Source: Chloroflexota bacterium (lineage in GTDB: Bacteria; Chloroflexota; UBA6077; FW602-bin22). Taken from it: 64,000 nt of DNA. This document shows positions 1-64,000 of the stretch, in pieces. Numbering within the stretch: position 1 is the first letter of the stretch; every line of letters begins with the position of its first letter. Location: assembly GCA_004297775.1 (NCBI GenBank), contig SCUE01000003.1, positions 1 to 64,000 of the forward strand, given 5' to 3'. Both the position numbers and the translations under genes were made by a program. The notes beneath the pieces are model-generated. The model was not told the DNA's origin. It ran no database searches and saw only the letters and a list, made by a program, of their open reading frames with translations.

Positions 1-16
1 TGAGCGTGTCGGTCAT
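1..16 (-). CDS. 5' end of an unidentified minus-strand gene (truncated by window edge)
   Basis: On the minus strand an ATG (positions 16-14) is preceded by AAGAGGAGA about 10 nt upstream, a good Shine-Dalgarno. Only five residues (MTDTL) lie inside the window, so the product cannot be named. It would be divergent from the MerR-like gene at 187, a common arrangement for a MerR-type regulator and its target. This is a weak call based only on the ribosome binding site and the divergent geometry. Confidence 0.35.
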
Positions 17-174
17 CGTGTCGGTTCTCCTCTTGGCGAAATCAAGCATCCCAATGAGAACCGCGCGGTGGCCGTCTGTCAACGGCCTCCGCTTCTACAC
101 ACATCCGGGGACACGACCATCAACCGCCAGGCTAGAGTGGGCCGTTACGTGGTGTAATAGACACTTCGATCGAG

Positions 175-180
175 TATTAT
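175..180 (+). promoter_or_regulatory. -10 box TATTAT for the MerR-like gene, leaderless spacing
   Basis: TATTAT ends exactly 6 nt before the ATG at 187. Transcription normally starts about 7 nt after the -10 box, so the mRNA would begin at or next to the start codon. No Shine-Dalgarno is present in the intervening 6 nt (GGTGGC). No good -35 is visible; a short GTGT-N5-ACAC dyad lies at 152-164. Confidence 0.55.
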
Positions 181-186
181 GGTGGC

Positions 187-690
187 ATGAGGATTGGTAA
201 GGTCAAAGACGCGCTCGGTGTTCCCGTTCCAACTCTGCGGCGTTGGACTCAGGAGTTCGCTCCCGGTCTGAGTGCGGATGCCCTGGCTAGCGACGGGCGT
301 CCGCGAGAGTTTTCGCCACGCGATCTGCGTCTCTTGCGTCGGGCGAAGGAGATCTTGTCCGGCGAGGACGTGACGTATGAGCGTGCCCGCCGAACATTGG
401 CGGGCGAAGGACTCCTGACTCAACCAGAGATGGATCCCCAGGCCGGCGGCGTGCAACGCGACGACACGGCCGCGCGGGAGGCGGCCGAGCAGTTCGTGCG
501 TGACATCGTCGCGCGATCACTCACAGAGTTCGTGGCGACTCAGTCGCGAACCGTGTCGCGTCTGGAACAACTCGAACGAGAGGTGCAGGCACTGCGAGTC
601 CAACTGGCCTCGGCGCCAAACGCGTCGCCCGCGACTCCGGGCGAGTTACGGACGGACGCGCCTCGGCGTGGTTGGCCCCGCTTTCCGTAG
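187..690 (+). CDS. MerR-family-like HTH transcriptional regulator
   Basis: Predicted 167-aa cytoplasmic DNA-binding protein. The first ~70 residues have MerR winged-helix style: an N-terminal 'RIGKVKDALGVPVPTLRRW' helix-turn-helix, then 'REFSPRDLRLLRRAKEIL' as the wing and following helix. Residues ~95-140 are a likely coiled coil ('QSRTVSRLEQLEREVQALRVQL') suited to dimerisation, followed by a Pro/Ala-rich tail. No effector-binding domain or metal-binding cysteines are seen, so the ligand is unknown. The start is the ATG 6 nt after a TATTAT box. A truncated divergent gene at the window edge is a possible target. The MerR class is fairly secure, the function is not. Confidence 0.7.
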   Translation: MRIGKVKDALGVPVPTLRRWTQEFAPGLSADALASDGRPREFSPRDLRLLRRAKEILSGEDVTYERARRTLAGEGLLTQPEMDPQAGGVQRDDTAAREAAEQFVRDIVARSLTEFVATQSRTVSRLEQLEREVQALRVQLASAPNASPATPGELRTDAPRRGWPRFP

Positions 691-915
691 GAGATTCGAA
701 TCCCTGAGAAGCGGCGCACGCGTCACCGGATCGATATCAACACCACCGGCATCGGCTGAGTCCGTGATGCGACGTGGTGCACTGGCCTTCAGGGGTCGTC
801 GCGCCATTCGCGCGCCGCGCCATCGAGCGTACGTCAAAGGATCACAATCACGCGATTGCCCGACTGTGCGGCTGCACTACATCACAAGCGTATGTACGAA
901 CAACTGGAGAATTGT
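691..915 (+). other. Intergenic region, 225 bp, no gene recognised
   Basis: Between the MerR-like gene and the SDR gene. No convincing ORF or tRNA is present. A TTCGAAT sequence near 693-699 looks like a tRNA T-loop, but its flanks do not pair on either strand. A promoter for the SDR gene may lie near TATGTA (about 891-896), weakly supported. Confidence 0.4.
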
Positions 916-1668
916 GTGAATCTAGGGTTACGAGGCAAAGTCGTCGCGATTACCGGCGGTGGTGGTGGAATTGGGCGCGACTGTGCCGATCTCTTCGCAC
1001 GCGAAGGCGCGCTCGTCGCGGTCTCGGACGTCCGCTCGGATGCCGCGGAGGCCGTCGCGCTGATCGCGCGAAACCACGGGGTCTCGACGCATGCCGCGCG
1101 TCTCGACGTCACTGATCCGGTCGACGTGGCCGCGTACTTCCAGACCGTTGAATCGACTCTTGGTCCGGTCGATGTCCTGGTGAACAACGCCGGCATTTTT
1201 CAGTCGCGGTCGCTCGATGAGTTGACGGTCGCGGACTGGGATCGCGTCATGGATGTGAATCTCAAGGGCGTGTTCATCTGCTCTCAGGCGGCGTTGCGCG
1301 TCATGCGGCCACGACGGCGCGGATCGATCGTGTCGATTGCCTCGCTTGCGGGACAGGTCGGCGGAATTCATGCCGCCGCGAACTACGCGACATCGAAGGC
1401 AGGAGTCATTTCACTGACCAAGTCCTTGGCGAAGCACGCCGGACCGTTCGGGATTCGCGTGAACTGCGTCAATCCGGGTGTCATCGATACGCCGATGACG
1501 CAGCCGTGGCCACCGGACGTTCTCGCCTCGATGGCGCGGCAGACTCCGCTCGGTCGACTCGGGCGACCGGATGAGGTGGCGCGCGTCATCGTATTTCTAG
1601 CATCGGACGGCGCGAGCTTCGTTCACGGTGCACACGTTGACATAAATGGCGGCGTCCACATGGATTGA
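916..1668 (+). CDS. SDR-family NAD(P)-dependent oxidoreductase
   Basis: A 250-aa classical short-chain dehydrogenase/reductase, cytosolic. Visible motifs are the Rossmann glycine motif 'TGGGGGIG' near residue 15, 'NNAG' near 90, the catalytic Ser in 'SIVSIASLAG', the 'YATSK' active-site Tyr/Lys, and 'NCVNPGVIDT' after it. The C-terminal 'GAHVDINGG' is typical of FabG-like members. I place the start at GTG 916 because GGAGA sits 6 nt upstream and the family begins just before the Rossmann strand; an ATG at 856 would add an atypical 20-residue leader. The substrate cannot be deduced and the neighbours give no pathway. Confidence 0.9.
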   Translation: MNLGLRGKVVAITGGGGGIGRDCADLFAREGALVAVSDVRSDAAEAVALIARNHGVSTHAARLDVTDPVDVAAYFQTVESTLGPVDVLVNNAGIFQSRSLDELTVADWDRVMDVNLKGVFICSQAALRVMRPRRRGSIVSIASLAGQVGGIHAAANYATSKAGVISLTKSLAKHAGPFGIRVNCVNPGVIDTPMTQPWPPDVLASMARQTPLGRLGRPDEVARVIVFLASDGASFVHGAHVDINGGVHMD

Positions 1669-1682
1669 CCGCGAAAGCGGTC
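1667..1682 (+). terminator. Hairpin with GAAA tetraloop after the SDR gene
   Basis: GACCGC-GAAA-GCGGTC is a perfect 6-bp stem closed by a GNRA loop, beginning inside the SDR stop codon. It lacks a U-tract, so it may be a processing or mRNA-stability hairpin rather than a true intrinsic terminator. It also occupies the spacer of the promoter of the next gene. Confidence 0.4.
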
Positions 1683-1684
1683 CA

Positions 1685-1690
1685 TATAAT
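1685..1690 (+). promoter_or_regulatory. Consensus -10 box TATAAT, leaderless spacing
   Basis: A perfect TATAAT lies 6 nt before the ATG at 1697. TTGACC at 1665-1670 resembles a -35 but is only 14 nt away, shorter than the usual 16-18. The geometry predicts a transcript starting at the ATG. Confidence 0.6.
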
Positions 1691-1696
1691 CGCCCA

Positions 1697-3094
1697 ATGA
1701 GTCTACCGCGCGATCTCGGCCAACTGCGCGCGTCGGGCTATCAGCCGTCATCGGTCAAGGACGAAATGCGACGCAACTTGATCGACAAGATTCGGCGAAA
1801 CGAGACGCTGTTTCCCGGCATCGTCGGGTACGACGACACGGTGATTCCGCAAGTCGAGAACGCCGTGCTGTCCGGTCAGGACATCGTCCTCCTCGGCGAG
1901 CGTGGTCAGGCCAAGACTCGGCTCGCTCGATCGCTGGTTTCACTCCTGGACCCCTCTGTGCCGGTCGTCGCTGGCTCCGAGGTCAACGACGATCCGATGG
2001 CGCCGATTTCCCGTTTCGCGATATCGGAGATCGCCGAGAAGGGCGACGCCACGCCGATTGCCTGGATCCGGCCCGACAGTCGCTACGGCGAGAAGCTGGC
2101 GACACCCGACATCACGATTGCCGACCTGATTGGCGAGGTCGACCCGATCAAGGTTGCGGAGGGGCGGTATCTCTCCGACGAGATGACCATCCACTATGGG
2201 TTGCTGCCGCGAACAAATCGTGGCGTGTTCTGCATCAATGAGTTGCCGGATCTGGCCGAGCGGATTCAGGTCGGCCTCTTGAACATCATGGAGGAGCGCG
2301 ACGTCCAGATTCGCGGCTACAAGGTGCGCCTCGAACTCGATCTCTTCGTCGTCGCGAGCGCGAATCCGGAGGACTACACGAACCGAGGCCGGATCATTAC
2401 GCCGCTGAAGGACCGATTCGGCACCCAGATACGGACCCATTATCCGCGCGCGATCGGTCACGAGATCGACATCATGGAGTCCGAGCGAGCGCACTACGGC
2501 GTGGCTGGCGTTGAGGTGCGAGTGCCTGGCTATATGAAGGAGATCATCGCCGAGATCACGCACGCCGCGCGTCGGTCGTCTGAAATCTCGCAGCGGTCAG
2601 GCGTCAGTGTCCGCGTGTCGATCACGAACTTCGAAAACGTCGTCGCGAACGCCATCAAGCGCGCCGTTCGGCAGGGTGAATCAGTCGCCGTTCCGCGCAT
2701 CTCGGACCTCATCGCCACGCGCGCGTCGACGGGTGGCAAGATCGAACTGGAGTCGTTTGGCGAGTCGCGTGACGACCGAGTCCTGGATAGGATCGTCCAA
2801 ACCGCCGTTCTGGCGGCCTGGGCTCGGCAGTTCTCGGCGGTAGAACTGAAGCCGATCGTCGACGCCTTCGAAGCCGGGAGTCAGGTTGAGGCGTCGGACC
2901 ACCTCGCCGCGACGACCTACATTCGATCGATCGCCGCGATTCCACCGCTGCGAGAGATCATCGGACGCGTCGTCGAAGACGACACGAGCGAGCCAACGTT
3001 GGCGGCGGCTACTGAGTTCGTTCTCGAGGGTCTGCACCTGAATCGGAAGCTGAACAAGGATCGTGTCGACGGCACGAATCGCTACCGCGGCTAG
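1697..3094 (+). CDS. ChlI/MoxR-type AAA+ ATPase (magnesium-chelatase-like)
   Basis: A 465-aa cytosolic AAA+ ATPase of the magnesium-chelatase I-like group. The Walker A reads 'GERGQAKT' (Ala in place of the usual Gly before Lys), Walker B is in 'GVFCINELPDL', and sensor 1 is in 'VVASANPEDYTNRG', followed by the 'LKDRFGTQIRTHYP' segment. Residues ~90-170 form a long insertion between the Walker motifs, as in ChlI relatives. Such ATPases usually act with a VWA-domain partner to remodel or load metal into a target, but no VWA gene is adjacent here. The start is the ATG behind TATAAT; an upstream in-frame ATG (1646) lies inside the SDR gene. Confidence 0.8.
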   Translation: MSLPRDLGQLRASGYQPSSVKDEMRRNLIDKIRRNETLFPGIVGYDDTVIPQVENAVLSGQDIVLLGERGQAKTRLARSLVSLLDPSVPVVAGSEVNDDPMAPISRFAISEIAEKGDATPIAWIRPDSRYGEKLATPDITIADLIGEVDPIKVAEGRYLSDEMTIHYGLLPRTNRGVFCINELPDLAERIQVGLLNIMEERDVQIRGYKVRLELDLFVVASANPEDYTNRGRIITPLKDRFGTQIRTHYPRAIGHEIDIMESERAHYGVAGVEVRVPGYMKEIIAEITHAARRSSEISQRSGVSVRVSITNFENVVANAIKRAVRQGESVAVPRISDLIATRASTGGKIELESFGESRDDRVLDRIVQTAVLAAWARQFSAVELKPIVDAFEAGSQVEASDHLAATTYIRSIAAIPPLREIIGRVVEDDTSEPTLAAATEFVLEGLHLNRKLNKDRVDGTNRYRG

Positions 3095-3455
3095 CTGTGT
3101 CATCCTCATAGCCGCGTTGGCGTGCGGGCCGCGCGCGGCGGATCCTGTGCCGACGGCGATTCCAGCACACCGCGCCACGCGCGCGCGAGTCATCGAGTCG
3201 CCGACGGCCGTTCCGAGCGCAACGCCGACAACCCCGCCCCGTTTGACGCCGGCCCAGGCGCCGTCGAACGTCGATCCGTACGCTGCCTTCTACGCCACCG
3301 AGCGCGATGGAATCTACGTCACGAGTCGAAACGCGCGAGCTCGCTACTTCTACAAGTGGGATGATCACCGTTGGTTCGGAGTCGATGACCGAGTGTGGTT
3401 CCGCACGACTGAAGAACTGATGGCGGTGTTTCCTGGGCGCGTGGCGGCCCCCTGA
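3063..3455 (+). CDS. Small predicted lipoprotein
   Basis: A 130-aa protein with an N-terminal signal peptide ending in a lipobox 'LIAALAC' (Cys ~21), predicting export and lipid anchoring at the outer face of the membrane. A Pro/Thr/Ala-rich linker (residues ~25-75) leads to a ~55-residue C-terminal domain rich in aromatic and basic residues ('RARYFYKWDDHRWFGVDDRVWF'), which I do not recognise. It overlaps the ATPase gene by 32 bp, suggesting co-transcription. The start GTG is the only one giving a signal peptide. Confidence 0.65.
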   Translation: MSTARIATAASCVILIAALACGPRAADPVPTAIPAHRATRARVIESPTAVPSATPTTPPRLTPAQAPSNVDPYAAFYATERDGIYVTSRNARARYFYKWDDHRWFGVDDRVWFRTTEELMAVFPGRVAAP

Positions 3456-3469
3456 TCTCGGCCGTCCGG

Positions 3470-4135
3470 ATGGGCCCAACTGCTCGCGCCGACAATCCAG
3501 GCGTGTTGACGCGCTTCTCTGCACTCGAGAGGTGGACGCACTGGAGCTATGCGTTCATGTTTCTCATTCTCATCGTCACGGCGATTCTTATGATCGCGTC
3601 GCCGTTGGCGAGATCGATCGCGATCGGGCCGACTCGCCTCGTGCCGCTCGTCCACGTGGTCTCCGGCGCGCTCCTCGTCCTGGCGGCCGTGCTGCCGTTC
3701 CTCAGTGGTCTGCTGAGGGCTGTCCTCGCTTCGCCGGGTGTCGATCGGGTGCGCATTGGCGCGGCACTGCGTGAGATCGGGGCCGTGTCCCGGCGAGCGC
3801 TTCAGGGCCGAAGTCTGGCGCGGTTCAACTGGGGACAGCGCGCGAACATTGCGTTCACCCTTGGAAGCCTCGGTCTGTTTGCGATCACCGGAGGCTTGAT
3901 CTGGCTGGGGCGAGTCGTTCCCTACTGGATCCAGGAACCGATGTACGAACTGCACGTGCTGCTGGCGATCGTCAGCGTCGTTGTGCTACTCGCGCACATC
4001 GCGATGGCCCTAACTCATCCAATGGCGATGCGGGGAATGATCGACGGTGCGGTGGGCCGCCAATGGGCCAACCGCCACCACCGACGATGGGTCGAGCTCG
4101 CCGACCCTACACCGCCGCGATCGACGCCTCGATGA
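3470..4135 (+). CDS. Di-heme membrane cytochrome b (FdhI / cytochrome b561 type)
   Basis: A 221-aa integral membrane protein with four predicted helices (about residues 22-45, 58-82, 122-145, 155-185). It resembles formate dehydrogenase gamma subunits: an 'RFSALERWTHWSY' entry into helix 1, a His in 'VPLVHVVSG' of helix 2, and His residues in 'YELHVLLA' and 'LLAHIAMALTHP' late in the protein, as expected for b-heme ligands. Such subunits pass electrons between periplasmic redox partners and quinone. No formate dehydrogenase or cytochrome partner is nearby. It follows the lipoprotein gene by 14 bp and its 3' end overlaps convergent argD by 29 bp. Confidence 0.75.
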   Translation: MGPTARADNPGVLTRFSALERWTHWSYAFMFLILIVTAILMIASPLARSIAIGPTRLVPLVHVVSGALLVLAAVLPFLSGLLRAVLASPGVDRVRIGAALREIGAVSRRALQGRSLARFNWGQRANIAFTLGSLGLFAITGGLIWLGRVVPYWIQEPMYELHVLLAIVSVVVLLAHIAMALTHPMAMRGMIDGAVGRQWANRHHRRWVELADPTPPRSTPR

Positions 4136-5300
4136 TTGCCATCGCCTCGTCGACATCGCCACGATTGATGATCAACGGCGGCACCATACGGACTGTGCGA
4201 GAACCGGTCGCGTTCAAGATCAGCCCGCGTGACAACGCCTGCTGCGTGATCTGAGGCGCCACGTCGGCGTCGAGGTCGAAGGCGACCATCAGCCCGCGGC
4301 CCCGGATCTCGGTGATCCGGCCGACGCGCGTCTGCAAGTCGCGCAGCCTGTCGACGAAGTGCGCGCCCATGTTGCGCGCGTTCTCGTGCAATCGATCGCG
4401 GAGAATGACACGGACCGTCGTGACCCCGGCCGCACAGGCAAGCGGATTGCCACCAAAGGTCGATCCGTGGTCCGATGGCGCGAACACGGATGCCTTCTCA
4501 GTTGCCACGCACGCCCCGATCGGCACACCGCCGCCGAGCGCCTTGGCCAACGTGAACACGTCCGGCGTTACGCCGTACGGCTCGTAGCCCATGAACGTCC
4601 CGGTGCGTCCGATTCCGGTCTGCACCTCGTCCAGCATGAAGAGGATGCCCTTCTCGTCACACAGGGCGCGGATACCGGCAATGTACTCGTTGGTTGCGAT
4701 ATGCACGCCGCTCTCGCCCTGAACGACTTCGAGCAGGACCGCGCACGTGTTCGAATCGACCGCCGCGCGCATCGCCGCCAAATCGTTGAACGGGATGGTG
4801 ATGAATCCGTCGAGCATCGGCGTGAACGGCTTCTGGAACTTCTCCTGACCGGTCGCGGCGATCGTTGCCATCGTTCGACCGTGGAACGACCCGGTCACCG
4901 TGATGATGCCGAACGCGCCGTTCAGGTTCATCTTGCCATACTTGCGCGCGAGTTTGATGGCGGTCTCGTTCGCTTCGGCGCCGCTGTTCACGTAGAAAAC
5001 GCGATCGCCACAGGTATTCAATATCAGCAGTTCGGCAAGCTCCAACTGGGGTGTGCTGTAGTAGAGATTGCTGACGTGGATCAGCTTCGCGGCCTGATCC
5101 GAGATCGTCCTCACCAGGTCCGGGTGCGCGTGGCCGAGCGCGTTCACCGCGATGCCAGCGACGAAATCCAGGTACGACTTTCCTGAATCATCCCAGACGC
5201 GGGCGCCCTGACCGCGCGTGAGCACCACCGGCAGACGATTGAAGGTCCGCATGTAGTACTTCCGCTCGAGATCGGCCCAGGCTACTTTCTGATCGACCAT
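4107..5300 (-). CDS. argD: Acetylornithine aminotransferase
   Basis: A 397-aa class-III PLP aminotransferase for the fourth step of arginine synthesis (N-acetylglutamate semialdehyde to N-acetylornithine), cytosolic. 'VNSGAEANETAIKLARK', the PLP-ring Asp in 'FMLDEVQTGIGRTG', and the Schiff-base Lys in 'FTLAKALGGG' are all present. Assignment to argD rather than a GABA or ornithine aminotransferase rests on the adjacent argB and argJ. The ATG has GGAGGAG 4 nt upstream. It is the last gene of a three-gene minus-strand operon. Confidence 0.9.
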   Translation of the reverse strand: MVDQKVAWADLERKYYMRTFNRLPVVLTRGQGARVWDDSGKSYLDFVAGIAVNALGHAHPDLVRTISDQAAKLIHVSNLYYSTPQLELAELLILNTCGDRVFYVNSGAEANETAIKLARKYGKMNLNGAFGIITVTGSFHGRTMATIAATGQEKFQKPFTPMLDGFITIPFNDLAAMRAAVDSNTCAVLLEVVQGESGVHIATNEYIAGIRALCDEKGILFMLDEVQTGIGRTGTFMGYEPYGVTPDVFTLAKALGGGVPIGACVATEKASVFAPSDHGSTFGGNPLACAAGVTTVRVILRDRLHENARNMGAHFVDRLRDLQTRVGRITEIRGRGLMVAFDLDADVAPQITQQALSRGLILNATGSRTVRMVPPLIINRGDVDEAMAIIEASIAAV

Positions 5301-5313
5301 CTTTCTCCTCCGC

Positions 5314-6147
5314 TCAACCGGCGCTCGCGCGCCGAATCATCGTTCCGACACCGAGGTTTGTGAAAAGCTCGCGAATCAGCGCGTGCGGCTGGCGTCCATC
5401 GACGATGTGGGCTTCGTGGACGACGTCGAGTGCCCGGATGCAGGCCGCGGCCTTCGGAATCATGCCGCCGGTGATGACGCCGTTGGCGATCAAATTGCGG
5501 GCGCGCGACTCGTCCAGGTCCGTCAGGAGTGTGCCGTCTCGATCCTTGATTCCAGGGACATCGGTCAGGAACAGCAGTTTCTCCGCGCCGAGCCCGACCG
5601 CGACCTCGGCCGCGGCGGTATCGGCATTGAGATTCAGTTGACTTCCTGATTCGCCCAGCGCGATCGGCGCGAGGATGGGAATGTATCCGTCGCCACTCGC
5701 ACGGACGACGAGAGACATGTCCACATCGGTCACCTCGCCGACCGACCCGAGGCGGGCGTCCTTGACGCGGCCACGCAACATGCCGCCATCGACGCCGCTC
5801 AGCCCGATCGCGCGTCCGCCGAGGGCGATAGTCCGACTGACCAGTTCCTTGTTGACGAGCCCGGCCAGCGTCATCGTGACGATCTGCATCGTCTCGGCGT
5901 CGGTTACGCGGAGGCCGTCGACGAAGACCGCCTCCTTTCGCATGCGTTTCAGCCAGTCAGTGATCGCGGCGCCACCGCCGTGGACGAGCACGACGTGGAT
6001 TCCAAGGTTCTTGAGAAGCACGGCGTCGGAGAGCGTCGTGTCACCAGAGCCGAGCGTGCTGCCGCCGATCTTGACGACGATCGATTTCCCGGCGAGCCGC
6101 CCGACGAATGGCAATGCCTCACTGAGCGACTGGATCGGATCGCTCAC
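5314..6147 (-). CDS. argB: Acetylglutamate kinase
   Basis: A 277-aa amino-acid kinase family enzyme phosphorylating N-acetylglutamate. Seen: 'VVKIGGSTLGSG' (ATP phosphate loop), 'VLVHGGGAAI' (substrate loop) and 'LNLNADTAAAEVAVGL' near the nucleotide site. The start is GTG 6147, which overlaps the argJ stop as GTGA, implying translational coupling; a longer in-frame start (6195) would run far into argJ. A gap of 13 bp separates it from argD downstream. Confidence 0.92.
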   Translation of the reverse strand: MSDPIQSLSEALPFVGRLAGKSIVVKIGGSTLGSGDTTLSDAVLLKNLGIHVVLVHGGGAAITDWLKRMRKEAVFVDGLRVTDAETMQIVTMTLAGLVNKELVSRTIALGGRAIGLSGVDGGMLRGRVKDARLGSVGEVTDVDMSLVVRASGDGYIPILAPIALGESGSQLNLNADTAAAEVAVGLGAEKLLFLTDVPGIKDRDGTLLTDLDESRARNLIANGVITGGMIPKAAACIRALDVVHEAHIVDGRQPHALIRELFTNLGVGTMIRRASAG

Positions 6148-7346
6148 GTCGTGTAACGCCCGTTGATGTCGATGTAGCCCTCGGTCAGATCGCATCCCCA
6201 GGCCCGGCCGACGCCTGACCCCAGATTCAGGTTGGCCCAGATTTCGACATCTGGCCCGCCGAGCGCGCTGACTCCCTGATCCCGATCGAAGGCCTGGATC
6301 TCCCCGCCGCGCATGAGCCAGACATCGCCGATTCGCAAGTCGACTTTACTTTCCTCGATCTGCGCGCCGCTGTAGCCCATTGCGCACAGGATGCGACCCC
6401 AGTTGGGATCAGCGCCGTAAACCGCCGTCTTGACGAGGCTCGACGATACGACCGCTTTGGCGGCGCGGCGGGCATCGGCCGCGTCGACCGCGCCCTCGAC
6501 GATCATCTCGATGAACTTCGTCGCGCCTTCGCCGTCGCGCGCAATCGCCCTCGCCAGATCGGCTGCCACGGCCGTGAGCGCGGTCTTGAACGTGGCCGCG
6601 GCTGGATGGCCGGAGTCGATCGGTCGGTTGCCAGCCTGGCCGTTGGCGAGGACGATCAAACTGTCATTCGTGCTCGTATCGCCATCGACGGTCATTTGAT
6701 TGAACGACTCGTCGGCCGCCTCACCGACTAGGCGCCGAAGGTAGTCCGGCGCGACTGCCGCGTCCGTCACCAAGAATCCCAGCATCGTCGCCATGTTCGG
6801 GTGGATCATCCCGGAGCCTTTGGCGATTCCCGCGATCGTGATGGTCTTGCCATCGATTCTGAGGCGGGCCCCGGCCATCTTCGAACGAGTGTCCGTGGTC
6901 ATGATCGCTCGCGCGGCGTCCGCGCCACCGTCAGAACGCAGCACGATCGAGTCGATACCCGGCTCGACGCGATCCATCGGCAGGTGGACGCCGATCACGC
7001 CCGTCGATGCGACGACGACATCGGACGGATCGATGCCCAGTTTGCGCGCGGTTAGGTCGATCATGCGCTCCGCGTCGGCATGCCCTCGCTTGCCGGTGCA
7101 GCAGTTCGCGTTGCCGGCATTGACGACGATCGCCTGACATCGACCGTTCTTCAGCCGCTGTTCGGAGATCGTGACCGGCGCGGCACGTACCTTGTTTCGC
7201 GTGAACACTCCGGCCGCCGTCGCCGGGACAAGCGAGTAGATGATGCAGAGATCGAGACTCTGGCCGTCTTTCTTGATTCCAGCGTGCACGGACCCGGCGG
7301 TGAATCCGGTTACGTCCGTGATCGCGGCATCCGCGATCAGTTCCAT
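6144..7346 (-). CDS. argJ: Bifunctional glutamate N-acetyltransferase / ornithine acetyltransferase
   Basis: A 400-aa ArgJ, which transfers acetyl from N-acetylornithine to glutamate (cyclic arginine pathway) and may also acetylate from acetyl-CoA. The autocleavage site is visible in 'GMIHPNMATML', where the Thr becomes the N-terminal nucleophile of the beta chain; 'GADPNWGRI' lies in the C-terminal half. The start is the ATG with GAGGAG 9 nt upstream; a 50-residue upstream in-frame extension is low quality and crosses the promoter. It is first in the argJ-argB-argD operon; argC is not in the window. Confidence 0.93.
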   Translation of the reverse strand: MELIADAAITDVTGFTAGSVHAGIKKDGQSLDLCIIYSLVPATAAGVFTRNKVRAAPVTISEQRLKNGRCQAIVVNAGNANCCTGKRGHADAERMIDLTARKLGIDPSDVVVASTGVIGVHLPMDRVEPGIDSIVLRSDGGADAARAIMTTDTRSKMAGARLRIDGKTITIAGIAKGSGMIHPNMATMLGFLVTDAAVAPDYLRRLVGEAADESFNQMTVDGDTSTNDSLIVLANGQAGNRPIDSGHPAAATFKTALTAVAADLARAIARDGEGATKFIEMIVEGAVDAADARRAAKAVVSSSLVKTAVYGADPNWGRILCAMGYSGAQIEESKVDLRIGDVWLMRGGEIQAFDRDQGVSALGGPDVEIWANLNLGSGVGRAWGCDLTEGYIDINGRYTT

Positions 7347-7397
7347 ATGGGCATGCTCCTCGGACGAACCCGCGTAACAGGGCGGAAAGTGGGCGCG

Positions 7398-7403
7398 ATT
7401 ATA
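7398..7403 (-). promoter_or_regulatory. -10 box TATAAT for argJ operon
   Basis: A minus-strand TATAAT 51 nt upstream of the argJ ATG, which has its own Shine-Dalgarno, so this would be a leadered transcript. It lies only 9 bp from the divergent TATACT of the M50 peptidase gene, so the two promoters probably compete for polymerase. No clear -35 or arginine-type operator is visible. Confidence 0.5.
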
Positions 7404-7412
7404 CATCGCCCC

Positions 7413-7418
7413 TATACT
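7413..7418 (+). promoter_or_regulatory. -10 box TATACT for M50 peptidase gene
   Basis: TATACT lies 21 nt before the GTG at 7440, leaving a leader of roughly 15 nt with only a weak TAGG ribosome site. It is back-to-back with the argJ -10 box. Confidence 0.45.
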
Positions 7419-7439
7419 CCGACTCTGGACGTAGCGTAG

Positions 7440-8207
7440 GTGAGATACCTTCCACCCATTCTCCGCGGTTCTCGCTTTGGCGGATCGCCGGGCCAAATCG
7501 TGATCCTGGCTGTCATCGTCCTTGTGGCATTGCTGATGTTCGGCGGGGATCCGTCGCCGGAAGGTCTCGCCCGTTCGGCGCGCGATTTGGCGGTCCTACT
7601 GGTTGCCTTCGTCGCAAGCCTGACGCTGCACGAGTATGCCCACGCGTCAGTCGCGACACTCCTCGGCGACGACACTGCGCGCCGGATGGGACGCCTGACG
7701 CTTGATCCGCGTGCGCACCTGGACCCGCTGGGCACATTCATGATGGTGATGACGCTCATCCTCGGCTTCGGCCTCGGGTGGGCACGGCCGGTGCCGGTCA
7801 ATGCCTGGCGCTTGCGACCGGGGCCACGCGTCGGCATGGCGATCGTGGCAATCGCCGGTCCACTGATGAATCTAGTGCTCGCTTTTGCGGCGATCCGCTT
7901 GTCGCTCGGCCTTGTCGCGACTGGCGCTGATCCCGTGGTCAAGGGCGTCCTGAATTATTTCGCGCTGATCAACGTGGTCTTGGCGATCTTCAACATGCTG
8001 CCGATTCCACCATTGGACGGGTTCCGCGTACTCGTCGGCATCCTGCCAGAGGCGCCGGCTCGCTCGGTCGCCGCGATCGAGCCGTACGGTCCGATGATCC
8101 TGCTGCTCGTCATTTTCATGGGCAGCGGACTGGTCGGCGGCATCATTCGGGGTGTTGGCTACCCGCTCATGCGGGCAATGGGTAGCTCGATCGGTGGGTT
8201 CGGCTAG
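7440..8207 (+). CDS. Site-2 protease family (M50) membrane metallopeptidase
   Basis: A 255-aa polytopic membrane protein of the compact, PDZ-less S2P class. The zinc motif 'HEYAH' sits near residue 63 and the third metal ligand motif reads 'NMLPIPPLDG' near 185; both are intact, so it should be active in intramembrane cleavage. About five or six hydrophobic segments are visible. It differs from the PDZ-containing rseP at 58-59 kb, so the genome has at least two S2P-type enzymes. The substrate is unknown. Start GTG 7440 is set by the -10 box and the leading hydrophobic segment. Confidence 0.85.
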   Translation: MRYLPPILRGSRFGGSPGQIVILAVIVLVALLMFGGDPSPEGLARSARDLAVLLVAFVASLTLHEYAHASVATLLGDDTARRMGRLTLDPRAHLDPLGTFMMVMTLILGFGLGWARPVPVNAWRLRPGPRVGMAIVAIAGPLMNLVLAFAAIRLSLGLVATGADPVVKGVLNYFALINVVLAIFNMLPIPPLDGFRVLVGILPEAPARSVAAIEPYGPMILLLVIFMGSGLVGGIIRGVGYPLMRAMGSSIGGFG

Positions 8208-8291
8208 CTGACCTCGGTCGGACACCGCATTCGGCAGGTCGCGTCGGCGCTCGGACTGCTTCCCGCGCCCCGCCTCGATCGATCGCCCTAT

Positions 8292-8690
8292 TTGACGCCT
8301 GAGCTCGAAGAGCTTTTCGCGCGTCAATCGCGTGTCGACCAGGTTCACGCGACTCGGGTCGCGGCGCGCTTGATCGCGCGTGGGTGGACGGACCGCGATC
8401 TCATCGCGGCGGCGCTCCTGCATGACGTTGGCAAGATCGACGCGAAATTAACCCTGATCGACCGAGTCCTCTGGGTGATTCTCAATCGCGTCGTGCCCTC
8501 AGCCGTCCCGATCGCGACGCGGTTGGTGGGTCCCAGATGGGCCGTACTGGCTCGGCACCAGCAGATTGGGGCCGCGATGGCGCGCGGCGCCGGGGCGGCG
8601 CCCATCGTGTGTGCGTTGATCGAAGGTGATCCCGAGTCGAATCGCCGCGGTCTCGCGTCGGCCCTTGCCTGGGCCGACGCCACCGTCTGA
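8292..8690 (+). CDS. HD-domain protein, start uncertain
   Basis: A 132-aa reading from TTG 8292 covers a short HD-type phosphohydrolase domain: a His in 'VDQVHATRVA', then the 'LLHDVGKID' HD pair near residue 45. The frame stays open back to the stop of the M50 gene (8205-8207), and this stretch translates plausibly ('GHRIRQVASALGLLPAPRL'), but it contains no ATG, GTG or TTG other than 8292. Initiation at CTG 8208 is possible. HD proteins of this size commonly act on nucleotides or phosphoesters; no substrate can be assigned. Confidence 0.65.
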   Translation: MTPELEELFARQSRVDQVHATRVAARLIARGWTDRDLIAAALLHDVGKIDAKLTLIDRVLWVILNRVVPSAVPIATRLVGPRWAVLARHQQIGAAMARGAGAAPIVCALIEGDPESNRRGLASALAWADATV

Positions 8691-8733
8691 TCGCTCGTCT
8701 GGCACTGCGATCGGCGTCACGCGACGGCACGGC

Positions 8734-8739
8734 TACAAT
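8734..8739 (+). promoter_or_regulatory. -10 box TACAAT before tyrA
   Basis: TACAAT lies 8 nt before the tyrA ATG (8748); no Shine-Dalgarno lies between them. This is close to the leaderless geometry seen at four other genes in the window. Confidence 0.5.
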
Positions 8740-8747
8740 CGTCACCG

Positions 8748-9731
8748 ATGGCCCGCCAGCGAAGACCACGGCTCGCAATCGTCGGTCTTGGTCTGATTGG
8801 CGGATCGCTCGGCCTGGCGTTGAAGAGTGCCGGCAGCGACTACGAGATCATCGGGCACAATCGCCACTACGAAGCGGCCGGTCAGGCCATGAAAGCGGGA
8901 GCGGTCGACCGTGCGGAGTGGAACCTTCCGCGCGCGGTCGATGAGGCGGATGTTGTCGTCGTTGCCGTCGCTCCTCGCGCGATCGAAACCGTGTTTCGCG
9001 ACATTGCCCCGTATCTGCGGCCTGGCACGATCGTCACGGACGTCGGCAGCACGAAGGTCGACGTTCTCGCGTGGGCCGAGTCCATCCTGCCGTCGCACGC
9101 CGACTTCGTGGGCGGACACCCTATGGCCGGGAAGGAACTATCTGGGATCGCGGCGGCGGACGCCGCGCTCTTTCGCGGCGCGACATACTGCATCGTGTCC
9201 GGCACGCGTTCGACGGCGCGTGGAATCGACACCGTGGCCGCGATCGCACGGGCGGTCGGTGCGCGGCCGTACTTCCTCGAAGCCGCCGAACACGATAGCT
9301 ATGTCGCGGCGGTAAGCCACGTGCCATTCATCGCCGCCGCGTCTCTCGTTGGCGCGGTGTCGGCGGCGCCGGGCTGGACGGACATGGCGCGACTCGCCGC
9401 GGGCGGATTTCGGGACAGTACTCGGACGGCGAGTGCGGATGTCGACATGCACACGGACATCTGCCTCACGAACCGCGAGGCGATCGTCCAGCGGCTCGAC
9501 CAGCTTCTCGCCACACTTGCCGACGTTCGTCAGAGCGTCACGGCGGGCGACGAAGACGCGATTCGACAGTTCTTCCTGTCGGCCAAAGAGACGCGAGACC
9601 AGTGGCTGGCCAATCGAGTGATTCCACCGGGCGCCGCGGCGGTGCTGCCAATGCCGGAACGTCCAGGACTGAGCGAATTGCTATTCGGCGGGCTCGGGCG
9701 TAATCGACGCGACCGAGATGCCTCGCAATGA
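8748..9731 (+). CDS. tyrA: Prephenate/arogenate dehydrogenase (tyrosine biosynthesis)
   Basis: A 327-aa NAD(P)-dependent dehydrogenase making 4-hydroxyphenylpyruvate from prephenate, or tyrosine from arogenate. 'VGLGLIGGSLGLAL' near residue 12 is the dinucleotide fold, 'DVGSTK' and 'GGHPMAGKELSG' (residues ~105-130) are the TyrA substrate motifs, and the helical C-terminal dimer domain follows. No chorismate mutase or ACT domain is fused. The start ATG fits the Rossmann position and the TACAAT box. No other aromatic pathway gene is adjacent. Confidence 0.9.
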   Translation: MARQRRPRLAIVGLGLIGGSLGLALKSAGSDYEIIGHNRHYEAAGQAMKAGAVDRAEWNLPRAVDEADVVVVAVAPRAIETVFRDIAPYLRPGTIVTDVGSTKVDVLAWAESILPSHADFVGGHPMAGKELSGIAAADAALFRGATYCIVSGTRSTARGIDTVAAIARAVGARPYFLEAAEHDSYVAAVSHVPFIAAASLVGAVSAAPGWTDMARLAAGGFRDSTRTASADVDMHTDICLTNREAIVQRLDQLLATLADVRQSVTAGDEDAIRQFFLSAKETRDQWLANRVIPPGAAAVLPMPERPGLSELLFGGLGRNRRDRDASQ

Positions 9732-9739
9732 GGTTTACA

Positions 9740-9752
9740 CATACGTTGTATG
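9740..9752. repeat. Short inverted repeat CATAC-GTT-GTATG
   Basis: A 5-bp perfect dyad with 3-nt spacer in the tyrA to DUF2088 gap (9732-9843), directly after TTTACA (9734-9739), a -35-like hexamer. It could be an operator for the downstream gene, but nothing else supports this. The rest of the gap holds a strong GAGGAAGGA ribosome site just before the next start. Confidence 0.3.
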
Positions 9753-9843
9753 CCTGTTACGCCGACCGCAAACCACCGAAACACTCCGAATGCGGATGAA
9801 TGAACGCTCAAGGGGTGAAAACTGCGGGTGAGAGGAAGGATCT

Positions 9844-11124
9844 GTGATCGAAGGATTTCCCGAGCTCATTCCGGTCCGACAGGAACTGTGGTCGAAACGT
9901 GAGTCCGACGTTGAGGCGGCCGTTGCTCGGTGCGTGCGCGCCGCGCGCTTCACCGCGCGCATCAAGCCTGGCTTCACCGTCGCGGTGGCGGTCGGGAGTC
10001 GCGGGGTCGCGAACATCGATCGTCTGGCTCGCGCAGCAATCGCAACGCTGAAGGCGCTCGGGGCAACGCCATTCATCATCCCGGCGATGGGTAGCCACGG
10101 AGGCGGCACCGCCGAGGGACAGATCGAGATCTTGCGCGACCTTGGCGTGACCGAGGCAGTGTGCGGCGCCCCGATTCGATCCTCAATGGAGGTCGAGCGA
10201 ATTGGAGAGACCGAGACGGGAATGCCCGTTTACTTTGATCGGAACGCGCTCGGCTCTGACGCCATCGTCGCAATCAATCGCGTGAAGAAGCACACCGACA
10301 TGACATCGCCACACGAGAGTGGCCTCGTCAAGATGCTCGCGATCGGGCTCGGGAAGCGCGCCCAGGCCGAATTGATCCACGCGTACGGCGCGGCCGGACT
10401 GCGCGATCACATTCCGCCGGTGGCGCGTGTCATGCTGGCACGGACGCCGATCGCGCTCGGCATCGCGACGATCGAGAACGGCTACGAGGAAACGGCCGAG
10501 GTTCACGGTTTCGAGCCGAATGAGATCGAAGCCGGCGAGCGGCGACTGCTGATCAAGAACAAACGCTTTCTGCCGCGTCTGCCGTTCGACGAGATCGACG
10601 TACTGATCGTCGATCGGATGGGGAAGGAGATCTCCGGCACGGGGATGGACACCAACGTCCTCGGCCGGATTCGCATCCTGGGCGAGCCCGAGCCACGATC
10701 CCCACGTGTCCAATGGGTGGCGGTTCTCGATCTGACCGCGGCGTCTCACGGGAATGCGATTGGAGTCGGTCTGGCTGATGTCACGACGAAGCGCCTGGTT
10801 GACAAGATCGACTTCGGTGCGACGTACGTCAACGGGATTACGAGCGGATTCTTCGAGCGCGCGAAGGTCCCGATCACGCTGTCGAACGATCGTGAGGCGA
10901 TTTCGACCGTCTTCGGACGGCTGAGTCCCGAGCGCCGCGGCCAACCGCGCGTGGCGCGAATTGCTGATACTCTGCATCTGGATCGATTCGACGTGTCGCG
11001 CGATCTTCTGGCGACCACGAAACGCCCGCTCGAAGTACTTGGCACGTCGCGACCATTGGCCTTCGATCCTGCCGGTCACCTTCAAGCGTGGCCGGATGCG
11101 CGCCATCACGCCGCCTCGGCCTAG
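9844..11124 (+). CDS. LarA-like / DUF2088 protein (putative nickel-pincer-cofactor isomerase)
   Basis: A 426-aa protein related to the lactate racemase LarA N-terminal domain family. The hallmark 'PAMGSHGGGTAEGQ' lies near residue 80, followed by 'INRVKKHTDMTSPHESGLVK', the part of the family expected to hold the nickel-pincer nucleotide and catalytic histidines. LarA relatives carry out hydroxyacid racemisations or epimerisations; the substrate here is unknown and larB/larC/larE cofactor genes are not in the window. GAGGAAGGA upstream of GTG 9844 fixes the start. It is followed after 36 bp by an unknown protein on the same strand. Confidence 0.75.
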   Translation: MIEGFPELIPVRQELWSKRESDVEAAVARCVRAARFTARIKPGFTVAVAVGSRGVANIDRLARAAIATLKALGATPFIIPAMGSHGGGTAEGQIEILRDLGVTEAVCGAPIRSSMEVERIGETETGMPVYFDRNALGSDAIVAINRVKKHTDMTSPHESGLVKMLAIGLGKRAQAELIHAYGAAGLRDHIPPVARVMLARTPIALGIATIENGYEETAEVHGFEPNEIEAGERRLLIKNKRFLPRLPFDEIDVLIVDRMGKEISGTGMDTNVLGRIRILGEPEPRSPRVQWVAVLDLTAASHGNAIGVGLADVTTKRLVDKIDFGATYVNGITSGFFERAKVPITLSNDREAISTVFGRLSPERRGQPRVARIADTLHLDRFDVSRDLLATTKRPLEVLGTSRPLAFDPAGHLQAWPDARHHAASA

Positions 11125-11160
11125 CTGCATTCTCAATCTGACCACGGAGTTCTCCTAAGG

Positions 11161-11955
11161 ATGGATAAGCCCCAGGCTGCCGCCAACCGCGTGACCCGCC
11201 TGCTGCGAGACGCGGCGCGTTCCGGAACTGAGCCGATGGGCTTCGCCAACCGCGCCAGCGCGGCGGCAGCCCCTGCAATTGTCATCATCGAATCGGGTCG
11301 CGCTGGCGATTCTGCCGGCCGGGCCGCGATCGCAGTGTCACTCGGGACCGACACCATCGAGGCTGCCGATCGCGGCGCGACGCCAGTCATTGCTCGAATC
11401 ATCTCGGGACTGGTCGATGCGGCCGTTCGCGAACGCGCCGCGCGAGCGGACATCGACCTTCTCGCGGTCGAACTGGGCGCAGTCACCTTCGACGGCCTGT
11501 CCTCCACCGGCGGCACTTCGATCGCGGTGGTGGTCGATGCCACACCGGATGCATTGCCGCCCTCCCGCGCGCTTGGCGAGCTTCCGGTCGAAGTCTTCCT
11601 TGTGCGCCGACGATCGCCGTCGGTCAATCGATGGACCGGATCGGATCTCCTGGCCATGCGCCAGATCGCGGACACCGTGCGCCAATGGGTCGTCGCGATC
11701 GCCGACGCCGGCTCGCGTCCGGCGGATCTTCAGACTCTGCGGGATGCCGGGATCGTCGGCGTCATCGTCGATGCCGGCGCGGATATCGCGGCATGGCAGT
11801 CGGCCGCGGCTGGGGTGCGTGTTCGACGTCCGACCGCGCGCGGTGATAGTTCTGCGATCTTGCCACGCGCGCCATCCGGCCAGGCGGCGCCGGCGGACGA
11901 CGATGATGATGACGGCGACGATGACGATCAGGCGAGCAACCGTACAGACGCATAG
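11161..11955 (+). CDS. Conserved-looking protein of unknown function with Asp-rich tail
   Basis: 264 aa, no family recognised. Residues 1-205 alternate hydrophobic strands and helices ('APAIVIIESGRAGD', 'RADIDLLAVELG', 'GTSIAVVVDATPDA', 'GIVGVIVDAGADIAAW') in a pattern that suggests an alpha/beta (perhaps TIM-barrel) fold. The last ~45 residues are low complexity, ending in a near-continuous Asp run ('DDDDDDGDDDD') encoded by a GAC/GAT repeat around 11899-11929. There is no signal peptide or membrane segment. The ATG lies just after a CTCCTAAGG leader with a usable AAGG. It may be co-transcribed with the DUF2088 gene. Confidence 0.6.
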   Translation: MDKPQAAANRVTRLLRDAARSGTEPMGFANRASAAAAPAIVIIESGRAGDSAGRAAIAVSLGTDTIEAADRGATPVIARIISGLVDAAVRERAARADIDLLAVELGAVTFDGLSSTGGTSIAVVVDATPDALPPSRALGELPVEVFLVRRRSPSVNRWTGSDLLAMRQIADTVRQWVVAIADAGSRPADLQTLRDAGIVGVIVDAGADIAAWQSAAAGVRVRRPTARGDSSAILPRAPSGQAAPADDDDDDGDDDDQASNRTDA

Positions 11956-11958
11956 GTG

Positions 11959-13029
11959 TCATTGCTTCCAGGTGTAATTGCGGAACACCCATTCGAAGAG
12001 TGGTTTGCAGTCGCCGACCAGATCGGCCGAGTGAAAAGCTCCGATATACACGCGGTGGCCATTCCGCGTCGCTGAGGCGACGATTGTGCGGCCGGCGTCT
12101 TCCGTGTATCCGATCTTGACGCCGTCGGCGCCGCTCAATTGGCCGAGCAGACGATTTAGGTTCACGATCTCGTACGACCGTCCGCCCGGATGAACGACGC
12201 GCGTGCGCGCGGAGCTGAGCTCGCGGAAGCGTGGATCGCGCATACCCGCGCGGGCAAACTGCACCATGTCGTAGGCCGACGAGTAGTGGCCTGTCGCGTC
12301 GAGACCGTGGGGATTGCGGAACTGGCTGTTGAGGAGGCCGAGCTCGGCCGCCCGCTCATTCATCTCCGTCGCGAAGCGCGACGGAGAGCCGGCCACATGC
12401 GATGCGATGGCGAGCGCCGCGTCGTTGCCGGACGGGAGCATCAAACCGAAGAGCAGATCCTCGAGCGAGACCCGCTCTCCGCGGCGCAGACCCATAAGCG
12501 TGCTGTCGTACAACTCGGTTTCGTCGAAATCGGCGGTCACCATTTCCGACCAGTCGCGATTGCGAAGCGCGACGAGCGCGGTCACGATCTTGGTCGTGCT
12601 CGCGGGCGCAACGCGCCGGTGCGCCGCCTGCTCGAAAAGGACGGCGCCGGAATCGGCATCGACGATCACAATTTCGCGGGCGCCGAACGACGGCATGCGC
12701 TCGTTCCCCGTCCGCGCCGGAGGAGCCGCAAGATCAATCGTCGTGGCGGTCGGTTCGGGCGTTCGCGTGGGAACCACAGTCAGTGTCAGGGTCGGTGTGC
12801 TCTCGATGACCGGTGGTAGCATCGCGGCGGTGACCGTTGTTGCGACGCGCGAGCGCGTTGGTTCGACAATTGGCGGCGCAAGGGCGATCGCTGTCGCGGC
12901 GTCGGCGCGCGCAATCGAGGTGGGTCCGCGTTCGGCTGAGCCCTGGACCGATTGGGCCAGCCAGTTCTGTACACCAAACGTCCAGAGGACGGCAAACGCG
13001 ACCACCGAAACAGTGACGAAAAGGCGCAA
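11959..13029 (-). CDS. D-alanyl-D-alanine carboxypeptidase (peptidase S11)
   Basis: A 356-aa serine peptidase that trims the terminal D-Ala of peptidoglycan stem peptides outside the cell. An N-terminal signal/anchor (residues ~3-22) is followed by a Thr/Pro-rich linker (residues ~60-105). The penicillin-binding motifs are SxxK in 'ASTTKIV', SxN in 'PSGND', and 'KIGYT' where most S11 members have KTG. Start TTG 13029 immediately precedes the hydrophobic segment. The enzyme implies peptidoglycan with D-Ala ends in this organism. Convergent with the unknown acidic-tailed gene, 3 bp apart. Confidence 0.87.
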   Translation of the reverse strand: MRLFVTVSVVAFAVLWTFGVQNWLAQSVQGSAERGPTSIARADAATAIALAPPIVEPTRSRVATTVTAAMLPPVIESTPTLTLTVVPTRTPEPTATTIDLAAPPARTGNERMPSFGAREIVIVDADSGAVLFEQAAHRRVAPASTTKIVTALVALRNRDWSEMVTADFDETELYDSTLMGLRRGERVSLEDLLFGLMLPSGNDAALAIASHVAGSPSRFATEMNERAAELGLLNSQFRNPHGLDATGHYSSAYDMVQFARAGMRDPRFRELSSARTRVVHPGGRSYEIVNLNRLLGQLSGADGVKIGYTEDAGRTIVASATRNGHRVYIGAFHSADLVGDCKPLFEWVFRNYTWKQ

Positions 13030-13212
13030 GAGCTCGGTTCTCCGGGAAACTGCCGGATCTTAGCAGCCGGTTATTGTCGCGCTCGCCATAGAGGCGTCGG
13101 CCGTCTCGACCTGGGATCCGATTCGCGCGGAGTCGTGTCGACGAGACCATCTGCCGCCAATACGGGCAGTTCGCGTCGAATCAGGCGGATAATCGCGTCG
13201 GGAGGGGCGTGT

Positions 13213-14727
13213 ATGCATCTGCGACCGCGTCGCGGTGAAGGCTGGTTCGAGGGCGGATGCGCCGCCGGCGTCGCCCTTCTGTCGCTCGTTGTCGCGCGAA
13301 TCGCGTTCGACGGTCCCTCGCCGTCCGAAGTCGTGGCCGATGCGCTGATCGGCATCGTTCCAGGCGCCCTGTTCTCACTCATCCTCGGCCAACTCGAATT
13401 CGCGGCCAAGCCGTTGCTGCATGTCGGTATTGGGATCGGCGCGATTGGCGTGGGCGCGATCGTTGGCCGGATGTACGTCGCGTGTGAGGCGAGTCTGGTG
13501 CGCCTGATCGGCACGATCGCCGTCCTTATCGCGGTGCTTTGGCTCGCAGTTCTGCCGATGTTGGGCGCCGGCTTACTCGGCCTGACCCGGCCGGCCTCAC
13601 CGCCACTCTGGTTCTCGACCGGTTTCGGAGCAGTGGTGCTCGTGGTCCTCGTGCATTCATTGACCCAGCGCCGCGCCGATGTTCGGCCCGATGTCGTGGC
13701 GCCGGGTCGCCGGCGGCTCGTACTCACGATCGGCGCGGTCGCTTCGATGGTCGCCTCGTGGCTACTTTGGCGCACTCTCGGTCAATCTCAGAGCGCCAGC
13801 CCCGTCCTCGGGGCCGCGACAGCCGCTGATGGCGACGGTCACCCGACACCGGAGTACACGCCGGTCGGCGTCTTCTACAACGTGTCCAAGAACATGCTTG
13901 ACCCTCGCGTTGACGAGGACGGCTGGCGACTTCGCATCATCGGCGACGTCGAGAACGAGTACGAACTGACCTTCGCCGAGTTGAAGGCACTGCCATCGGT
14001 GGAGCAGCCGGCGACCCTTTGCTGCATCAGCAACGAGGTCGGTGGCGACCTCGTGGGCCACGCCCAGTGGAAGGGTGTGCGCCTGCGCGATCTCCTGGAG
14101 CGGGGTGGCGTGAAGCCAGACTCGATCGATGTGGTGTTCCATTGCCGCGATGAATATCGGGATAGCATCGCGCTGGCCGACGCGCTAAGGCCCGAAACGA
14201 TCGTCGTCTACGAGATGAACGGCGCGCCGCTCACACACAAGCACGGATTCCCCATCCGCGTCATCGTGCCCGGCATCTACGGCATGAAGAACGCGAAGTG
14301 GGTCGACCGGATTCAGGTTGTCGATAACGATTTCAAAGGCTTCTGGCAGGTACAGGGTTGGAGCGACACGGCCGGCCACCAAACGATGTCGAGGATCGAT
14401 CGGCCACACGCGCCGCGAGATCGGGCTCAGCCGGGTCCACGGCCAATCCACGGCATCGCGTTTGGCGGGGATCGCGGCATCGCACGGGTCGAGGTGTCGG
14501 TCGATGGCGGCGGCACGTGGTTCGACGCGGCGCTTCGGCCGGCGGCGGGACCATTCAGTTGGGTGCGGTGGTCGGCCTCGTTCACACCCGAAGTGGACGA
14601 GAGGCGGACCTTGATGGTGCGCGCGACGGACGGGAGCGGCCGCCCGCAGATCGATCGGTACGCGACACCGTTTCCGAACGGCTCGACCGGCTACCATTCG
14701 ATCGCGGTAACGTTCGAGAATGGCTGA
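13213..14727 (+). CDS. Membrane-anchored molybdopterin oxidoreductase (sulfite oxidase family)
   Basis: A 504-aa fusion. Residues ~15-265 carry about six to seven transmembrane helices. Residues ~290-400 are the sulfite-oxidase Moco domain, with the molybdenum-ligand Cys in 'ATLCCISNEVGGDL' and the 'HGFPIRVIVPGIYGMKNAKW' segment. Residues ~420-500 are the Mo-co dimerisation domain ('IARVEVSVDGGGTWFDA'). It probably oxidises or reduces a small oxyanion or sulfoxide on the outer face. ATG 13213 has GGAGGGG 5 nt upstream, so a longer reading from 12952 is rejected. No dedicated cytochrome partner is adjacent. Confidence 0.85.
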   Translation: MHLRPRRGEGWFEGGCAAGVALLSLVVARIAFDGPSPSEVVADALIGIVPGALFSLILGQLEFAAKPLLHVGIGIGAIGVGAIVGRMYVACEASLVRLIGTIAVLIAVLWLAVLPMLGAGLLGLTRPASPPLWFSTGFGAVVLVVLVHSLTQRRADVRPDVVAPGRRRLVLTIGAVASMVASWLLWRTLGQSQSASPVLGAATAADGDGHPTPEYTPVGVFYNVSKNMLDPRVDEDGWRLRIIGDVENEYELTFAELKALPSVEQPATLCCISNEVGGDLVGHAQWKGVRLRDLLERGGVKPDSIDVVFHCRDEYRDSIALADALRPETIVVYEMNGAPLTHKHGFPIRVIVPGIYGMKNAKWVDRIQVVDNDFKGFWQVQGWSDTAGHQTMSRIDRPHAPRDRAQPGPRPIHGIAFGGDRGIARVEVSVDGGGTWFDAALRPAAGPFSWVRWSASFTPEVDERRTLMVRATDGSGRPQIDRYATPFPNGSTGYHSIAVTFENG

Positions 14728-15409
14728 CCTGCTCCACGATTTCCACACGCACACGTTCTTGAGCGACGGAGAGCTCTCGCCGGTCGAGTTGATTCGTCGC
14801 GCTCACGTGCGTGGATATCGAGTCATCGGCGTGGCCGATCACGCCGGACCGGGCAATCTCCTCGACGTCGTTCGACAACTGGTCGAGGCGTGCGCGTTCT
14901 GTCAGCGGCATTGGGATATTCGCGCCTTGCCAGGCGTCGAGTTGACACATCTGCCGCCTATCGCGATCGCGGAAGCGGCCCGAGAGGCTCGGATGCTCGG
15001 CGCGGAGATCGTCGTTGTGCACGGCGAAACGCCAGTGGAACCGGTGCCACCGGGGACGAACTGGGCCGCGATTCGGTCGCCTGATGTCGATGTGCTGGGT
15101 CATCCCGGCTTCCTTTCCTCGGAGGAGGCGGTTGCGGCACGTGAGCTTGGTGTCTTCATCGAACTGAGCGCGCGGCGCGGGCACTCACTGGCCAATGGCC
15201 ACGTCGCCCGCGCCTGCCTCGAGGCGGGGTCTCGCCTCATCGTCGACAGCGATGCGCATCATCCAGACGATCTCCTGACGCGGGCGCTCGCCGCCAAGGT
15301 CGCGCGGGGCGCCGGATTGACTCAAGATCAGGTCGACACGGTTCTGAACGAGAATCCCGTCGCGCTGCTCGAGCGGCTGGCGCGCCGCAAGGAAGGCAAT
15401 CTCCGGTAG
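14720..15409 (+). CDS. PHP-domain phosphoesterase
   Basis: A 229-aa PHP (polymerase and histidinol phosphatase) family protein. The metal-binding 'DFHTHTFLSDGE' starts at residue 7, 'VADHAG' near 40, 'PGVELTH' near 75, 'LGHPGF' near 125 and 'DSDAHHPDD' near 180 complete the PHP ligand set. Such proteins hydrolyse phosphomonoesters or act in nucleic-acid metabolism. Histidinol-phosphatase activity is possible, but no his gene is nearby. It overlaps the molybdoenzyme gene by 8 bp, which suggests coupled translation. Confidence 0.8.
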   Translation: MADLLHDFHTHTFLSDGELSPVELIRRAHVRGYRVIGVADHAGPGNLLDVVRQLVEACAFCQRHWDIRALPGVELTHLPPIAIAEAAREARMLGAEIVVVHGETPVEPVPPGTNWAAIRSPDVDVLGHPGFLSSEEAVAARELGVFIELSARRGHSLANGHVARACLEAGSRLIVDSDAHHPDDLLTRALAAKVARGAGLTQDQVDTVLNENPVALLERLARRKEGNLR

Positions 15410-15534
15410 GTCTAGCCCGAGGTCAACCGGCGTCACCGTCTTGGTGCCTGACGCGCGTTCGACTCTGGCCGAGGTAATCGGCGATGTCGCACGTCGCGGG
15501 GATGAGGCTCAAGGGTCATTCCGCGACCTTCGTC

Positions 15535-15540
15535 TAGAAT
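15535..15540 (+). promoter_or_regulatory. -10 box TAGAAT for glycosyltransferase operon
   Basis: TAGAAT lies 26 nt before the GTG at 15567, giving a leader of about 20 nt that contains GAGG six nucleotides before the start. It sits in the 157-bp gap 15410-15566, which otherwise holds only a 40-codon open frame (15444-15566) of no recognisable identity. Confidence 0.45.
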
Positions 15541-15566
15541 CGATCAACCCTGTCACGAGGAATTGA

Positions 15567-16271
15567 GTGCCCGGAATCGCGGTAGCACTTCCGGCATACA
15601 ACGAGGAGTTGAGCCTCCCACGCACGGTTCCTCGTGTCGTCACGGAACTGCGCAAGGTCGCTGATGACTTCGAGGTCGTCGTTGTCGACGATGGCAGTTC
15701 CGATCGAACGTCTGACGTCGTTCGTGAACTGTCGGCTCAGTACCCCGAGGTGCGACTGGTGCAACATCCGGTCAATCTCGGATACGGGGCGGCGGTCTGG
15801 ACGGGCATCACGTCCGGCCAGAAGGAGTTCGTGTTCTTCACCGATGCCGATGGCCAGTTCGACATCGGTGAGCTCGCGCGATTCATGCCGTTTACCAGTG
15901 AATACGATCTGATCATCGGCTACCGAGCGCCGCGCCGTGATCCGCCCATGCGTTTGGTCAACGCCCTCGGCTGGAAGTTGTTCGTGACGTTGCTCTTCGG
16001 CTACGTCGCGCGAGACATCGATTGCGCGTTCAAGCTGTTCCGACGGGACGTCCTCGACCGCGTCTACGTCGAGAGTCGGGGCGCGGCCTTCAGCGCCGAG
16101 TTCCTGGTCAAGGCGCACGACAAAGGACTCCGGGTCAAGGAACTCCCGGTGTCGCACCTGCCACGCGAGGCCGGATCCGCGACCGGCAATCGGCCGGACG
16201 TCATTCTGCGCGCGTTCAAAGAGATGACCGCGTTCTGGTTCAAGTCACGAGTCCTGCGCCGGGACTCGTGA
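15567..16271 (+). CDS. Family 2 glycosyltransferase (DPM1/DPG-synthase-like)
   Basis: A 234-aa GT-A fold glycosyltransferase. 'VALPAYNEELSL' starts at residue 5, the nucleotide-sugar DD motif is 'VVVDDGSSDRT', and the metal-binding 'FTDADGQFD' lies near residue 90. The pattern matches enzymes that load a sugar onto polyprenyl phosphate or extend a glycan from a cytosolic donor. There are no C-terminal membrane helices. The stop overlaps the start of the next glycosyltransferase (GTGA), so the two are probably made together for an envelope glycan or glycoprotein. Confidence 0.85.
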   Translation: MPGIAVALPAYNEELSLPRTVPRVVTELRKVADDFEVVVVDDGSSDRTSDVVRELSAQYPEVRLVQHPVNLGYGAAVWTGITSGQKEFVFFTDADGQFDIGELARFMPFTSEYDLIIGYRAPRRDPPMRLVNALGWKLFVTLLFGYVARDIDCAFKLFRRDVLDRVYVESRGAAFSAEFLVKAHDKGLRVKELPVSHLPREAGSATGNRPDVILRAFKEMTAFWFKSRVLRRDS

Positions 16272-17548
16272 TCGATCTCGGCAACGGCGTCGAGAAGGCG
16301 CGGGCTCGTCATCAATCACGGGCGGCACGCGAGACAGGCCTTCGCGTTCTGACGGTCGCGCCGACCTCGTTCTTTTCCGATTACGGCTGCCACGTGCGCA
16401 TTCTCGAAGAGTCCCGGGCGCTGGCGCGCCTCGGCGCCCAGATCGAGATCTGCACCTACCCCGGCGGACGTGATATCCCGAATCTCACGATTCATCGTGC
16501 TCCCGGTGGACGCTGGGGCAACGATGTGCGGGTGGGTAGCTCGTACCACCGCGTGTATCTGGATGGCTTGCTGACGGCGCACGTCGCCTTGCGCATCGTC
16601 GAATCGGCTCCGGCGATCGTGCATGCACATCTCCACGAGGGCGCGTTGATCGCCTGGCTCACGGCTCGGCCCGCACGGATTCCGGTCGTCTTCGATTTCC
16701 AGGGGAGCCTGACGAGCGAAATGGTCGATCACGGGTTCCTGGCGACCGAATCGCCGATGTTCCGACCGCTGCGGCGCTTCGAGCGATGGCTTGACCATAC
16801 GGCCGAGGCCGTGCTGACCAGTTCCCACAATGCGGCTTCGATACTCATCGACCAGTTCGGAGTTCCCCGCGATCGCGTCCACGCGGTGCCCGACGCGGTC
16901 AACGCGGCCGAATTCGTTCCGTGGTGGACCGTACCGGAACATCTTCGTTTCGACGGGCGACAGGAGCTCCGCATTCCCCCGGGCCGCCAGGTTGTGGGCT
17001 ACCTCGGCCTCCTCGCCGAGTACCAGGGCATCGGCCATCTCCTCCGGGCGGCCGCGGCTCTGGTGGCGCGTAGAGACGATCTCCATTTCCTGCTAATGGG
17101 CTATCCGGGCCACGAGCGCTATCGCGACTACGCGGCGCAACTTGGCATCGGCGATCACGTGACATTCACGGGCCGAATTCCCTACGAATGTGCACCCGAG
17201 CTACTCGCGCTTCTTGACATTGCCGTATCGCCGAAGCTGTCCGAGACCGAAGGCAACGGCAAGCTGCTCAACTACATGTCAGTCGGATTGCCCACAGTCG
17301 CCTTCGACGGTCCGGTTGGGCGTGAAATCCTGGGAGACGGCGGGCGGTTCGCGGCACACGGCGACGAGGCGTCTCTGGCCCGTGAGATGGCGGCGCTACT
17401 CGATTCGCCCCAGCGTCGCGCGATCGGCGAGGCGCTGCGCGCGCGCGCGATCAGCCACTTCTCGTGGGACGCCGCCGGGCAGGCGATCCTGGACGTCTAC
17501 CAACGTCTGCTTGACCGATCGAATCGCGCGCGGGGCCACGCGATCTGA
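16268..17548 (+). CDS. Family 4 glycosyltransferase
   Basis: A 426-aa GT-B retaining glycosyltransferase. The N-terminal domain contains 'SDYGCHVRILEESRAL', and the C-terminal donor domain contains 'VVGYLGLLAEYQGIGHLL' (residues ~240-258), 'VTFTGRIPYECAPELLALLD' and the GT4 signature region 'SETEGNGKLLNYMSVGLPTV'. Start GTG 16268 overlaps the GT2 stop codon; the longer frame from 16022 is a shadow within the GT2 gene. The acceptor is unknown. The neighbouring Pro/Thr-rich surface proteins are candidate substrates, by inference only. Confidence 0.88.
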   Translation: MIDLGNGVEKARARHQSRAARETGLRVLTVAPTSFFSDYGCHVRILEESRALARLGAQIEICTYPGGRDIPNLTIHRAPGGRWGNDVRVGSSYHRVYLDGLLTAHVALRIVESAPAIVHAHLHEGALIAWLTARPARIPVVFDFQGSLTSEMVDHGFLATESPMFRPLRRFERWLDHTAEAVLTSSHNAASILIDQFGVPRDRVHAVPDAVNAAEFVPWWTVPEHLRFDGRQELRIPPGRQVVGYLGLLAEYQGIGHLLRAAAALVARRDDLHFLLMGYPGHERYRDYAAQLGIGDHVTFTGRIPYECAPELLALLDIAVSPKLSETEGNGKLLNYMSVGLPTVAFDGPVGREILGDGGRFAAHGDEASLAREMAALLDSPQRRAIGEALRARAISHFSWDAAGQAILDVYQRLLDRSNRARGHAI

Positions 17549-17570
17549 TCCGAACCCGACGCCGGCGCGA

Positions 17571-18185
17571 TTACGCGCGCGGAATGACGAGCGGTTGATC
17601 GATCTGAAGGATTGCGCCGTCTGGCAGGTTATTCGCGTCGCGAATCGACTGCCACGGCACACCGTACAGATCGGCGATCGCCTGTAGGCTGTCTCCGCCG
17701 CGCACGGTGTGGATCCGTTCGGCCGCGGTTGCCGTCGGTTGGGGCGTGGCGGTGCCCGTCGCCGTCACGACAATCGGAGTTGGGCTCGCCGGTGGTATCT
17801 CGGTCGGTGTGAGAGACGCCGGCGGGATTGGTGTCGGCGATGCGACGACCGGAGTTGGCGTTGTTACGGGGGCGGCGGTCACACGCGGTGTCTGGGTCGG
17901 CGGTCGCCGTTCGACGAGCACAACGGCTGAAGTCGCGGTGGTGGAAACGACCGTCGATGTTGGCGGGGCAGCGGTCACAGCGACCGTGCCCGTGGCAGCC
18001 GGAGCGGGTCGACTAGCCGCCAGGATCGGCGTGGTCGATGGCGACGCCGCGCGCACCTCGTCCTCGCGCAGGATTGCGATCGCCGCGGCGAGGAATAGTG
18101 CCGACGTCAACGCCAGAAGCCCGTAAAAGAGATAGTTCGAACTGTCGTCGGATCGTGATGGAGGGCGCGGGCGCGCGAGCGTCAC
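17571..18185 (-). CDS. Membrane-anchored LysM protein with Thr/Pro-rich stalk
   Basis: 204 aa. A single N-terminal transmembrane anchor (residues ~18-40) is followed by ~110 residues rich in Thr, Pro, Ala and Val ('PTPVVASPTPIPPASLTPTE'), then a C-terminal LysM domain ('HTVRGGDSLQAIADLYGVPW' to 'LQIDQPLVIP'). LysM binds N-acetylglucosamine-containing glycans such as peptidoglycan, so this probably ties the membrane to the wall. Start GTG 18185 overlaps the stop of the upstream gene (GTGA). A small GCGCG-ATTA-CGCGC hairpin spans its stop codon and may separate it from the convergent glycosyltransferase operon. Confidence 0.8.
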   Translation of the reverse strand: MTLARPRPPSRSDDSSNYLFYGLLALTSALFLAAAIAILREDEVRAASPSTTPILAASRPAPAATGTVAVTAAPPTSTVVSTTATSAVVLVERRPPTQTPRVTAAPVTTPTPVVASPTPIPPASLTPTEIPPASPTPIVVTATGTATPQPTATAAERIHTVRGGDSLQAIADLYGVPWQSIRDANNLPDGAILQIDQPLVIPRA

Positions 18186-19141
18186 GGCAGTGATTCCGTT
18201 AGCGGCCCTATTCCGGTCCCTTCCAGCGCCTGGCGAAGAGCCGGCGGTCGCGCTGGACTCGCGGAAGTGAGTGGATTTGTTGGTGCGGGCGTGCCTGGTG
18301 AGGGCCGGGGCGTCGGCGCGTCAACTGATGCGCCACTCGACCGAGTCGCGGTGGCATTCGCCGGCGTCAGTGTCGGAGGCGTGCCCGGGGCGGACGTTGC
18401 CGTCGCCGTGATCGTCGGAGACACTACGCCGGGTGTGAATACCGACGTGACCGGTGTCAACGTCGGAACCCCGCGTGACGTGGGCGTTGTCGTTGCCACC
18501 GACGTCGGCGGCGCTCCGCCGGGAGTGACGGTCGCCAGGGCCGGAGTCAGGGTCGGCACGCCGCCCAGCAGTGGCGTCCCAATCGGCGACGGTGCGCCGA
18601 GTTGAATTGTCGGAGTCAGGGTCGGCACGCCACCCGGTTTCGTTGGCACCGGCGACCCGGGCGTCGGTGTAGCGGTCGGTGTCCCGTTTCTTGAGATCGA
18701 GGGAGTCCCGGATGTGCGCGGTGTTCCCGGAACGAAAGTGACGGTGCCGGACGCCGGGCGGGGTGGCTCCGTCGGCGTCACGATGCGCGCCGGAGGCGAA
18801 TACTGCCGCGGCGTTGGCTCGAGTGTAGCGGTGGGGGCGCCCGCGCCGGGCGTCACGCCGACCCTCGTGAGGCGAAGTTGTACCGTCGGCGCCGGCTCAA
18901 GCGTCGACGTGGCGGTTGTCGTCGGTAATGAGGCGGCGAGTTCCGTGGCCATCACGACCACTGTCTGGCGCACGGTGAAGACCCTCGCCTCCTCGGTCGG
19001 CACGGCGGACACTCGCGAGGCGACGACCGCACTCGCCAGTCCAAGGACGTAGAGGGACGTGGTGCCGAGCACGAGCACGAGGAGGAGAACACGCACGATC
19101 GCGGGTTGACCGCGGACAATCGCGATCCATGCCCTGATCAA
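18182..19141 (-). CDS. Membrane-anchored Pro/Thr-rich low-complexity surface protein
   Basis: 319 aa, no enzymatic domain. Residues ~15-42 form one transmembrane helix; everything after ~60 is Thr/Pro/Ser/Ala/Gly-rich and would be disordered and extracellular, like a bacterial mucin. 'GVPTLTP' recurs three times and 'PTLTPAN' once. The region encodes abundant Thr and Ser that could be O-glycosylated; glycosyltransferases lie just downstream on the other strand. The TTG start is chosen as the first codon leading into the membrane helix. Translationally coupled to the LysM gene. Confidence 0.7.
   Translation of the reverse strand: MIRAWIAIVRGQPAIVRVLLLVLVLGTTSLYVLGLASAVVASRVSAVPTEEARVFTVRQTVVVMATELAASLPTTTATSTLEPAPTVQLRLTRVGVTPGAGAPTATLEPTPRQYSPPARIVTPTEPPRPASGTVTFVPGTPRTSGTPSISRNGTPTATPTPGSPVPTKPGGVPTLTPTIQLGAPSPIGTPLLGGVPTLTPALATVTPGGAPPTSVATTTPTSRGVPTLTPVTSVFTPGVVSPTITATATSAPGTPPTLTPANATATRSSGASVDAPTPRPSPGTPAPTNPLTSASPARPPALRQALEGTGIGPLTESLP
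18542..18631. repeat. 21-bp direct repeat in the Pro/Thr-rich gene
   Basis: A 21-nt sequence (CGGAGTCAGGGTCGGCACGC plus C on the plus strand) occurs at 18542-18562 and identically at 18611-18631. It encodes the repeated GVPTLTP unit on the minus strand. Exact identity at the DNA level suggests recent internal duplication, a likely site for repeat-number variation. Confidence 0.7.
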
Positions 19142-19316
19142 TCTGACGAGCGCGATTTGCAGTTCGCGGCTCCCGTCCTAAGACGCGGCCTCAATGGCCG
19201 CGCGCCCGTCCTCGAGCGTATGCCGACTTTGCCCCGATAGGTGCCCGCGCGTAGAATGCGCGGCAGCGCTCCCGACATATTAGGCGAGTTTTCGCCGTGG
19301 GGTCAAACTCACGCCA
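19142..19316. other. Divergent intergenic region with hairpin and possible promoter
   Basis: 175 bp between the Pro/Thr-rich gene (minus) and the MoxR gene (plus). It contains CGCGGCC-TCAAT-GGCCGCG (19184-19202, 7-bp stem), a TAGAAT -10-like box (19252-19257, plus) and a small GGCGA-GTTT-TCGCC stem (19283-19296) in what would be the moxR leader. No Shine-Dalgarno precedes GTG 19317. Confidence 0.4.
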
Positions 19317-20264
19317 GTGTCCGACGTCAGCGTCTTCGCAGCGCGAGTCATCGAGAATGTCGAGCACGTCATCATCGGCAAGCGCGGCGCCATCGAGATG
19401 GTGCTGGCGGCCGTCCTATCCGACGGTCACCTGCTGATCGAGGACGTTCCTGGCGTCGGAAAGACGATGCTTGCCCGCGCGTTCGCGGTGTCGCTCGGCG
19501 GCACGTTTCGGCGCATTCAGTTCACGCCGGACCTATTACCAAATGACGTGACCGGCGTGTCGATTTTCAACCAGAAGACCGGAGACTTCGAGTTTCGCGC
19601 GGGACCGATCTTCACGACCGTCTTGCTCGCCGACGAGATTAATCGCGCGACGCCGCGCACTCAGTCAGCCCTCCTCGAATGCATGGGCGAACGCCAGGTG
19701 ACCGTCGACGGGATACCGCGCGCGTTGCCGCGACCATTTATCGTTATGGCGACGCAGAACCCGATCGAGTATGAAGGAACGTTCCCGCTCCCCGAGGCTC
19801 AGTTGGATCGGTTCATCATGCGGATGCGCGTGGGGTACCCGGGGCTCGAGGAAGAGCGCCAGATGACGCACGCGATCGGGCACACCCATCCGATCGAGTC
19901 CGTCCGAGCCGTGTCGTCGGGCCATGAACTCGTCGATCTTCAGGCGCGCGTCGCGGATATCTACGTCGCCGACGACGTGCGCGACTATGCGCTTCGACTC
20001 GCGCGCTCGACCCGCGATCACGGCGACGTCGCGCTCGGTGTCAGTCCGCGCGGGACTCTCGCCCTGATACGTGTCGCGCAGGCGCTCGCGGCGATTCGGG
20101 GCGACGGTTTCGTCCTGCCCGATGACGTGAAGCGAGCCGCGATCCCGTGCCTCGCGCACCGACTGCTCATGCGCACGGAGAGCCAGATTCGTGGTCGGCA
20201 AGCCGACGCGATCGTCACGGCATTGCTTGGGTCGATCGATGTCCCCATAGCCATCCCGCGGTGA
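19317..20264 (+). CDS. MoxR-family AAA+ ATPase
   Basis: A 315-aa MoxR ATPase, cytosolic. Walker A is 'EDVPGVGKT' near residue 47, Walker B '[20 protein letters not shown]' near 105, and sensor 1 in '[20 protein letters not shown]'; 'LDRFIMRM' follows. MoxR proteins remodel or mature partner complexes. Here the partner is almost certainly the DUF58 protein encoded immediately downstream, with stop and start overlapping (GTGA). Start GTG 19317 has no Shine-Dalgarno, but the family begins at this point. Confidence 0.9.
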
Positions 20265-21484
20265 TACCGGTCACGCCGGTCATCATCGGCATCTTCCTGA
20301 TCGCGTCGTTCTTCAAGATTGCTTTCCTCTATCACGTCCTCTATCTGCTGGTCGCGGTCGTTGTCGTCTCGCGCGTTTGGGCGCATCTCGCCGCGCGCGC
20401 GATCACGGTCGAGCGGAGATTCGAGTCTCCGGCGTTGCACGGCCAGGAGATAGACGTCGTCCTGGCGATCAGAAACCGCGGTTGGCTTCCGGTGCCGTGG
20501 CTCCGTACGCACGATCATCTGCCGCTCGCCCTGGCAACGTCGGCCAACGTCGATCAGGTGGTCTCGCTCGGACCGCGCGCGGAGCGCGTGATGAGCTTTC
20601 GAACCACCGGTCGCCAACGCGGCTGGTATGAGCTCGGTCCCGTCCGGATCGAAGTCGGCGATCTTTTCGGCTTCGCACGGCACGCCATCGAGTTCGCCAC
20701 CAAGGCGCGATTAACGGTGTATCCACGAATCGTTCCGATCGGACGCCGCGGCCTCGTGTCGCGGCTACCCTTCGGCGCGGTGCGTTCTCGCGCCGCGTTG
20801 TTCGACGATCCGTCCCGCGTGATTGGGGCGCGCGAATACCAGCCTGGCGATTCGCTTCGATCCGTTCACTGGTCGGCGACCGCTGCCACCGGAACGCTCC
20901 AGGTTCGGAAGCTCGAACCGGCGATGACCTTGCGAACTGTCGTCGCGGTCGATCTCTCGCGCGACGCCTATCCGGCCGAGTTTCGCTTCTACGCGTCGGA
21001 ACTGGCGATCGTCGCGACAGCCAGCGTGGTCAGTCACCTTATCGACCTCCGGCAGGAGGTGGGACTGGTTGTCGCCGGTCGCGACCCCATGCTCCCGTTA
21101 GGAACGAACGCGCGAGCCCTGGACGCCGCGAAGGGAAACACACAGCGCGAGCGTATCTTGAGCACGTTGGCGCGTGTCCATCTCGATGATTGTCCGCCGA
21201 TCGCGAATGCCCTCTCCGCGGCGGCGGCTTCGTTCGGCTGGGGAACGAGCCTGATCGTAGTCGTACCAGCGATCACTGCCGAATTGATCGCGATCCTGAC
21301 CAGACTGCGGCGGTCCGGCGTCAGCGCGAGCGCGATCCTGGTTCGTCGGACGACGCCGTACGGCGCGATCGAAGAGAGCGTGCCGGCCTGGCTGTCGACG
21401 ATCGACGTTTGGCGAGATGACGACCTCGACACGAGCGAACATGGCGCCGTCCGCTCGGTGCCGGTGCGACTTGGCTCGAACTAG
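20261..21484 (+). CDS. DUF58 domain protein, MoxR partner
   Basis: A 407-aa membrane-associated protein. Two hydrophobic segments lie at residues ~5-40. The DUF58 core 'GAREYQPGDSLRSVHWSATA' lies near residue 190 and a degenerate VWA-like fold follows ('MTLRTVVAVDLSRD'). DUF58 proteins always travel with MoxR and are thought to be assembled or activated by it, often in the cell envelope. Start GTG 20261 is set by the overlap with the moxR stop. The downstream DUF4129 protein completes a typical cassette; the transglutaminase often seen between them is absent. Confidence 0.85.
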   Translation: MIPVTPVIIGIFLIASFFKIAFLYHVLYLLVAVVVVSRVWAHLAARAITVERRFESPALHGQEIDVVLAIRNRGWLPVPWLRTHDHLPLALATSANVDQVVSLGPRAERVMSFRTTGRQRGWYELGPVRIEVGDLFGFARHAIEFATKARLTVYPRIVPIGRRGLVSRLPFGAVRSRAALFDDPSRVIGAREYQPGDSLRSVHWSATAATGTLQVRKLEPAMTLRTVVAVDLSRDAYPAEFRFYASELAIVATASVVSHLIDLRQEVGLVVAGRDPMLPLGTNARALDAAKGNTQRERILSTLARVHLDDCPPIANALSAAAASFGWGTSLIVVVPAITAELIAILTRLRRSGVSASAILVRRTTPYGAIEESVPAWLSTIDVWRDDDLDTSEHGAVRSVPVRLGSN

Positions 21485-23135
21485 GCGGAGCTGGCTGCCC
21501 TCGTTTCCCGAGTTCTTCGCGGAGCGATCTCTCGCCACCCAGAACGTGGCGATGGCCGCGATCGAGTGCGTGCTCTCGGCGGTGTCGATTGCGCTGTTCA
21601 TCCTGGGTGTCGTTCAGTTTTCAGTCGCGGTGATCGGGGCGGACGTGACCTACGGCGCCCACATTCTCGCCGGGATCGTCGCGTGCGCCGCCTACCTCTA
21701 CGGTCGCAGGTTCGAACGCGCAACCGCGATCTGGCGCGAGTGGCTCGTGATTCTCACGCCGTTCATTCTCATCGCGCGCGTGGCGCCGTACGCGATCGAT
21801 CCCGACCTGTTCGGACGCGACCTCGCCGCGTGGCTTCAGGATCCGACGGCATTGTTCGACGCAGGCTTCCTGTTTCGCATCGTGCTATTGCTGTCCGCCT
21901 GGATCATGGCGTTTGCGACAACGGCCGACCTCATCGCCGTGCGCGTGCAGCGCGGCGAGTTGTCGAGTACCCCGCCGAGGACCGTCATCGAGCGGGCGTG
22001 GGAGTCGGATCGCATCCGTGCGATCGACCACACGACCCCGCTGGTGAGACTCGCGGGACGGTTGTTCGGATTCGGCCTCGCGCTGCTTTTCCTCGCCGCC
22101 TTGAGCTCATTGACGGTCGGACAACGGCTCTCGCTCGATGCGGTGGCCGATCTCTTTCGCGTCGGAAGGGCCAGCGTCGCGTCTGCCCAGATGACGGTGG
22201 TTGCGTACTTCCTCGCCAGCCTCGGACTCATCGCCCACGCGTATTACGCTCGCCAGTGCACCATCTGGACGCTCGATTCCGTTGCGATTGCGCCGGATCT
22301 GGGGCGACGGTGGTCGGCGATCGCGGTGGGTGTCGCCGCGGCCGCGGCCGTGCTGGCATTCGCGCTGCCGACCAGCGGACTGCTCGGATTGGCCGACATC
22401 GTGCACCTTCTTCTCCGCGGTCTCGTCACGGTCGGCTCGTACCTGATGCTGGCGATGTTCTTCGTCTTCTGGGTGTTGACGTATCCGCTCCGCTTTCTGG
22501 TCAGTGACGTGGCGGCGCCGCCGTCCGAGAGTGGATTTCGCCCGCCGCCGGCTATGGATGTCGCGCCATCTGATTCGAGCCTCTTCGATGTGCTGCGCAC
22601 CCTTCTCATTTGGACGCTCGTGCTCGGTCTGCCCCTGTACTCCGCGAGTGGTTTGTGGTCGCGGCGTGGCGGCGGAATCGCGGCACGTGGGCGCACTGTG
22701 GTGATGTGGTTGCGCGATGCGTTCGCCGCGCTGGCGCGAATCATCGTCAACCTGCTCCGTGGAGCGCGCGATGTCACGATCGCGTTGGTGGATCTGGTCG
22801 CCGGCCGCGCCCGCGCGATCGCGTCTGGGCAATACCCGCGCGTTCCGGCGCGCGGTCGCGGATATCGGTCCGCGATCGTGGCCGTGTTTGCGGTCGTGCT
22901 CTCGCGGGCCGATCGCCACGGAATTGCGCGTCGCCGAGGGCAGACCGCGGTCGAGTGGACGCCCGATCTCGCCCGCGCGATCCCGTCGGCCGCCCAAGAA
23001 ATCGCGGAACTCACCACGGTCTTCAATGCGGCGCGATACGGACCGGACGACCCGACAGGCGCCGATGTCGGAGTTGCGCGCCACGCTTGGACCATGATCC
23101 GGCGGTGCTTGGCCGTGCGCGTTCGCGTGCCGTAG
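21417..23135 (+). CDS. Polytopic membrane protein with C-terminal DUF4129-like domain
   Basis: Up to 572 aa with about nine to ten hydrophobic helices, followed by a soluble C-terminal tail where 'TPDLARAIPSAAQEIAELTT' and 'FNAARYGPDD' match the style of DUF4129, a domain found beside MoxR/DUF58 genes. The role is unknown and envelope-related by association. The start is uncertain: ATG 21417, ATG 21441 or TTG 21471 all lie within the 3' end of the DUF58 gene, and none has a good ribosome site, implying coupling to it. Confidence 0.7.
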   Translation: MTTSTRANMAPSARCRCDLARTRRSWLPSFPEFFAERSLATQNVAMAAIECVLSAVSIALFILGVVQFSVAVIGADVTYGAHILAGIVACAAYLYGRRFERATAIWREWLVILTPFILIARVAPYAIDPDLFGRDLAAWLQDPTALFDAGFLFRIVLLLSAWIMAFATTADLIAVRVQRGELSSTPPRTVIERAWESDRIRAIDHTTPLVRLAGRLFGFGLALLFLAALSSLTVGQRLSLDAVADLFRVGRASVASAQMTVVAYFLASLGLIAHAYYARQCTIWTLDSVAIAPDLGRRWSAIAVGVAAAAAVLAFALPTSGLLGLADIVHLLLRGLVTVGSYLMLAMFFVFWVLTYPLRFLVSDVAAPPSESGFRPPPAMDVAPSDSSLFDVLRTLLIWTLVLGLPLYSASGLWSRRGGGIAARGRTVVMWLRDAFAALARIIVNLLRGARDVTIALVDLVAGRARAIASGQYPRVPARGRGYRSAIVAVFAVVLSRADRHGIARRRGQTAVEWTPDLARAIPSAAQEIAELTTVFNAARYGPDDPTGADVGVARHAWTMIRRCLAVRVRVP

Positions 23136-23142
23136 GAAATCG

Positions 23143-25497
23143 GTGCGCATAGCAATCGGCACCGCCGCGCGAGTGTCCGCCGTGGCGCGCGATCTCGGCG
23201 CGCTGGTCGCGATCGCGTGCGTGGTCGCCTGGCAGCATTGGCGGCCACTGTTCGAGCCTGGCACCTGGCTGCCGGCCCACGGTGGCGATCTGGCTGGTCT
23301 GATTTACCCGAACTATCGATTCGCGGCCTGGGCAATCCGACAGGGAGAGATTCCTTTCTGGAATCCGTACAGCTTGACCGGCGCGCCGTTCCTGGCCGAT
23401 ATCCAGTCCGGTGTTCTGTATCCCCTGAACCTACTGGTTTTCGCGCTTGTGCCCGAGGTCGGATATCGAGTCCTGACCGGCCTTGTTCTCTTCCACCTCT
23501 GGCTGGCCGGAGCCAACGCGTACGCGTGCGGCCGTGGTCTCGGCCAGACACGGCTGGGCGCCCTCTTTGCCGGAATCGCCTTCGCCTTATCCGACCTGTT
23601 CGTCATCCACGTCGGCAATCTCAACACCATCGCGGTTGCGTCGTGGCTGCCTCTGATCGTGCTCGCGACGTTGAAGGTGTTGGGTGGCGCGAGGAGATGG
23701 ATCGCGATCGGCGGTCTGGCCGTCGCCATGGCGGCGCTCGCCGGGCACGTGCAGCCGCTCTTGTTCGGATTACTCGCGGCCGCGGTCGTCACCCTGATCC
23801 GCGCGGCGATGATCGGTCGCCGAGATTGGTGGGCGGCGGCCCGTCGCCTGGTCGGCGTCGCGGCGATGGTCGCGATCGGACTGGCAATTGCCGCGCCTCA
23901 ATTGTTGCCCGCCCGAGAGTTGACCGCGTACTCGCTGCGCAGCGCGCTCACGTACGAGCAGTCGATCGAGTACAGTCTCGCGCCAGCGCATCTCATCTCG
24001 ATGATCGTTCCTGGCTGGTATGGTCGCGGCCCCGATCGGTACTGGGGGCAGTGGCTACGGTCCGAGGGCGGCTACATTGGCATCGCGACGCTCGCGCTTG
24101 CCGCGCTCGCCCTGACGATCGCGGCCGCTCGGCATCGCCGACTGACTGGAACGGAGGCGCTCGCTGCCTCCGTTGTGGCGCCAATCGGCGGGTTAGGGCT
24201 CGTTGGTTTCGCGCTGGCGCTGGGCGGAGCGACGGGTCTGCACGCGCTCTTCTACCAGTTCGTCCCGCTATTCGGATCGCTGCGTGGCGCCGCTCGGACG
24301 ATCGTGCTGACCGATCTCGCGCTGGCGCTGCTCGCTGGCGCGGCGGTGTCGGCGATCAGCGTCGGCCTTCGATGCGCCGACTGCCTCGCAATCGATCGTT
24401 TCTTGGCCCGCGCTACGCGCCTCTGGCTCTACGCGCTTGCGCTCGTGCCGTTTGGCGGGGTTCTGCTCCTGCTGCTTCGCGACAATCCGGCGCTCCCTCG
24501 GGCGACCGGTGTCGTCGAGGGATGGATCGTCACGTCGATCTGGTTCGGCGCGACCATCGGCGTGCTGCGCGCCCGACAGCGGGGTGTCGGGCGGCGGCAC
24601 GGTGCGGCGATCGCGTTTGGCGCGCTGATCGCGCTCGATCTCGTGAGCGCTTCCCAGGGCATCGAGATCACGCACCGCGATCCGCGCCAGGGATTCGGAA
24701 GACCCGAGATCGCGTCGTTCGTCCAGGAGCGCGATCCGTTCGCGCGAGTGGACACGAATACCGGTATCTCCGCGCAGTGGCCGCCGTCGAGCGCCCTGAT
24801 CCTTCGACTCGGCGATGTCGCGACCGGCAACCATCCACTCGAGCTGGCCGATTTCCATCGATACTGGAGTGCGATCGAGTCGCGTTCCAGTGTGCTTTAC
24901 GATCAACTGGGAGCGCGCTACCTCGTCGCGCCGCGGTCGGCACCGGTTGATCAATCCAAGTTCTCGCCTGTCCTCGAGTCGGGAGGCGATCTGACCGTCT
25001 ACGAGAACTCCCGCGCGGTGGGCGCGGCGCGACTGATCGGCCGAACGGAGTCGACAACCCACGATCGTGTCATCGAACGCATGCGCCAGATCGATCTCAC
25101 GCGGACCGCGATCGTCGAAGGCCCTGATACGAATGCCGATGGATTCGCCGATCTTCGCGTTGGCCGGATCGGCACCGGCGCGATGCGCATCACGTTGCCG
25201 TCCAACCACTCCGGTGGGTACGTCGTGGTCGCCGAGTCGTGGTATCCAGGCTGGCGCGCGACGGTCGATGGTCGGCCAGCGGACGTCGTGAGATCGAACT
25301 TTCTGTTCCTCGGCGTCCGGGTCGGCCCGGAAGATCGCCAGGTGGAGCTTCGGTTCATCCCCACCGACTGGGCGTGGTCGATCGCGCTGGCGACGGTCGG
25401 TGTGGTTGGCGCAATCGTCGCGGCCGCCTGGCCATTTACACTCGGGCTGTGGACCGCTCATACCCGGACCGGCCGTGGATCGGCGTCGGAGTCCTGA
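23143..25497 (+). CDS. YfhO-family multi-spanning membrane protein
   Basis: 784 aa with about twelve to thirteen transmembrane helices and a C-terminal extracytoplasmic domain (residues ~510-750). The N-terminal loop 'GGDLAGLIYPNYRFAAWAIR' then 'EIPFWNPYSLTGAPFLADIQ' and the C-terminal 'VVAESWYPGWRATVDG' are characteristic of YfhO, a GT-C-like family linked to glycosylation of teichoic acids or other envelope polymers. GTG 23143 has AGGA 6 nt upstream. It follows the DUF4129 gene by 7 bp, so is probably in the same operon. Confidence 0.85.
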   Translation: MRIAIGTAARVSAVARDLGALVAIACVVAWQHWRPLFEPGTWLPAHGGDLAGLIYPNYRFAAWAIRQGEIPFWNPYSLTGAPFLADIQSGVLYPLNLLVFALVPEVGYRVLTGLVLFHLWLAGANAYACGRGLGQTRLGALFAGIAFALSDLFVIHVGNLNTIAVASWLPLIVLATLKVLGGARRWIAIGGLAVAMAALAGHVQPLLFGLLAAAVVTLIRAAMIGRRDWWAAARRLVGVAAMVAIGLAIAAPQLLPARELTAYSLRSALTYEQSIEYSLAPAHLISMIVPGWYGRGPDRYWGQWLRSEGGYIGIATLALAALALTIAAARHRRLTGTEALAASVVAPIGGLGLVGFALALGGATGLHALFYQFVPLFGSLRGAARTIVLTDLALALLAGAAVSAISVGLRCADCLAIDRFLARATRLWLYALALVPFGGVLLLLLRDNPALPRATGVVEGWIVTSIWFGATIGVLRARQRGVGRRHGAAIAFGALIALDLVSASQGIEITHRDPRQGFGRPEIASFVQERDPFARVDTNTGISAQWPPSSALILRLGDVATGNHPLELADFHRYWSAIESRSSVLYDQLGARYLVAPRSAPVDQSKFSPVLESGGDLTVYENSRAVGAARLIGRTESTTHDRVIERMRQIDLTRTAIVEGPDTNADGFADLRVGRIGTGAMRITLPSNHSGGYVVVAESWYPGWRATVDGRPADVVRSNFLFLGVRVGPEDRQVELRFIPTDWAWSIALATVGVVGAIVAAAWPFTLGLWTAHTRTGRGSASES

Positions 25498-25886
25498 TCG
25501 TCGACGACGGGCGTCTGCTGCTGATTCAGCGTGGCACGGAACCGAGCCGAGGTCGGTGGGCGCTGCCGGGTGGGATGGTCAACATTGGCGAGCCGGCGCG
25601 CGAAGCCGCCGCGCGCGAGGCACTGGAAGAAACCGGGCTTCGCGTTTCGGTGGGCGATGTGTTCTGGGTCGCCGACGGCATCACGCATGCGAGTGACGGG
25701 CGCGTTCAGTACCACACCGTGATCCTCGACTTCCTGGCGACAGTCGTCGGCGGCGACCTGGGTCACGCCGATGACGCGATGGCGCTTGGCTGGTTCAGCG
25801 CCGACGACCTAGTGGGCGTACCCCTGTCCGGTCCGATGTGGCCTCTGGTCGAGCGGCTTTTCGAGCGGCGATTCGAGCGCTGTTAG
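25449..25886 (+). CDS. Nudix hydrolase
   Basis: A 145-aa Nudix protein. The full Nudix box is readable: G-x5-E-x7-REALEETGL around residues 40-62 ('GMVNIGEP' through 'REALEETGL'), binding Mg2+ for cleavage of nucleoside diphosphate-X substrates. 'SRGRWALPGG' precedes it as usual. The substrate is not predictable. I choose GTG 25449, 49 bp inside the YfhO gene, because the first strand 'WIGVGVLIVDDGRLLL' must be included; starts further upstream give non-homologous sequence. Its stop overlaps convergent rarA by 3-4 bp. Confidence 0.87.
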   Translation: MDRSYPDRPWIGVGVLIVDDGRLLLIQRGTEPSRGRWALPGGMVNIGEPAREAAAREALEETGLRVSVGDVFWVADGITHASDGRVQYHTVILDFLATVVGGDLGHADDAMALGWFSADDLVGVPLSGPMWPLVERLFERRFERC

Positions 25887-27241
25887 TCGGCCGGCGCAGC
25901 CGGCCCGGGATTCTCCGAGCGGCTCGCGTTCAGGCGCGGCTCCTGGCCGCGCTGGCCCGGGACGTAATAGCGTCGTCCAACGAGTTGATCGGGCAAGTGC
26001 GCCTGCGTGACACGCGCGCCAGGGAAGTCGTGGGCGTATTGGTAGCCACGGCCGTACCCCATGCCGGCCATCAGTCGCGTCGGCGCGTTGCGCAGATGCA
26101 GCGGCACTGGGAGCGCGCCGGATCGACCGACCTCTTCGCGCGCGGCCTGAAACGCGGCCATCGCGGTGTTGCTTTTCGGCGCGAGCGCCAGGAAGATCGT
26201 CGCCTCGGTCAGCGGCAAGTAACCCTCGGGCATACCGATCGCATGTACCGCCTGTTGTGCCGCGACCGCGACCGTTAGCGCCTGGGGGCTGGCCAGACCG
26301 ACGTCCTCGGCCGCCGAGAGGACGAGCCGTCGGGCGATGAACATCGGATCCTCGCCCGCCTCAATCATTCGGGCCAGCCAGTAGACGGCCGCGTCAGGGT
26401 CAGATCCGCGAATCGACTTGATGAACGCCGAGACCACGTCGTAGTGCTGGTCGCCGGCCTTGTCGTACGGGAGCGCGCGCCGCTGCACGACGTCCTCGAC
26501 GATCGCCTGGTCGATGCGTCGCACGCCGGACGGATCAGGCGTCGCGGTGTCGGCCGATGCTTCAAGGGTGTTGAGCGCGGTGCGCGCGTCACCCCCGGAC
26601 AGGCGAACGATCGCCTGTTTGCCATCATCGGTCAGCACGACCTCGATCGCGCCGATCCCTCGATCCGAATCGCCAAGCGCCCGACCGATGAGATTTTCGA
26701 TGTCGCAGTCGTCGAGGGGCTCGAGCCGCGCGACGCGGCAGCGAGAAAGCAGGGCCGCGTTGACCTCGAACGACGGATTCTCGGTCGTGGCGCCGATCAA
26801 CGTGATCAAGCCGTCTTCGACGTGCGGCATAACGGCATCCTGCTGTGCCTTCGTCCAACGGTGGACCTCGTCGACGAAGAGGAGCGTGCGGCTGCCGGCG
26901 CTTCGACGAATCCGCGCGGCGTCGATCACCTTGCGTAGCTCGGGGACTCCCGCATTCACCGCGCTCATCGACTCGAATGCGGAGTGGGTGGCTCGTGCCA
27001 TGATTCGCGCCAGCGTCGTCTTGCCGCACCCGGGCGGTCCCCATAGGATCAGCGAGCCGACTCGATCGCTGGCGATGGCGCGATGCAGCGACTTGCCTTC
27101 ATCGACCAGGTGATGCTGACCGAGGAATTCGTCGAGCGTTCGTGGTCGCATGCGCGCCGCGAGTGGAGAGTCTCGGGACGGCGTTTCGTCGGCCGCGGCA
27201 AACAGCGACCGTTGAAGGCCGCCCTGTGAACTCATCATCAC
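25883..27241 (-). CDS. rarA: Replication-associated recombination protein A
   Basis: A 452-aa RarA/MgsA/WRNIP1-family AAA+ ATPase acting at stalled replication forks. 'RMRPRTLDEFLGQHHLV' begins the conserved part, Walker A is 'GPPGCGKTTLA', Walker B 'TLLFVDEVHRW', sensor 1 'LIGATTENPSFEV', with the C-terminal tetramerisation region ('AQQAVHAIGMPEGYLPL'). The reading starts at a GTG overlapping the lipB stop (GTGA), with two ATGs immediately following, so the exact first residue is ambiguous. Its place at the end of a lipoate operon is not functionally obvious. Confidence 0.93.
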   Translation of the reverse strand: MMMSSQGGLQRSLFAAADETPSRDSPLAARMRPRTLDEFLGQHHLVDEGKSLHRAIASDRVGSLILWGPPGCGKTTLARIMARATHSAFESMSAVNAGVPELRKVIDAARIRRSAGSRTLLFVDEVHRWTKAQQDAVMPHVEDGLITLIGATTENPSFEVNAALLSRCRVARLEPLDDCDIENLIGRALGDSDRGIGAIEVVLTDDGKQAIVRLSGGDARTALNTLEASADTATPDPSGVRRIDQAIVEDVVQRRALPYDKAGDQHYDVVSAFIKSIRGSDPDAAVYWLARMIEAGEDPMFIARRLVLSAAEDVGLASPQALTVAVAAQQAVHAIGMPEGYLPLTEATIFLALAPKSNTAMAAFQAAREEVGRSGALPVPLHLRNAPTRLMAGMGYGRGYQYAHDFPGARVTQAHLPDQLVGRRYYVPGQRGQEPRLNASRSENPGPAAPAD

Positions 27242-27900
27242 GCGACAGTCCTCGGTACGGTGCGTACGAAGGACATTCTGAGATGAGTGACCATTCGTTC
27301 TGTGAGCAGGTTAAGGTCAAGGGAACCGTGGTAGTGCTCTTGGAGATTCGTAACGGTGCGACCTTCAATTCCGCACGCCAGGATGCCCGCCCAGTGCTCT
27401 GGATCGGTCGCGACGTTCAACGCCACTCCGTGGCTGGTGATTCCGCTGGAAATCTTGACGCCGATCGAGGCGATCTTGGCGTGGCCGAGCCAGACTCCAG
27501 TGTGCAAATCATCGCGCTCCGCGCAGACACCGTACTTGGCCAGCAGATGAACGATTCCGTTCTCCAGCGCGCGCAGGTAAGCATGGGCATCGCCGCCGCG
27601 CTGACGGAGATCGATGATCGGGTACGCCACGATCTGGCCTGGCCCGTGGTAGGTCACGTCGCCGCCTCGATCCGTTTCGATGACCGTGATGCCAAGCCGC
27701 GCGAGTTCGGCATCGTCGATCAATATATGCCCGCGCGATCCGGAGCGGCCGATCGTGTAGGTCGCGGGATGTTCCGCGAGGACGATCGTGTCCGGCCTTG
27801 CGTCGCTCCGACGTTCAGTGACGAGACGACGCTGAAGCGCGACGCCCTCGACATAACCAATGCATCCAACATGAATGACCTCGAAGTCCGTCGCGATCAC
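27238..27900 (-). CDS. lipB: Lipoyl(octanoyl) transferase
   Basis: A 220-aa LipB, which moves octanoyl from acyl carrier protein to the lipoyl-domain lysine of target enzymes. Seen are 'GRSGSRGHILID', 'DRGGDVTYHGPGQIVAYPI' (substrate pocket), the catalytic Lys in 'GHAKIASIGVKI' and 'TSHGVALNV'. Catalytic Cys expected in the LipB C-terminal third ('GILACGIEGRTVTNL') is present. Start GTG 27900 overlaps the lipA stop. It works with lipA and the E2 gene just upstream. Confidence 0.94.
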   Translation of the reverse strand: MIATDFEVIHVGCIGYVEGVALQRRLVTERRSDARPDTIVLAEHPATYTIGRSGSRGHILIDDAELARLGITVIETDRGGDVTYHGPGQIVAYPIIDLRQRGGDAHAYLRALENGIVHLLAKYGVCAERDDLHTGVWLGHAKIASIGVKISSGITSHGVALNVATDPEHWAGILACGIEGRTVTNLQEHYHGSLDLNLLTERMVTHLRMSFVRTVPRTVA

Positions 27901-28820
27901 GGTACGCTGGCGCGGCTCTTCGCGAGTTGATCGCGCGCGTGATAGGAACTGCGAACGAGCGGTCCGGATTCGACGTGCCGAAAGCCCATCGCCAGTCCGC
28001 GCGACTTCAACAGTGCGAACTCCTCGGGTGTGTAGTAACGCTCGACCGGAACGTGCCGGGCGTCTCCGGTTGGCCGCAGGTACTGCCCAATCGTGATGAC
28101 CGCCACACCGGCGTCTCGGAGATCCTGAAGCGTCTCGACCAATTCCTCGAACGCCTCGCCGAGGCCGACCATCACGCCGGACTTCGTGATCGTGGCACCC
28201 ATCGCGCGAGCGTCACGGAGAAGGCGCAGGGCACTGTCGTAGTCGCTGCGGGGCCGCGCGGCCGGGTGGATGCGCCGCACCGTCTCGATGTTGTGATTCA
28301 AGACGTCCGGCTGAGCGTCGATGACGGTCCGTAGTGACGCAGAGTCAAAACCGAAATCGGGGACCAGCACCTCGATGTCGCACGAGGGGATTCTGTTTCG
28401 CACGCGGCGGATCGTCGCGGCGAAAACTGCCGCCCCTCCATCGGCGACATCGTCTCGCGTGACCGACGTGATGACGACATGGCGAAGGTCCAGGTGCGCG
28501 ACCGCCTGGGCGACCCGGTCGGGCTCGCCCCAGTCGAGAACGCCCTCGGGGTGTCCGGTGTCGATCGCGCAATACCCGCATCGGCGGGTGCACTTATCGC
28601 CCAGAATGAGAAATGTCGCGGTCCGCGCATCCCAGCACTCGCGCTGATTCGGACAACGCGCCTCTTCGCAGACCGTGTGCAGAGTCAGGCCGCGCATCAG
28701 GCTCTGAACGTCGCGGAAATTCGGTCCATCGTGGAACGGCACGCGAATCCACGCCGGGCGCCCATCGGCCATCTCGGCACGGTCGGCGACGGCGTGCCGG
28801 AGGGCAGTACGTTCGCTCAC
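27897..28820 (-). CDS. lipA: Lipoyl synthase
   Basis: A 307-aa radical SAM enzyme that inserts two sulfurs into the octanoyl chain. The radical SAM cluster is 'CTRRCGYC' (CxxxCxxC) and the auxiliary cluster 'CEEARCPNQRECW' (Cx4Cx5C) lies upstream, the signature order of LipA; 'VLNHNIETV' and 'KSGVMVGLGE' follow. GTG 28820 overlaps the E2 stop (GTGA); the longer frame (28925) is an artefact within the E2 gene. Confidence 0.95.
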   Translation of the reverse strand: MSERTALRHAVADRAEMADGRPAWIRVPFHDGPNFRDVQSLMRGLTLHTVCEEARCPNQRECWDARTATFLILGDKCTRRCGYCAIDTGHPEGVLDWGEPDRVAQAVAHLDLRHVVITSVTRDDVADGGAAVFAATIRRVRNRIPSCDIEVLVPDFGFDSASLRTVIDAQPDVLNHNIETVRRIHPAARPRSDYDSALRLLRDARAMGATITKSGVMVGLGEAFEELVETLQDLRDAGVAVITIGQYLRPTGDARHVPVERYYTPEEFALLKSRGLAMGFRHVESGPLVRSSYHARDQLAKSRASVP

Positions 28821-30100
28821 TGGAGCGTCGTTTCTGGCCCGTACGCTTCGAGCCGCTTCTTGAGTGCCTGCATGAACCGGCCAGCCTGTAGCCCATCGAG
28901 GATTCGGTGATCGAACGTGAGGCACGACCCCATCATCGAGCGAATCGCGATCGATTCGCCATCGGGACCGCCGATCACGACCGGGCGTCGCGCGACGGCC
29001 TCCATCGTGAGAATCGCGGCCTGCCCCTCGTTGATGATGGGCTGGGAGGAGATCGCCCCGAAGGCGCCGGTGTTGTTCAGAGTGAAGGTGCCGCCCCGCA
29101 CGTCATCCGGCGCGAGCGCCTTCGACCGAGCGCGTGTCGCGAGCGAACGTATCGCGCGCGCCATCCCCGCAATGCTTAGGCCATCGGCACCGCGAATCAC
29201 TGGCACGATCAGTCCATCGTCGAGGCCGACCGCGATTCCGAGATTGATCTCGGCGCGCGCCCGAATCCCGGGACGTCCGTTCGACTCTTCATAGCGCGCG
29301 TTCAAGATCGGGAACTCGCGCAGGCATGCCGCCGCCGCCGCGCCCATGAATGGCGCGTAGGTCAGCTCGAATCCCTCTCGCTCGCGGAAGCCGGCCTGGC
29401 CGCGCTCGCGCAGTCGCGCAATGCCAGTCACGTCGATCTCGTAGCAGATCGTGACCCGCGGCACGGTTGTGGCACTTCGCGTCATGTGCTCGGCGATTGC
29501 CCGTCGCATCGGCGTCAACGCCGCCCAGTCGGCCAACTTTGTACCCTCGGCGACGGCAACCGGAGGCGGCTCGGCTGCCTGAGGAACCGCCGGAATTGTC
29601 GGGGATTGCGTTCGCGCCGCGATCGCCGCCTCAACGTCTTCACGCGTGACGCGACCTCCGAGTCCGGTGCCCGCGATCGCGGCGAGATCGATGCCGTGCT
29701 CGCGCGCCAATCGTCGGACGAGCGGACTCGTGCGCGCCGCGGCGTCGTCGACTTCCGTCGCCGCATTGGCGGGCGGCGCCGCGACGACAGCCGACGGCTG
29801 CGACATGGTCGGTGAATCTGGCTCGGCGCGAGCCGCGCGCACCCTCAGCGCGCCCGCGCCTTGTTCGCCATCGAGGACCGCGAGAACCGCGCCGGTCTTT
29901 GCACTCTGGCCCTCGTCGACGACAATCGAGGTCAGCAGACCGGCCGCCGGCGACGGCACCTCGACATTCACCTTGTCGGTGATGATCTCGACGAGCGGCT
30001 CGTCCTTCTCGACCCGATCGCCGATAGCCTTGAGCCACCGTCCGATCGTGCCTTCTTCAACCGATTCGCCGAGACGCGGCATCGTGATCGTGACTGACAC
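28817..30100 (-). CDS. 2-oxo acid dehydrogenase E2 (dihydrolipoyl acyltransferase)
   Basis: A 427-aa E2 core subunit. Residues 1-75 are a lipoyl domain with the modified Lys in 'EIITDKVNVEVP', residues ~125-160 an E3/E1-binding domain ('SPLVRRLAREHGIDLAAI' and 'GRVTREDV'), and the C-terminal ~230 residues the catalytic acyltransferase with 'HRILDG' (HxxxDG). The domain layout fits pyruvate, 2-oxoglutarate or branched-chain complexes; the TDKVN lipoyl motif is commonest in branched-chain E2. E1 and E3 genes are not in the window. GTG 30100 has AGGGGG 6 nt upstream. lipA and lipB follow with overlaps. Confidence 0.9.
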   Translation of the reverse strand: MSVTITMPRLGESVEEGTIGRWLKAIGDRVEKDEPLVEIITDKVNVEVPSPAAGLLTSIVVDEGQSAKTGAVLAVLDGEQGAGALRVRAARAEPDSPTMSQPSAVVAAPPANAATEVDDAAARTSPLVRRLAREHGIDLAAIAGTGLGGRVTREDVEAAIAARTQSPTIPAVPQAAEPPPVAVAEGTKLADWAALTPMRRAIAEHMTRSATTVPRVTICYEIDVTGIARLRERGQAGFREREGFELTYAPFMGAAAAACLREFPILNARYEESNGRPGIRARAEINLGIAVGLDDGLIVPVIRGADGLSIAGMARAIRSLATRARSKALAPDDVRGGTFTLNNTGAFGAISSQPIINEGQAAILTMEAVARRPVVIGGPDGESIAIRSMMGSCLTFDHRILDGLQAGRFMQALKKRLEAYGPETTLQ

Positions 30101-30115
30101 GTCGTTCCCCCTGAA

Positions 30116-31486
30116 CTATCGGCCTTCGATGATTGCAATCGCGCGATCCATTTGTGGATCGCGACCCTCCGCCAGGTCGTCGAGCGAGATGTCGACGGTG
30201 ATGTGCGGCTGGACGCCAACCTTATTGAGTTCCGCGGATCGAATGCCCGTCACCACACGGGTGGTTGCGATCTCGATCGCCGTTCCGTCGGCGAGTGGAA
30301 AAACCTGACCAGTCGATACACAGCCGGCCGTGCGCGCGCCGACCGCGATGGCCAGGCGATGCTCCTTCAGAGCCGACGCCAGGATTTCCGCGCCGGATGC
30401 GGTGCCGTTGTTCGTCAAGACAACCAATGGTCGGTCGCGAAGCCAATACGAGCCGTCCGCCCGAAAAGTCACAGTCTTTCCATCGCGTGCGATCGACTGA
30501 AACAGCGCGCCATCGCGAATGAATCGGCTGGTTGCGCGCGTAATGACATCGAGTTGGCCGCCGCCATTGTCGCGGAGATCGAGTATGACCGCGCGGGCAC
30601 CCTGGCGGTCGAGGTCGGCCAGCGCCCGATCCAGTCGATCGATCAGGGCTTCGGTGAAGCCGTACACGTGCACGTATCCGATTGTCGCCGTCACCATCCT
30701 GCTCTCGACGCTCGGCGCAACGATCTGGCCGCGGGTCAGCGTCACGTCGAATGGACTGGACTGGCCCGGTCGGGCGATCGTCAACCGGACGGTCGAACCT
30801 TCTGGTCCACGCACGCGCGCGACGACGTGGTCGATGCCAAGCTCCGTCAGCGGCTCGCCGTCGACCGCGATCAGACTGTCGCCACGCCGGAGACCCGCCT
30901 GGGCGGCCGGTCCATCGGCAAATACCTCGATGACGGCGTACCGATTGTCGGCCGTGCGGCGCACCAAGACTCCGACCCCGCCGAATCGCGCGTTCCCGGC
31001 CAGTCGGCGCGTCTGCTCGCGGACTTGCAGCGCGGAGAGGAAACCGGTGTGGCAATCGTCGAGACTGGCGGCGGCTTCGCCAATCATCCTATGAGCGAGC
31101 CAGGACGGGTCGATCTTCGACGCGTATCGGCCGGCGATCTGTCGGTAGCGCGCCCGGCTCGACTGTGCCGTTTCCGCGAGTGCCCCACCCACCGGAGGAA
31201 CGTCGAAGTCGCGCGCGAGAACTCCAGCCTGTGCCAGCGCAAGCCACGCTCCGCGTTGCCCAGCCGCGAAGAGCTGGGTCGATTCGACGCCGGAGGCGTA
31301 GTTCTCGGTCAGGAGCGCAATTGCCTGGCCATAGGTCTGCGCGCCGATCGCGATGGGATCAACCGGCCGGTCGGCCATCGACTGATCGACCGGGGCTTCC
31401 ATAGTGTCGAGAGAATCGCAAGCCGTCAGCGCCAGTGCCAGCGCCAACCCCGCGATCAAGCGTCGGGCGGCGCGCGCCTCGGTCAC
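30116..31486 (-). CDS. S41-family protease-like lipoprotein with PDZ domain (catalytic Lys replaced)
   Basis: 456 aa. A lipobox 'LALTAC' at ~20-25 predicts an exported lipoprotein. A PDZ domain lies at ~165-240 ('GDSLIAVDGEPL') and the C-terminal S41 core at ~250-440. The nucleophile Ser sits in 'NNGTASGAEI', but the residue 25 positions later, where CtpA-type enzymes have the general-base Lys, is Cys ('GARTAGCVS'). So it is either an S41 subtype with another base or inactive. It lies between the E2 gene and the spermidine-synthase-like gene, 1-15 bp apart, in one minus-strand operon. Confidence 0.82.
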   Translation of the reverse strand: MTEARAARRLIAGLALALALTACDSLDTMEAPVDQSMADRPVDPIAIGAQTYGQAIALLTENYASGVESTQLFAAGQRGAWLALAQAGVLARDFDVPPVGGALAETAQSSRARYRQIAGRYASKIDPSWLAHRMIGEAAASLDDCHTGFLSALQVREQTRRLAGNARFGGVGVLVRRTADNRYAVIEVFADGPAAQAGLRRGDSLIAVDGEPLTELGIDHVVARVRGPEGSTVRLTIARPGQSSPFDVTLTRGQIVAPSVESRMVTATIGYVHVYGFTEALIDRLDRALADLDRQGARAVILDLRDNGGGQLDVITRATSRFIRDGALFQSIARDGKTVTFRADGSYWLRDRPLVVLTNNGTASGAEILASALKEHRLAIAVGARTAGCVSTGQVFPLADGTAIEIATTRVVTGIRSAELNKVGVQPHITVDISLDDLAEGRDPQMDRAIAIIEGR

Positions 31487-31487
31487 G

Positions 31488-33017
31488 TCAAAAGCCTCGC
31501 TCCACGAACAGGCGCGCGAGAAGGTTGTCGACCGGGGCGTAGTCGTCGGTCAGTGCGAACTGGCGGCCGCTGTTCAAGTAATCGCGGAGCGACTCGTCGT
31601 CGAGAACCGCCGTGAACTTCGCGCGAGTCGTCATCAACCCTTCAAACTGCATGAATGCGTCGATGTCAAGCTTCTTCGGTGACGCCAACGCGACGTAGGT
31701 ACTCGGTCCGCGACCTTCCCAGGCGCGCCCCAGAGCAAACAGGTAGACGTGTTCGAAAACATCTCCGAGCGTCCGGAGATACGCGCGGAGGAATTCCCCG
31801 GAATGGTAGTTGTCGATGATGTTGGTCATCAGGATTCCATCATCGCGCATCGATTCGCGGACCATTCGATCGAACTCGCGTGTCGTCAGGTGGTATGGGA
31901 CCGATAGATCGTTGAACGCGTCGCCGTAGACGAGATCGTACCGATCGCGCGGCCGGTTCTCGATGAACCACAGGCGAGCATCCTGATTAATTGTGCGAAC
32001 CCGCGATTCAAGCGGGAGCGCGAGGAAGTCGTGCGCTGCCCGTGTCACGGCCGGGTCCACCTCGAGAACATCGATGTCGGCAAATGGATATACTGCGCCG
32101 ATGTACCTCGGGAACGTATATCCACCGCCGCCGATCGACAGTGTCGAGAAGCGCGGCTTGTCGCGAACGTGCCATTCCGTGATTTCGTTGTAGACGCGCT
32201 CATAGCCGTAGCCGATGAATTTCGGGTCATCGAGCGACACGTAGCTGTGGACGAGGTGATCGAGCACCATCGATTTCACGTCGACGCCATCGATCTTGGC
32301 CGAACTAATCCGAATGCAGTAATAGCTCGATTCCACCACGCACGGCGCCGCGAACGTCGCGCGATAGCTGTAGAAGACTCCGACGCCCGCGACCACAAGC
32401 GCGATGACCGTGGCGCGCGGGATTCCGCGCCAGAACTGACCGATCACGATACCAACCACGATCAGGATTGCCGCCACGGTCCAGACGATCGACCGCGTTC
32501 CCATCGCCTCAATGAGAAAGAAGCCGGTCACGAACGTCCCGACGATCGAGCCAACCGTTGACACGGCGTAGATCAGTCCAACGGTGCTGCCGGTCCGCGC
32601 GAGATCGACCAGGGACAACTTGATGACGACCGGCGAAATCGTGCCGAGCACGAACGTCGGCAGGAAGAAGATGCCGGCCGTGTAGATAACGATCCGACCC
32701 ATCAGAGGGATCTCGCGGCTTACGTCGAGATTCACGAAGAGATTGGTTGCGGCCAGAATCCCCAGCGACAAGATGCCGGATACGATGAAGAGCGCCCCGA
32801 GCAACACGTTCGACGCCGACCGGTCCGCGAGCCAACCGCCAGTGAAATTGCCCAGCGAAATTCCGGCCAATACGACTCCGATAATGCTCGTCCACGTATA
32901 GAGCGAGACGCCGATGTACGGCGCCATGATCCGACCTGCAATCAACTCGATGACGAGTGTGCAGAAACTCGCGATGAAGACGATTGTGCAGGCGACCCAG
33001 GGGTTCGATACGCGCAT
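31488..33017 (-). CDS. Fused membrane domain / spermidine-synthase-like protein
   Basis: 509 aa. The N-terminal ~210 residues carry six to seven transmembrane helices ('FCTLVIELIAGRIMAPYIGV' is the typical opening), and the C-terminal ~290 residues are a class-I methyltransferase-fold domain like spermidine synthase ('LSIGGGGYTFPRYIGAVYP', 'IDVLEVDPAV', 'DLVYGDAFNDLSVPYH'). Such fusions are widespread, but their reaction is unproven; aminopropyl transfer outside the cytosol is doubtful. ATG 33017 is chosen at the conserved start with AAGGA 11 nt upstream. It heads the operon running to rarA. Confidence 0.8.
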   Translation of the reverse strand: MRVSNPWVACTIVFIASFCTLVIELIAGRIMAPYIGVSLYTWTSIIGVVLAGISLGNFTGGWLADRSASNVLLGALFIVSGILSLGILAATNLFVNLDVSREIPLMGRIVIYTAGIFFLPTFVLGTISPVVIKLSLVDLARTGSTVGLIYAVSTVGSIVGTFVTGFFLIEAMGTRSIVWTVAAILIVVGIVIGQFWRGIPRATVIALVVAGVGVFYSYRATFAAPCVVESSYYCIRISSAKIDGVDVKSMVLDHLVHSYVSLDDPKFIGYGYERVYNEITEWHVRDKPRFSTLSIGGGGYTFPRYIGAVYPFADIDVLEVDPAVTRAAHDFLALPLESRVRTINQDARLWFIENRPRDRYDLVYGDAFNDLSVPYHLTTREFDRMVRESMRDDGILMTNIIDNYHSGEFLRAYLRTLGDVFEHVYLFALGRAWEGRGPSTYVALASPKKLDIDAFMQFEGLMTTRAKFTAVLDDESLRDYLNSGRQFALTDDYAPVDNLLARLFVERGF

Positions 33018-33054
33018 GGCGACGCCATTCCTTGCGGCGGATTCCGGAACGCGC

Positions 33055-33084
33055 ATTCTACGGGCGCTGAACGACCCAGGGCAA
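33055..33084 (-). promoter_or_regulatory. Promoter of the spermidine-synthase-like operon
   Basis: On the minus strand TTGCCC (33084-33079) is followed after 18 nt by TAGAAT (33060-33055), giving a start near 33048 and a ~30-nt leader with AAGGA. It probably drives the genes from 33017 down to rarA. Confidence 0.45.
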
Positions 33085-33138
33085 TTCACCCGTTCGCCGT
33101 GAGACGCCGCGCGGGTCCGCTTGGGAATGCAGTCCTGG

Positions 33139-34164
33139 TTAGGGACGTACCACGGCTTTGACGATCTCACGGCGCGCCATCCGGTTCAGGAGTCCCGGTA
33201 CATCGTCGAGCCGTCCCTCTGCGCCGAGAATCGGCCCGATTCGGACGCGCCCGGATTGCATTAGCGCGAGCGAGCGCTCGATCGCCGATGGCGTGTGATG
33301 AAACACGCCGCGAATCGTCAATGCGTCATAATGAATGCGACCGGTGTCTAACGCGGCTCGGGTGCCGCCCGGACAGCCGCCGAACATCACGATCGTGCCG
33401 CCGCGCCGCGCCAGGCGGGGCGCTTGTTCCCACACGTCGACCTGCCCGGTCGCCTCGATGACGGCGTCGGCGCCGCGACCGTTGGTGACTCGACGGACTG
33501 ATTCCTCGGCCTCGTCGATCGATGACGCAGTGACATCCGCGCCGAGCGTCTTCGCCATCGCCAGTCGATCTCGCGAACGTCCGACTGCCACGATCACGGC
33601 CGCGCCACTCGACCGCAACACCTGGACGAACATCAGGCCGATCGCACCGGTTGCGCCAAGAACCACGACCGTGTCCCCGGGCTCAATCGCGGCGCCATCG
33701 ATTCCCGCCACGACGCACCCGAGCGGCTCGATCGCGGCCGCGCTCGCGTCGTCGAGCGCGTCGGGAATCGCGTGAGTGTTTCGTTCGACGATCGGCGCCG
33801 GCACGATCGCGCGTTCCGCGAACGCGCCCCAGTTCAAGTGTCGATCCAGCTGTTCGCACAGGTTGGTCTGGCCTCGCTTGCAGAAGAAACAGGCCGCGCA
33901 CGGCGCGGAGTTCGCCGCGGTCACCCGGTCGCCAACGCGAAACTTCGTGACGCCCTCGCCGACGACCGCGACCCGTCCCGCCATCTCGTGGCCGAAGGGC
34001 ATCGGAGGCCGAAACAACCGATGGCCGCGCAGAAACGCCTTCAGGTCGGTGCCACACGTCAGCGCGGCCGTGACGTCGATGACGATTTCGCCACGCGCCG
34101 GCATCGGTTCGGCGATATCTCGGACGCTCAGTCGTCCGGGTGCTTCGAAGAAAACGGCTCGCAC
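33139..34164 (-). CDS. Zinc-dependent medium-chain alcohol dehydrogenase
   Basis: A 341-aa MDR-superfamily dehydrogenase. Catalytic zinc ligands are Cys in 'LTCGTDLKAF' and the His-Glu in 'FGHEMAG'; structural zinc Cys residues are in 'CAACFFCKRGQTNLC'. The Rossmann domain 'VVLGATGAIGLMFVQVL' lies near residue 170. It resembles sorbitol/threonine dehydrogenase-type members; the substrate cannot be set. Its GTG directly abuts the TAG stop of the upstream paralogue (0 bp), so the two are co-transcribed. Confidence 0.85.
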   Translation of the reverse strand: MRAVFFEAPGRLSVRDIAEPMPARGEIVIDVTAALTCGTDLKAFLRGHRLFRPPMPFGHEMAGRVAVVGEGVTKFRVGDRVTAANSAPCAACFFCKRGQTNLCEQLDRHLNWGAFAERAIVPAPIVERNTHAIPDALDDASAAAIEPLGCVVAGIDGAAIEPGDTVVVLGATGAIGLMFVQVLRSSGAAVIVAVGRSRDRLAMAKTLGADVTASSIDEAEESVRRVTNGRGADAVIEATGQVDVWEQAPRLARRGGTIVMFGGCPGGTRAALDTGRIHYDALTIRGVFHHTPSAIERSLALMQSGRVRIGPILGAEGRLDDVPGLLNRMARREIVKAVVRP

Positions 34165-35175
34165 CTACGATGGTCCGTTGGCCGTGACGACGACTTTCAG
34201 CGCCTCGCGATGCGTCGCGGTGACGCGAAACGCCTCGGCGGCCTGTTCGAATGGCACGACGCGTGTCACGAGGGGCGCCACCCGAACGAGTCCACGGCTC
34301 AACAAGTCAAGCGCGGTGCGCGTGTCATCCGGATCCGCCGAGTACGTCGTGGTGATCGCGATCTCGCGGAAGAACACGCGATGTGGTTCCAGTGCCAGTG
34401 TCTCGCCCGGTCCGGTCGGTCCGAAGAGGACGACTGTGCCGCCTGGCGCCGCGTAATCGATCGCGCGATCGAGGACATCGACACGCGGCGGCGTCACGAT
34501 CACGAGATCGCATCGCAGGTTCGCGAGGTCCTCCGAGTCCAGAGCGAAGGCGCGCGCTCCGGCGAGTCCGCGGGCGAGTCCGCGGCGCTCCTCGATCGGA
34601 TCGATGATGACGACGTCGCCGGCGCCCCAGGCGCGCGCGATCTGGGCGTGCAATTGTCCGGTCAGACCAGCGCCGACGATCAGCACCGAGTCGCCCGGAC
34701 GAAAGCGGGCGCGGCGAAACGTGCGTACGCAGCACGCCAGCGGTTCGATTAGTGTCGCGTCGACATCAGTGAGGTGGTCAGGAAGCGGCAGGACATCGGT
34801 CGCCACGATCTCCCGCGGCACGCGAATGAGTTCGGCCAATCCGCCCGGGTCCAGGCGCGTGGATCGAAAGAGAAGACAGCTCGTCGTCGCCCCCCGACGG
34901 CACGCCGCGCACACCAGGCACGGGACGTGATGATGAACGAATACGCGAGTCCCCGGGCGGAGGTGTGAGGCGTGATTATCAGTCTCGACGACAATGCCGA
35001 CGACCTCGTGTCCCGGAATGAGCGGCGCCCGCGGCTTCATGTACCACTCGAGCACGTCTGACCCACAGACGCCGCAGGCTCGAAGCGCGACGATGATGTC
35101 GCCGGCGCCGGCAGTCGGTCGATCGCGCTCGACGATCCGCACGTCGTCGTTCGCGCGATACTCGACGGCCCGCAC
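34165..35175 (-). CDS. Zinc-dependent medium-chain alcohol dehydrogenase (second copy)
   Basis: A 336-aa MDR dehydrogenase with catalytic zinc residues in 'ACGVCGSDVLEW' and 'PGHEVVG', structural zinc Cys in 'CLVCAACRRGATTSC', and a Rossmann motif 'VLIVGAGLTGQLHAQIA'. It differs clearly from its neighbour, so this is an old paralogue pair or two steps of one pathway. Start GTG 35175 lies exactly 6 nt after a TATACT box, predicting a leaderless transcript; the longer frame to 35289 runs into the divergent gene. Confidence 0.85.
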   Translation of the reverse strand: MRAVEYRANDDVRIVERDRPTAGAGDIIVALRACGVCGSDVLEWYMKPRAPLIPGHEVVGIVVETDNHASHLRPGTRVFVHHHVPCLVCAACRRGATTSCLLFRSTRLDPGGLAELIRVPREIVATDVLPLPDHLTDVDATLIEPLACCVRTFRRARFRPGDSVLIVGAGLTGQLHAQIARAWGAGDVVIIDPIEERRGLARGLAGARAFALDSEDLANLRCDLVIVTPPRVDVLDRAIDYAAPGGTVVLFGPTGPGETLALEPHRVFFREIAITTTYSADPDDTRTALDLLSRGLVRVAPLVTRVVPFEQAAEAFRVTATHREALKVVVTANGPS

Positions 35176-35181
35176 GTAGCG

Positions 35182-35187
35182 AGTATA
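35182..35187 (-). promoter_or_regulatory. -10 box TATACT, leaderless spacing (alcohol dehydrogenase)
   Basis: Minus-strand TATACT ends 6 nt before GTG 35175, with no Shine-Dalgarno between. It is only 12 bp from the divergent TACAAT box of the MoxR gene. Confidence 0.6.
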
Positions 35188-35199
35188 GGGAGCCGTCAG

Positions 35200-35205
35200 T
35201 ACAAT
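35200..35205 (+). promoter_or_regulatory. -10 box TACAAT, leaderless spacing (MoxR/CoxD-like)
   Basis: TACAAT is followed by CCCGCG and then GTG 35212, again a 6-nt spacing with no ribosome binding site. Together with the opposite TATACT, two start codons are served from a 36-bp intergenic region. Confidence 0.6.
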
Positions 35206-35211
35206 CCCGCG

Positions 35212-36129
35212 GTGACCGACGGGCGCCTGACCGCCGCCGCCAACGCATTCCGGCGCGTCGAGGACGTGGCTGAGACGTTGGCCAAGCACTCCTACATCGC
35301 CGAGTCGGGCCTGGCCATGGCGGTGTTTCTCTCCCTGAAACTTGGCAAACCGCTCCTACTCGAGGGTGAAGCGGGGGTTGGAAAGACCGAGATTGCCAAG
35401 GTCCTGACGAGCGCACTCGGCGCCGAGATGATCCGCCTCCAATGCTACGAAGGCATCGACGTCTCAAGCGCTGTCTACGAATGGAACTACCTGCGACAGA
35501 TCCTCTTTCTCCGGTCGGCTGACGCGGGATCGACCACCGAGGGCGATCGGATCCGTCAGGTATTCGGTCCCGAGTTCCTGTTGAAGCGGCCGCTTCTGCG
35601 CGCACTCGACGGTGGCGATCGGCCAATCGTCCTCCTGATCGATGAGATCGACCGCGCCGACGATGAGTTCGAGGCTTTCCTGCTCGAACTCCTGTCGGAC
35701 TTCCAGGTGACGATCCCCGAACTCGGCACCGTGCGAGCCGAGAAGGTGCCGGTTGTCATCATTACGTCGAACCGAACGCGCGAGATCCACGACGCGTTGA
35801 AGCGGCGCTGCGTCTATCACTGGATCGACTATCCGTCGCTGGAGAAGGAGCTTCGCATCGTTCGATCGCGAGTGCCGGAATTGCCGGACGATCTGGCCAA
35901 TCAGGTCTGCGAGTTCGTTCGCGCCCTACGCGAACAGGATCTGTACAAGCTCCCGGGCGTCGCGGAAACGCTCGACTGGGCGCGTGCGCTTTCGACGCTC
36001 GGTCAGCGCGACCTGAGCGAGCGTGTCGTGGTGGAGACACTCGGCTGTCTCCTGAAGTACCAGGAAGACTTCAAGACCCTCGAGGGCGATCCAATTCGAC
36101 GCCTGATCGGCGCGGCGAAGGCGTCCTAA
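35212..36129 (+). CDS. MoxR-family AAA+ ATPase (CoxD-like)
   Basis: A 305-aa MoxR ATPase. Walker A 'EGEAGVGKT' lies near residue 50, Walker B 'VLLIDEIDRADDEFEAFLLE' near 145, sensor 1 'VVIITSNRTREIHDALKRRC' near 182. This subgroup (CoxD type) pairs with a CoxE-type VWA protein, encoded 12 bp downstream, and in carbon-monoxide-oxidising bacteria matures the molybdenum CO dehydrogenase active site. No cox structural genes occur in this window, so the client is unknown. Confidence 0.88.
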   Translation: MTDGRLTAAANAFRRVEDVAETLAKHSYIAESGLAMAVFLSLKLGKPLLLEGEAGVGKTEIAKVLTSALGAEMIRLQCYEGIDVSSAVYEWNYLRQILFLRSADAGSTTEGDRIRQVFGPEFLLKRPLLRALDGGDRPIVLLIDEIDRADDEFEAFLLELLSDFQVTIPELGTVRAEKVPVVIITSNRTREIHDALKRRCVYHWIDYPSLEKELRIVRSRVPELPDDLANQVCEFVRALREQDLYKLPGVAETLDWARALSTLGQRDLSERVVVETLGCLLKYQEDFKTLEGDPIRRLIGAAKAS

Positions 36130-36141
36130 GCATCAACGCTG

Positions 36142-37422
36142 GTGATTGACGCCGCCTCACGGGGCCAGGCGCGGAGCGACGATGAGATCGTCGGAGGTCG
36201 GCTCGTCCGCAATATCTTGTTGTTCGGACGCGTCTTGCGGGCCGCTGGGATCCCTCTGAGCGCCGGCCGCGAGATGGAACTCCTCGGGGCACTCCGGTTG
36301 GTGAACGTCGGCGATCGCGATCAGGTGTACGCGGCGGCCGCGAGCATCCTCTTGAGCCATCGCGATCATCGCGCGATCTTCGATCGTGCGTTCGCCCTGT
36401 TCTTCGCGCTTGCCTTCCGGGATGAGATGTCGCCGCCGCCGGATGCGCCACGATCGACGGTCGACGAGGCCGTCGGTCAGGCGCCACCCGAGGACGGCTC
36501 GACCGATGCTGACGTGGAGGCGGCGACCGCGAATCCGATGGCGCGACCATCGGACACACTGAACGAGAGTCAGGAGAAGGAAGCCGACGGCGCCGAGGCC
36601 CCCGATGCACAGACGTACAGCGGCAACGAAGTCCTTCGAGCGAAGGATTTCGATCGCTACACGTCCGAGGAGATCGCGCGTGCGCGCGAACTCATGCGGC
36701 AAATGCGCCTGCGACCAGGAGTCCGCCGGACGCGCCGCATGGTTCCGTCGGCCGGCGGCCGGCATCTCGACATGCGGGCCGTGACTCGTGGGATGCATCG
36801 TACCGTCGGCGAACCGCTGCACCTGTACTTCCGAGAGAAGAAGCTGAAGAAACGGAAGCTCGTTCTGCTCTGTGATATCTCGGGCTCGATGGAGCGCTAC
36901 TCGCGGGTACTTCTCCAGTTCCTCCACGCGGCACGGCAGGGGATGTCGAACGTCGAGGTATTCGTCTTCGGTACGCGCCTGACACGGGTCACACGCGATC
37001 TCGCGTCGCGACAGGTCGATGCGGCGCTCGATCACATCGCGACGCGCGTTCAAGATTTTGCCGGCGGCACCCGAATCGGCCGCTCGTTTCACGATTTCAA
37101 TCGGCTATGGGGACGGCGAGTGATGGGGCAGAGCGCGGTCTGCATCATCATCTCTGACGGCTGGGACCGCGGCGACCCGAAACTACTTCGTCAGGAGATG
37201 GAAAGGTTGCAGCGGGGCGCATTCCGATTGATCTGGTTGAATCCGCTGCTCGGGCTGCCGGAGTATCAACCGGTGACGTTGGGCATGCGGACGGCCCTCG
37301 AGTTCGTCGATGACTTTATGCCCGCGCACAATCTGGCCAGCCTGGAAGCGCTCGCGGAACGTCTGGCCACGCTCGAAGAGAGGCGGCCGGTTCGCCGCCA
37401 CGCCAGCACGCTGGCGACGTAG
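36142..37422 (+). CDS. VWA domain protein (CoxE-like)
   Basis: 426 aa. The N-terminal ~120 residues are helical, ~120-165 an acidic low-complexity linker, and the C-terminal half a VWA domain whose metal-binding MIDAS motif is 'LLCDISGSMERYSR' (DxSxS, near residue 250), with 'FAGGTRIGRSF' and 'ISDGWDRGD' as later MIDAS loops. It should be the adaptor partner of the MoxR ATPase immediately upstream. The GTG start follows that gene by 12 bp. Confidence 0.87.
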   Translation: MIDAASRGQARSDDEIVGGRLVRNILLFGRVLRAAGIPLSAGREMELLGALRLVNVGDRDQVYAAAASILLSHRDHRAIFDRAFALFFALAFRDEMSPPPDAPRSTVDEAVGQAPPEDGSTDADVEAATANPMARPSDTLNESQEKEADGAEAPDAQTYSGNEVLRAKDFDRYTSEEIARARELMRQMRLRPGVRRTRRMVPSAGGRHLDMRAVTRGMHRTVGEPLHLYFREKKLKKRKLVLLCDISGSMERYSRVLLQFLHAARQGMSNVEVFVFGTRLTRVTRDLASRQVDAALDHIATRVQDFAGGTRIGRSFHDFNRLWGRRVMGQSAVCIIISDGWDRGDPKLLRQEMERLQRGAFRLIWLNPLLGLPEYQPVTLGMRTALEFVDDFMPAHNLASLEALAERLATLEERRPVRRHASTLAT

Positions 37423-37435
37423 GAGGAACGGTGGC

Positions 37436-38344
37436 ATGAAGTTTGGGCAGGCGCGTCTTTCCAGCGGAGCGGTTCACGCGGTCGTTCTTGACGGAGACGA
37501 ATTTGTTGACATAAGCGACGCAGCTCGTGGAATCGTCGCGATTCATGATTTTCTCGATCTTGCGTTAGCTCGGGGAGAGTCGCTCACGGCCGTACTTGAG
37601 CGAGCTGCCGCGGGCGCGACGCTCCGTTACGAGGCAACGACGCTTCTCGCGGGGCATGAATCGCGCGGGGCACGCTTGACAATGCCGATTGCGCCGCGAG
37701 ATGCCTGGGGCTGTGGCGTCACCTACAAGCGCAGCGCCGAGTTCCGCGATCAGGATGCCGCTGGTGGCACGCGCGGAATCTACGACTACGTGTACAGCGC
37801 CGAGCGCCCGGAGACCTTCTACAAGGGCAATGCCGCTCACACCGTCGGTTCGTTCGAGGCGATTGGCATTCGGCGCGACTCCACGTTCACGGCCCCAGAA
37901 CCGGAACTCGCACTGGTCCTGGATTCGCGTGGCACGATCGTCGGATTCACGTGTTCGAACGACGTGTCGGCCTGGGACATCGAGCGCGAGAATCCGCTAT
38001 ACCTACCGCAAAGCAAGGTCTTTCGCGCGTGTCTCGCGATCGGTCCCCTCGTCGTCACGCCCGACGAGGTCGGGTCGGGAATGGACCTGAACCTGCGCTG
38101 CCGCATCATTCGCGATGGGAACGCGATCCTCGATGGCTCGGTCAACACGTCGCAGATCGGTCGCACATTTGCCCAACTGATCGAGTTCTTGACCCGTGAC
38201 AACCCGATCGGGAACGGCACGATTCTATGCACCGGTACGGGCGTGATCGCCCAGCGGCAGCACGCACTGCGAGAAGGCGATGCCGTCGAAATCACGATCG
38301 ACCGGATCGGTACCTTGGTGAATCCCGTCAAGCGACTGGTATAG
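37436..38344 (+). CDS. Fumarylacetoacetate hydrolase family enzyme
   Basis: A 302-aa FAH-fold enzyme. The metal site is suggested by 'APEPELALVLDSRG' (E-x-E) and 'GFTCSNDVSAWDIERENPLY'; the C-terminus 'LCTGTGVIAQRQHALREGD' is typical. The overall pattern resembles 2-keto-3-deoxy-pentonate (e.g. arabinonate or xylonate) dehydratases more than true fumarylacetoacetases, so a sugar-acid role is possible; with the two nearby dehydrogenases this could be oxidative sugar catabolism, which is inference. ATG 37436 has AGGAGGAA 7 nt upstream. Confidence 0.82.
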   Translation: MKFGQARLSSGAVHAVVLDGDEFVDISDAARGIVAIHDFLDLALARGESLTAVLERAAAGATLRYEATTLLAGHESRGARLTMPIAPRDAWGCGVTYKRSAEFRDQDAAGGTRGIYDYVYSAERPETFYKGNAAHTVGSFEAIGIRRDSTFTAPEPELALVLDSRGTIVGFTCSNDVSAWDIERENPLYLPQSKVFRACLAIGPLVVTPDEVGSGMDLNLRCRIIRDGNAILDGSVNTSQIGRTFAQLIEFLTRDNPIGNGTILCTGTGVIAQRQHALREGDAVEITIDRIGTLVNPVKRLV

Positions 38345-38345
38345 T
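38340..38345 (+). promoter_or_regulatory. -10 box TATAGT upstream of the thrS T-box
   Basis: TATAGT overlaps the stop of the FAH gene, with TTGGTG about 19 nt upstream as a possible -35. A start near 38352 would place the whole T-box in the leader. Confidence 0.4.
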
Positions 38346-38351
38346 CGTTTC

Positions 38352-38609
38352 TGGACAATTCAATACAGTGCAATGGCGCAAGACGCGCTCTCGCGCGTGC
38401 CGGACCAGAGAAGTGGGGCATCGGCTGAAACCCCGCTCCGAATCGCGCGACGAGACACCACTTGCAGGCGTGGGTTAGTCAAACCACGATCGGTTGACTG
38501 ACTCCGGATGATGTCCGTTATCGCATCGTTGAGCGCGATGTCCGTGTGATGTCGAAGCTGGGTGGAACCACGTGGCGGCCCCTCGTCCCGAGCGATGATG
38601 GGCCGTTTT
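38352..38609 (+). ncRNA. T-box riboswitch (threonyl), leader of thrS
   Basis: A tRNA-sensing leader. Stem I: base pairing GCAAG (38378-38382) with CTTGC (38461-38465); specifier loop with codon ACC (38457-38459) followed by A; upper stem TCGCGCG (38391-38397) with CGCGCGA; AG-bulge AGAGA (38407-38411) and GGCTG terminal loop (38423-38427). AGTCAA/TTGACT (38477-38482 / 38494-38499) forms a middle stem. The T-box core GGGTGGAACCACG is 38560-38572, pairing partner CGTCCC 38584-38589. The competing terminator is CGGCCC (38576-38581) with GGGCCG (38600-38605) then TTTT. ACC is a Thr codon, matching thrS downstream. Uncharged tRNA-Thr should favour read-through. Confidence 0.93.
38576..38609 (+). 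terminator. T-box-controlled intrinsic terminator before thrS
   Basis: CGGCCC / GGGCCG outer stem, inner CTCG-TCC-CGAG hairpin, then TTTT at 38606-38609. Its 5' arm overlaps the antiterminator region, giving mutually exclusive folds. Confidence 0.85.
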
Positions 38610-38640
38610 GTGTGCGCGGCGATACCGGCGAGGAGGCACG

Positions 38641-40392
38641 ATGGACGATCTTGCGCGAATGCGGCATTCGGCGGCTCACGTGATGGCCAAGGCGGTGACC
38701 GATCTCGTGCCGGGCACCAAGGTCGCGATTGGCCCACCGATCGAGGACGGCTTCTACTACGACTTCGACCTACCGCGCGAGCTGACGCCGGACGACTTCC
38801 CGGAAATCGAGCGGCGCGTGCGCGAGCAGATCGAGGGTCACCTCGCGTTCACGCGTGACGAATGGTCGGTCGAAAGGGCGCGCGATCATTTTGCCAAGAT
38901 CGACGAGAAATACAAGGTCGAACTGATCGAGGACCTCGTCAAGAACGACGGCGTCGAGAAAGTTGGCATCTATCGGCACGGCGACTTCGTCGACCTGTGT
39001 CGCGGACCCCACGTCGCCGACACCGGCGAAATCGGCGTTGTCAAGGTGCTGAACCTCGCCGGCGCTTACTGGCGCGGCGACGAGAAACGACCAATGCTGA
39101 CGCGCATCTACGCGACCGCCTGGCCGAGCCAGGCCGAGCTCGACGCGCACCTCTGGCGGCTCGAAGAGGCGAAGAAGCGAGACCACCGCCGCCTCGGCCG
39201 CGAGCTCGACCTTTTCTCAGTCTCGGATGATGTCGGTCCCGGACTGATCCTCTGGCACCCGAAGGGGGCAATGGTCCGCGTCGTGGCCGAGGACTTCCAC
39301 CGCAACTCCCATTTGACCAACGGCTACGAGTGGGTGTTTTCGCCCCATATCGGACGCGGCGAACTCTGGAAGCGATCGGGTCATCTCGACTTCTACAAAG
39401 AATCGATGTACGCCCCGATGGATGTCGATGGTGAGGCGTACTACGCCAAACCGATGAACTGCCCGTTCCATATCCAGGTCTACAAGACCCACACGCGCTC
39501 GTATCGCGATCTGCCAAAGCGGTATGCCGAGTTCGGTACGGTGTATCGCTACGAGCGCTCCGGCGTGCTGCACGGATTGACGCGCGTGCGCGGATTCACC
39601 CAGGACGACGCCCACATCTTCTGCCGGCCAGATCAGGTCGAGGACGAAATCTCGCGTACGCTCGACTTCTCGCTCTTCGTTCTGCGGTCATTCGGCTTGA
39701 CCGATTTCAAGGCGTATCTCTCAACCCGCCCGGAGAAGTACGTCGGTGAGCCGGCCGATTGGGAGCACGCCGAAGTGGCGTTGAAGAGCGCGATCCTACG
39801 CGCGGAGCTTCCGTATGAACTCGACGAGGGCGGCGGGGCGTTCTACGGGCCGAAGATCGACCTGAAGGTCAACGACGCACTTGGTCGCGAATGGCAGTTG
39901 TCGACTATCCAGTTCGATTTCAACCTTCCGATTCGCTTCGGACTGGAGTTCGTCGGCGAGGACGGTCAGCCGCACGCCCCGTACATGGTCCACAGAGCGC
40001 TGCTCGGCTCAATGGAGCGATTCTTCGGCGTGCTGATCGAGCACTACGGCGGCGCCTTCCCCCTGTGGCTGGCGCCAGTGCAAGCGATCGTAGTGCCGAT
40101 CGCGGACCGGCACGCCGAGTACGCCGAGACGGTCGCGGCGCAGTTGCGTGGGGCAGGTCTACGGGTGGAGGTCGACGCGCGGCGCGAAAAGATGCAGGCC
40201 AAGATCCGGGATGCGCAAATGCAGAAGATTCCCTATATGCTCGTCGTCGGCGACCGCGAGGCTGCTGACGGCACGGTCGCGGTTCGCCTACGCACCGGGG
40301 AGAACGAGGGGTCGGTGCCGCTTCGCGCGTTCGTCGACCGAGCCAAGGCGATTGTCGAGGCACGGACACTCGAACTAACGAGCACGACGTAG
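38641..40392 (+). CDS. thrS: Threonine--tRNA ligase, form without TGS domain
   Basis: A 583-aa class-II synthetase charging tRNA-Thr. It opens directly with the editing domain ('RMRHSAAHVMAKAV', then 'FVDLCRGPHV' with the Cys/His editing site), so the ~60-residue N-terminal TGS domain of the usual ~640-aa enzyme is absent. The catalytic core shows 'YAKPMNCPFH' (zinc Cys), motif 2 'YRYERSGVLHGLTRVRGFTQ' and 'DDAHIFC'; the anticodon domain ends the protein. AGGAGG 4 nt before ATG 38641 and the T-box immediately upstream exclude a longer N-terminus. Confidence 0.95.
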   Translation: MDDLARMRHSAAHVMAKAVTDLVPGTKVAIGPPIEDGFYYDFDLPRELTPDDFPEIERRVREQIEGHLAFTRDEWSVERARDHFAKIDEKYKVELIEDLVKNDGVEKVGIYRHGDFVDLCRGPHVADTGEIGVVKVLNLAGAYWRGDEKRPMLTRIYATAWPSQAELDAHLWRLEEAKKRDHRRLGRELDLFSVSDDVGPGLILWHPKGAMVRVVAEDFHRNSHLTNGYEWVFSPHIGRGELWKRSGHLDFYKESMYAPMDVDGEAYYAKPMNCPFHIQVYKTHTRSYRDLPKRYAEFGTVYRYERSGVLHGLTRVRGFTQDDAHIFCRPDQVEDEISRTLDFSLFVLRSFGLTDFKAYLSTRPEKYVGEPADWEHAEVALKSAILRAELPYELDEGGGAFYGPKIDLKVNDALGREWQLSTIQFDFNLPIRFGLEFVGEDGQPHAPYMVHRALLGSMERFFGVLIEHYGGAFPLWLAPVQAIVVPIADRHAEYAETVAAQLRGAGLRVEVDARREKMQAKIRDAQMQKIPYMLVVGDREAADGTVAVRLRTGENEGSVPLRAFVDRAKAIVEARTLELTSTT

Positions 40393-40420
40393 GAGAGTGC
40401 CAGCGCGCTGCTCCGACCGC

Positions 40421-42964
40421 TCACGCCCACCGAACCAGACCTGGCTCCGGACGCGGAGCCAGGTCTGGGTGATTCGGCAATACGCGGACCGCGTATCCGA
40501 TCTGACCGCTCTCGTCCAGCACGATGTTCCCGCGGTAGGTCGTCGGGTTCGACGGCGAGTCGGTTCGTTCGAGTACGGCGATCGAGCGTGGCACGATTGC
40601 GCCGTCGGAATCGATCACGCCGAAGACGACCTCGACGCGGACATCGTCCGGCGATAGTGCACCGGTCTCGACCGAGGCGGTGACCTCAACGCTCTGCCCG
40701 ACACGTGCATCGCCATTCGCATTCGCGGTCACGCTGTGCACGCGCACGTCGCTCCAGTGTTGCCACAGCCGCGACTTGAACGCCGCCACCGCGCGCGCGC
40801 CGGTCGCGTTGTCGGCCTCGAGGCGGCGGAATCGGTTCGTCGCCGGAACATAGGCGGTGCGCAGGTACTCCCGGACCATCCGGTGGGTACTGAAATACGG
40901 ACACAGCGCGCTGATCGACGCCTTCATGCGACTGACCCAATCGCGCGGTACGCTGTCGACGCCCCGGTCGTAGAACAGCGGCAACACGTCCATTTCCAGC
41001 AAGTCGTAGAGAGCGCGCGACTCGATGTCGTCCTGGTAGTCGACGTCGGCCAATTCCTCACCTTGTCCGATCGCCCAGCCGAGATCGCGTCGATACGCTT
41101 CGACCCACCACCCATCGCGAATACTGACGTTCAGGCCGCCGTTCACGGCGACCTTCATCCCACTCGTGCCGCTCGCTTCGAACGGCCGGCGCGGGTTGGT
41201 CAACCAGACATCGACGCCTTGCACCAGGTGACGCGCGACCTCGACGTCGTAGTTCTCAACGAAGACAATCTTTCCGACGAACTCGGTCCGACGAGCGGCG
41301 TGGATGAGCGCGCGAATCAATTCGCGCCCGGCCATGTCCTGCGGATGCGCCTTTCCAGCGATGATGAACTGGATCGGCCGCTCACGAACGGTCATCAGGC
41401 CGGCCAGGCGATCCGGGTCGCGGAATAACAGGAGCGCCCGCTTGTACGTGGCGAAGCGTCGAGCGAATCCAATCGTCAGCGCCGACGGATCAAGCGCTTC
41501 GCCGGCGGTTTCGATCTCGGAGAGGGACGCGCCGCGGTCCTCAGCCTGACGACGCAGCCGCCTTCGGACAAACGACACCAGGCGGCCGCGATCGCGCTCC
41601 GTCGCTCGCCATAGCTCCTCGGACGGGACCTGTTCGATATCACGCCACGATCGTGGATCGTCAGACTCCTCACGCCACGACGGACCAAGATATCGATCGT
41701 AGACGCGCGAAATCTCGCTTCCGCTGGCCCAGAATTGGGCGTGGACGCCGTTCGTGACCGATCCGATTGGCACCTCGTCGACCGGGACGTCCGGCCAGAT
41801 CGAACGCCACATGCGCCGCGACACCGATCCGTGCAGCTTGCTGACTCCATTGATGTGCTCGGCCATACGGATCGCCAGGACAGCCATCGAGAAGCTCTCC
41901 GAGTCGTCGAACGGATTCTGGCGTCCTAGCGCGAGGAATCCGCCACGATCGAGGCCAAGGGCGGCGTACCACGAGTCAAAGTACCGATTGATGAGGTCGT
42001 GCGGGAAAACGTCGATACCGGCCGGCACCGGGGTATGAGTCGTGAAGACGTTTCCGGCCGCCGCCAGTTCGCGCGCCTCGTGAAACGTCAGGCCGCGTGA
42101 TGCCATTAAGCGCCGTGTCCGCTCGATCGCGAGGAACGCGGCGTGGCCCTCATTCATATGGCAGACAACCGGCTCGATCCCGAGTGCCGCGAGCGCGCGC
42201 ACGCCGCCGATACCGAGCAGAATCTCCTGCCGGATTCGCATGTCCGTATCGCCCTGATAGAGACGCCGAGTGATCTCGCGATCGTCGGGGGCGTTGTCGG
42301 GCAGATTTGCGTCCAGCAGATAGAGTGGTACCCGACCGACGCGCAATTCCCAGATGTGCGCGCGACAGACCCGACCGGGGAGATCAACCGCGATCGCCAG
42401 CGGGCTGCCCTGGGCGTCGCGCACCAGGCGCATCGGCATCGAAGCGAACTCGTTGTCGTAATATCGTTCGAGTTGCCAACCGTCCGGGTTCAGGTATTGA
42501 CGGAAATATCCCTCGCGGTACAGGAGCGCCACGCCGTGGAATGGCAATCCGAGATCGCTGGCAGACTTGATGTGATCGCCGGCCAGCAACCCCATGCCGC
42601 CGGAATAGATCGGCAGGCTCTCGTGAATGCCGAACTCGAGCGAAAAGTATGCGATCGTTCCGGTCTGGGAATCGGGCGTCGCGCGACTTTCGGCAACGTA
42701 CTCGGCCAATTGCTCGGCAACTCGGCCCAGGTGAGCACGGAAGCCCGGGTCTCCGGCGAGGTCATTCAGCCGATCTTGGGAGGTCGCTCCCAGCAGCTTG
42801 ACGGGATTGTGACCGACACGATCCCAGGTCTCGCGTTCGATGCGAGCAAACAATTCGGTGGCATCGTCGTGCCACGTCCACCAGAGGTTGTAGGCGATGG
42901 TTTCGAGGTCAGCGAGTTCGGCCGGCAATGCCGGGCGAACGGAAATCGTGGCGAGTGGCCGCAC
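40421..42964 (-). CDS. glgP: Alpha-glucan phosphorylase with N-terminal DUF3417
   Basis: An 847-aa GT35 phosphorylase releasing glucose 1-phosphate from glycogen or maltodextrin. Residues ~10-110 match the DUF3417 extension ('LETIAYNLWWTWHDDATELF'), found in the short bacterial/archaeal alpha-glucan phosphorylases. The PLP-binding Lys is in 'EASGTSGMKVAVNGG' and 'SIRDGWWVEAY' follows. GTG 42964 has AAGGAG 8 nt upstream. Its last ~14 codons contain a perfect 15-bp hairpin (40435-40468) facing the end of thrS. Confidence 0.92.
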   Translation of the reverse strand: MRPLATISVRPALPAELADLETIAYNLWWTWHDDATELFARIERETWDRVGHNPVKLLGATSQDRLNDLAGDPGFRAHLGRVAEQLAEYVAESRATPDSQTGTIAYFSLEFGIHESLPIYSGGMGLLAGDHIKSASDLGLPFHGVALLYREGYFRQYLNPDGWQLERYYDNEFASMPMRLVRDAQGSPLAIAVDLPGRVCRAHIWELRVGRVPLYLLDANLPDNAPDDREITRRLYQGDTDMRIRQEILLGIGGVRALAALGIEPVVCHMNEGHAAFLAIERTRRLMASRGLTFHEARELAAAGNVFTTHTPVPAGIDVFPHDLINRYFDSWYAALGLDRGGFLALGRQNPFDDSESFSMAVLAIRMAEHINGVSKLHGSVSRRMWRSIWPDVPVDEVPIGSVTNGVHAQFWASGSEISRVYDRYLGPSWREESDDPRSWRDIEQVPSEELWRATERDRGRLVSFVRRRLRRQAEDRGASLSEIETAGEALDPSALTIGFARRFATYKRALLLFRDPDRLAGLMTVRERPIQFIIAGKAHPQDMAGRELIRALIHAARRTEFVGKIVFVENYDVEVARHLVQGVDVWLTNPRRPFEASGTSGMKVAVNGGLNVSIRDGWWVEAYRRDLGWAIGQGEELADVDYQDDIESRALYDLLEMDVLPLFYDRGVDSVPRDWVSRMKASISALCPYFSTHRMVREYLRTAYVPATNRFRRLEADNATGARAVAAFKSRLWQHWSDVRVHSVTANANGDARVGQSVEVTASVETGALSPDDVRVEVVFGVIDSDGAIVPRSIAVLERTDSPSNPTTYRGNIVLDESGQIGYAVRVLPNHPDLAPRPEPGLVRWA
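40435..40468. terminator. Perfect 15-bp hairpin between convergent thrS and glgP
   Basis: CCAGACCTGGCTCCG - GACG - CGGAGCCAGGTCTGG: 15 uninterrupted base pairs with a 4-nt loop, lying inside the glgP 3' coding end and 43 bp after the thrS stop. There is no T-tract on either side, so it may stop or stabilise both transcripts by another route (for example Rho-dependent ends trimmed back to the hairpin). Confidence 0.6.
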
Positions 42965-42991
42965 CCGTGCATCTCCTTGGCTGGTGAATGA

Positions 42992-42997
42992 TATAAT
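42992..42997 (+). promoter_or_regulatory. -10 box TATAAT upstream of rpsO
   Basis: A perfect TATAAT in the glgP/rpsO divergent gap. It would give rpsO a leader of ~135 nt, long enough for a regulatory structure. Confidence 0.5.
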
Positions 42998-43003
42998 CGT
43001 GGC

Positions 43004-43140
43004 CGTAAAGCGAAGGGAAAACAGACACACGTACAGCCGACGGGCCAGAATGGCGCAGAGCCTCCGATGAGTGAGGAAGACGACAGTCTTCGGTTCAATC
43101 GCAAATCGCGTCGGCCCGATCGAAAGGAGAGCCCCGGTTC
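43004..43140 (+). promoter_or_regulatory. rpsO leader region, candidate S15 autoregulatory RNA
   Basis: A ~137-nt leader ahead of rpsO containing the perfect hairpin GAAGAC-GACA-GTCTTC (43076-43091) and AAAGGAGAG just before the start. Ribosomal protein S15 represses its own mRNA in many bacteria via leader structures; whether this one mimics the 16S binding site is not demonstrated. A 27-codon open frame from ATG 43067 ends inside rpsO out of frame. Confidence 0.35.
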
Positions 43141-43410
43141 ATGCCGTTGACCAAAGAAAAGCGAGGCACGATTGTCGCGGCCGCGCGCGTGCACGAGACC
43201 GACACTGGATCGCCTGAGGTTCAGGTATCGGTGCTGACCGAGCGCATCAATCAGTTGGTCGAGCACGTTCGCGCCTACAAGGGCGATCACAGTTCACGAC
43301 GTGGCTTACTGAAGATGGTCGGCGCGCGGCGGCGCCACCTTCGGTATCTCGCGCACATTGACAATGGCCGCTATCGCGCCTTGATCGAAAGGCTCGGCCT
43401 CCGCCGCTAA
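43141..43410 (+). CDS. rpsO: 30S ribosomal protein S15
   Basis: 89 aa, the normal S15 length. S15 binds the 16S rRNA central-domain three-way junction early in 30S assembly. '[19 protein letters not shown]' and '[19 protein letters not shown]' are the conserved helices. ATG 43141 has AAAGGAGAG 8-12 nt upstream. It is followed by pnp, the usual rpsO-pnp arrangement. Confidence 0.98.
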
Positions 43411-43435
43411 TTCGGCGGTTCGCGGATCGTCCGCG
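43401..43435 (+). other. Tandem hairpins at the rpsO end / pnp leader
   Basis: CCGCCG-CTAATT-CGGCGG (43401-43418) overlaps the rpsO stop and CGCGGA-TCG-TCCGCG (43421-43435) follows at once. There is no T-tract. In enterobacteria hairpins in this spot are RNase III targets for pnp autoregulation; here the role is by analogy. Confidence 0.45.
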
Positions 43436-43455
43436 GACGACCAGTTCAGTGCCCG

Positions 43456-43505
43456 TTCTCCCTTCGCTTCATCTGGTTCTGTCGGTATTGACGCGAATGG
43501 GAGAA
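43456..43505 (+). promoter_or_regulatory. Helix that can mask the pnp ribosome binding site
   Basis: TTCTCCC at 43456-43462 is exactly complementary to GGGAGAA at 43499-43505, which contains the pnp Shine-Dalgarno. Folding would sequester the site 5-11 nt ahead of TTG 43510. Confidence 0.5.
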
Positions 43506-43509
43506 CACA

Positions 43510-45825
43510 TTGACGCAAAAGTACGAAATCGAGTTCGGTGGCCGAAGCTTGTCGATCGAATACGGAAGGCTAGCCGAACAGGCAAACGCTGCCGTGCTGG
43601 TGAGATACGGTGATACGATTCTGCTCGCCGCGGCGACCGCCTCGCAGACGCCGCGCGAAGGAGTCGACTTCTTTCCCCTGACGGTCGACTACGAAGAGCG
43701 AATGTACGCCGCGGGCAAGATTCCCGGAAACTTCTTTCGACGCGAAGGACGCCCGTCCGAGAACGCGACTTTGACCGCTCGTTTGACCGATCGGCCGCTG
43801 CGACCGCTCTTTCCGAATGATTTCCGAAACGACGTGCAGGTCATTATCACGACGTTGGCCTGGGATGGCGAGAACGATCCGGACATTCTTGCGCTCCTTG
43901 GGGGATCGTCCGCGCTCACGATCTCGGACATTCCCTTTGACGGCCCCGTGGCGGCCGTTCGCGTCGGCTATGTCGACGGGGAGTATGTCCTCAACCCGAC
44001 GCTGTCGCAGTTGAAGCAGAGTCGACTCGATCTCGTCGTTGCCGGCACCGACGAGGCCGTCAACATGCTTGAGGCTGGCGCGAACGAAGTTCCCGAATCG
44101 GTCGTCATCGAGGCGATTAGTTTCGGCCACCGGGCGGTCAAGGAATTGATCGCGCTTCAGCGCAGGATGCGGGCCGAGATCGGCAAGCCGAAGTTCACGT
44201 ATCCGAGCTTCAGGCCGGACGAGGCTCTGGTGCGCGAGATCCACGACCTTGTGGGAACCAGCATCAACGCCGTCCTCGACACGCAAGAGAAGCACGCGCG
44301 AGCCAAGGCGGCTTCCGAGATCACGAAGTCGGTCGCCGAGAAGATCGGAACGGATGCCGATCGCAAGGTGATCGCCGGAATCGTCGAGGAGATCGAAGCC
44401 GAGGCACTCCGCGAGCGGATCCTCGGCGGCGGCAAGCGCCCGGACGGTCGCGGACTGAACGATCTGCGGACCATTTCATGCGAAGTCGGTGTACTGCCAC
44501 GGACGCATGGAACCGGCCTCTTCCAGCGCGGCCAGACCCAGGTTCTATCGATCGCGACGCTCGGCTCGACCGCTGACGCTCAACAAATCGACTCGCTCGG
44601 TGTCGACGAGCATAAACGGTATATGCACCACTACAACATGCCGCCGTACTCGGTCGGCGAGGTGCGGCGAACCGGGTCACCGGGTCGTCGGGAAATCGGC
44701 CACGGTGCACTGGCGGAGCGAGCGCTCCTTCCGGTCATCCCGCCTAAGGAACAGTTTCCGTACACGTTGCGGGTCGTCTCCGAGGTTGTATCGTCGAACG
44801 GCTCGACCTCAATGGGCTCGGTGTGCGGCTCGACGCTTGCGCTCATGGACGCGGGAGTTCCGATTAAGGCGCCGGTGGCGGGAATCTCGATTGGTCTGGT
44901 GATGGCCGATGATGGCCGACGCGCCCTACTGACGGACATTCAGGGCATCGAGGATCACCACGGCGACATGGACTTCAAGGTTGCGGGCACCACCGATGGC
45001 GTTACGGCGATTCAGCTCGACCTGAAGGCTCGCGGTCTGCCGATGGACCTGATTCCAGAGATCTTTGCGCGAGCGCGCGAATCCCGCTTGTACATCCTCG
45101 GCAAGATGGCGGAAGCGATCAGCGAGACGCGACCCGAATTGAGCCAGTACGCGCCGCGCGTCATGAAGACCTCGATACCGGTCGATCGCATCGGCCAGTT
45201 GATTGGTCCGGGCGGAAAGAACATCCGGGGACTGCAGGACACGTACAAGGTCAAGATCGATGTCGAGGAAGACGGCACGGTTTACGTCGCCGGAGTGGAC
45301 GGTCCGCTTGCAGAGAAGGCACGCGCATCGATCGAGTTGCTCGGTAAGGACATTGAAATCGGTCAAACCTACCTTGGCAAGGTCACACGCACGACGACAT
45401 TCGGCGCATTCGTCGAGATCCTGCCCGGCAAGGAGGGGCTCGTCCGAATCGGTGAACTCGCCGAGGAGCGGGTGAATCGCGTCGAGGACATCGTGTCGAT
45501 CGGCGATGAGATCATGGTCAAGGTGATCGAGATCGACTCTCAGGGCCGCGTGAACATGTCGCGCCGAGCGATTCTGACCGGTGATTCCGCCCCGCGTCCG
45601 GACGAGGACGGCGATCGTCCGCGATTCGGCGATCGACGTGGTCCGCCGCGACAGTTCGAGGGTGGCGATCGCGGACCGCGTAACTTCGGCGGCGACCGAG
45701 GACCACGCAGCTTCGATCGTGGCCCCCGAGACTTCGGTGGCGGACGACCACCGGGTCCGCGACCCCCTCGGCCGGGCGGCTTCCGCGAAGGACCACCGCG
45801 TAGCGATGGCGAGAGCCCCGAGTAG
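43510..45825 (+). CDS. pnp: Polyribonucleotide nucleotidyltransferase with RGG-like tail
   Basis: A 771-aa PNPase, the 3'-5' phosphorolytic exoribonuclease of the RNA degradosome. Two RNase PH domains (residues ~1-220 and ~310-545), a KH domain with 'IGQLIGPGGKNIRG' (~555-620) and an S1 domain 'YLGKVTRTTTFGAFVEILPG' (~620-690) are all present. The final ~65 residues are Arg/Gly/Pro-rich ('GGDRGPRNFGGDRGPRSF'), longer than usual and likely RNA-binding. Start TTG 43510 uses GGGAG 7 nt upstream; an ATG at 43497 is out of frame. Confidence 0.96.
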   Translation: MTQKYEIEFGGRSLSIEYGRLAEQANAAVLVRYGDTILLAAATASQTPREGVDFFPLTVDYEERMYAAGKIPGNFFRREGRPSENATLTARLTDRPLRPLFPNDFRNDVQVIITTLAWDGENDPDILALLGGSSALTISDIPFDGPVAAVRVGYVDGEYVLNPTLSQLKQSRLDLVVAGTDEAVNMLEAGANEVPESVVIEAISFGHRAVKELIALQRRMRAEIGKPKFTYPSFRPDEALVREIHDLVGTSINAVLDTQEKHARAKAASEITKSVAEKIGTDADRKVIAGIVEEIEAEALRERILGGGKRPDGRGLNDLRTISCEVGVLPRTHGTGLFQRGQTQVLSIATLGSTADAQQIDSLGVDEHKRYMHHYNMPPYSVGEVRRTGSPGRREIGHGALAERALLPVIPPKEQFPYTLRVVSEVVSSNGSTSMGSVCGSTLALMDAGVPIKAPVAGISIGLVMADDGRRALLTDIQGIEDHHGDMDFKVAGTTDGVTAIQLDLKARGLPMDLIPEIFARARESRLYILGKMAEAISETRPELSQYAPRVMKTSIPVDRIGQLIGPGGKNIRGLQDTYKVKIDVEEDGTVYVAGVDGPLAEKARASIELLGKDIEIGQTYLGKVTRTTTFGAFVEILPGKEGLVRIGELAEERVNRVEDIVSIGDEIMVKVIEIDSQGRVNMSRRAILTGDSAPRPDEDGDRPRFGDRRGPPRQFEGGDRGPRNFGGDRGPRSFDRGPRDFGGGRPPGPRPPRPGGFREGPPRSDGESPE

Positions 45826-45848
45826 GATTCCCGTCGATCGAATCTTCC

Positions 45849-45854
45849 TAGAAT
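45849..45854 (+). promoter_or_regulatory. -10 box TAGAAT before dnaJ
   Basis: TAGAAT lies 9 nt before ATG 45864 and only 3 nt before GTG 45858. The gap from pnp is 32-38 bp, so dnaJ may be expressed separately from pnp as a leaderless or near-leaderless mRNA. No CIRCE element is visible. Confidence 0.45.
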
Positions 45855-45863
45855 GACGTGTCG

Positions 45864-46985
45864 ATGGCGGTGAAACGCGACTACTACGAAATCCTCAGCG
45901 TCACTCGTGACGCTAGCGAGGACGAGATTCGTCGCGCGTTTCGCCGCCTCGCGCGGCAGTATCACCCCGATGTCAACAAGGACGCCGACGCGGACGCGCG
46001 ATTCAAGGAAGTCAACGAGGCGTACGACGTCCTGACCAATGCCGAGAAGCGTCAGCAGTACGATCGCTTCGGACACGGCGGTCCTGCCGGAGTCGGCGCA
46101 TCCGGCTTCGGGATCGAAGACATCTTCGAAACGTTTTTTGGCGGCGGCCGCTCCGGGCGACGCCCGACGCGTGGCGCCGATCTGCGGTACGACCTCACAA
46201 TCTCGTTCGAAGAGGCGATGTTCGGGACGAGCAAGAAGCTCGAGATTCCTCGGACGGTTCCATGCGGGCGATGTTCTGGGAGTCGATCCGAACCAGGCAG
46301 CCAGCCCGAGCGCTGTCCGCGCTGCAATGGCGCTGGAGAGATTCGACACACGCAGCAGTCGGTTTTCGGGCAATTCGTCAATGTAACGATGTGCGATCGA
46401 TGCCGCGGCGCGGGAAGCATCATCACGAAGCCGTGTACGGAATGCCGCGGGATGGGCGAAGTTCGCCACGTGCGCGAGCTCACTCTGAACGTGCCGGCCG
46501 GTGTCGATGAAGGCCAGCAACTCCATCTCGTCGGCGAGGGAGAGCACGGCGCGCGCGGGGGACCGCCGGGGGACCTCTACGTCGTGCTGACGGTCGAACC
46601 GCACGAGACGTTCAAGCGTCACGGCGATGACCTGATCCTCGAACAGACGATCAACGTTGCCCAGGCCGCCCTCGGGACGGAACTGGAAGTCCCGACGTTC
46701 GAGGGAACCGAACGGGTGCGCATCCCGGCTGGGACACAGAGCGGTCGGATCGTGCGCGTTCGCGGACGAGGCGTGCCTCGGTTGCGCACGAATACCCGCG
46801 GCGATTTGCAGGTTCATTTTCGCGTCGAGATTCCCACTAAGATCACGGACGATCAGCGACGGCTGTTCCAACAGTTGGCCGCGACGTTCGATGGTGGCGA
46901 GACGCCTGGCACCGAGACGGGCGATGGGCGCGCGCACTCGAAAGGCATTTTCGGGCGCGTCAAGGACGCACTCGGCGCGGATTGA
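45864..46985 (+). CDS. dnaJ: Chaperone DnaJ (type I)
   Basis: A 373-aa Hsp40 co-chaperone of DnaK. J domain at 1-70 with 'HPD' in 'RQYHPDVNKD', a very short Gly/Phe region ('GASGFGIEDIFETFFGGG'), four zinc-finger CxxCxGxG-type repeats ('CGRCSGSR', 'CPRCNGAG', 'CDRCRGAG', 'CTECRGMG', ~130-205), and the C-terminal substrate domains. A GTG two codons upstream is also possible. dnaK and grpE are not in this window. prmA follows with overlap or a 5-bp gap. Confidence 0.95.
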   Translation: MAVKRDYYEILSVTRDASEDEIRRAFRRLARQYHPDVNKDADADARFKEVNEAYDVLTNAEKRQQYDRFGHGGPAGVGASGFGIEDIFETFFGGGRSGRRPTRGADLRYDLTISFEEAMFGTSKKLEIPRTVPCGRCSGSRSEPGSQPERCPRCNGAGEIRHTQQSVFGQFVNVTMCDRCRGAGSIITKPCTECRGMGEVRHVRELTLNVPAGVDEGQQLHLVGEGEHGARGGPPGDLYVVLTVEPHETFKRHGDDLILEQTINVAQAALGTELEVPTFEGTERVRIPAGTQSGRIVRVRGRGVPRLRTNTRGDLQVHFRVEIPTKITDDQRRLFQQLAATFDGGETPGTETGDGRAHSKGIFGRVKDALGAD

Positions 46986-46990
46986 GGTCC

Positions 46991-47911
46991 GTGTCAAGAA
47001 GTTGGATCGAACTGGCGGTTGCGGTGGACAACGAGGCCGTCGAAGCCGTTTCCGCGATGTTTCAGCGCTTCGCGCACGGTGGTGTCGTGATCGACTACCA
47101 GTCCGAACCGGGCGCGGAGGTCGCGTGGAACGAGCCGGTCCGGGTCGTCGAATCGGCGCCGGTCCTCGTTCGCGGCTTCGTCCCGGCCACCCGCGACGGC
47201 CGGCGGCGGACGAAGCTTCTGGAAGAGGCACTCTGGCATCTCAGGCAAATCTGGCCGATCCCGGATCTGGTCACGCGAACCGTCGAAGAGGACGACTGGG
47301 CACACGCCTGGAAGGACCACTTCTTCGTTCATCGAATTGGACGCGACTTCGTGATCTGTCCGACGTGGCGCGAGTACGAAGCGTCGCTGACCGACCGCAT
47401 CATCATTCTCGACCCCGGCATGGCTTTTGGCACCGGACTCCATCCAACGACACGGCTGTGCCTCGGCGCGCTCGAAGATGCCGTCAAGCCTGGCGCGCGC
47501 GTCGCCGACGTCGGGACCGGTTCCGGCATTCTCGCGATCGGAGCGGCGCGGTTGGACGCGTCCCGCGTCGACGCGATCGACATCGACGAGGTCGCGGTCG
47601 ACGCGGCGCGATCGAACTTCGCTTTGAATAATCTCTCCGCCGTCGCGTCGGTGCGCCGTGGAGTCGCGTCGGATCTCAATCCTGGCGCCTACGATGTCGT
47701 CGTGGCGAATATCATCGCGCGTGTGATCCTCGACGCGGCCGAAGTCCTGACGGCACTTCCGCGCGTGGGTGGAACGCTGATCTGCTCGGGCATTCTGGCC
47801 GAGCGGATCGATGAAGTTGCAACTGCCCTTGAAGCGCGCGGCCTGGCGGCTATTCAGATCGCCGCCGAGGGTGACTGGCGGGCAATTGTCGGCCGGGTAG
47901 GCCCAATGTGA
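46991..47911 (+). CDS. prmA: Ribosomal protein L11 methyltransferase
   Basis: A ~306-aa SAM-dependent methyltransferase that trimethylates ribosomal protein L11. The family motif 'LDPGMAFGTGLHPTTRLCL' (~140), SAM loop 'VADVGTGSGILAIGAARL' (~170) and 'VVVANIIARVI' (~235) are clear. Start is GTG 46991 (weak GAGG just before it) or TTG 46982, which overlaps the dnaJ stop. dnaJ-prmA-rsmE is a common order in Firmicutes and other bacteria. Confidence 0.94.
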   Translation: MSRSWIELAVAVDNEAVEAVSAMFQRFAHGGVVIDYQSEPGAEVAWNEPVRVVESAPVLVRGFVPATRDGRRRTKLLEEALWHLRQIWPIPDLVTRTVEEDDWAHAWKDHFFVHRIGRDFVICPTWREYEASLTDRIIILDPGMAFGTGLHPTTRLCLGALEDAVKPGARVADVGTGSGILAIGAARLDASRVDAIDIDEVAVDAARSNFALNNLSAVASVRRGVASDLNPGAYDVVVANIIARVILDAAEVLTALPRVGGTLICSGILAERIDEVATALEARGLAAIQIAAEGDWRAIVGRVGPM

Positions 47912-48660
47912 GCAGCACGCAACGGTTTTTCGTGCCGTCATCGGCGATCGAAACCGGCGGCGTGCGCTTCAGTCGCGATCAGTCGCATCAGATGGCGACT
48001 GTCCTGCGCCTCGACATTGGTGACAGTGTGATAGCGCTGGACAATTCTGGTTGGCAGTACAAGGTGGCGCTCACTCGGGTCCGCGGTGGCGAAGCGGTCG
48101 GGACGATCGTGTCCCGGACGTTGGTGGCGAATGAACCGCGCACGAAACTGACGTTGTACCCGGCGGTCATCCGGCCTCAGCGGCTGGAGATCGCTCTGCA
48201 GAAGTGCACGGAGCTGGGCGTCGGCGCATTCGTACCCGTGATGTGCGAACGATCCGTGGCCGGCCACGGTGAAGACTTCACGTCCAACAAGATCGATCGT
48301 TGGCAGAAGATCATCGTCGAAGCTGCCGAGCAATCTGGACGCGGGAAACTGCCGGCCATCATGCCGGTCATGTCCTTCGATCACGCCTGCGAGTCGGTTC
48401 GCGGATCGTCGCTGATCCTGTGGGAAGGCGAGCGGCACCGCTCCTTGCGGGAGGCGATGGCCTCGTTCAAGGGGTCGTTCTCCGTCAACCTATTCGTCGG
48501 CCCGGAAGGCGGGTATGCGGATCGAGAGATCGAGCGCGCGCGTCAGGCGGGTCTGGTGCCGGTCAGCATCGGGCCGCGCCTCCTACGCGCGGAAACGGCC
48601 GCGATCGCGGCCGCGGCGGCGATCTTCTTCGCGAACGACGATCTCGGCAAAGAGAGCTAG
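47908..48660 (+). CDS. rsmE: 16S rRNA m3U1498 methyltransferase
   Basis: A 250-aa SPOUT-class methyltransferase for U1498 of 16S rRNA. An N-terminal PUA-like part is followed by the knot region with 'VGPEGGYADREIERA' (~195) and 'IGPRLLRAETAAIAAAA' (~225), the RsmE signature. GTG 47908 overlaps the prmA stop (GTGA). Confidence 0.95.
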   Translation: MSSTQRFFVPSSAIETGGVRFSRDQSHQMATVLRLDIGDSVIALDNSGWQYKVALTRVRGGEAVGTIVSRTLVANEPRTKLTLYPAVIRPQRLEIALQKCTELGVGAFVPVMCERSVAGHGEDFTSNKIDRWQKIIVEAAEQSGRGKLPAIMPVMSFDHACESVRGSSLILWEGERHRSLREAMASFKGSFSVNLFVGPEGGYADREIERARQAGLVPVSIGPRLLRAETAAIAAAAAIFFANDDLGKES

Positions 48661-48667
48661 GCCAGCC

Positions 48668-49012
48668 ATGGATAGCTGCCTCTTCTGCCGAATCGTCGCC
48701 GGCACGATACCCGCGACGATCGTACGAGAGACGCCGCGCGCAATCGCCTTCCGAGATGTCGATCCGAAGGCCCCAACGCACATTCTGATCGTGCCGCGCG
48801 ATCATATCGATTCAGTCGACTCTCCCGAGGCCGAGGATGGCGCACTTTGGGCCGACATCATTGGCCTGGCACGGGGAATCGCCCGCTCCCTCGGTCTTTC
48901 CGACGATGGCTATCGGCTCGTGATCAATCACGGTCGAGACGGCGGACAGTCTGTGGCACATCTGCACGTCCACGTGCTGGCTGGTCGACGATTGGGTTGG
49001 CCGCCCGGCTGA
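48668..49012 (+). CDS. HIT-family nucleotide-binding hydrolase
   Basis: 114 aa. 'CLFCRIVAGTIPATIVRE' at the N-terminus (with the CxxC zinc pair of Hint-type proteins) and the histidine triad 'SVAHLHVHVLAGR' near the C-terminus identify a Hint/HinT-like purine phosphoramidase. It ends the dnaJ-prmA-rsmE-hit operon, 7 bp after rsmE. Confidence 0.93.
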   Translation: MDSCLFCRIVAGTIPATIVRETPRAIAFRDVDPKAPTHILIVPRDHIDSVDSPEAEDGALWADIIGLARGIARSLGLSDDGYRLVINHGRDGGQSVAHLHVHVLAGRRLGWPPG

Positions 49013-49015
49013 GAC

Positions 49016-49021
49016 TAGACT
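49016..49021 (+). promoter_or_regulatory. Promoter for the 51-aa basic protein gene
   Basis: TAGACT (49016-49021) with TTGGGT 18 nt upstream (48992-48997); the following 25-nt leader contains GAGGAGG. This suggests the small gene is transcribed on its own. Confidence 0.4.
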
Positions 49022-49046
49022 CAGGTTTTCCCGAGGAGGTTCGAAG

Positions 49047-49202
49047 ATGGCGAAATCACGTGATCGCATCGGTCGCGAGGCGAAGAAGCCAAAGAAGGAT
49101 CAGGCGGCGAAGGTTCTGTCGCGTCCCGCGCCAACGGCGCCCATTTCGGTTGATGTCGTCCCGCGAAAGCGCAAGCCTCGCGAGAACGATCCAGACGAAT
49201 AG
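49047..49202 (+). CDS. Small basic protein, 51 aa, unknown function
   Basis: 51 residues, starting 'MAKSRDRIGREAKKPKKDQA' and ending in a mixed-charge 'PRKRKPRENDPDE'. Lys/Arg-rich N-terminal two thirds, a Pro-containing middle and acidic end; no cysteines or hydrophobic segment. GAGGAGG at 49033-49039, 7 nt before the ATG, and a promoter-like TAGACT strongly support real translation despite its size. It sits in a translation-factor neighbourhood, so a nucleic-acid or ribosome association is plausible but unproven. Confidence 0.7.
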   Translation: MAKSRDRIGREAKKPKKDQAAKVLSRPAPTAPISVDVVPRKRKPRENDPDE

Positions 49203-49207
49203 TCAGT

Positions 49208-49225
49208 CCGCGCCGAGTCGCGCGG
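49208..49225. terminator. Hairpin between convergent genes
   Basis: CCGCGC-CGAGTC-GCGCGG, a 6-bp GC stem with 6-nt loop, sits between the stop of the 51-aa gene (49202) and that of the Trm112-like gene (49231). No T-tract on either strand, so strength is uncertain. Confidence 0.4.
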
Positions 49226-49230
49226 GATAC

Positions 49231-49425
49231 CTACGAGGACGTTGGCCGTGAACGGAATGCGGCCAGACCTTCGTCGCCATCCGAAATGAGCATGTACGGA
49301 ATGTCGTTCCGAATCGGGTAACGACGCTCACACTGCTTGCAGACAAGTTCCTCGTTCTCGGCCTCGATCGGCGTCTTGCAGGCCGGGCACGCGAGGATAT
49401 CGAGGAGGTCTTTGCTGATCGGCAT
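49231..49425 (-). CDS. Trm112-family zinc protein (UPF0434/YcaR-like)
   Basis: 64 aa. 'LLDILACPACKTPIE' and 'LVCKQCERRYPIRNDIPYML' give the four-Cys zinc site and the conserved 'YPIRNDIPYML' ending of the Trm112 family. In other organisms Trm112 activates several methyltransferases; partners such as prmA and rsmE lie nearby, although a functional link is only suggestive. The ATG is 12 nt after a minus-strand TAGACT box. Confidence 0.92.
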   Translation of the reverse strand: MPISKDLLDILACPACKTPIEAENEELVCKQCERRYPIRNDIPYMLISDGDEGLAAFRSRPTSS

Positions 49426-49437
49426 CGTGTAATGCTG

Positions 49438-49443
49438 AGTCTA
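49438..49443 (-). promoter_or_regulatory. -10 box TAGACT for the Trm112-like gene
   Basis: Minus-strand TAGACT 12 nt before the ATG at 49425, leaving a leader of about 5 nt. Its inner edge directly touches the inverted repeat 49444-49461. Confidence 0.45.
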
Positions 49444-49461
49444 GCACAGCGATTTCTGTGC
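49444..49461. promoter_or_regulatory. Operator-like inverted repeat between divergent -10 boxes
   Basis: GCACAG-CGATTT-CTGTGC, a perfect 6-bp dyad with 6-nt spacer, fills the space between the minus-strand TAGACT (49438-49443) and the plus-strand TATAAT (49463-49468). A protein bound here would cover both promoters. The binding factor is unknown. Confidence 0.5.
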
Positions 49462-49462
49462 G

Positions 49463-49468
49463 TATAAT
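49463..49468 (+). promoter_or_regulatory. -10 box TATAAT for the EF-G paralogue
   Basis: Perfect TATAAT; start near 49475 gives a leader of about 80 nt before ATG 49556. No good -35, consistent with activator- or extended -10-dependent use. Confidence 0.5.
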
Positions 49469-49555
49469 GCCGCACCGTCGTCCGACCGGTTCCTTGACGA
49501 CTTCGCGGAGCCGTGGCTGGATCGACGGAACGTGGTCGATTGGGGGTTGCCCGGA

Positions 49556-51631
49556 ATGATTTCCGTCTCGCCGGACTTGATCCGGAATGTTGGCCTGTTC
49601 TCGCACGGTGGCGCCGGGAAGACGACATTGGCCGAGGCGATGCTGTTCGCGGCTGGCGTCGTCAGCCGCGCCGGACGCGTCGACGATGGCACGACCGTGT
49701 CCGACTACGAGCCAGAGGAGCACAAACGTCGGATCTCCGTGAATCTGGCCGTCCTTCCCCTGGTGTGGCGGAACTGCAAGATCAATCTCCTCGATGCGCC
49801 CGGGTTTCTGGATTTCGCCGGTGAGACTCGTGAGGCGATTCGGGCGTGCGACGCCGCGCTCGTTCTGGTGGATGCGGTTGCCGGGGTCGAGGTCGGCACC
49901 GATCTGATCTGGAAGCAATTGGACGTCGCCGAGATTCCACGCGCCGTCGTCATTAGCAAGGCCGATCGCGAGAACTCTGACTACGGTCGAGTTCTCGAAA
50001 GCTTGCGCGCGCGTTTCGGCGCGAAGGTCGTCCCGCTGCACGTGCCCGTGGTCGGGCCGAACGGTCTCGAAGGCATTGTCGATCTCGTCGAGATGGAGGC
50101 ACGACTCGGCCCAACGATGACCGCTGGGGCAATCCCCGCTGCGATGCTGGCTCGTTGCGATCAATATCGGGAGCAACTTGTCGAAGCCGTCGCCGAGACC
50201 GATGACGACCTCATCGTCAAGTATCTCGATGGCGAAACCCTGACGCGGGAAGAGATCACCGGCGCTCTTGCCCGCGCGGCGGCGAGCGGCAAGATCATCC
50301 CCGTCCTCGCCGCGAGCGGACTGCTCGGCCGAGGCGTTCCGGCGGTGCTCGACGCGGTTGTCGATCTGCTCCCTTCGCCAGGCGGGCGGCCATCGGTGCG
50401 TGCGCTCGACATCGCCGCGAATAGGGAGGTCGTCTGTAACCCGGCGTCGGATGGTCCGCTGTGCGCGCTCGTGTTCAAGACGATCGCCGACCCGTTCGTC
50501 GGCAAGCTGACCTATTTCCGCGTGTTTTCCGGCACCGTCAGGAGCGACTCCCACGTCTGGAACGTGACGCGCGGACGCGACGAGCGACTCGGCACTTTGT
50601 ATCTCGTCCGTGGCAAAACCCAGGAACCGGCCGTTGTTGTCGGTCCGGGCGACATTGGCGCGGTCGCAAAACTACAGGAGACCGCGACCGGCGACACTCT
50701 CGGATCCCGGGAGCATCAGTCGCGGTTGCCGGCGATCGAGTTTCCCAAGCCGGTCTACTCCGTGGCGGTCGATCCGAAATCCAAAGCGGATCTCGACAAA
50801 CTCGGCAACGCGCTCCATCGAATCGTCGAAGATGACCAGACGACGACCGTGCGGCGCGATCCCGAGACGGGCGAAACCGTGCTATCCGGTCTCGGCGAGC
50901 AGCATGTTGACGTAACGATCGAGCGAATGCGGCGCAAGTTCGGCGTCGAAGTCGAGATCAGGGAACCGCGCGTACCGTATCGCGAGACGATCGTACACGC
51001 GACCCAGAGTGAGTACAAACACAAGAAGCAGACTGGCGGGCACGGCCAATACGGCCATGTCTCGATCGAGATCGAGCCATTGCCGCGTGGCACCGGCTGC
51101 GAGTTCACGGAGCACGTTGTTGGCGGGGCAGTGCCGCGCAACTTCATTCCGGCCGTCGAAAAGGGGTTCCGCGAAGCCATTCCGGAAGGGATTCTGGCCG
51201 GATACCCGATCGTCGACGTGCGCGTCACGCTGCTCGACGGTTCCTACCATCCCGTCGACTCCTCGGAGATGGCGTTCAAACTGGCAACCAGTCAGGCATT
51301 CAAGAAGGGGTGCGAAGAAGCGCACCCGATCCTCCTCGAGCCGGTGATGGATTTCTTCATCACCGTTCCGGAGCAGTTCGTCGGCGACGCAATGAGTGAC
51401 CTGAACGGAAAGCGCGCGCGCGTTCAGGGATTGGATCCGGATGGCGACGTGACGACCATTCGGGCTCAGGCGCCACAGTCCGAGATGCAGCGCTACTCGA
51501 CAGACCTTCGTTCAATTACGCAGGGACGCGGCACGTACACGGCGGAGTTCTCTCACTACGAGGAAGTCCCGGCTCACGTGGCGCAGCAAGTCATCGCCGA
51601 CCACAAGAAGGCGCACGCCGCCGCGCATTGA
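49556..51631 (+). CDS. EF-G paralogue (FusA2-like translational GTPase)
   Basis: A 691-aa five-domain EF-G relative. The G1 motif 'HGGAGKTTL', G3 'DAPGFLDF' and G4 'SKAD' differ from the 'GHIDAGKTT', 'DTPGHVDF' and 'NKMD' of canonical EF-G, so this is the divergent second EF-G type rather than the main elongation factor. Domain IV ('TGGHGQYGHVSIEIEP') and V ('VTTIRAQAPQSEMQRYSTDL') are conserved, so ribosome binding is likely. No rpsL/rpsG/tuf genes are adjacent. Start ATG 49556 follows a GGGGG site; GTG 49532 is an alternative. Confidence 0.88.
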   Translation: MISVSPDLIRNVGLFSHGGAGKTTLAEAMLFAAGVVSRAGRVDDGTTVSDYEPEEHKRRISVNLAVLPLVWRNCKINLLDAPGFLDFAGETREAIRACDAALVLVDAVAGVEVGTDLIWKQLDVAEIPRAVVISKADRENSDYGRVLESLRARFGAKVVPLHVPVVGPNGLEGIVDLVEMEARLGPTMTAGAIPAAMLARCDQYREQLVEAVAETDDDLIVKYLDGETLTREEITGALARAAASGKIIPVLAASGLLGRGVPAVLDAVVDLLPSPGGRPSVRALDIAANREVVCNPASDGPLCALVFKTIADPFVGKLTYFRVFSGTVRSDSHVWNVTRGRDERLGTLYLVRGKTQEPAVVVGPGDIGAVAKLQETATGDTLGSREHQSRLPAIEFPKPVYSVAVDPKSKADLDKLGNALHRIVEDDQTTTVRRDPETGETVLSGLGEQHVDVTIERMRRKFGVEVEIREPRVPYRETIVHATQSEYKHKKQTGGHGQYGHVSIEIEPLPRGTGCEFTEHVVGGAVPRNFIPAVEKGFREAIPEGILAGYPIVDVRVTLLDGSYHPVDSSEMAFKLATSQAFKKGCEEAHPILLEPVMDFFITVPEQFVGDAMSDLNGKRARVQGLDPDGDVTTIRAQAPQSEMQRYSTDLRSITQGRGTYTAEFSHYEEVPAHVAQQVIADHKKAHAAAH

Positions 51632-51633
51632 GG

Positions 51634-52527
51634 CTATTTGGGCGCGGCAGCCAGACGCTGTCGCGCCACGACAATGTCTCGTTCGATTTGCCCCGCCAGC
51701 GCCTGGAGTGAGGGAAAGCGAATTTCGTCGCGAAGGCGGGACACGAGCGTAATCTCCAACTTCTGGTCATAGAGATCGCCGTCGAAGTCGAGGATGTGAA
51801 CCTCGATGGACTCGACCGTGCCGTCAACGGTCGGTCGCGTGCCGATGTTTGAGACCGCGTCGGCGGCAATTCCATCGGCGCGAGCGCGAACGGCATACAC
51901 GCCGCGGGCAGGGAGAAGCCGTCGCCCGTCGATTGCGATGTTCGCGGTGGGAACACCGATTGTCCGCCCGCGGCCATCGCCGTGAACGACTGTGCCGTCG
52001 ATCGTCGGCCAGCGCCCGAGGAACCGTCGCGCCTCAACGACATCGCCCTGTGCAATCAGATCTCGAATCACGCCGCTGCGGACCGCGGTTCCATCGAGGC
52101 GCAGCTCGGGCACGATGTCGAGCCGGAAGTCCATCCTGGCGCCGAGCGTTCGCAAGTACTGGGCGTTTCCGTGGCGCTTGTGACCCAGTGCGATGTCCGG
52201 TCCGCCGACGATCGCCACGATTCGGTCGTCGAGCCGGCGCGCGATATCACCCAGAAACTGCTCGGCCGACAGCGCGGCGGTTTCAGCCGTGAACGGATAG
52301 ACGTCGACGACACTCGCCAGCGCCGACAGCAGCTCGATGCGACGCTCAGCGTTTAGGAGCAGGCGTGGCGCAAAAGCCGGCGCCAGGACTGCGCGCGGAA
52401 ACGGCTCGAACGTGATGAGCGCCGTGCGTGCGCCAAGCGCGGTCGCGGTGGCTCCGAGTCGCGCAAACAGATGACGATGCCCGAGGTGAACTCCGTCAAA
52501 TGTACCGATCGCGATTGCGACGCTCAT
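51634..52527 (-). CDS. ribF: Bifunctional riboflavin kinase / FAD synthetase
   Basis: A 297-aa RibF that makes FMN and then FAD. The N-terminal nucleotidyltransferase has 'IGTFDGVHLGHRHLF' and 'ITFEPFPRAVL'; the C-terminal kinase domain has 'TIGVPTANI' and 'GVYAVRA', with 'LRDEIRFPSLQAL' at the end. The ATG overlaps the truB stop (ATGA). Last gene of the nusA-infB operon, abutting the convergent EF-G paralogue. Confidence 0.95.
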   Translation of the reverse strand: MSVAIAIGTFDGVHLGHRHLFARLGATATALGARTALITFEPFPRAVLAPAFAPRLLLNAERRIELLSALASVVDVYPFTAETAALSAEQFLGDIARRLDDRIVAIVGGPDIALGHKRHGNAQYLRTLGARMDFRLDIVPELRLDGTAVRSGVIRDLIAQGDVVEARRFLGRWPTIDGTVVHGDGRGRTIGVPTANIAIDGRRLLPARGVYAVRARADGIAADAVSNIGTRPTVDGTVESIEVHILDFDGDLYDQKLEITLVSRLRDEIRFPSLQALAGQIERDIVVARQRLAAAPK

Positions 52528-53408
52528 CGATCGGTGAACACCTTGCGCGGCCACCAGCGGCCCTCTCGCCAGACAAGAATCGCGGCCAAGTGGCCATCCG
52601 GTGCCCACCCAGCCGTGATGGCGGCGGGATCGGCCGGCGCGGCGCCATCAATGGGTTTCCCGTGGCGTACCGCCTCGCACGAGACTTCGTCGAGATCGAT
52701 TCTTGGCCATCGACGCGCGACACGATCGGACGGAATCAGAATCGACCAGTCCTTCGCCCGCAGAATCTCGACCGCCGATTCGAGCGGCAGCGCCTCATCC
52801 AACCGGAAGTCGCCCGATCGCGTCCGCCGCAACGCGGATACGTGCGCCCCACATCCAAGTGTCTCGCCGAGATCGTGCGCCAGACTACGGACGTAGGTGC
52901 CCTTTGAGCACGCGACCCGCAGGGCGATGACGGGTGATTCGAACGAGTGAATATCGAGTGCTTCGATATGGACGGTGCGCGGCGCCAAATCGACGGATTC
53001 ACCGCGGCGAGCGGCGACGTATGCCCGCTGCCCAGCCTGCTTGATCGCGGAGAACGGCGGCGGTCGCTGCGCAATGGTGCCGAGCATGTCCGCAAGCGTC
53101 CGTTCGATCTCGCCCCGTTCGACTGCCACCAGGCGCACGCTGGTCACCGTGCCACCGGCATCGTAGGTGTCAGTCGCCGTGCCGAGCGTGATATCGACCA
53201 GATATTCTTTCGAGTCGTTGGTGGCCCACTCGGCGAGCCTCGTCCCGGCGCCGATGCACAGAACCAGCAGACCAGTCGCGAGGGGATCGAGGGTTCCGAG
53301 ATGTCCGACCCTTGATCCACGTCCGAACGCCCGCCGAATCTGTGCGACGACATCGTGCGATGTCAGGCCGGCCGGCTTGTCGATCGCGAGGAAACCGGAA
53401 GGCGTCAC
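52524..53408 (-). CDS. truB: tRNA pseudouridine55 synthase
   Basis: A 294-aa TruB, modifying U55 in the tRNA T-loop. The catalytic Asp is in 'GHLGTLDPLATGLL', with 'GFLAIDKPAGLTSHD' at the N-terminus and 'CSKGTYVRSLAHDLG' later. GTG 53408 overlaps the nrnA stop (GTGA); the longer frame is inside nrnA. The C-terminus resembles a small PUA-like extension. Confidence 0.95.
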   Translation of the reverse strand: MTPSGFLAIDKPAGLTSHDVVAQIRRAFGRGSRVGHLGTLDPLATGLLVLCIGAGTRLAEWATNDSKEYLVDITLGTATDTYDAGGTVTSVRLVAVERGEIERTLADMLGTIAQRPPPFSAIKQAGQRAYVAARRGESVDLAPRTVHIEALDIHSFESPVIALRVACSKGTYVRSLAHDLGETLGCGAHVSALRRTRSGDFRLDEALPLESAVEILRAKDWSILIPSDRVARRWPRIDLDEVSCEAVRHGKPIDGAAPADPAAITAGWAPDGHLAAILVWREGRWWPRKVFTDR

Positions 53409-54397
53409 GCCTTCGTAGAATCCTGAATCGCGGATGTGACCGCGCCGAGAACGTCCGCGCTCGCACTCTCGAAGGTCGTGCTCTTGATCGTGCACCCGGC
53501 CGCCGGCCGGTGTCCGCCGCCGCCCCATTTCGCCGCGATCGCCGAGACATCGACCGACCCGTCGGAGCGCAGACTCACCCGGACACGACCGTCCGTGTGG
53601 ACGGTAAACAACACTGCGACCGACGCATCGCGCGTGTCGGCGAGAAAGCCAACGATTCCGTCAAGCTCGGCGAGCGGGATGCCGCGCTGAAGAGCCTCAT
53701 CCTCGCGTAGGTGCGACCAAAGAAGGCCATTCTCGTGCCGCGAGCGCGCGAGTACGTCCGCCCAGACGGGCAACTGATTGGCCCGTCGGTACTTGTGTAC
53801 CGAATCGCTGACGGCTGTCAGTGGCGCGCCGCGCTCGATCAGATCGCCGGCAACCTTCAGGGAATGCGCCGTGGTGTTCAACGTGCGAAATCCTCGCGTG
53901 TCGCTGATAACGCCGGTCAACAAACACCGCGCGACCACCGGCGATATGTCCCATTTGAGGTCCAGGAACACGCTGAACAACAACTCACAGACCGACGCCG
54001 CGCTCGGATCGATGATCTGCTCGGCGCCGAAGCCCGGATTCGACGCGTGATGGTCGATGTTCAGTAACGGAACCGCGCCGAACAGGTCACGATTCGACGA
54101 AGCGACGGGTTCGATACGTTCGGCCGCGGCCGCATCGACCGAGACGAGGGCATCGACCATTCCAACGCGGAAGGGCGCGACGACGATACCAGAAGCGCCA
54201 GGCACGTGTCTCAGGATTTCTGGCATCGGGTCGGGTGACACGGCGGTCGCGGTGCGCCCCATGTCACGGAATTGATTGACGAGCGCCATCATACCGCCGA
54301 CGCAATCCGCGTCAGGATTGGCGTGGCATATGACGGCGATCTTCTGGGCGCGGGAGAGTAGCGGTAAGGCGCCCGCCGAGATCCTAGCTGTCGGCAC
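53405..54397 (-). CDS. nrnA: DHH-family oligoribonuclease / pAp phosphatase
   Basis: A 330-aa NrnA-type phosphoesterase that degrades nanoRNA and 3'-phosphoadenosine 5'-phosphate. 'CHANPDADCVGG' (DHH motif I), 'NIDHHASN' (the DHH motif) and the DHHA1 signature 'KWGGGGHRPAAGC' are intact. Start GTG 54397 overlaps rbfA by 14 bp. The rbfA-nrnA-truB-ribF order is widespread. Confidence 0.93.
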   Translation of the reverse strand: MPTARISAGALPLLSRAQKIAVICHANPDADCVGGMMALVNQFRDMGRTATAVSPDPMPEILRHVPGASGIVVAPFRVGMVDALVSVDAAAAERIEPVASSNRDLFGAVPLLNIDHHASNPGFGAEQIIDPSAASVCELLFSVFLDLKWDISPVVARCLLTGVISDTRGFRTLNTTAHSLKVAGDLIERGAPLTAVSDSVHKYRRANQLPVWADVLARSRHENGLLWSHLREDEALQRGIPLAELDGIVGFLADTRDASVAVLFTVHTDGRVRVSLRSDGSVDVSAIAAKWGGGGHRPAAGCTIKSTTFESASADVLGAVTSAIQDSTKA

Positions 54398-54785
54398 GCG
54401 CGCTCCGTGTACGCCGGCGTGGCGGCGGCTTCGGTCGGTCCGCCTCCGACACCTCGCGAATAAGCTGCATCATGTGCGTGCCCCGTTCGATCGACGAGTC
54501 AAGACGAAACTCAAGATCCGGCGTGTGACGAAGCACGATGCGGTGAGCGATCTCCCGCCGGAGGAATCCGCTCGCGGCTCGAAGCGCTGTGAGCGTCGCG
54601 GCCTGCTCGTCGGCTGTTCCGAAGACACTGATGAACACGCGCGCGTGGCGCAAGTCCGACGTCGTTTCGACGTCAGTGACGCTGACGAGGCCACCCACGC
54701 GTGGGTCTTTCAGCTCGCGGCTGATCAGCGTACTCAATTCCGCGCGCAACAAGTCGTTGATGCGTCCGAGTCTGTGTGACGGCAC
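54384..54785 (-). CDS. rbfA: Ribosome-binding factor A
   Basis: A 133-aa KH-like 30S maturation factor. 'RINDLLRAELSTLISRELKD' and 'DLRHARVFISVFG' and 'RIVLRHTPDLEFRLDSSIE' are the RbfA hallmarks; a basic tail rich in Arg and Pro ends it. The GTG start directly abuts the infB stop. Confidence 0.95.
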   Translation of the reverse strand: MPSHRLGRINDLLRAELSTLISRELKDPRVGGLVSVTDVETTSDLRHARVFISVFGTADEQAATLTALRAASGFLRREIAHRIVLRHTPDLEFRLDSSIERGTHMMQLIREVSEADRPKPPPRRRTRSARADS

Positions 54786-56693
54786 CTATTCTTCGATGCG
54801 CTCGCGCGCATACGCCTCGACGATGTCACCAACCTGGAAGTCGTTGAAACCCTCGACCGTGATTCCGCACTCATAGCCCGCCAGGACTTCGCGGGCATCG
54901 TCCTTGAAGCGGCGGAGATTGGCCAGTTTCGCGTGCTCGATCAGGCTCTTTCCCCCTCGCAAGACGGTCACGGTGCTCTGGCGCGTGATCCGACCTTCGG
55001 AGACGTGCGAACCGGCAATGACGCGTTCGCGGCCAACGCGGAACAATTGCCTCACTTCGACGCGGCCTTCGAGAACATCGCGGTATTTCGGCTCGAGCAT
55101 GCCGCGCAGCGCCGAGGCGATGTCGTCGACGATCTCGTAGATAACCGAGTACGACCGAATCTCGACCTGACGTGTCTCCGAGACGCGGCGGGCGCCCGGC
55201 TCGGTGCGCACGTTGAAGGCCACAATTAACGCTCGCGACGCGACAGCCAGATTGACATCTGTCTCGGTGACATTGCCGACCCCGGCGAGCAACACCTTCA
55301 CGCGGACCTCATCGGTCGAAAGCTTGTCGACCGATGAACGGATCGGCTCGACCGATCCCTGAACGTCGCACTTGATGATGACGTTCAGTTCCTTCGTGGC
55401 GCCGGCCTGGGCCTGGTTGAGCAACTCCTCGATACTCATCGTCTGGCGCGGCGAGGCCGAGTCGCCGGACCCGGCCGCCTGGCGAATGTGAACCTGTTCC
55501 TGGGCCCAGACTCGCGCGGTCTTTTCGTCCGGCGCCACGCCGAAGCGATCGCCGGCTTGCGGCACATCCGACAGACCAAGGATCTCGACGGGCAAGGAAG
55601 GCTCGGCGTGCCGCAGCTTCCGGGACCGATCGTCGAACATCGCGCGGACACGGCCGACGTGGGGGCCGACCGCGATGATGTCGCCGACGTTCAGCGTTCC
55701 CGTTTGAACAAGTAGCGTCGCGACGGGACCGCGCGTGCGATCGAGTTGAGCCTCGATGACGACGCCGCGCGCCGGACGGTCCGGGTTCGCCTTCAGCTCC
55801 TGAATCTCGGCCACGAGTTCCATGACTTCGAGCAGATCATCGATTCCCTGCCGAGTTCGCGCCGAGACCGCGACCATCGGTGTGTCACCTCCGTACTCCT
55901 CGGCGACGACCTCGTGTTCGGCCAGTTGCTGTTTGACCCGGTCAGGGTTGGCATTCGGGAGGTCAACCTTGTTGATGGCGACGATCAGCGGCACCTTTCC
56001 CGCCCGCGCGTGACCGATCGCTTCGATTGTCTGAGGCTGCACGCCGTCATCGGCCGCCACGACGAGCACGGCGATGTCGGTGGCTTTCACGCCACGCGCG
56101 CGCATCTGCGTGAAAGCTTCGTGGCCCGGCGTGTCCAGGAACGTGATCTTGGACTGGCGCCCACCGTGAAGATGCTCGATCTGGTACGCGCCGATGTGCT
56201 GGGTGATGCCGCCAGCCTCGCCGCCCACGACGTTGGCCTGCCGGATCGCGTCGAGCAGACTGGTCTTTCCGTGGTCGACGTGGCCCATAATCGTGATCAC
56301 GGGAGGCCGCGACTGGAGAGACGCGGGTTCTTCCTGAGGCGTGGTTCCGAGCGCGGTCGACTCCAGCGTCGGAGCCTGCGCCTCGCGCGGCTGAAACCCG
56401 AGATCGTGCGCAACCACTGCCGCCGTGTCGTAGTCGATCGGCTGATTGATGGTGACGAGCATTCCGTTGGTCAGGAGGACTTTGATGACCTCTCCCGATT
56501 GGACGCGCATCATGTCCGCCAATTGCTTGACCGTGAGGCGCGCCGGTATCTCGATATGAAGGTTCTCCGGGCGAATGACGCGTGGTCCGGGCGACCGACG
56601 CTCTTCTACCTGGGCACCCTGTCGACGAGCTGGTGGCCGGCTTCCGCCCGGCCGGGGTCGAATCGGTCCTCGTGAACCAAAGCGTGGACTCAT
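54786..56693 (-). CDS. infB: Translation initiation factor IF-2 (short N-terminus)
   Basis: A 635-aa IF-2. Only ~50 residues of Arg/Pro-rich leader precede the IF2_N domain ('[20 protein letters not shown]'), so the long N-terminal region of many IF-2s is missing. The G domain has '[14 protein letters not shown]', 'DTPGHEAF' and 'NKVD'; domains II-IV follow, with '[12 protein letters not shown]'. The ATG overlaps the ylxR stop (ATGA). Confidence 0.97.
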
Positions 56694-57025
56694 TGTGATC
56701 CTCCTGAAGGCTCATGCGGCAGTTGACTCGCGAATTCCGCCAGCGCCTTCCTGTTTTCCGCGGCGATTGGCTGTTTCAGGGCATGGTCGAGCGAGCGTCG
56801 ATCGAGTCCGATTTGCCAACAACGACCATAGCGGCAGAGGTAGGCGCCGCGCCCCTCCTTCTTCCCGGATGCGTCGATCTGTGCGCCATCGTCTCCAAGG
56901 ACGATGCGAATGAGATCGCGCTTCGGTTGGACCTGTCGGCACCCAACGCACGTCCGTCGCGGAATCGGCCGTAGACGCCGTGTCTTGGCCGGCGGCGTCG
57001 AACGCATGCCCGCGGCGGCGCTCAC
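56690..57025 (-). CDS. ylxR: YlxR family protein
   Basis: A 111-aa YlxR (DUF448) protein, a small RNA-binding partner typically encoded between nusA and infB. 'RTCVGCRQVQPKRDLIRIV' and 'GRGAYLCRYGRCWQIGLDRR' are the family motifs. GTG 57025 overlaps the nusA stop (GTGA); an internal ATG (residue 7) is possible. Confidence 0.92.
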   Translation of the reverse strand: MSAAAGMRSTPPAKTRRLRPIPRRTCVGCRQVQPKRDLIRIVLGDDGAQIDASGKKEGRGAYLCRYGRCWQIGLDRRSLDHALKQPIAAENRKALAEFASQLPHEPSGGSQ

Positions 57026-58194
57026 GTCGGAACCTCGGCCGCGGCGGTTTCGTCGGCGGTAGCCCGCGACGGCCGATCATCGCTGGAGTTGCCTTGCCCC
57101 GAACCCGCCTTGATGTCGATCCGCCAGCCGGTCAATTTGGCGGCCAGTCGCGCGTTCTGTCCCTCGCGACCGATGGCCAGCGAGAGCTGCTGTTCGGGGA
57201 CTTGTACGGTCGCTGTTTTCGTTGCGTCGACGATTTCGACGGCCAGGACTTTGGCCGGACTGAGCGCGTTCGCCACGAACCGCGATGGATCGGCGCTCCA
57301 TTCGACGACGTCGACCTTCTCGCCACGCAATTCCGTCACGACGTTCTGTATGCGTGTTCCGCGCATACCGACGCAAGATCCGACCGGGTCGACCCCTTCT
57401 TGACGGGCGTGGACGGCGACCTTCGAGCGCGAGCCCGGTTCCCGCGCGACCGCTTTGATTTCGACCGCGCCGCTGAATACCTCGGGAACTTCGAGCTCAA
57501 ACAGACGGCGGATCAGGTTGCGATGCGTCCGGGATACGACGACCTGAGGTCCGGAAAACGCGGCGCGCAACTCTTCCTCGATCTCGCCGCGGGCGCGCGC
57601 CGGTACCGGTCCAGCGATCCGGGGCTGGCGAGTGACATCAACGATGTAGACACGCAAGCGCTGTCCCGGCCGATAGGTCTCACCCGTCACCTGCTCGGCC
57701 CGCGGCATGACGGCCATCGCGTCGTCGACCTGAAGGACCACGATTCCGTCGACGATCCGTCGGACGATCGCGGCGACGAGTTCGCCCTCACGATTGGTGA
57801 ATGACGAGAAAAGATGTTCGCGTTCGTGCTCGCGGATCTTCTGCAGAATCCCGGTGCGCACCGTCTGCGCCGCGATGCGCCCAAAGTCGGGTGGCGTGAC
57901 GACGACATCAACTGAGCGGCCGAGATTGGCGCGCGGGTCTGACCGCATCGCCTCACCCAGACTGACTTCCGCGCGGGGGTCGGTCACGGCTGGCACGACC
58001 GTCTTTTTCGCGCGGACGCGAATCTCACCGTTGGCCCGATCGATCTCGACCCGTGCATCCTGCTGTGGCAGATCACCGAAGTTCCGACGATACGTCACAA
58101 GAAGAGCATCCTCGATCGCACGGAGGATGGTTTCGGGGGGCACTCGCTTCTCCGCGCTGACCTGACGGATGAGTTCCAGGAACTCCGTATTCAT
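57022..58194 (-). CDS. nusA: Transcription termination/antitermination factor NusA
   Basis: A 390-aa NusA without the C-terminal acidic repeats of E. coli. The N-terminal domain ('FLELIRQVSAEKRVPPETIL'), S1 domain ('GELVAAIVRRIVDGIVVLQV', ~130-200) and two KH domains ('VGSCVGMRGTRIQNVVTELR', then 'QLSLAIGREGQNARLAAKL') are present, followed by a short Ser/Ala tail. The ATG lacks a clear Shine-Dalgarno and lies just downstream of a terminator hairpin (58204-58229). rimP, usually upstream of nusA, is absent. Confidence 0.96.
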   Translation of the reverse strand: MNTEFLELIRQVSAEKRVPPETILRAIEDALLVTYRRNFGDLPQQDARVEIDRANGEIRVRAKKTVVPAVTDPRAEVSLGEAMRSDPRANLGRSVDVVVTPPDFGRIAAQTVRTGILQKIREHEREHLFSSFTNREGELVAAIVRRIVDGIVVLQVDDAMAVMPRAEQVTGETYRPGQRLRVYIVDVTRQPRIAGPVPARARGEIEEELRAAFSGPQVVVSRTHRNLIRRLFELEVPEVFSGAVEIKAVAREPGSRSKVAVHARQEGVDPVGSCVGMRGTRIQNVVTELRGEKVDVVEWSADPSRFVANALSPAKVLAVEIVDATKTATVQVPEQQLSLAIGREGQNARLAAKLTGWRIDIKAGSGQGNSSDDRPSRATADETAAAEVPT

Positions 58195-58203
58195 CTCTCA
58201 CAC

Positions 58204-58229
58204 AAAAAGGAGTGGGCACACGCCCACTC
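58204..58229 (-). terminator. Intrinsic terminator / attenuator in the nusA leader
   Basis: Read on the minus strand: GAGTGGGC-GTGT-GCCCACTC (58229-58210), an 8-bp perfect stem, then CTTTTT (U-tract 58208-58204), ending 10 nt before the nusA ATG. It lies downstream of the candidate -10 box and of rseP, so every transcript reaching nusA must read through it. Confidence 0.8.
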
Positions 58230-58237
58230 ACTCAATG

Positions 58238-58243
58238 AGTATA
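58238..58243 (-). promoter_or_regulatory. -10 box TATACT upstream of nusA terminator
   Basis: Minus-strand TATACT in the 58-bp rseP-nusA gap. A transcript from here would begin near 58231, just ahead of the terminator stem. The -35 region is weak. Confidence 0.45.
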
Positions 58244-58252
58244 GCCGGGTCG

Positions 58253-59326
58253 TCAGCGAAGTGAAAAGTCGAGTCTCACCGGGAACAGCACATCGAAGTA
58301 CGTGATGACGAGCACCATTGAGAGCAAGACAGCCATGCCGACGAAGTGGATCGCGCCTTCGCGCCGCGGACTGACGCGACGACCGCGCAACGCCTCAAGC
58401 ACGACGAAGACGAGGCGGCCGCCGTCCAGACCAGGAATCGGCAAGAGATTTGCCACCGCCAAACCCGCGCCGAGCGTCCCGGCCATATAGAGGACCGGGA
58501 ACCACCATCCGGTCCGGATCGTCTCGGCGGCCGCCTGCGAGGTGGCCTGAAACAGCCCGACCGGTCCGACTGGCCGAAGCAGCTCGAGCGGCACCAATCC
58601 CCGCACCGCCAGGACGGGGATGGAGAGTGTCAAGAGGACTCCGCGTCCCGTCTCACGCGCGCCGAGAATCAGCGCCTCGAAGCCCGAGTGCTGAATGGGC
58701 TCGACGCGAGCCGGCCGATCGATGATGCCGATGCCGATCGGTCCCTCGCCCTCTGGCCATTCTGCTCGTGGCGTGATCATGGCATCGATCGGCGCTGAGT
58801 CTCGAGTCAAGGCGATCGCAACCGGTGCGCCGAGATAGCGGTTGGTGATTTCGCGCAGTTCCGACGTCGATTGAACCGATATTCCGCCAAGTCCGGAAAT
58901 CACGTCGCCGATCCGCAGTCCGCCAACGTCCGCGGGCGATCCGGCGATAACCCGGAAGATCTCGACGCGCGTCGCGGTGACGGTCGGCCAACCACCGACG
59001 TACCCGGCCGCGAACATGATCGATGCCGCGACCAGATTCATCGTCGATCCGGCAACCAGAATCGCGAATCGCCAGCGCTTCGGCGCACGTGCAAAGGAAC
59101 GCGGCGCGTCGGGGTCTTCCTCGCCCAACATGCGGACGAAGCCGCCGAGCGGGATTGCATTCAACGTGTAGGTCGTTTCGCCGCGACGAATCCCGAAAAT
59201 GCGTGGCGGGAAACCGACGCCGAATTCTTCGACTCGTATGTTGGCGAGCTTCGCCAACACGAAGTGCCCGAGTTCGTGGACGAAGATCATGAAGCCGAGC
59301 AGAACGATGAAAGCGATGACGTTCAT
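58253..59326 (-). CDS. rseP: RIP metalloprotease RseP (site-2 protease)
   Basis: A 357-aa zinc membrane protease cleaving anti-sigma factors or signal-peptide remnants inside the membrane. 'FVHELGHFVLAK' (HExxH) is in the first helix, one PDZ domain lies at ~115-190 ('VGGLRIGDVISGLGGI'), and 'NLLPIPGLDGGRL' carries the third ligand. About four transmembrane helices. The ATG 59326 is chosen at the conserved start, 7 bp after dxr; a longer frame to 59500 is spurious. Confidence 0.95.
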   Translation of the reverse strand: MNVIAFIVLLGFMIFVHELGHFVLAKLANIRVEEFGVGFPPRIFGIRRGETTYTLNAIPLGGFVRMLGEEDPDAPRSFARAPKRWRFAILVAGSTMNLVAASIMFAAGYVGGWPTVTATRVEIFRVIAGSPADVGGLRIGDVISGLGGISVQSTSELREITNRYLGAPVAIALTRDSAPIDAMITPRAEWPEGEGPIGIGIIDRPARVEPIQHSGFEALILGARETGRGVLLTLSIPVLAVRGLVPLELLRPVGPVGLFQATSQAAAETIRTGWWFPVLYMAGTLGAGLAVANLLPIPGLDGGRLVFVVLEALRGRRVSPRREGAIHFVGMAVLLSMVLVITYFDVLFPVRLDFSLR

Positions 59327-59333
59327 CGGCGCC

Positions 59334-60470
59334 TCAAGCAAGCGCGTGCCGGGCGAACTGGCGCGCCCAATCCTCCGCTTCGATGACGTCGGCCTCGCTC
59401 TCGATCGGCACACCGTCGTGCGCGTCCAGGCAGCGCGCGAGGGTGTCGGCAATCGCGGGAAACGCGCAGCGTCCGGATGCGAACCACTCGACCGCGACAT
59501 CGTTCGTCGCCGAAATCGCGGCGGGGTACGTGAGGCCGCGCCGACCGGCCTCGATGACGACGTCGAATGCCGGGTAGCGCCGCGCGTCCACGCTTGAGAA
59601 CGTGAGTGCTCCTAGCGCGGCGTAGTCGGGCGCTTCCACTGGCCCCGACAGCCGATCGGGAAATGTCAGCGCGTACTGGATCGGTACTCTCATGTCAGGC
59701 AACCCTAATTGAGCCTTGCTCGATCCGTCGACGAATTGAACGATTGAGTGAATGATGCTCTCCCGGTGAATCAAGACGCGGATCTTGTCGAACCACACGT
59801 CGAAGAGCCAGCGTGATTCGATGACCTCGAACGCCTTGTTGACGAGTGTCGCCGTGTCGATCGTGATCTTGGCGCCCATTCGCCAGACCGGATGCTTCAG
59901 CGCGGCGTCGGGCCCGACCATCGGCAGATCGTCGAGCGGCGTATCGCGGAACGCCCCGCCGGACGCGGTGAGCAGAATTCGCGAGACGGAGTCGGGGACT
60001 CGCAATCCATCCGATCCCTCTCCGCGCAGGCACTGCCAGATCGCGCTGTGCTCGCTATCGATCGGCAGAATCCGCGCGCTGGCGGCGGCGGCGCGCCGAG
60101 TGATCAATTCGCCGGCGGCGACGAGTACCTCTTTGTTCGCCGTGGCGACGTCGCGGCCTCGATCGAGGGCCGCCAGCGTCGCGGAGAGCGCTGAGGTACT
60201 GGTCGTCGCGACAACGACGAGATCGACGCCATCGAGTCTCGCCAGATCGACCATCGTGGTCCGGCAGCGGCCCGGAATCGCGATATTCGCGGCCGCGGAA
60301 TACCAGGGGACGTCGAACTCGGCCAGTTGACGTTCCAGGAGTGCCGTGCTCGCGCCGGCGGCCAGTCCGAGCACGCGAAATCGATTCGGAAATGAGCGGA
60401 TGACATCGAGAGTCTGAGTGCCGATTGACCCGGTGCTGCCGAGGACGACGACACCGCGTGGCACGGTCAC
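59334..60470 (-). CDS. dxr: 1-deoxy-D-xylulose 5-phosphate reductoisomerase
   Basis: A 378-aa MEP-pathway enzyme. 'VVVLGSTGSIGTQTLDVI' binds NADPH, 'ATANKEVLVAAG', 'PIDSEHSAIWQ' and 'LTASGGAFRD' form the metal and substrate sites, with the C-terminal helical domain at the end. GTG 60470 overlaps the cdsA stop (GTGA); the 602-aa frame is an extension over cdsA. Shows isoprenoid synthesis by the MEP route, feeding uppS encoded nearby. Confidence 0.96.
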   Translation of the reverse strand: MTVPRGVVVLGSTGSIGTQTLDVIRSFPNRFRVLGLAAGASTALLERQLAEFDVPWYSAAANIAIPGRCRTTMVDLARLDGVDLVVVATTSTSALSATLAALDRGRDVATANKEVLVAAGELITRRAAAASARILPIDSEHSAIWQCLRGEGSDGLRVPDSVSRILLTASGGAFRDTPLDDLPMVGPDAALKHPVWRMGAKITIDTATLVNKAFEVIESRWLFDVWFDKIRVLIHRESIIHSIVQFVDGSSKAQLGLPDMRVPIQYALTFPDRLSGPVEAPDYAALGALTFSSVDARRYPAFDVVIEAGRRGLTYPAAISATNDVAVEWFASGRCAFPAIADTLARCLDAHDGVPIESEADVIEAEDWARQFARHALA

Positions 60471-61291
60471 GGCCAGATATATCCCGTCATCAGCGCAAGC
60501 GTTACGAGAACCATGATTTGGCCATCGATGCGATCCATGAGACCGCCGTGGCCAGGCACGATGACGCCGGCATCTTTCGCGCCCACCAGCCGTTTCAGAC
60601 CAGACTCGAGCAGATCGCCGGCGATCGCGGCCGCGCCGCACGAGAGTCCGAGCACGATCGCGAACACGAGAGGCCAACCGAGTACCGGTGCGAAGACCAA
60701 CGTCGGAATCACCGGCAAGACCAATGCCGCGGCGGCACCCTCGGCCGTCTTTCGCGGGCTCAAGTGGGCGAAGAAGGGCCGACGTCCGACCGCCCGCCCG
60801 ACGAGGTACGCTCCCGAGTCCGAGATCCAGGTCGCCGTGGCCGCGACGATCAGGAGGACCACGCCGCGTTCCACGACGAATCCCTGAACAAGGACCTGAT
60901 CGTCGGCCATCCGAAGCGCGTTCGCCTGCGCAAGTGGCCAGCCCACGAAGAGCCCGGTTAGGATTGTTAGGCCCCAATCGGGCAGCGCGCGTTGCGCGGG
61001 GAGATCGGCCGCGAGGAAGTAGAGGCCGGGACCCAGAACGAGCAGCGCCAGCGCGAGCGCTCCGACGTGACTGCCGGGCGCTAGCGGTGCGATCGTGATC
61101 ACGATCGCGCCCATGAGAGAGATCGGCCACGCCGGGCGCCATCCAGCGCGCTCAAAGAGCCGCGACACTTCGACGACGCCGACTGTGCATGCCGCCGCGA
61201 CCAGGAGCGCCAGCGTTTCTCGGCCAAACCAGATCGAGGCAAGGACGAGCGGCATCAGGATGCTGGCGCTGGCCAGTCGGGCCAGCATCAC
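60467..61291 (-). CDS. cdsA: Phosphatidate cytidylyltransferase
   Basis: A 274-aa polytopic membrane enzyme making CDP-diacylglycerol, with about seven to eight helices. The CdsA signature is seen as 'LSPRKTAEGAAAALVLPVIP' and 'VPGHGGLMDRIDGQ' at the C-terminus. GTG 61291 or ATG 61288 starts it, 15 bp after uppS. Confidence 0.93.
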   Translation of the reverse strand: MMLARLASASILMPLVLASIWFGRETLALLVAAACTVGVVEVSRLFERAGWRPAWPISLMGAIVITIAPLAPGSHVGALALALLVLGPGLYFLAADLPAQRALPDWGLTILTGLFVGWPLAQANALRMADDQVLVQGFVVERGVVLLIVAATATWISDSGAYLVGRAVGRRPFFAHLSPRKTAEGAAAALVLPVIPTLVFAPVLGWPLVFAIVLGLSCGAAAIAGDLLESGLKRLVGAKDAGVIVPGHGGLMDRIDGQIMVLVTLALMTGYIWP

Positions 61292-61306
61292 GCGTGAACT
61301 CCGACC

Positions 61307-61972
61307 TCAGGCTGTGAGCACGCCGCCGAACTTGCGGGTGCGGTGAGAGTACACGTCGATTGCTGCCAGGAGATTCGCGCGCCCGAAGTCCGGCCAGTAC
61401 GTTGGCGTCGAAAAATACTCGGCGTACGCCGATTGCCAGACCAGGAAGTTGCTGAGCCGCATCTCTCCGGCGGTGCGGATGATCAAGTCGGGATCGGGCT
61501 GCCCGGCCGTGGCCAGATAGCGATCGATGGTCGATTCGTCGATTGACTCGGGCGCGACGCCTTCGCGCACGATTCGACGAATGGCGCGAACGACCTCGGC
61601 TCGGCCGCCATAGTTGAACGCGACGTTCAGAGTGAAACGACGGTTCTCGCTCGTCGTTCGAATTGCCGTTTCCATCGCTTGGACCAGGTGGGCCGGCAAA
61701 TCGTCCAGCCATCCGACGTGATGCACGCGGACGCCGATGCGATGGAGTTCTTCCGTCTCACGCTCAATGACCTCGGTCATCAGCGCGAAGAGGCCCTCCA
61801 CCTCGTCGCGCGGCCGGCGCCAGTTTTCGGTCGAGAACGCGTAGATCGTCAGAACTTCGACGCCCAGCTCGACGCAGCATTCGAGAATCGCGCGAATGTT
61901 GTCGGTCCCGGCGCGGTGCCCGGCCAGACGAGGAAGGCCACGCTCCTCAGCCCACCGCCCGTTGCCGTCCAT
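61307..61972 (-). CDS. uppS: Undecaprenyl diphosphate synthase, start not canonical
   Basis: From ATG 61972 the reading begins 'MDGNGRWAEERGLPRLAGHR', 221 aa, but the conserved family sequence starts earlier: in frame upstream, 'PTIPRHIAII' precedes MDGN exactly as in other cis-prenyltransferases. The open frame runs back to the frr stop (62042-62044) and contains no ATG, GTG or TTG; CTG 62005 would give a normal N-terminus. Conserved 'FSTENWRRP' and 'DLIIRTAGEMRLSNF' are present. Makes the C55 carrier lipid for peptidoglycan. Confidence 0.92.
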   Translation of the reverse strand: MDGNGRWAEERGLPRLAGHRAGTDNIRAILECCVELGVEVLTIYAFSTENWRRPRDEVEGLFALMTEVIERETEELHRIGVRVHHVGWLDDLPAHLVQAMETAIRTTSENRRFTLNVAFNYGGRAEVVRAIRRIVREGVAPESIDESTIDRYLATAGQPDPDLIIRTAGEMRLSNFLVWQSAYAEYFSTPTYWPDFGRANLLAAIDVYSHRTRKFGGVLTA

Positions 61973-62041
61973 GATGATGGCGATGTGGCGAGGAATTGTC
62001 GGCAGAAGCGGCGCGCCAGCCGAGGCGTCTGAGGAGATCGT

Positions 62042-62599
62042 CTAGACCTCCATGATCTCGGCCTCTTTGGCGTGACTGACCTTCTCGATTTCGAGGACGA
62101 ATCGATCGGTCAGCCGCTGGAGGCTCTCGAAACCGCGGGCGTGTTCATCGGACGAAACGAGCTTCTCCGTCTCCATTTCGTCGATGTCCTTTAGTGCGTC
62201 GCGCCGGACATTGCGGACGGCGATCCGCCCCTCCTCGGCCTTGCGCCGCGACACCTTCACCATATCCCGTCGCCGTTCCTCGGTCAGCGGCGGAATTGCG
62301 AGCCGAATGACCTTTCCATCGTTCGTCGGGTTCAAGCCAAGGTCGGATTTCAGGATTGCCTTTTCGATCGCGCCGAAAGACGCCTTGTCGAACGGCTGGA
62401 TGACGATCAGGCGCGGCTCCGGCACGTGAATGCTAGCGAGCTTCATCATCGGCGTCGGGTTACCGTAGTACTCAACCGGCACGCGTTCGACCAGGGCAGA
62501 ACTGGCGCGGCCGGTTCGCAATCCCGAGAGCTCCTTGCGAAGAGCGTCGACAGACTTCGCCATACGGATCTCAGCATCGCTCAATAGTTCGGCAATCAT
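62042..62599 (-). CDS. frr: Ribosome recycling factor
   Basis: A 185-aa RRF that splits post-termination ribosomes with EF-G. 'LRTGRASSALVERVPVEYYG', 'NDGKVIRLAIPPLTEERRRD' and 'VRNVRRDALKDI' are diagnostic. GGGGGAG 5 nt before ATG. Its stop is followed in the same frame by uppS coding sequence. Confidence 0.97.
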   Translation of the reverse strand: MIAELLSDAEIRMAKSVDALRKELSGLRTGRASSALVERVPVEYYGNPTPMMKLASIHVPEPRLIVIQPFDKASFGAIEKAILKSDLGLNPTNDGKVIRLAIPPLTEERRRDMVKVSRRKAEEGRIAVRNVRRDALKDIDEMETEKLVSSDEHARGFESLQRLTDRFVLEIEKVSHAKEAEIMEV

Positions 62600-62610
62600 C
62601 GCGACTCCCC

Positions 62611-63886
<1,276 letters not shown>

Positions 63887-63944
63887 TTTGGTTTACCCCC
63901 GTGTCGGATGGACCTGTGTTGAATGAAAGCGATCACCCGTCGCG

Positions 63945-64000
63945 CTAGTCGGCAGTGTCGTCGCGCGATTCGTTGTCATCCTCGTCGGCTGCCGCGTCCT
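63945..64000 (-). CDS. rpsB: C-terminal end of 30S ribosomal protein S2 (truncated by window edge)
   Basis: Only the last ~18 codons are in the window: 'DAAADEDDNESRDDTAD' then TAG. The acidic tail by itself is not diagnostic; assignment to rpsB rests on its position directly upstream of tsf-pyrH-frr, where rpsB sits in most bacteria, and on S2 often having an acidic C-terminal extension. Confidence 0.6.
   Translation of the reverse strand, partial: DAAADEDDNESRDDTAD

Follow-up and report, generated by a model that had tools for sequence, protein, structure and literature searches.

A putative threonine-specific T-box with a divergent proximal Stem I in the thrS leader of a Chloroflexota bacterium

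Introduction

The thrS leader of Bacillus subtilis is the archetype of the thrS T-box (Rfam family RF00230). The leader described here shares with it the threonine specifier, the UGGA sequence for U73, the antiterminator/terminator switch and the gene, thrS, but differs in the absence of AGUA (S-turn) and GA/GAG (kink-turn), in a tract of four U, and in a threonyl-tRNA synthetase (ThrRS) without a TGS domain. The encoded enzyme has the domains of TGS-less bacterial ThrRS, as scored by the TIGR00418 model, and, like them, begins shortly ahead of the HxxxH in its editing domain.

An early survey gives T-boxes for isoleucine and tryptophan genes in two Chloroflexi genomes, and places thrS among the T-box-controlled tRNA-ligase genes in at least 29 of 34 Firmicutes (PMC2494555). 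A later paper counts Chloroflexi among the groups having T-boxes (PMC3766115), and the T-box database TBDB states the rule relating UGGN to the discriminator base as well as a preference of threonine T-boxes for specifiers with 3'-A and 3'-C, into which the ACC specifier of the present leader fits (PMC7778990). Among the papers listed in a literature search covering mainly non-subscription journals, no title or abstract opening dealt with a TGS-less ThrRS under T-box control, and no priority is claimed.

Results and Discussion

Identification of the T-box

The window, i.e. the whole 64,000-nt stretch of DNA analysed, carries thrS at 38641..40392; all features given below without a strand are on the forward (+) strand. 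A search with the RF00230 covariance model revealed a T-box leader at 38364..38593 (+), extending from Stem I to the antiterminator and covering model positions 1-219 of 219, with 56.9 bits and an E value of 6.2e-12 in the window and 1.4e-11 over the whole genome, where it is one of three T-boxes. The covariance-model match that the preliminary description had proposed as a check was thus obtained, though below the curated cut-off: the gathering score of RF00230 is 93, and a scan of the window at this level therefore yielded no match.

Both distal motifs of Stem I, the AGAGA bulge and the GGNUG-type apical loop, are present: AGAGA at 38407..38411, read in the sequence and aligned with AGAGA of the model, and GGCUG at 38423..38427, supported by sequence and alignment. 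The conserved element CCGUUA between Stem I and the antiterminator (38515..38520) is aligned in the RF00230 match, and its columns are mostly invariant or nearly so in an alignment of 12 sequences. The folding stability of the whole 289-nt leader is not unusual (z -1.59), and Stem I is no more stable than shuffled sequences (z -0.78). All the elements read by eye in the preliminary description (ACC, AGAGA, GGCTG, the T-box sequence, CGTCCC and TTTT) lie where it had placed them. Its designation of the leader as a complete threonyl T-box is supported as to threonine but goes too far as to completeness, since two usual Stem I motifs, AGUA (S-turn) and GA/GAG (kink-turn), were searched for and not found. 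The leader is a genuine T-box and, most likely, a functional threonine-specific one.

T-boxes of thrS in the phylum

For comparison, 58 regions upstream of thrS were collected from 56 of 60 related genomes searched in the same phylum, two regions each coming from G011 and G043, and three (L198, L214 and L228) being short at contig ends. Four genomes without a thrS match starting near the N-terminus (G005, G027, G029 and G051) were left out, as were partial thrS copies (G012:C161, G048:C73, G052:C219 etc.). A T-box on the thrS strand (E up to 0.01) was found in 33 of the 58 regions. These T-boxes are like that of the window in their place, ACC register, UGGAACC sequence (32 of 33), CCGUUA element and antiterminator helix; they differ in the AGUA pattern, which matches 28 of 34 elements, the window counted, and is absent from the window. 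Of the 33, 27 score 63-108 bits and that of G001 scores 32.3 bits; only four reach the Rfam cut-off of 93. The single T-box without UGGAACC, L203 of G015, has UGGAAGC in its bulge.

In many relatives a tRNA gene immediately precedes the T-box, which suggested a tRNA-Thr co-transcribed with its sensor. This idea was abandoned: the 17 tRNA genes in the 58 regions are without exception tRNA-Val(GAC), 16 of them oriented like thrS and one (L225) in reverse. In 12 of the 58 regions, tRNA-Val(GAC) shortly precedes a thrS T-box of the same orientation (L191, L201, L203, L204, L206, L211, L213, L216, L223, L226, L230 and L245), and in four more it precedes a thrS gene without a called T-box (L202, L212, L217 and L240). 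The window contains no tRNA genes. In G003, the thrS T-box is accompanied by a divergently oriented second one on the other strand (L191:795-1082, +). The other two T-boxes of the genome studied here (L001:1501-1709 and L002:1501-1742, both on the reverse strand) are located, judged by eye, one before an acetolactate-synthase-like gene and one between TrmH-like and pheS-like genes.

Specifier codon and tRNA-Thr

The specifier codon ACC (Thr) was assigned to 38457..38459 from the register of the relatives and the flanking helix. Many relatives carry the sequence GAAAACC[A/C]C followed by a short helix, the strands of which covary (CAGG/CUG, CCGG/CGG, CGGG/CCG, GAGG/CUC and CAAG/UUG, after the C of ACCAC). 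Of the 34 elements, 30 were readable with the search pattern, and in 24 of these the printed letters of the two strands complement each other; in the others (L203, L205, L223, L230, L233 and L246) the pattern had mostly caught another ACC or was shifted by one base. The window could not be read by the pattern because it has no AGUA. In the window, the strand CAAG below the specifier loop (38379..38382) pairs with CUUG (38461-38464), the same helix as in L191, and the predicted fold pairs GCAAG with CUUGC. The ACC register is thereby fixed at 38457-38459, and the overlapping ACA (38455-38457), also a threonine codon, was rejected as being out of register with the helix. In the best fold of Stem I, two C of the specifier stretch are each engaged in a single isolated pair.

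Among the 47 tRNA matches in the genome, all within loci read by ARAGORN, there are three tRNA-Thr genes (GGU, UGU and CGU), each with T right after the acceptor stem, that is, U73, to which the UGGA of the T-box is complementary in all three cases. The U discriminator of tRNA-Thr(GGU), which the preliminary description had proposed as a check on the pairing of UGGA with a tRNA ending in UCCA, is thus present. The tRNA-Gly genes likewise have T at the discriminator position, so the discriminator alone would not single out threonine; the codon does, and ACC matches the amino acid of the downstream gene.

Antiterminator, terminator-like hairpin and gene start

The T-box sequence GGGUGGAACCACG (38560..38572), recognised by comparison with the UGGAACC of the relatives, forms the 5' arm of the antiterminator and contains the UGGA bulge, and CGUCCC (38584..38589), recognised by sequence and folding, forms the 3' arm. 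Positions 38584-38587 are also part of the 5' arm of a terminator-like hairpin (38574..38609; one fold gives a stem of 38574-38607, another a core of 38577-38604) that has the tail UUUU at 38606-38609, and these shared bases make the two structures mutually exclusive. The segment 38570-38612 folds at -23.0 kcal/mol, a stability equalled by just 4 of 1000 mononucleotide shuffles, and the best fold of 38557-38612 has -25.4 kcal/mol versus -10.3 kcal/mol with the antiterminator imposed. A simple terminator scan requiring at least five T in eight found none; the tail has four U. The outer pair of the ACG/CGU helix of the antiterminator is A-U in 16, G-C in 9 and G-U in 9 of the 34 elements including the window, in a pattern that allowed only U or C opposite, so that A-C was the sole detectable mismatch, and it was not seen.

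Upstream of the leader, on the same strand, lies a gene of the fumarylacetoacetate-hydrolase family (37310..38344, start uncertain), whose stop codon (38342-38344) is separated from the T-box match by 19 nt. No promoter-like site was detected in a scan of 38001-38700, and TATAGT (38340-38345), noticed by eye, lies partly within the final codons of the hydrolase gene and was not counted. Thus, thrS may either have a promoter of its own or be transcribed by read-through from upstream. GAGGAGG (38630..38636) is Shine-Dalgarno-like by its position and sequence only.

Proximal part of Stem I

In the majority of relatives, the 5' side of the specifier loop carries GACGAGUA, and GA/GAG lies further towards the base; these are the S-turn (AGUA) and kink-turn (GA/GAG) motifs of Stem I. 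At 38383..38390, as judged from alignment and pattern search, the window reads ACGCGCUC in place of ACGAGUA, the majority form in relatives. The AGUA S-turn was found in its specifier loop with neither a stricter nor a looser pattern. No GA/GAG kink-turn motif was found at the base of its Stem I either, the alignment giving GC at the 5' GA position and AGG at the 3' GAG position. In the predicted fold, CUC of ACGCGCUC pairs across the loop with GAG. Counting the window, the stricter AGUA pattern matches 28 and the looser 29 of the 34 elements; those failing both are the window, G001 (L189), L221, L241 and L245, which reads AAUA, while L198, cut at its 5' end, fails the stricter only and L233 passes on a doubtful match. 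Similarly, GAG[C/U] occurs shortly 3' of the specifier in 28 of 34 elements and is absent in the window and L189. These motifs were treated as usual rather than strictly defining traits of T-boxes. Three low-scoring thrS T-boxes (L221, L233 and L241 of G036, G048 and G057; 38-44 bits) have a different specifier-loop sequence and belong to one ThrRS branch; they might be another Stem I variant.

The two other T-boxes of the genome carry AGUA, and the leader of G001, the only other genome of the same family compared, likewise lacks AGUA and the GA/GAG motif. The loss is therefore particular to the thrS element and, as far as two genomes tell, to its family. It could hardly be asserted with confidence to be a single inherited change in the family, since the leaders of the window and G001 cannot be aligned by eye outside the core motifs and their ThrRS belong to different branches. 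Without the S-turn and kink-turn motifs, the affinity or geometry of Stem I may be different from the textbook case. Tentatively, the thrS T-box of this family could be imagined to work without them, the codon being displayed in a simple internal loop or a small hairpin loop, which would make both motifs dispensable for a T-box with a long Stem I, although we are inclined to doubt this; display of the codon in a small hairpin loop is suggested by the predicted fold of the G001 leader. In all else the T-box is an ordinary kind of RNA switch, the divergent proximal Stem I being its sole curiosity.

Probable mode of regulation

The elements, their conservation, the complementarity to tRNA, the overlapping hairpins and the gene, as established by sequence analysis and comparison, argue strongly that the thrS leader is a T-box riboswitch which senses tRNA and acts by transcription attenuation, and we regard this reading as highly probable. 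The steps that it predicts are tRNA binding, termination and a response to threonine. The ACC codon presented by Stem I would pair with the anticodon of tRNA-Thr(GGU), and the UCCA end of the tRNA, if uncharged, would pair with UGGA in the T-box bulge, stabilising the antiterminator GGG..ACG/CGU..CCC and letting RNA polymerase read into thrS. With charged tRNA, the more stable hairpin within 38574-38607 would form and transcription would stop at UUUU.

The missing S-turn and kink-turn motifs in the window and G001, together with the low scores (56.9 bits, and 32.3 in G001, versus 63-108 in 27 of the 33 relatives), would also suit a once working thrS T-box that is decaying, its Stem I function lost and thrS expressed by read-through or from another promoter. 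This appears improbable, as ACC, UGGA, both antiterminator arms, AGAGA, GGCUG, the CAAG/CUUG helix and the stable hairpin have all been retained, and UGGAACC persists in the T-box upstream of thrS also in G001, with a ThrRS of only 56% identity. The short tract of just four U and the empty terminator scan might point instead to a translational T-box, in which bound tRNA would make the ribosome-binding site accessible instead of blocking a terminator. However, the competing hairpin extends no further than 38607, leaving more than 20 nt to GAGGAGG (38630-38636), and is followed by UUUU, and runs of T follow the same hairpin in the leaders of several relatives (L191, L204, L213 etc.), which makes translational control very unlikely. 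As for a chance resemblance in a GC-rich intergenic stretch, nothing in the window reaches the Rfam cut-off and the folding energy is unremarkable, but an E value of 1.4e-11 genome-wide, a position directly upstream of thrS, the correct specifier and discriminator, and the occurrence of a T-box in this position in 33 of the 58 relatives leave it a negligible probability. The attenuation reading is thus preferred.

ThrRS and its short N-terminus

The product of thrS (38641..40392, +), a ThrRS of 583 amino acids identified by domain and TIGR00418 matches, consists of the second additional (editing), catalytic and anticodon-binding domains. It is the sole protein of the genome above the TIGR00418 cut-off (706.7 bits versus 383.65); as the match of this TGS-less protein covers positions 1-562 of 565, the model itself appears to hold no TGS part. 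H9, H13, C120 and H124, presumably the editing residues, and C274, H325 and H451, which we take to be the zinc ligands, are common to a TGS-bearing ThrRS. The two best named relatives, among the best 80 of 591, are from Chloroflexi metagenome-assembled genomes, with 62-63% identity, which makes this the probable phylum of the genome as well.

An in-frame TGA (38596..38598), 14 codons upstream of the ATG at 38641, leaves no room for an N-terminal TGS domain. Consistently, TGS (PF02824) was not matched by Pfam even in the frame extended to the upstream stop, with a sensitivity that is imperfect, as of two longer controls L064 was matched and L039 missed. The one TGS in the genome is elsewhere. 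In 39 of the 58 thrS of phylum relatives, the frame is likewise closed within 45 codons upstream, and a link between TGS loss and T-box control was not supported, closed frames being found in 21 of 33 thrS with a T-box versus 18 of 25 without. The longer frames number 19, 12 of them with a T-box ending at most 180 nt from the match start and seven without a T-box. A TGS of 60 residues would have no space between T-box and gene in any of the 33 T-box regions: in 28 the T-box ends at most 180 nt from the thrS match start, and in the other five a stop closes the frame within 45 codons. Among the named loci (the best 80 of 591), 32 have no room for TGS, three that run off the contig being beyond judgement, and by record titles these 32 include Chloroflexi, Kiritimatiellales, Verrucomicrobia, Spirochaetes, Elusimicrobia, Omnitrophota and Planctomycetales.

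The short N-terminus is thus real, and it is ordinary for the group. The preliminary description had considered the combination of a TGS-less ThrRS with a T-box notable and the leader as what fixes the short N-terminus; short N-termini occur with or without a T-box in the relatives and named loci just mentioned, and the in-frame TGA suffices alone.

Neighbourhood and origin of thrS

A relative of the upstream hydrolase, 70% identical, is found in the thrS locus of G001 (L153) and in none of the remaining loci of the 30 compared, with at most 1.5 kb per side. The ThrRS of the window and G001 share 56% identity. In the ThrRS tree, that of the window groups with G015, which belongs to another family (support 100/100), and that of G001 with G012 (97/95), the two falling within a branch that also contains G011 (100/100). 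Because the hydrolase-thrS neighbourhood (37310-40392 in the window) is common to both genomes while their ThrRS fall into different well-supported branches, it is likely that thrS was replaced in place, or transferred, in one of them, a reading for which the assembly's contamination estimate of 7.17% calls for caution. The region 37900-40400 had no match in a search against plasmids.

Conclusions

The thrS T-box is common in the phylum (33 of 58 regions), where the early two-genome survey listed T-boxes for isoleucine and tryptophan (PMC2494555); later surveys may already list those of thrS. Judging by its leader, the bacterium most likely makes more threonyl-tRNA synthetase when tRNA-Thr is uncharged, and the element is a naturally occurring example with which to ask what portions of Stem I are dispensable in a T-box.
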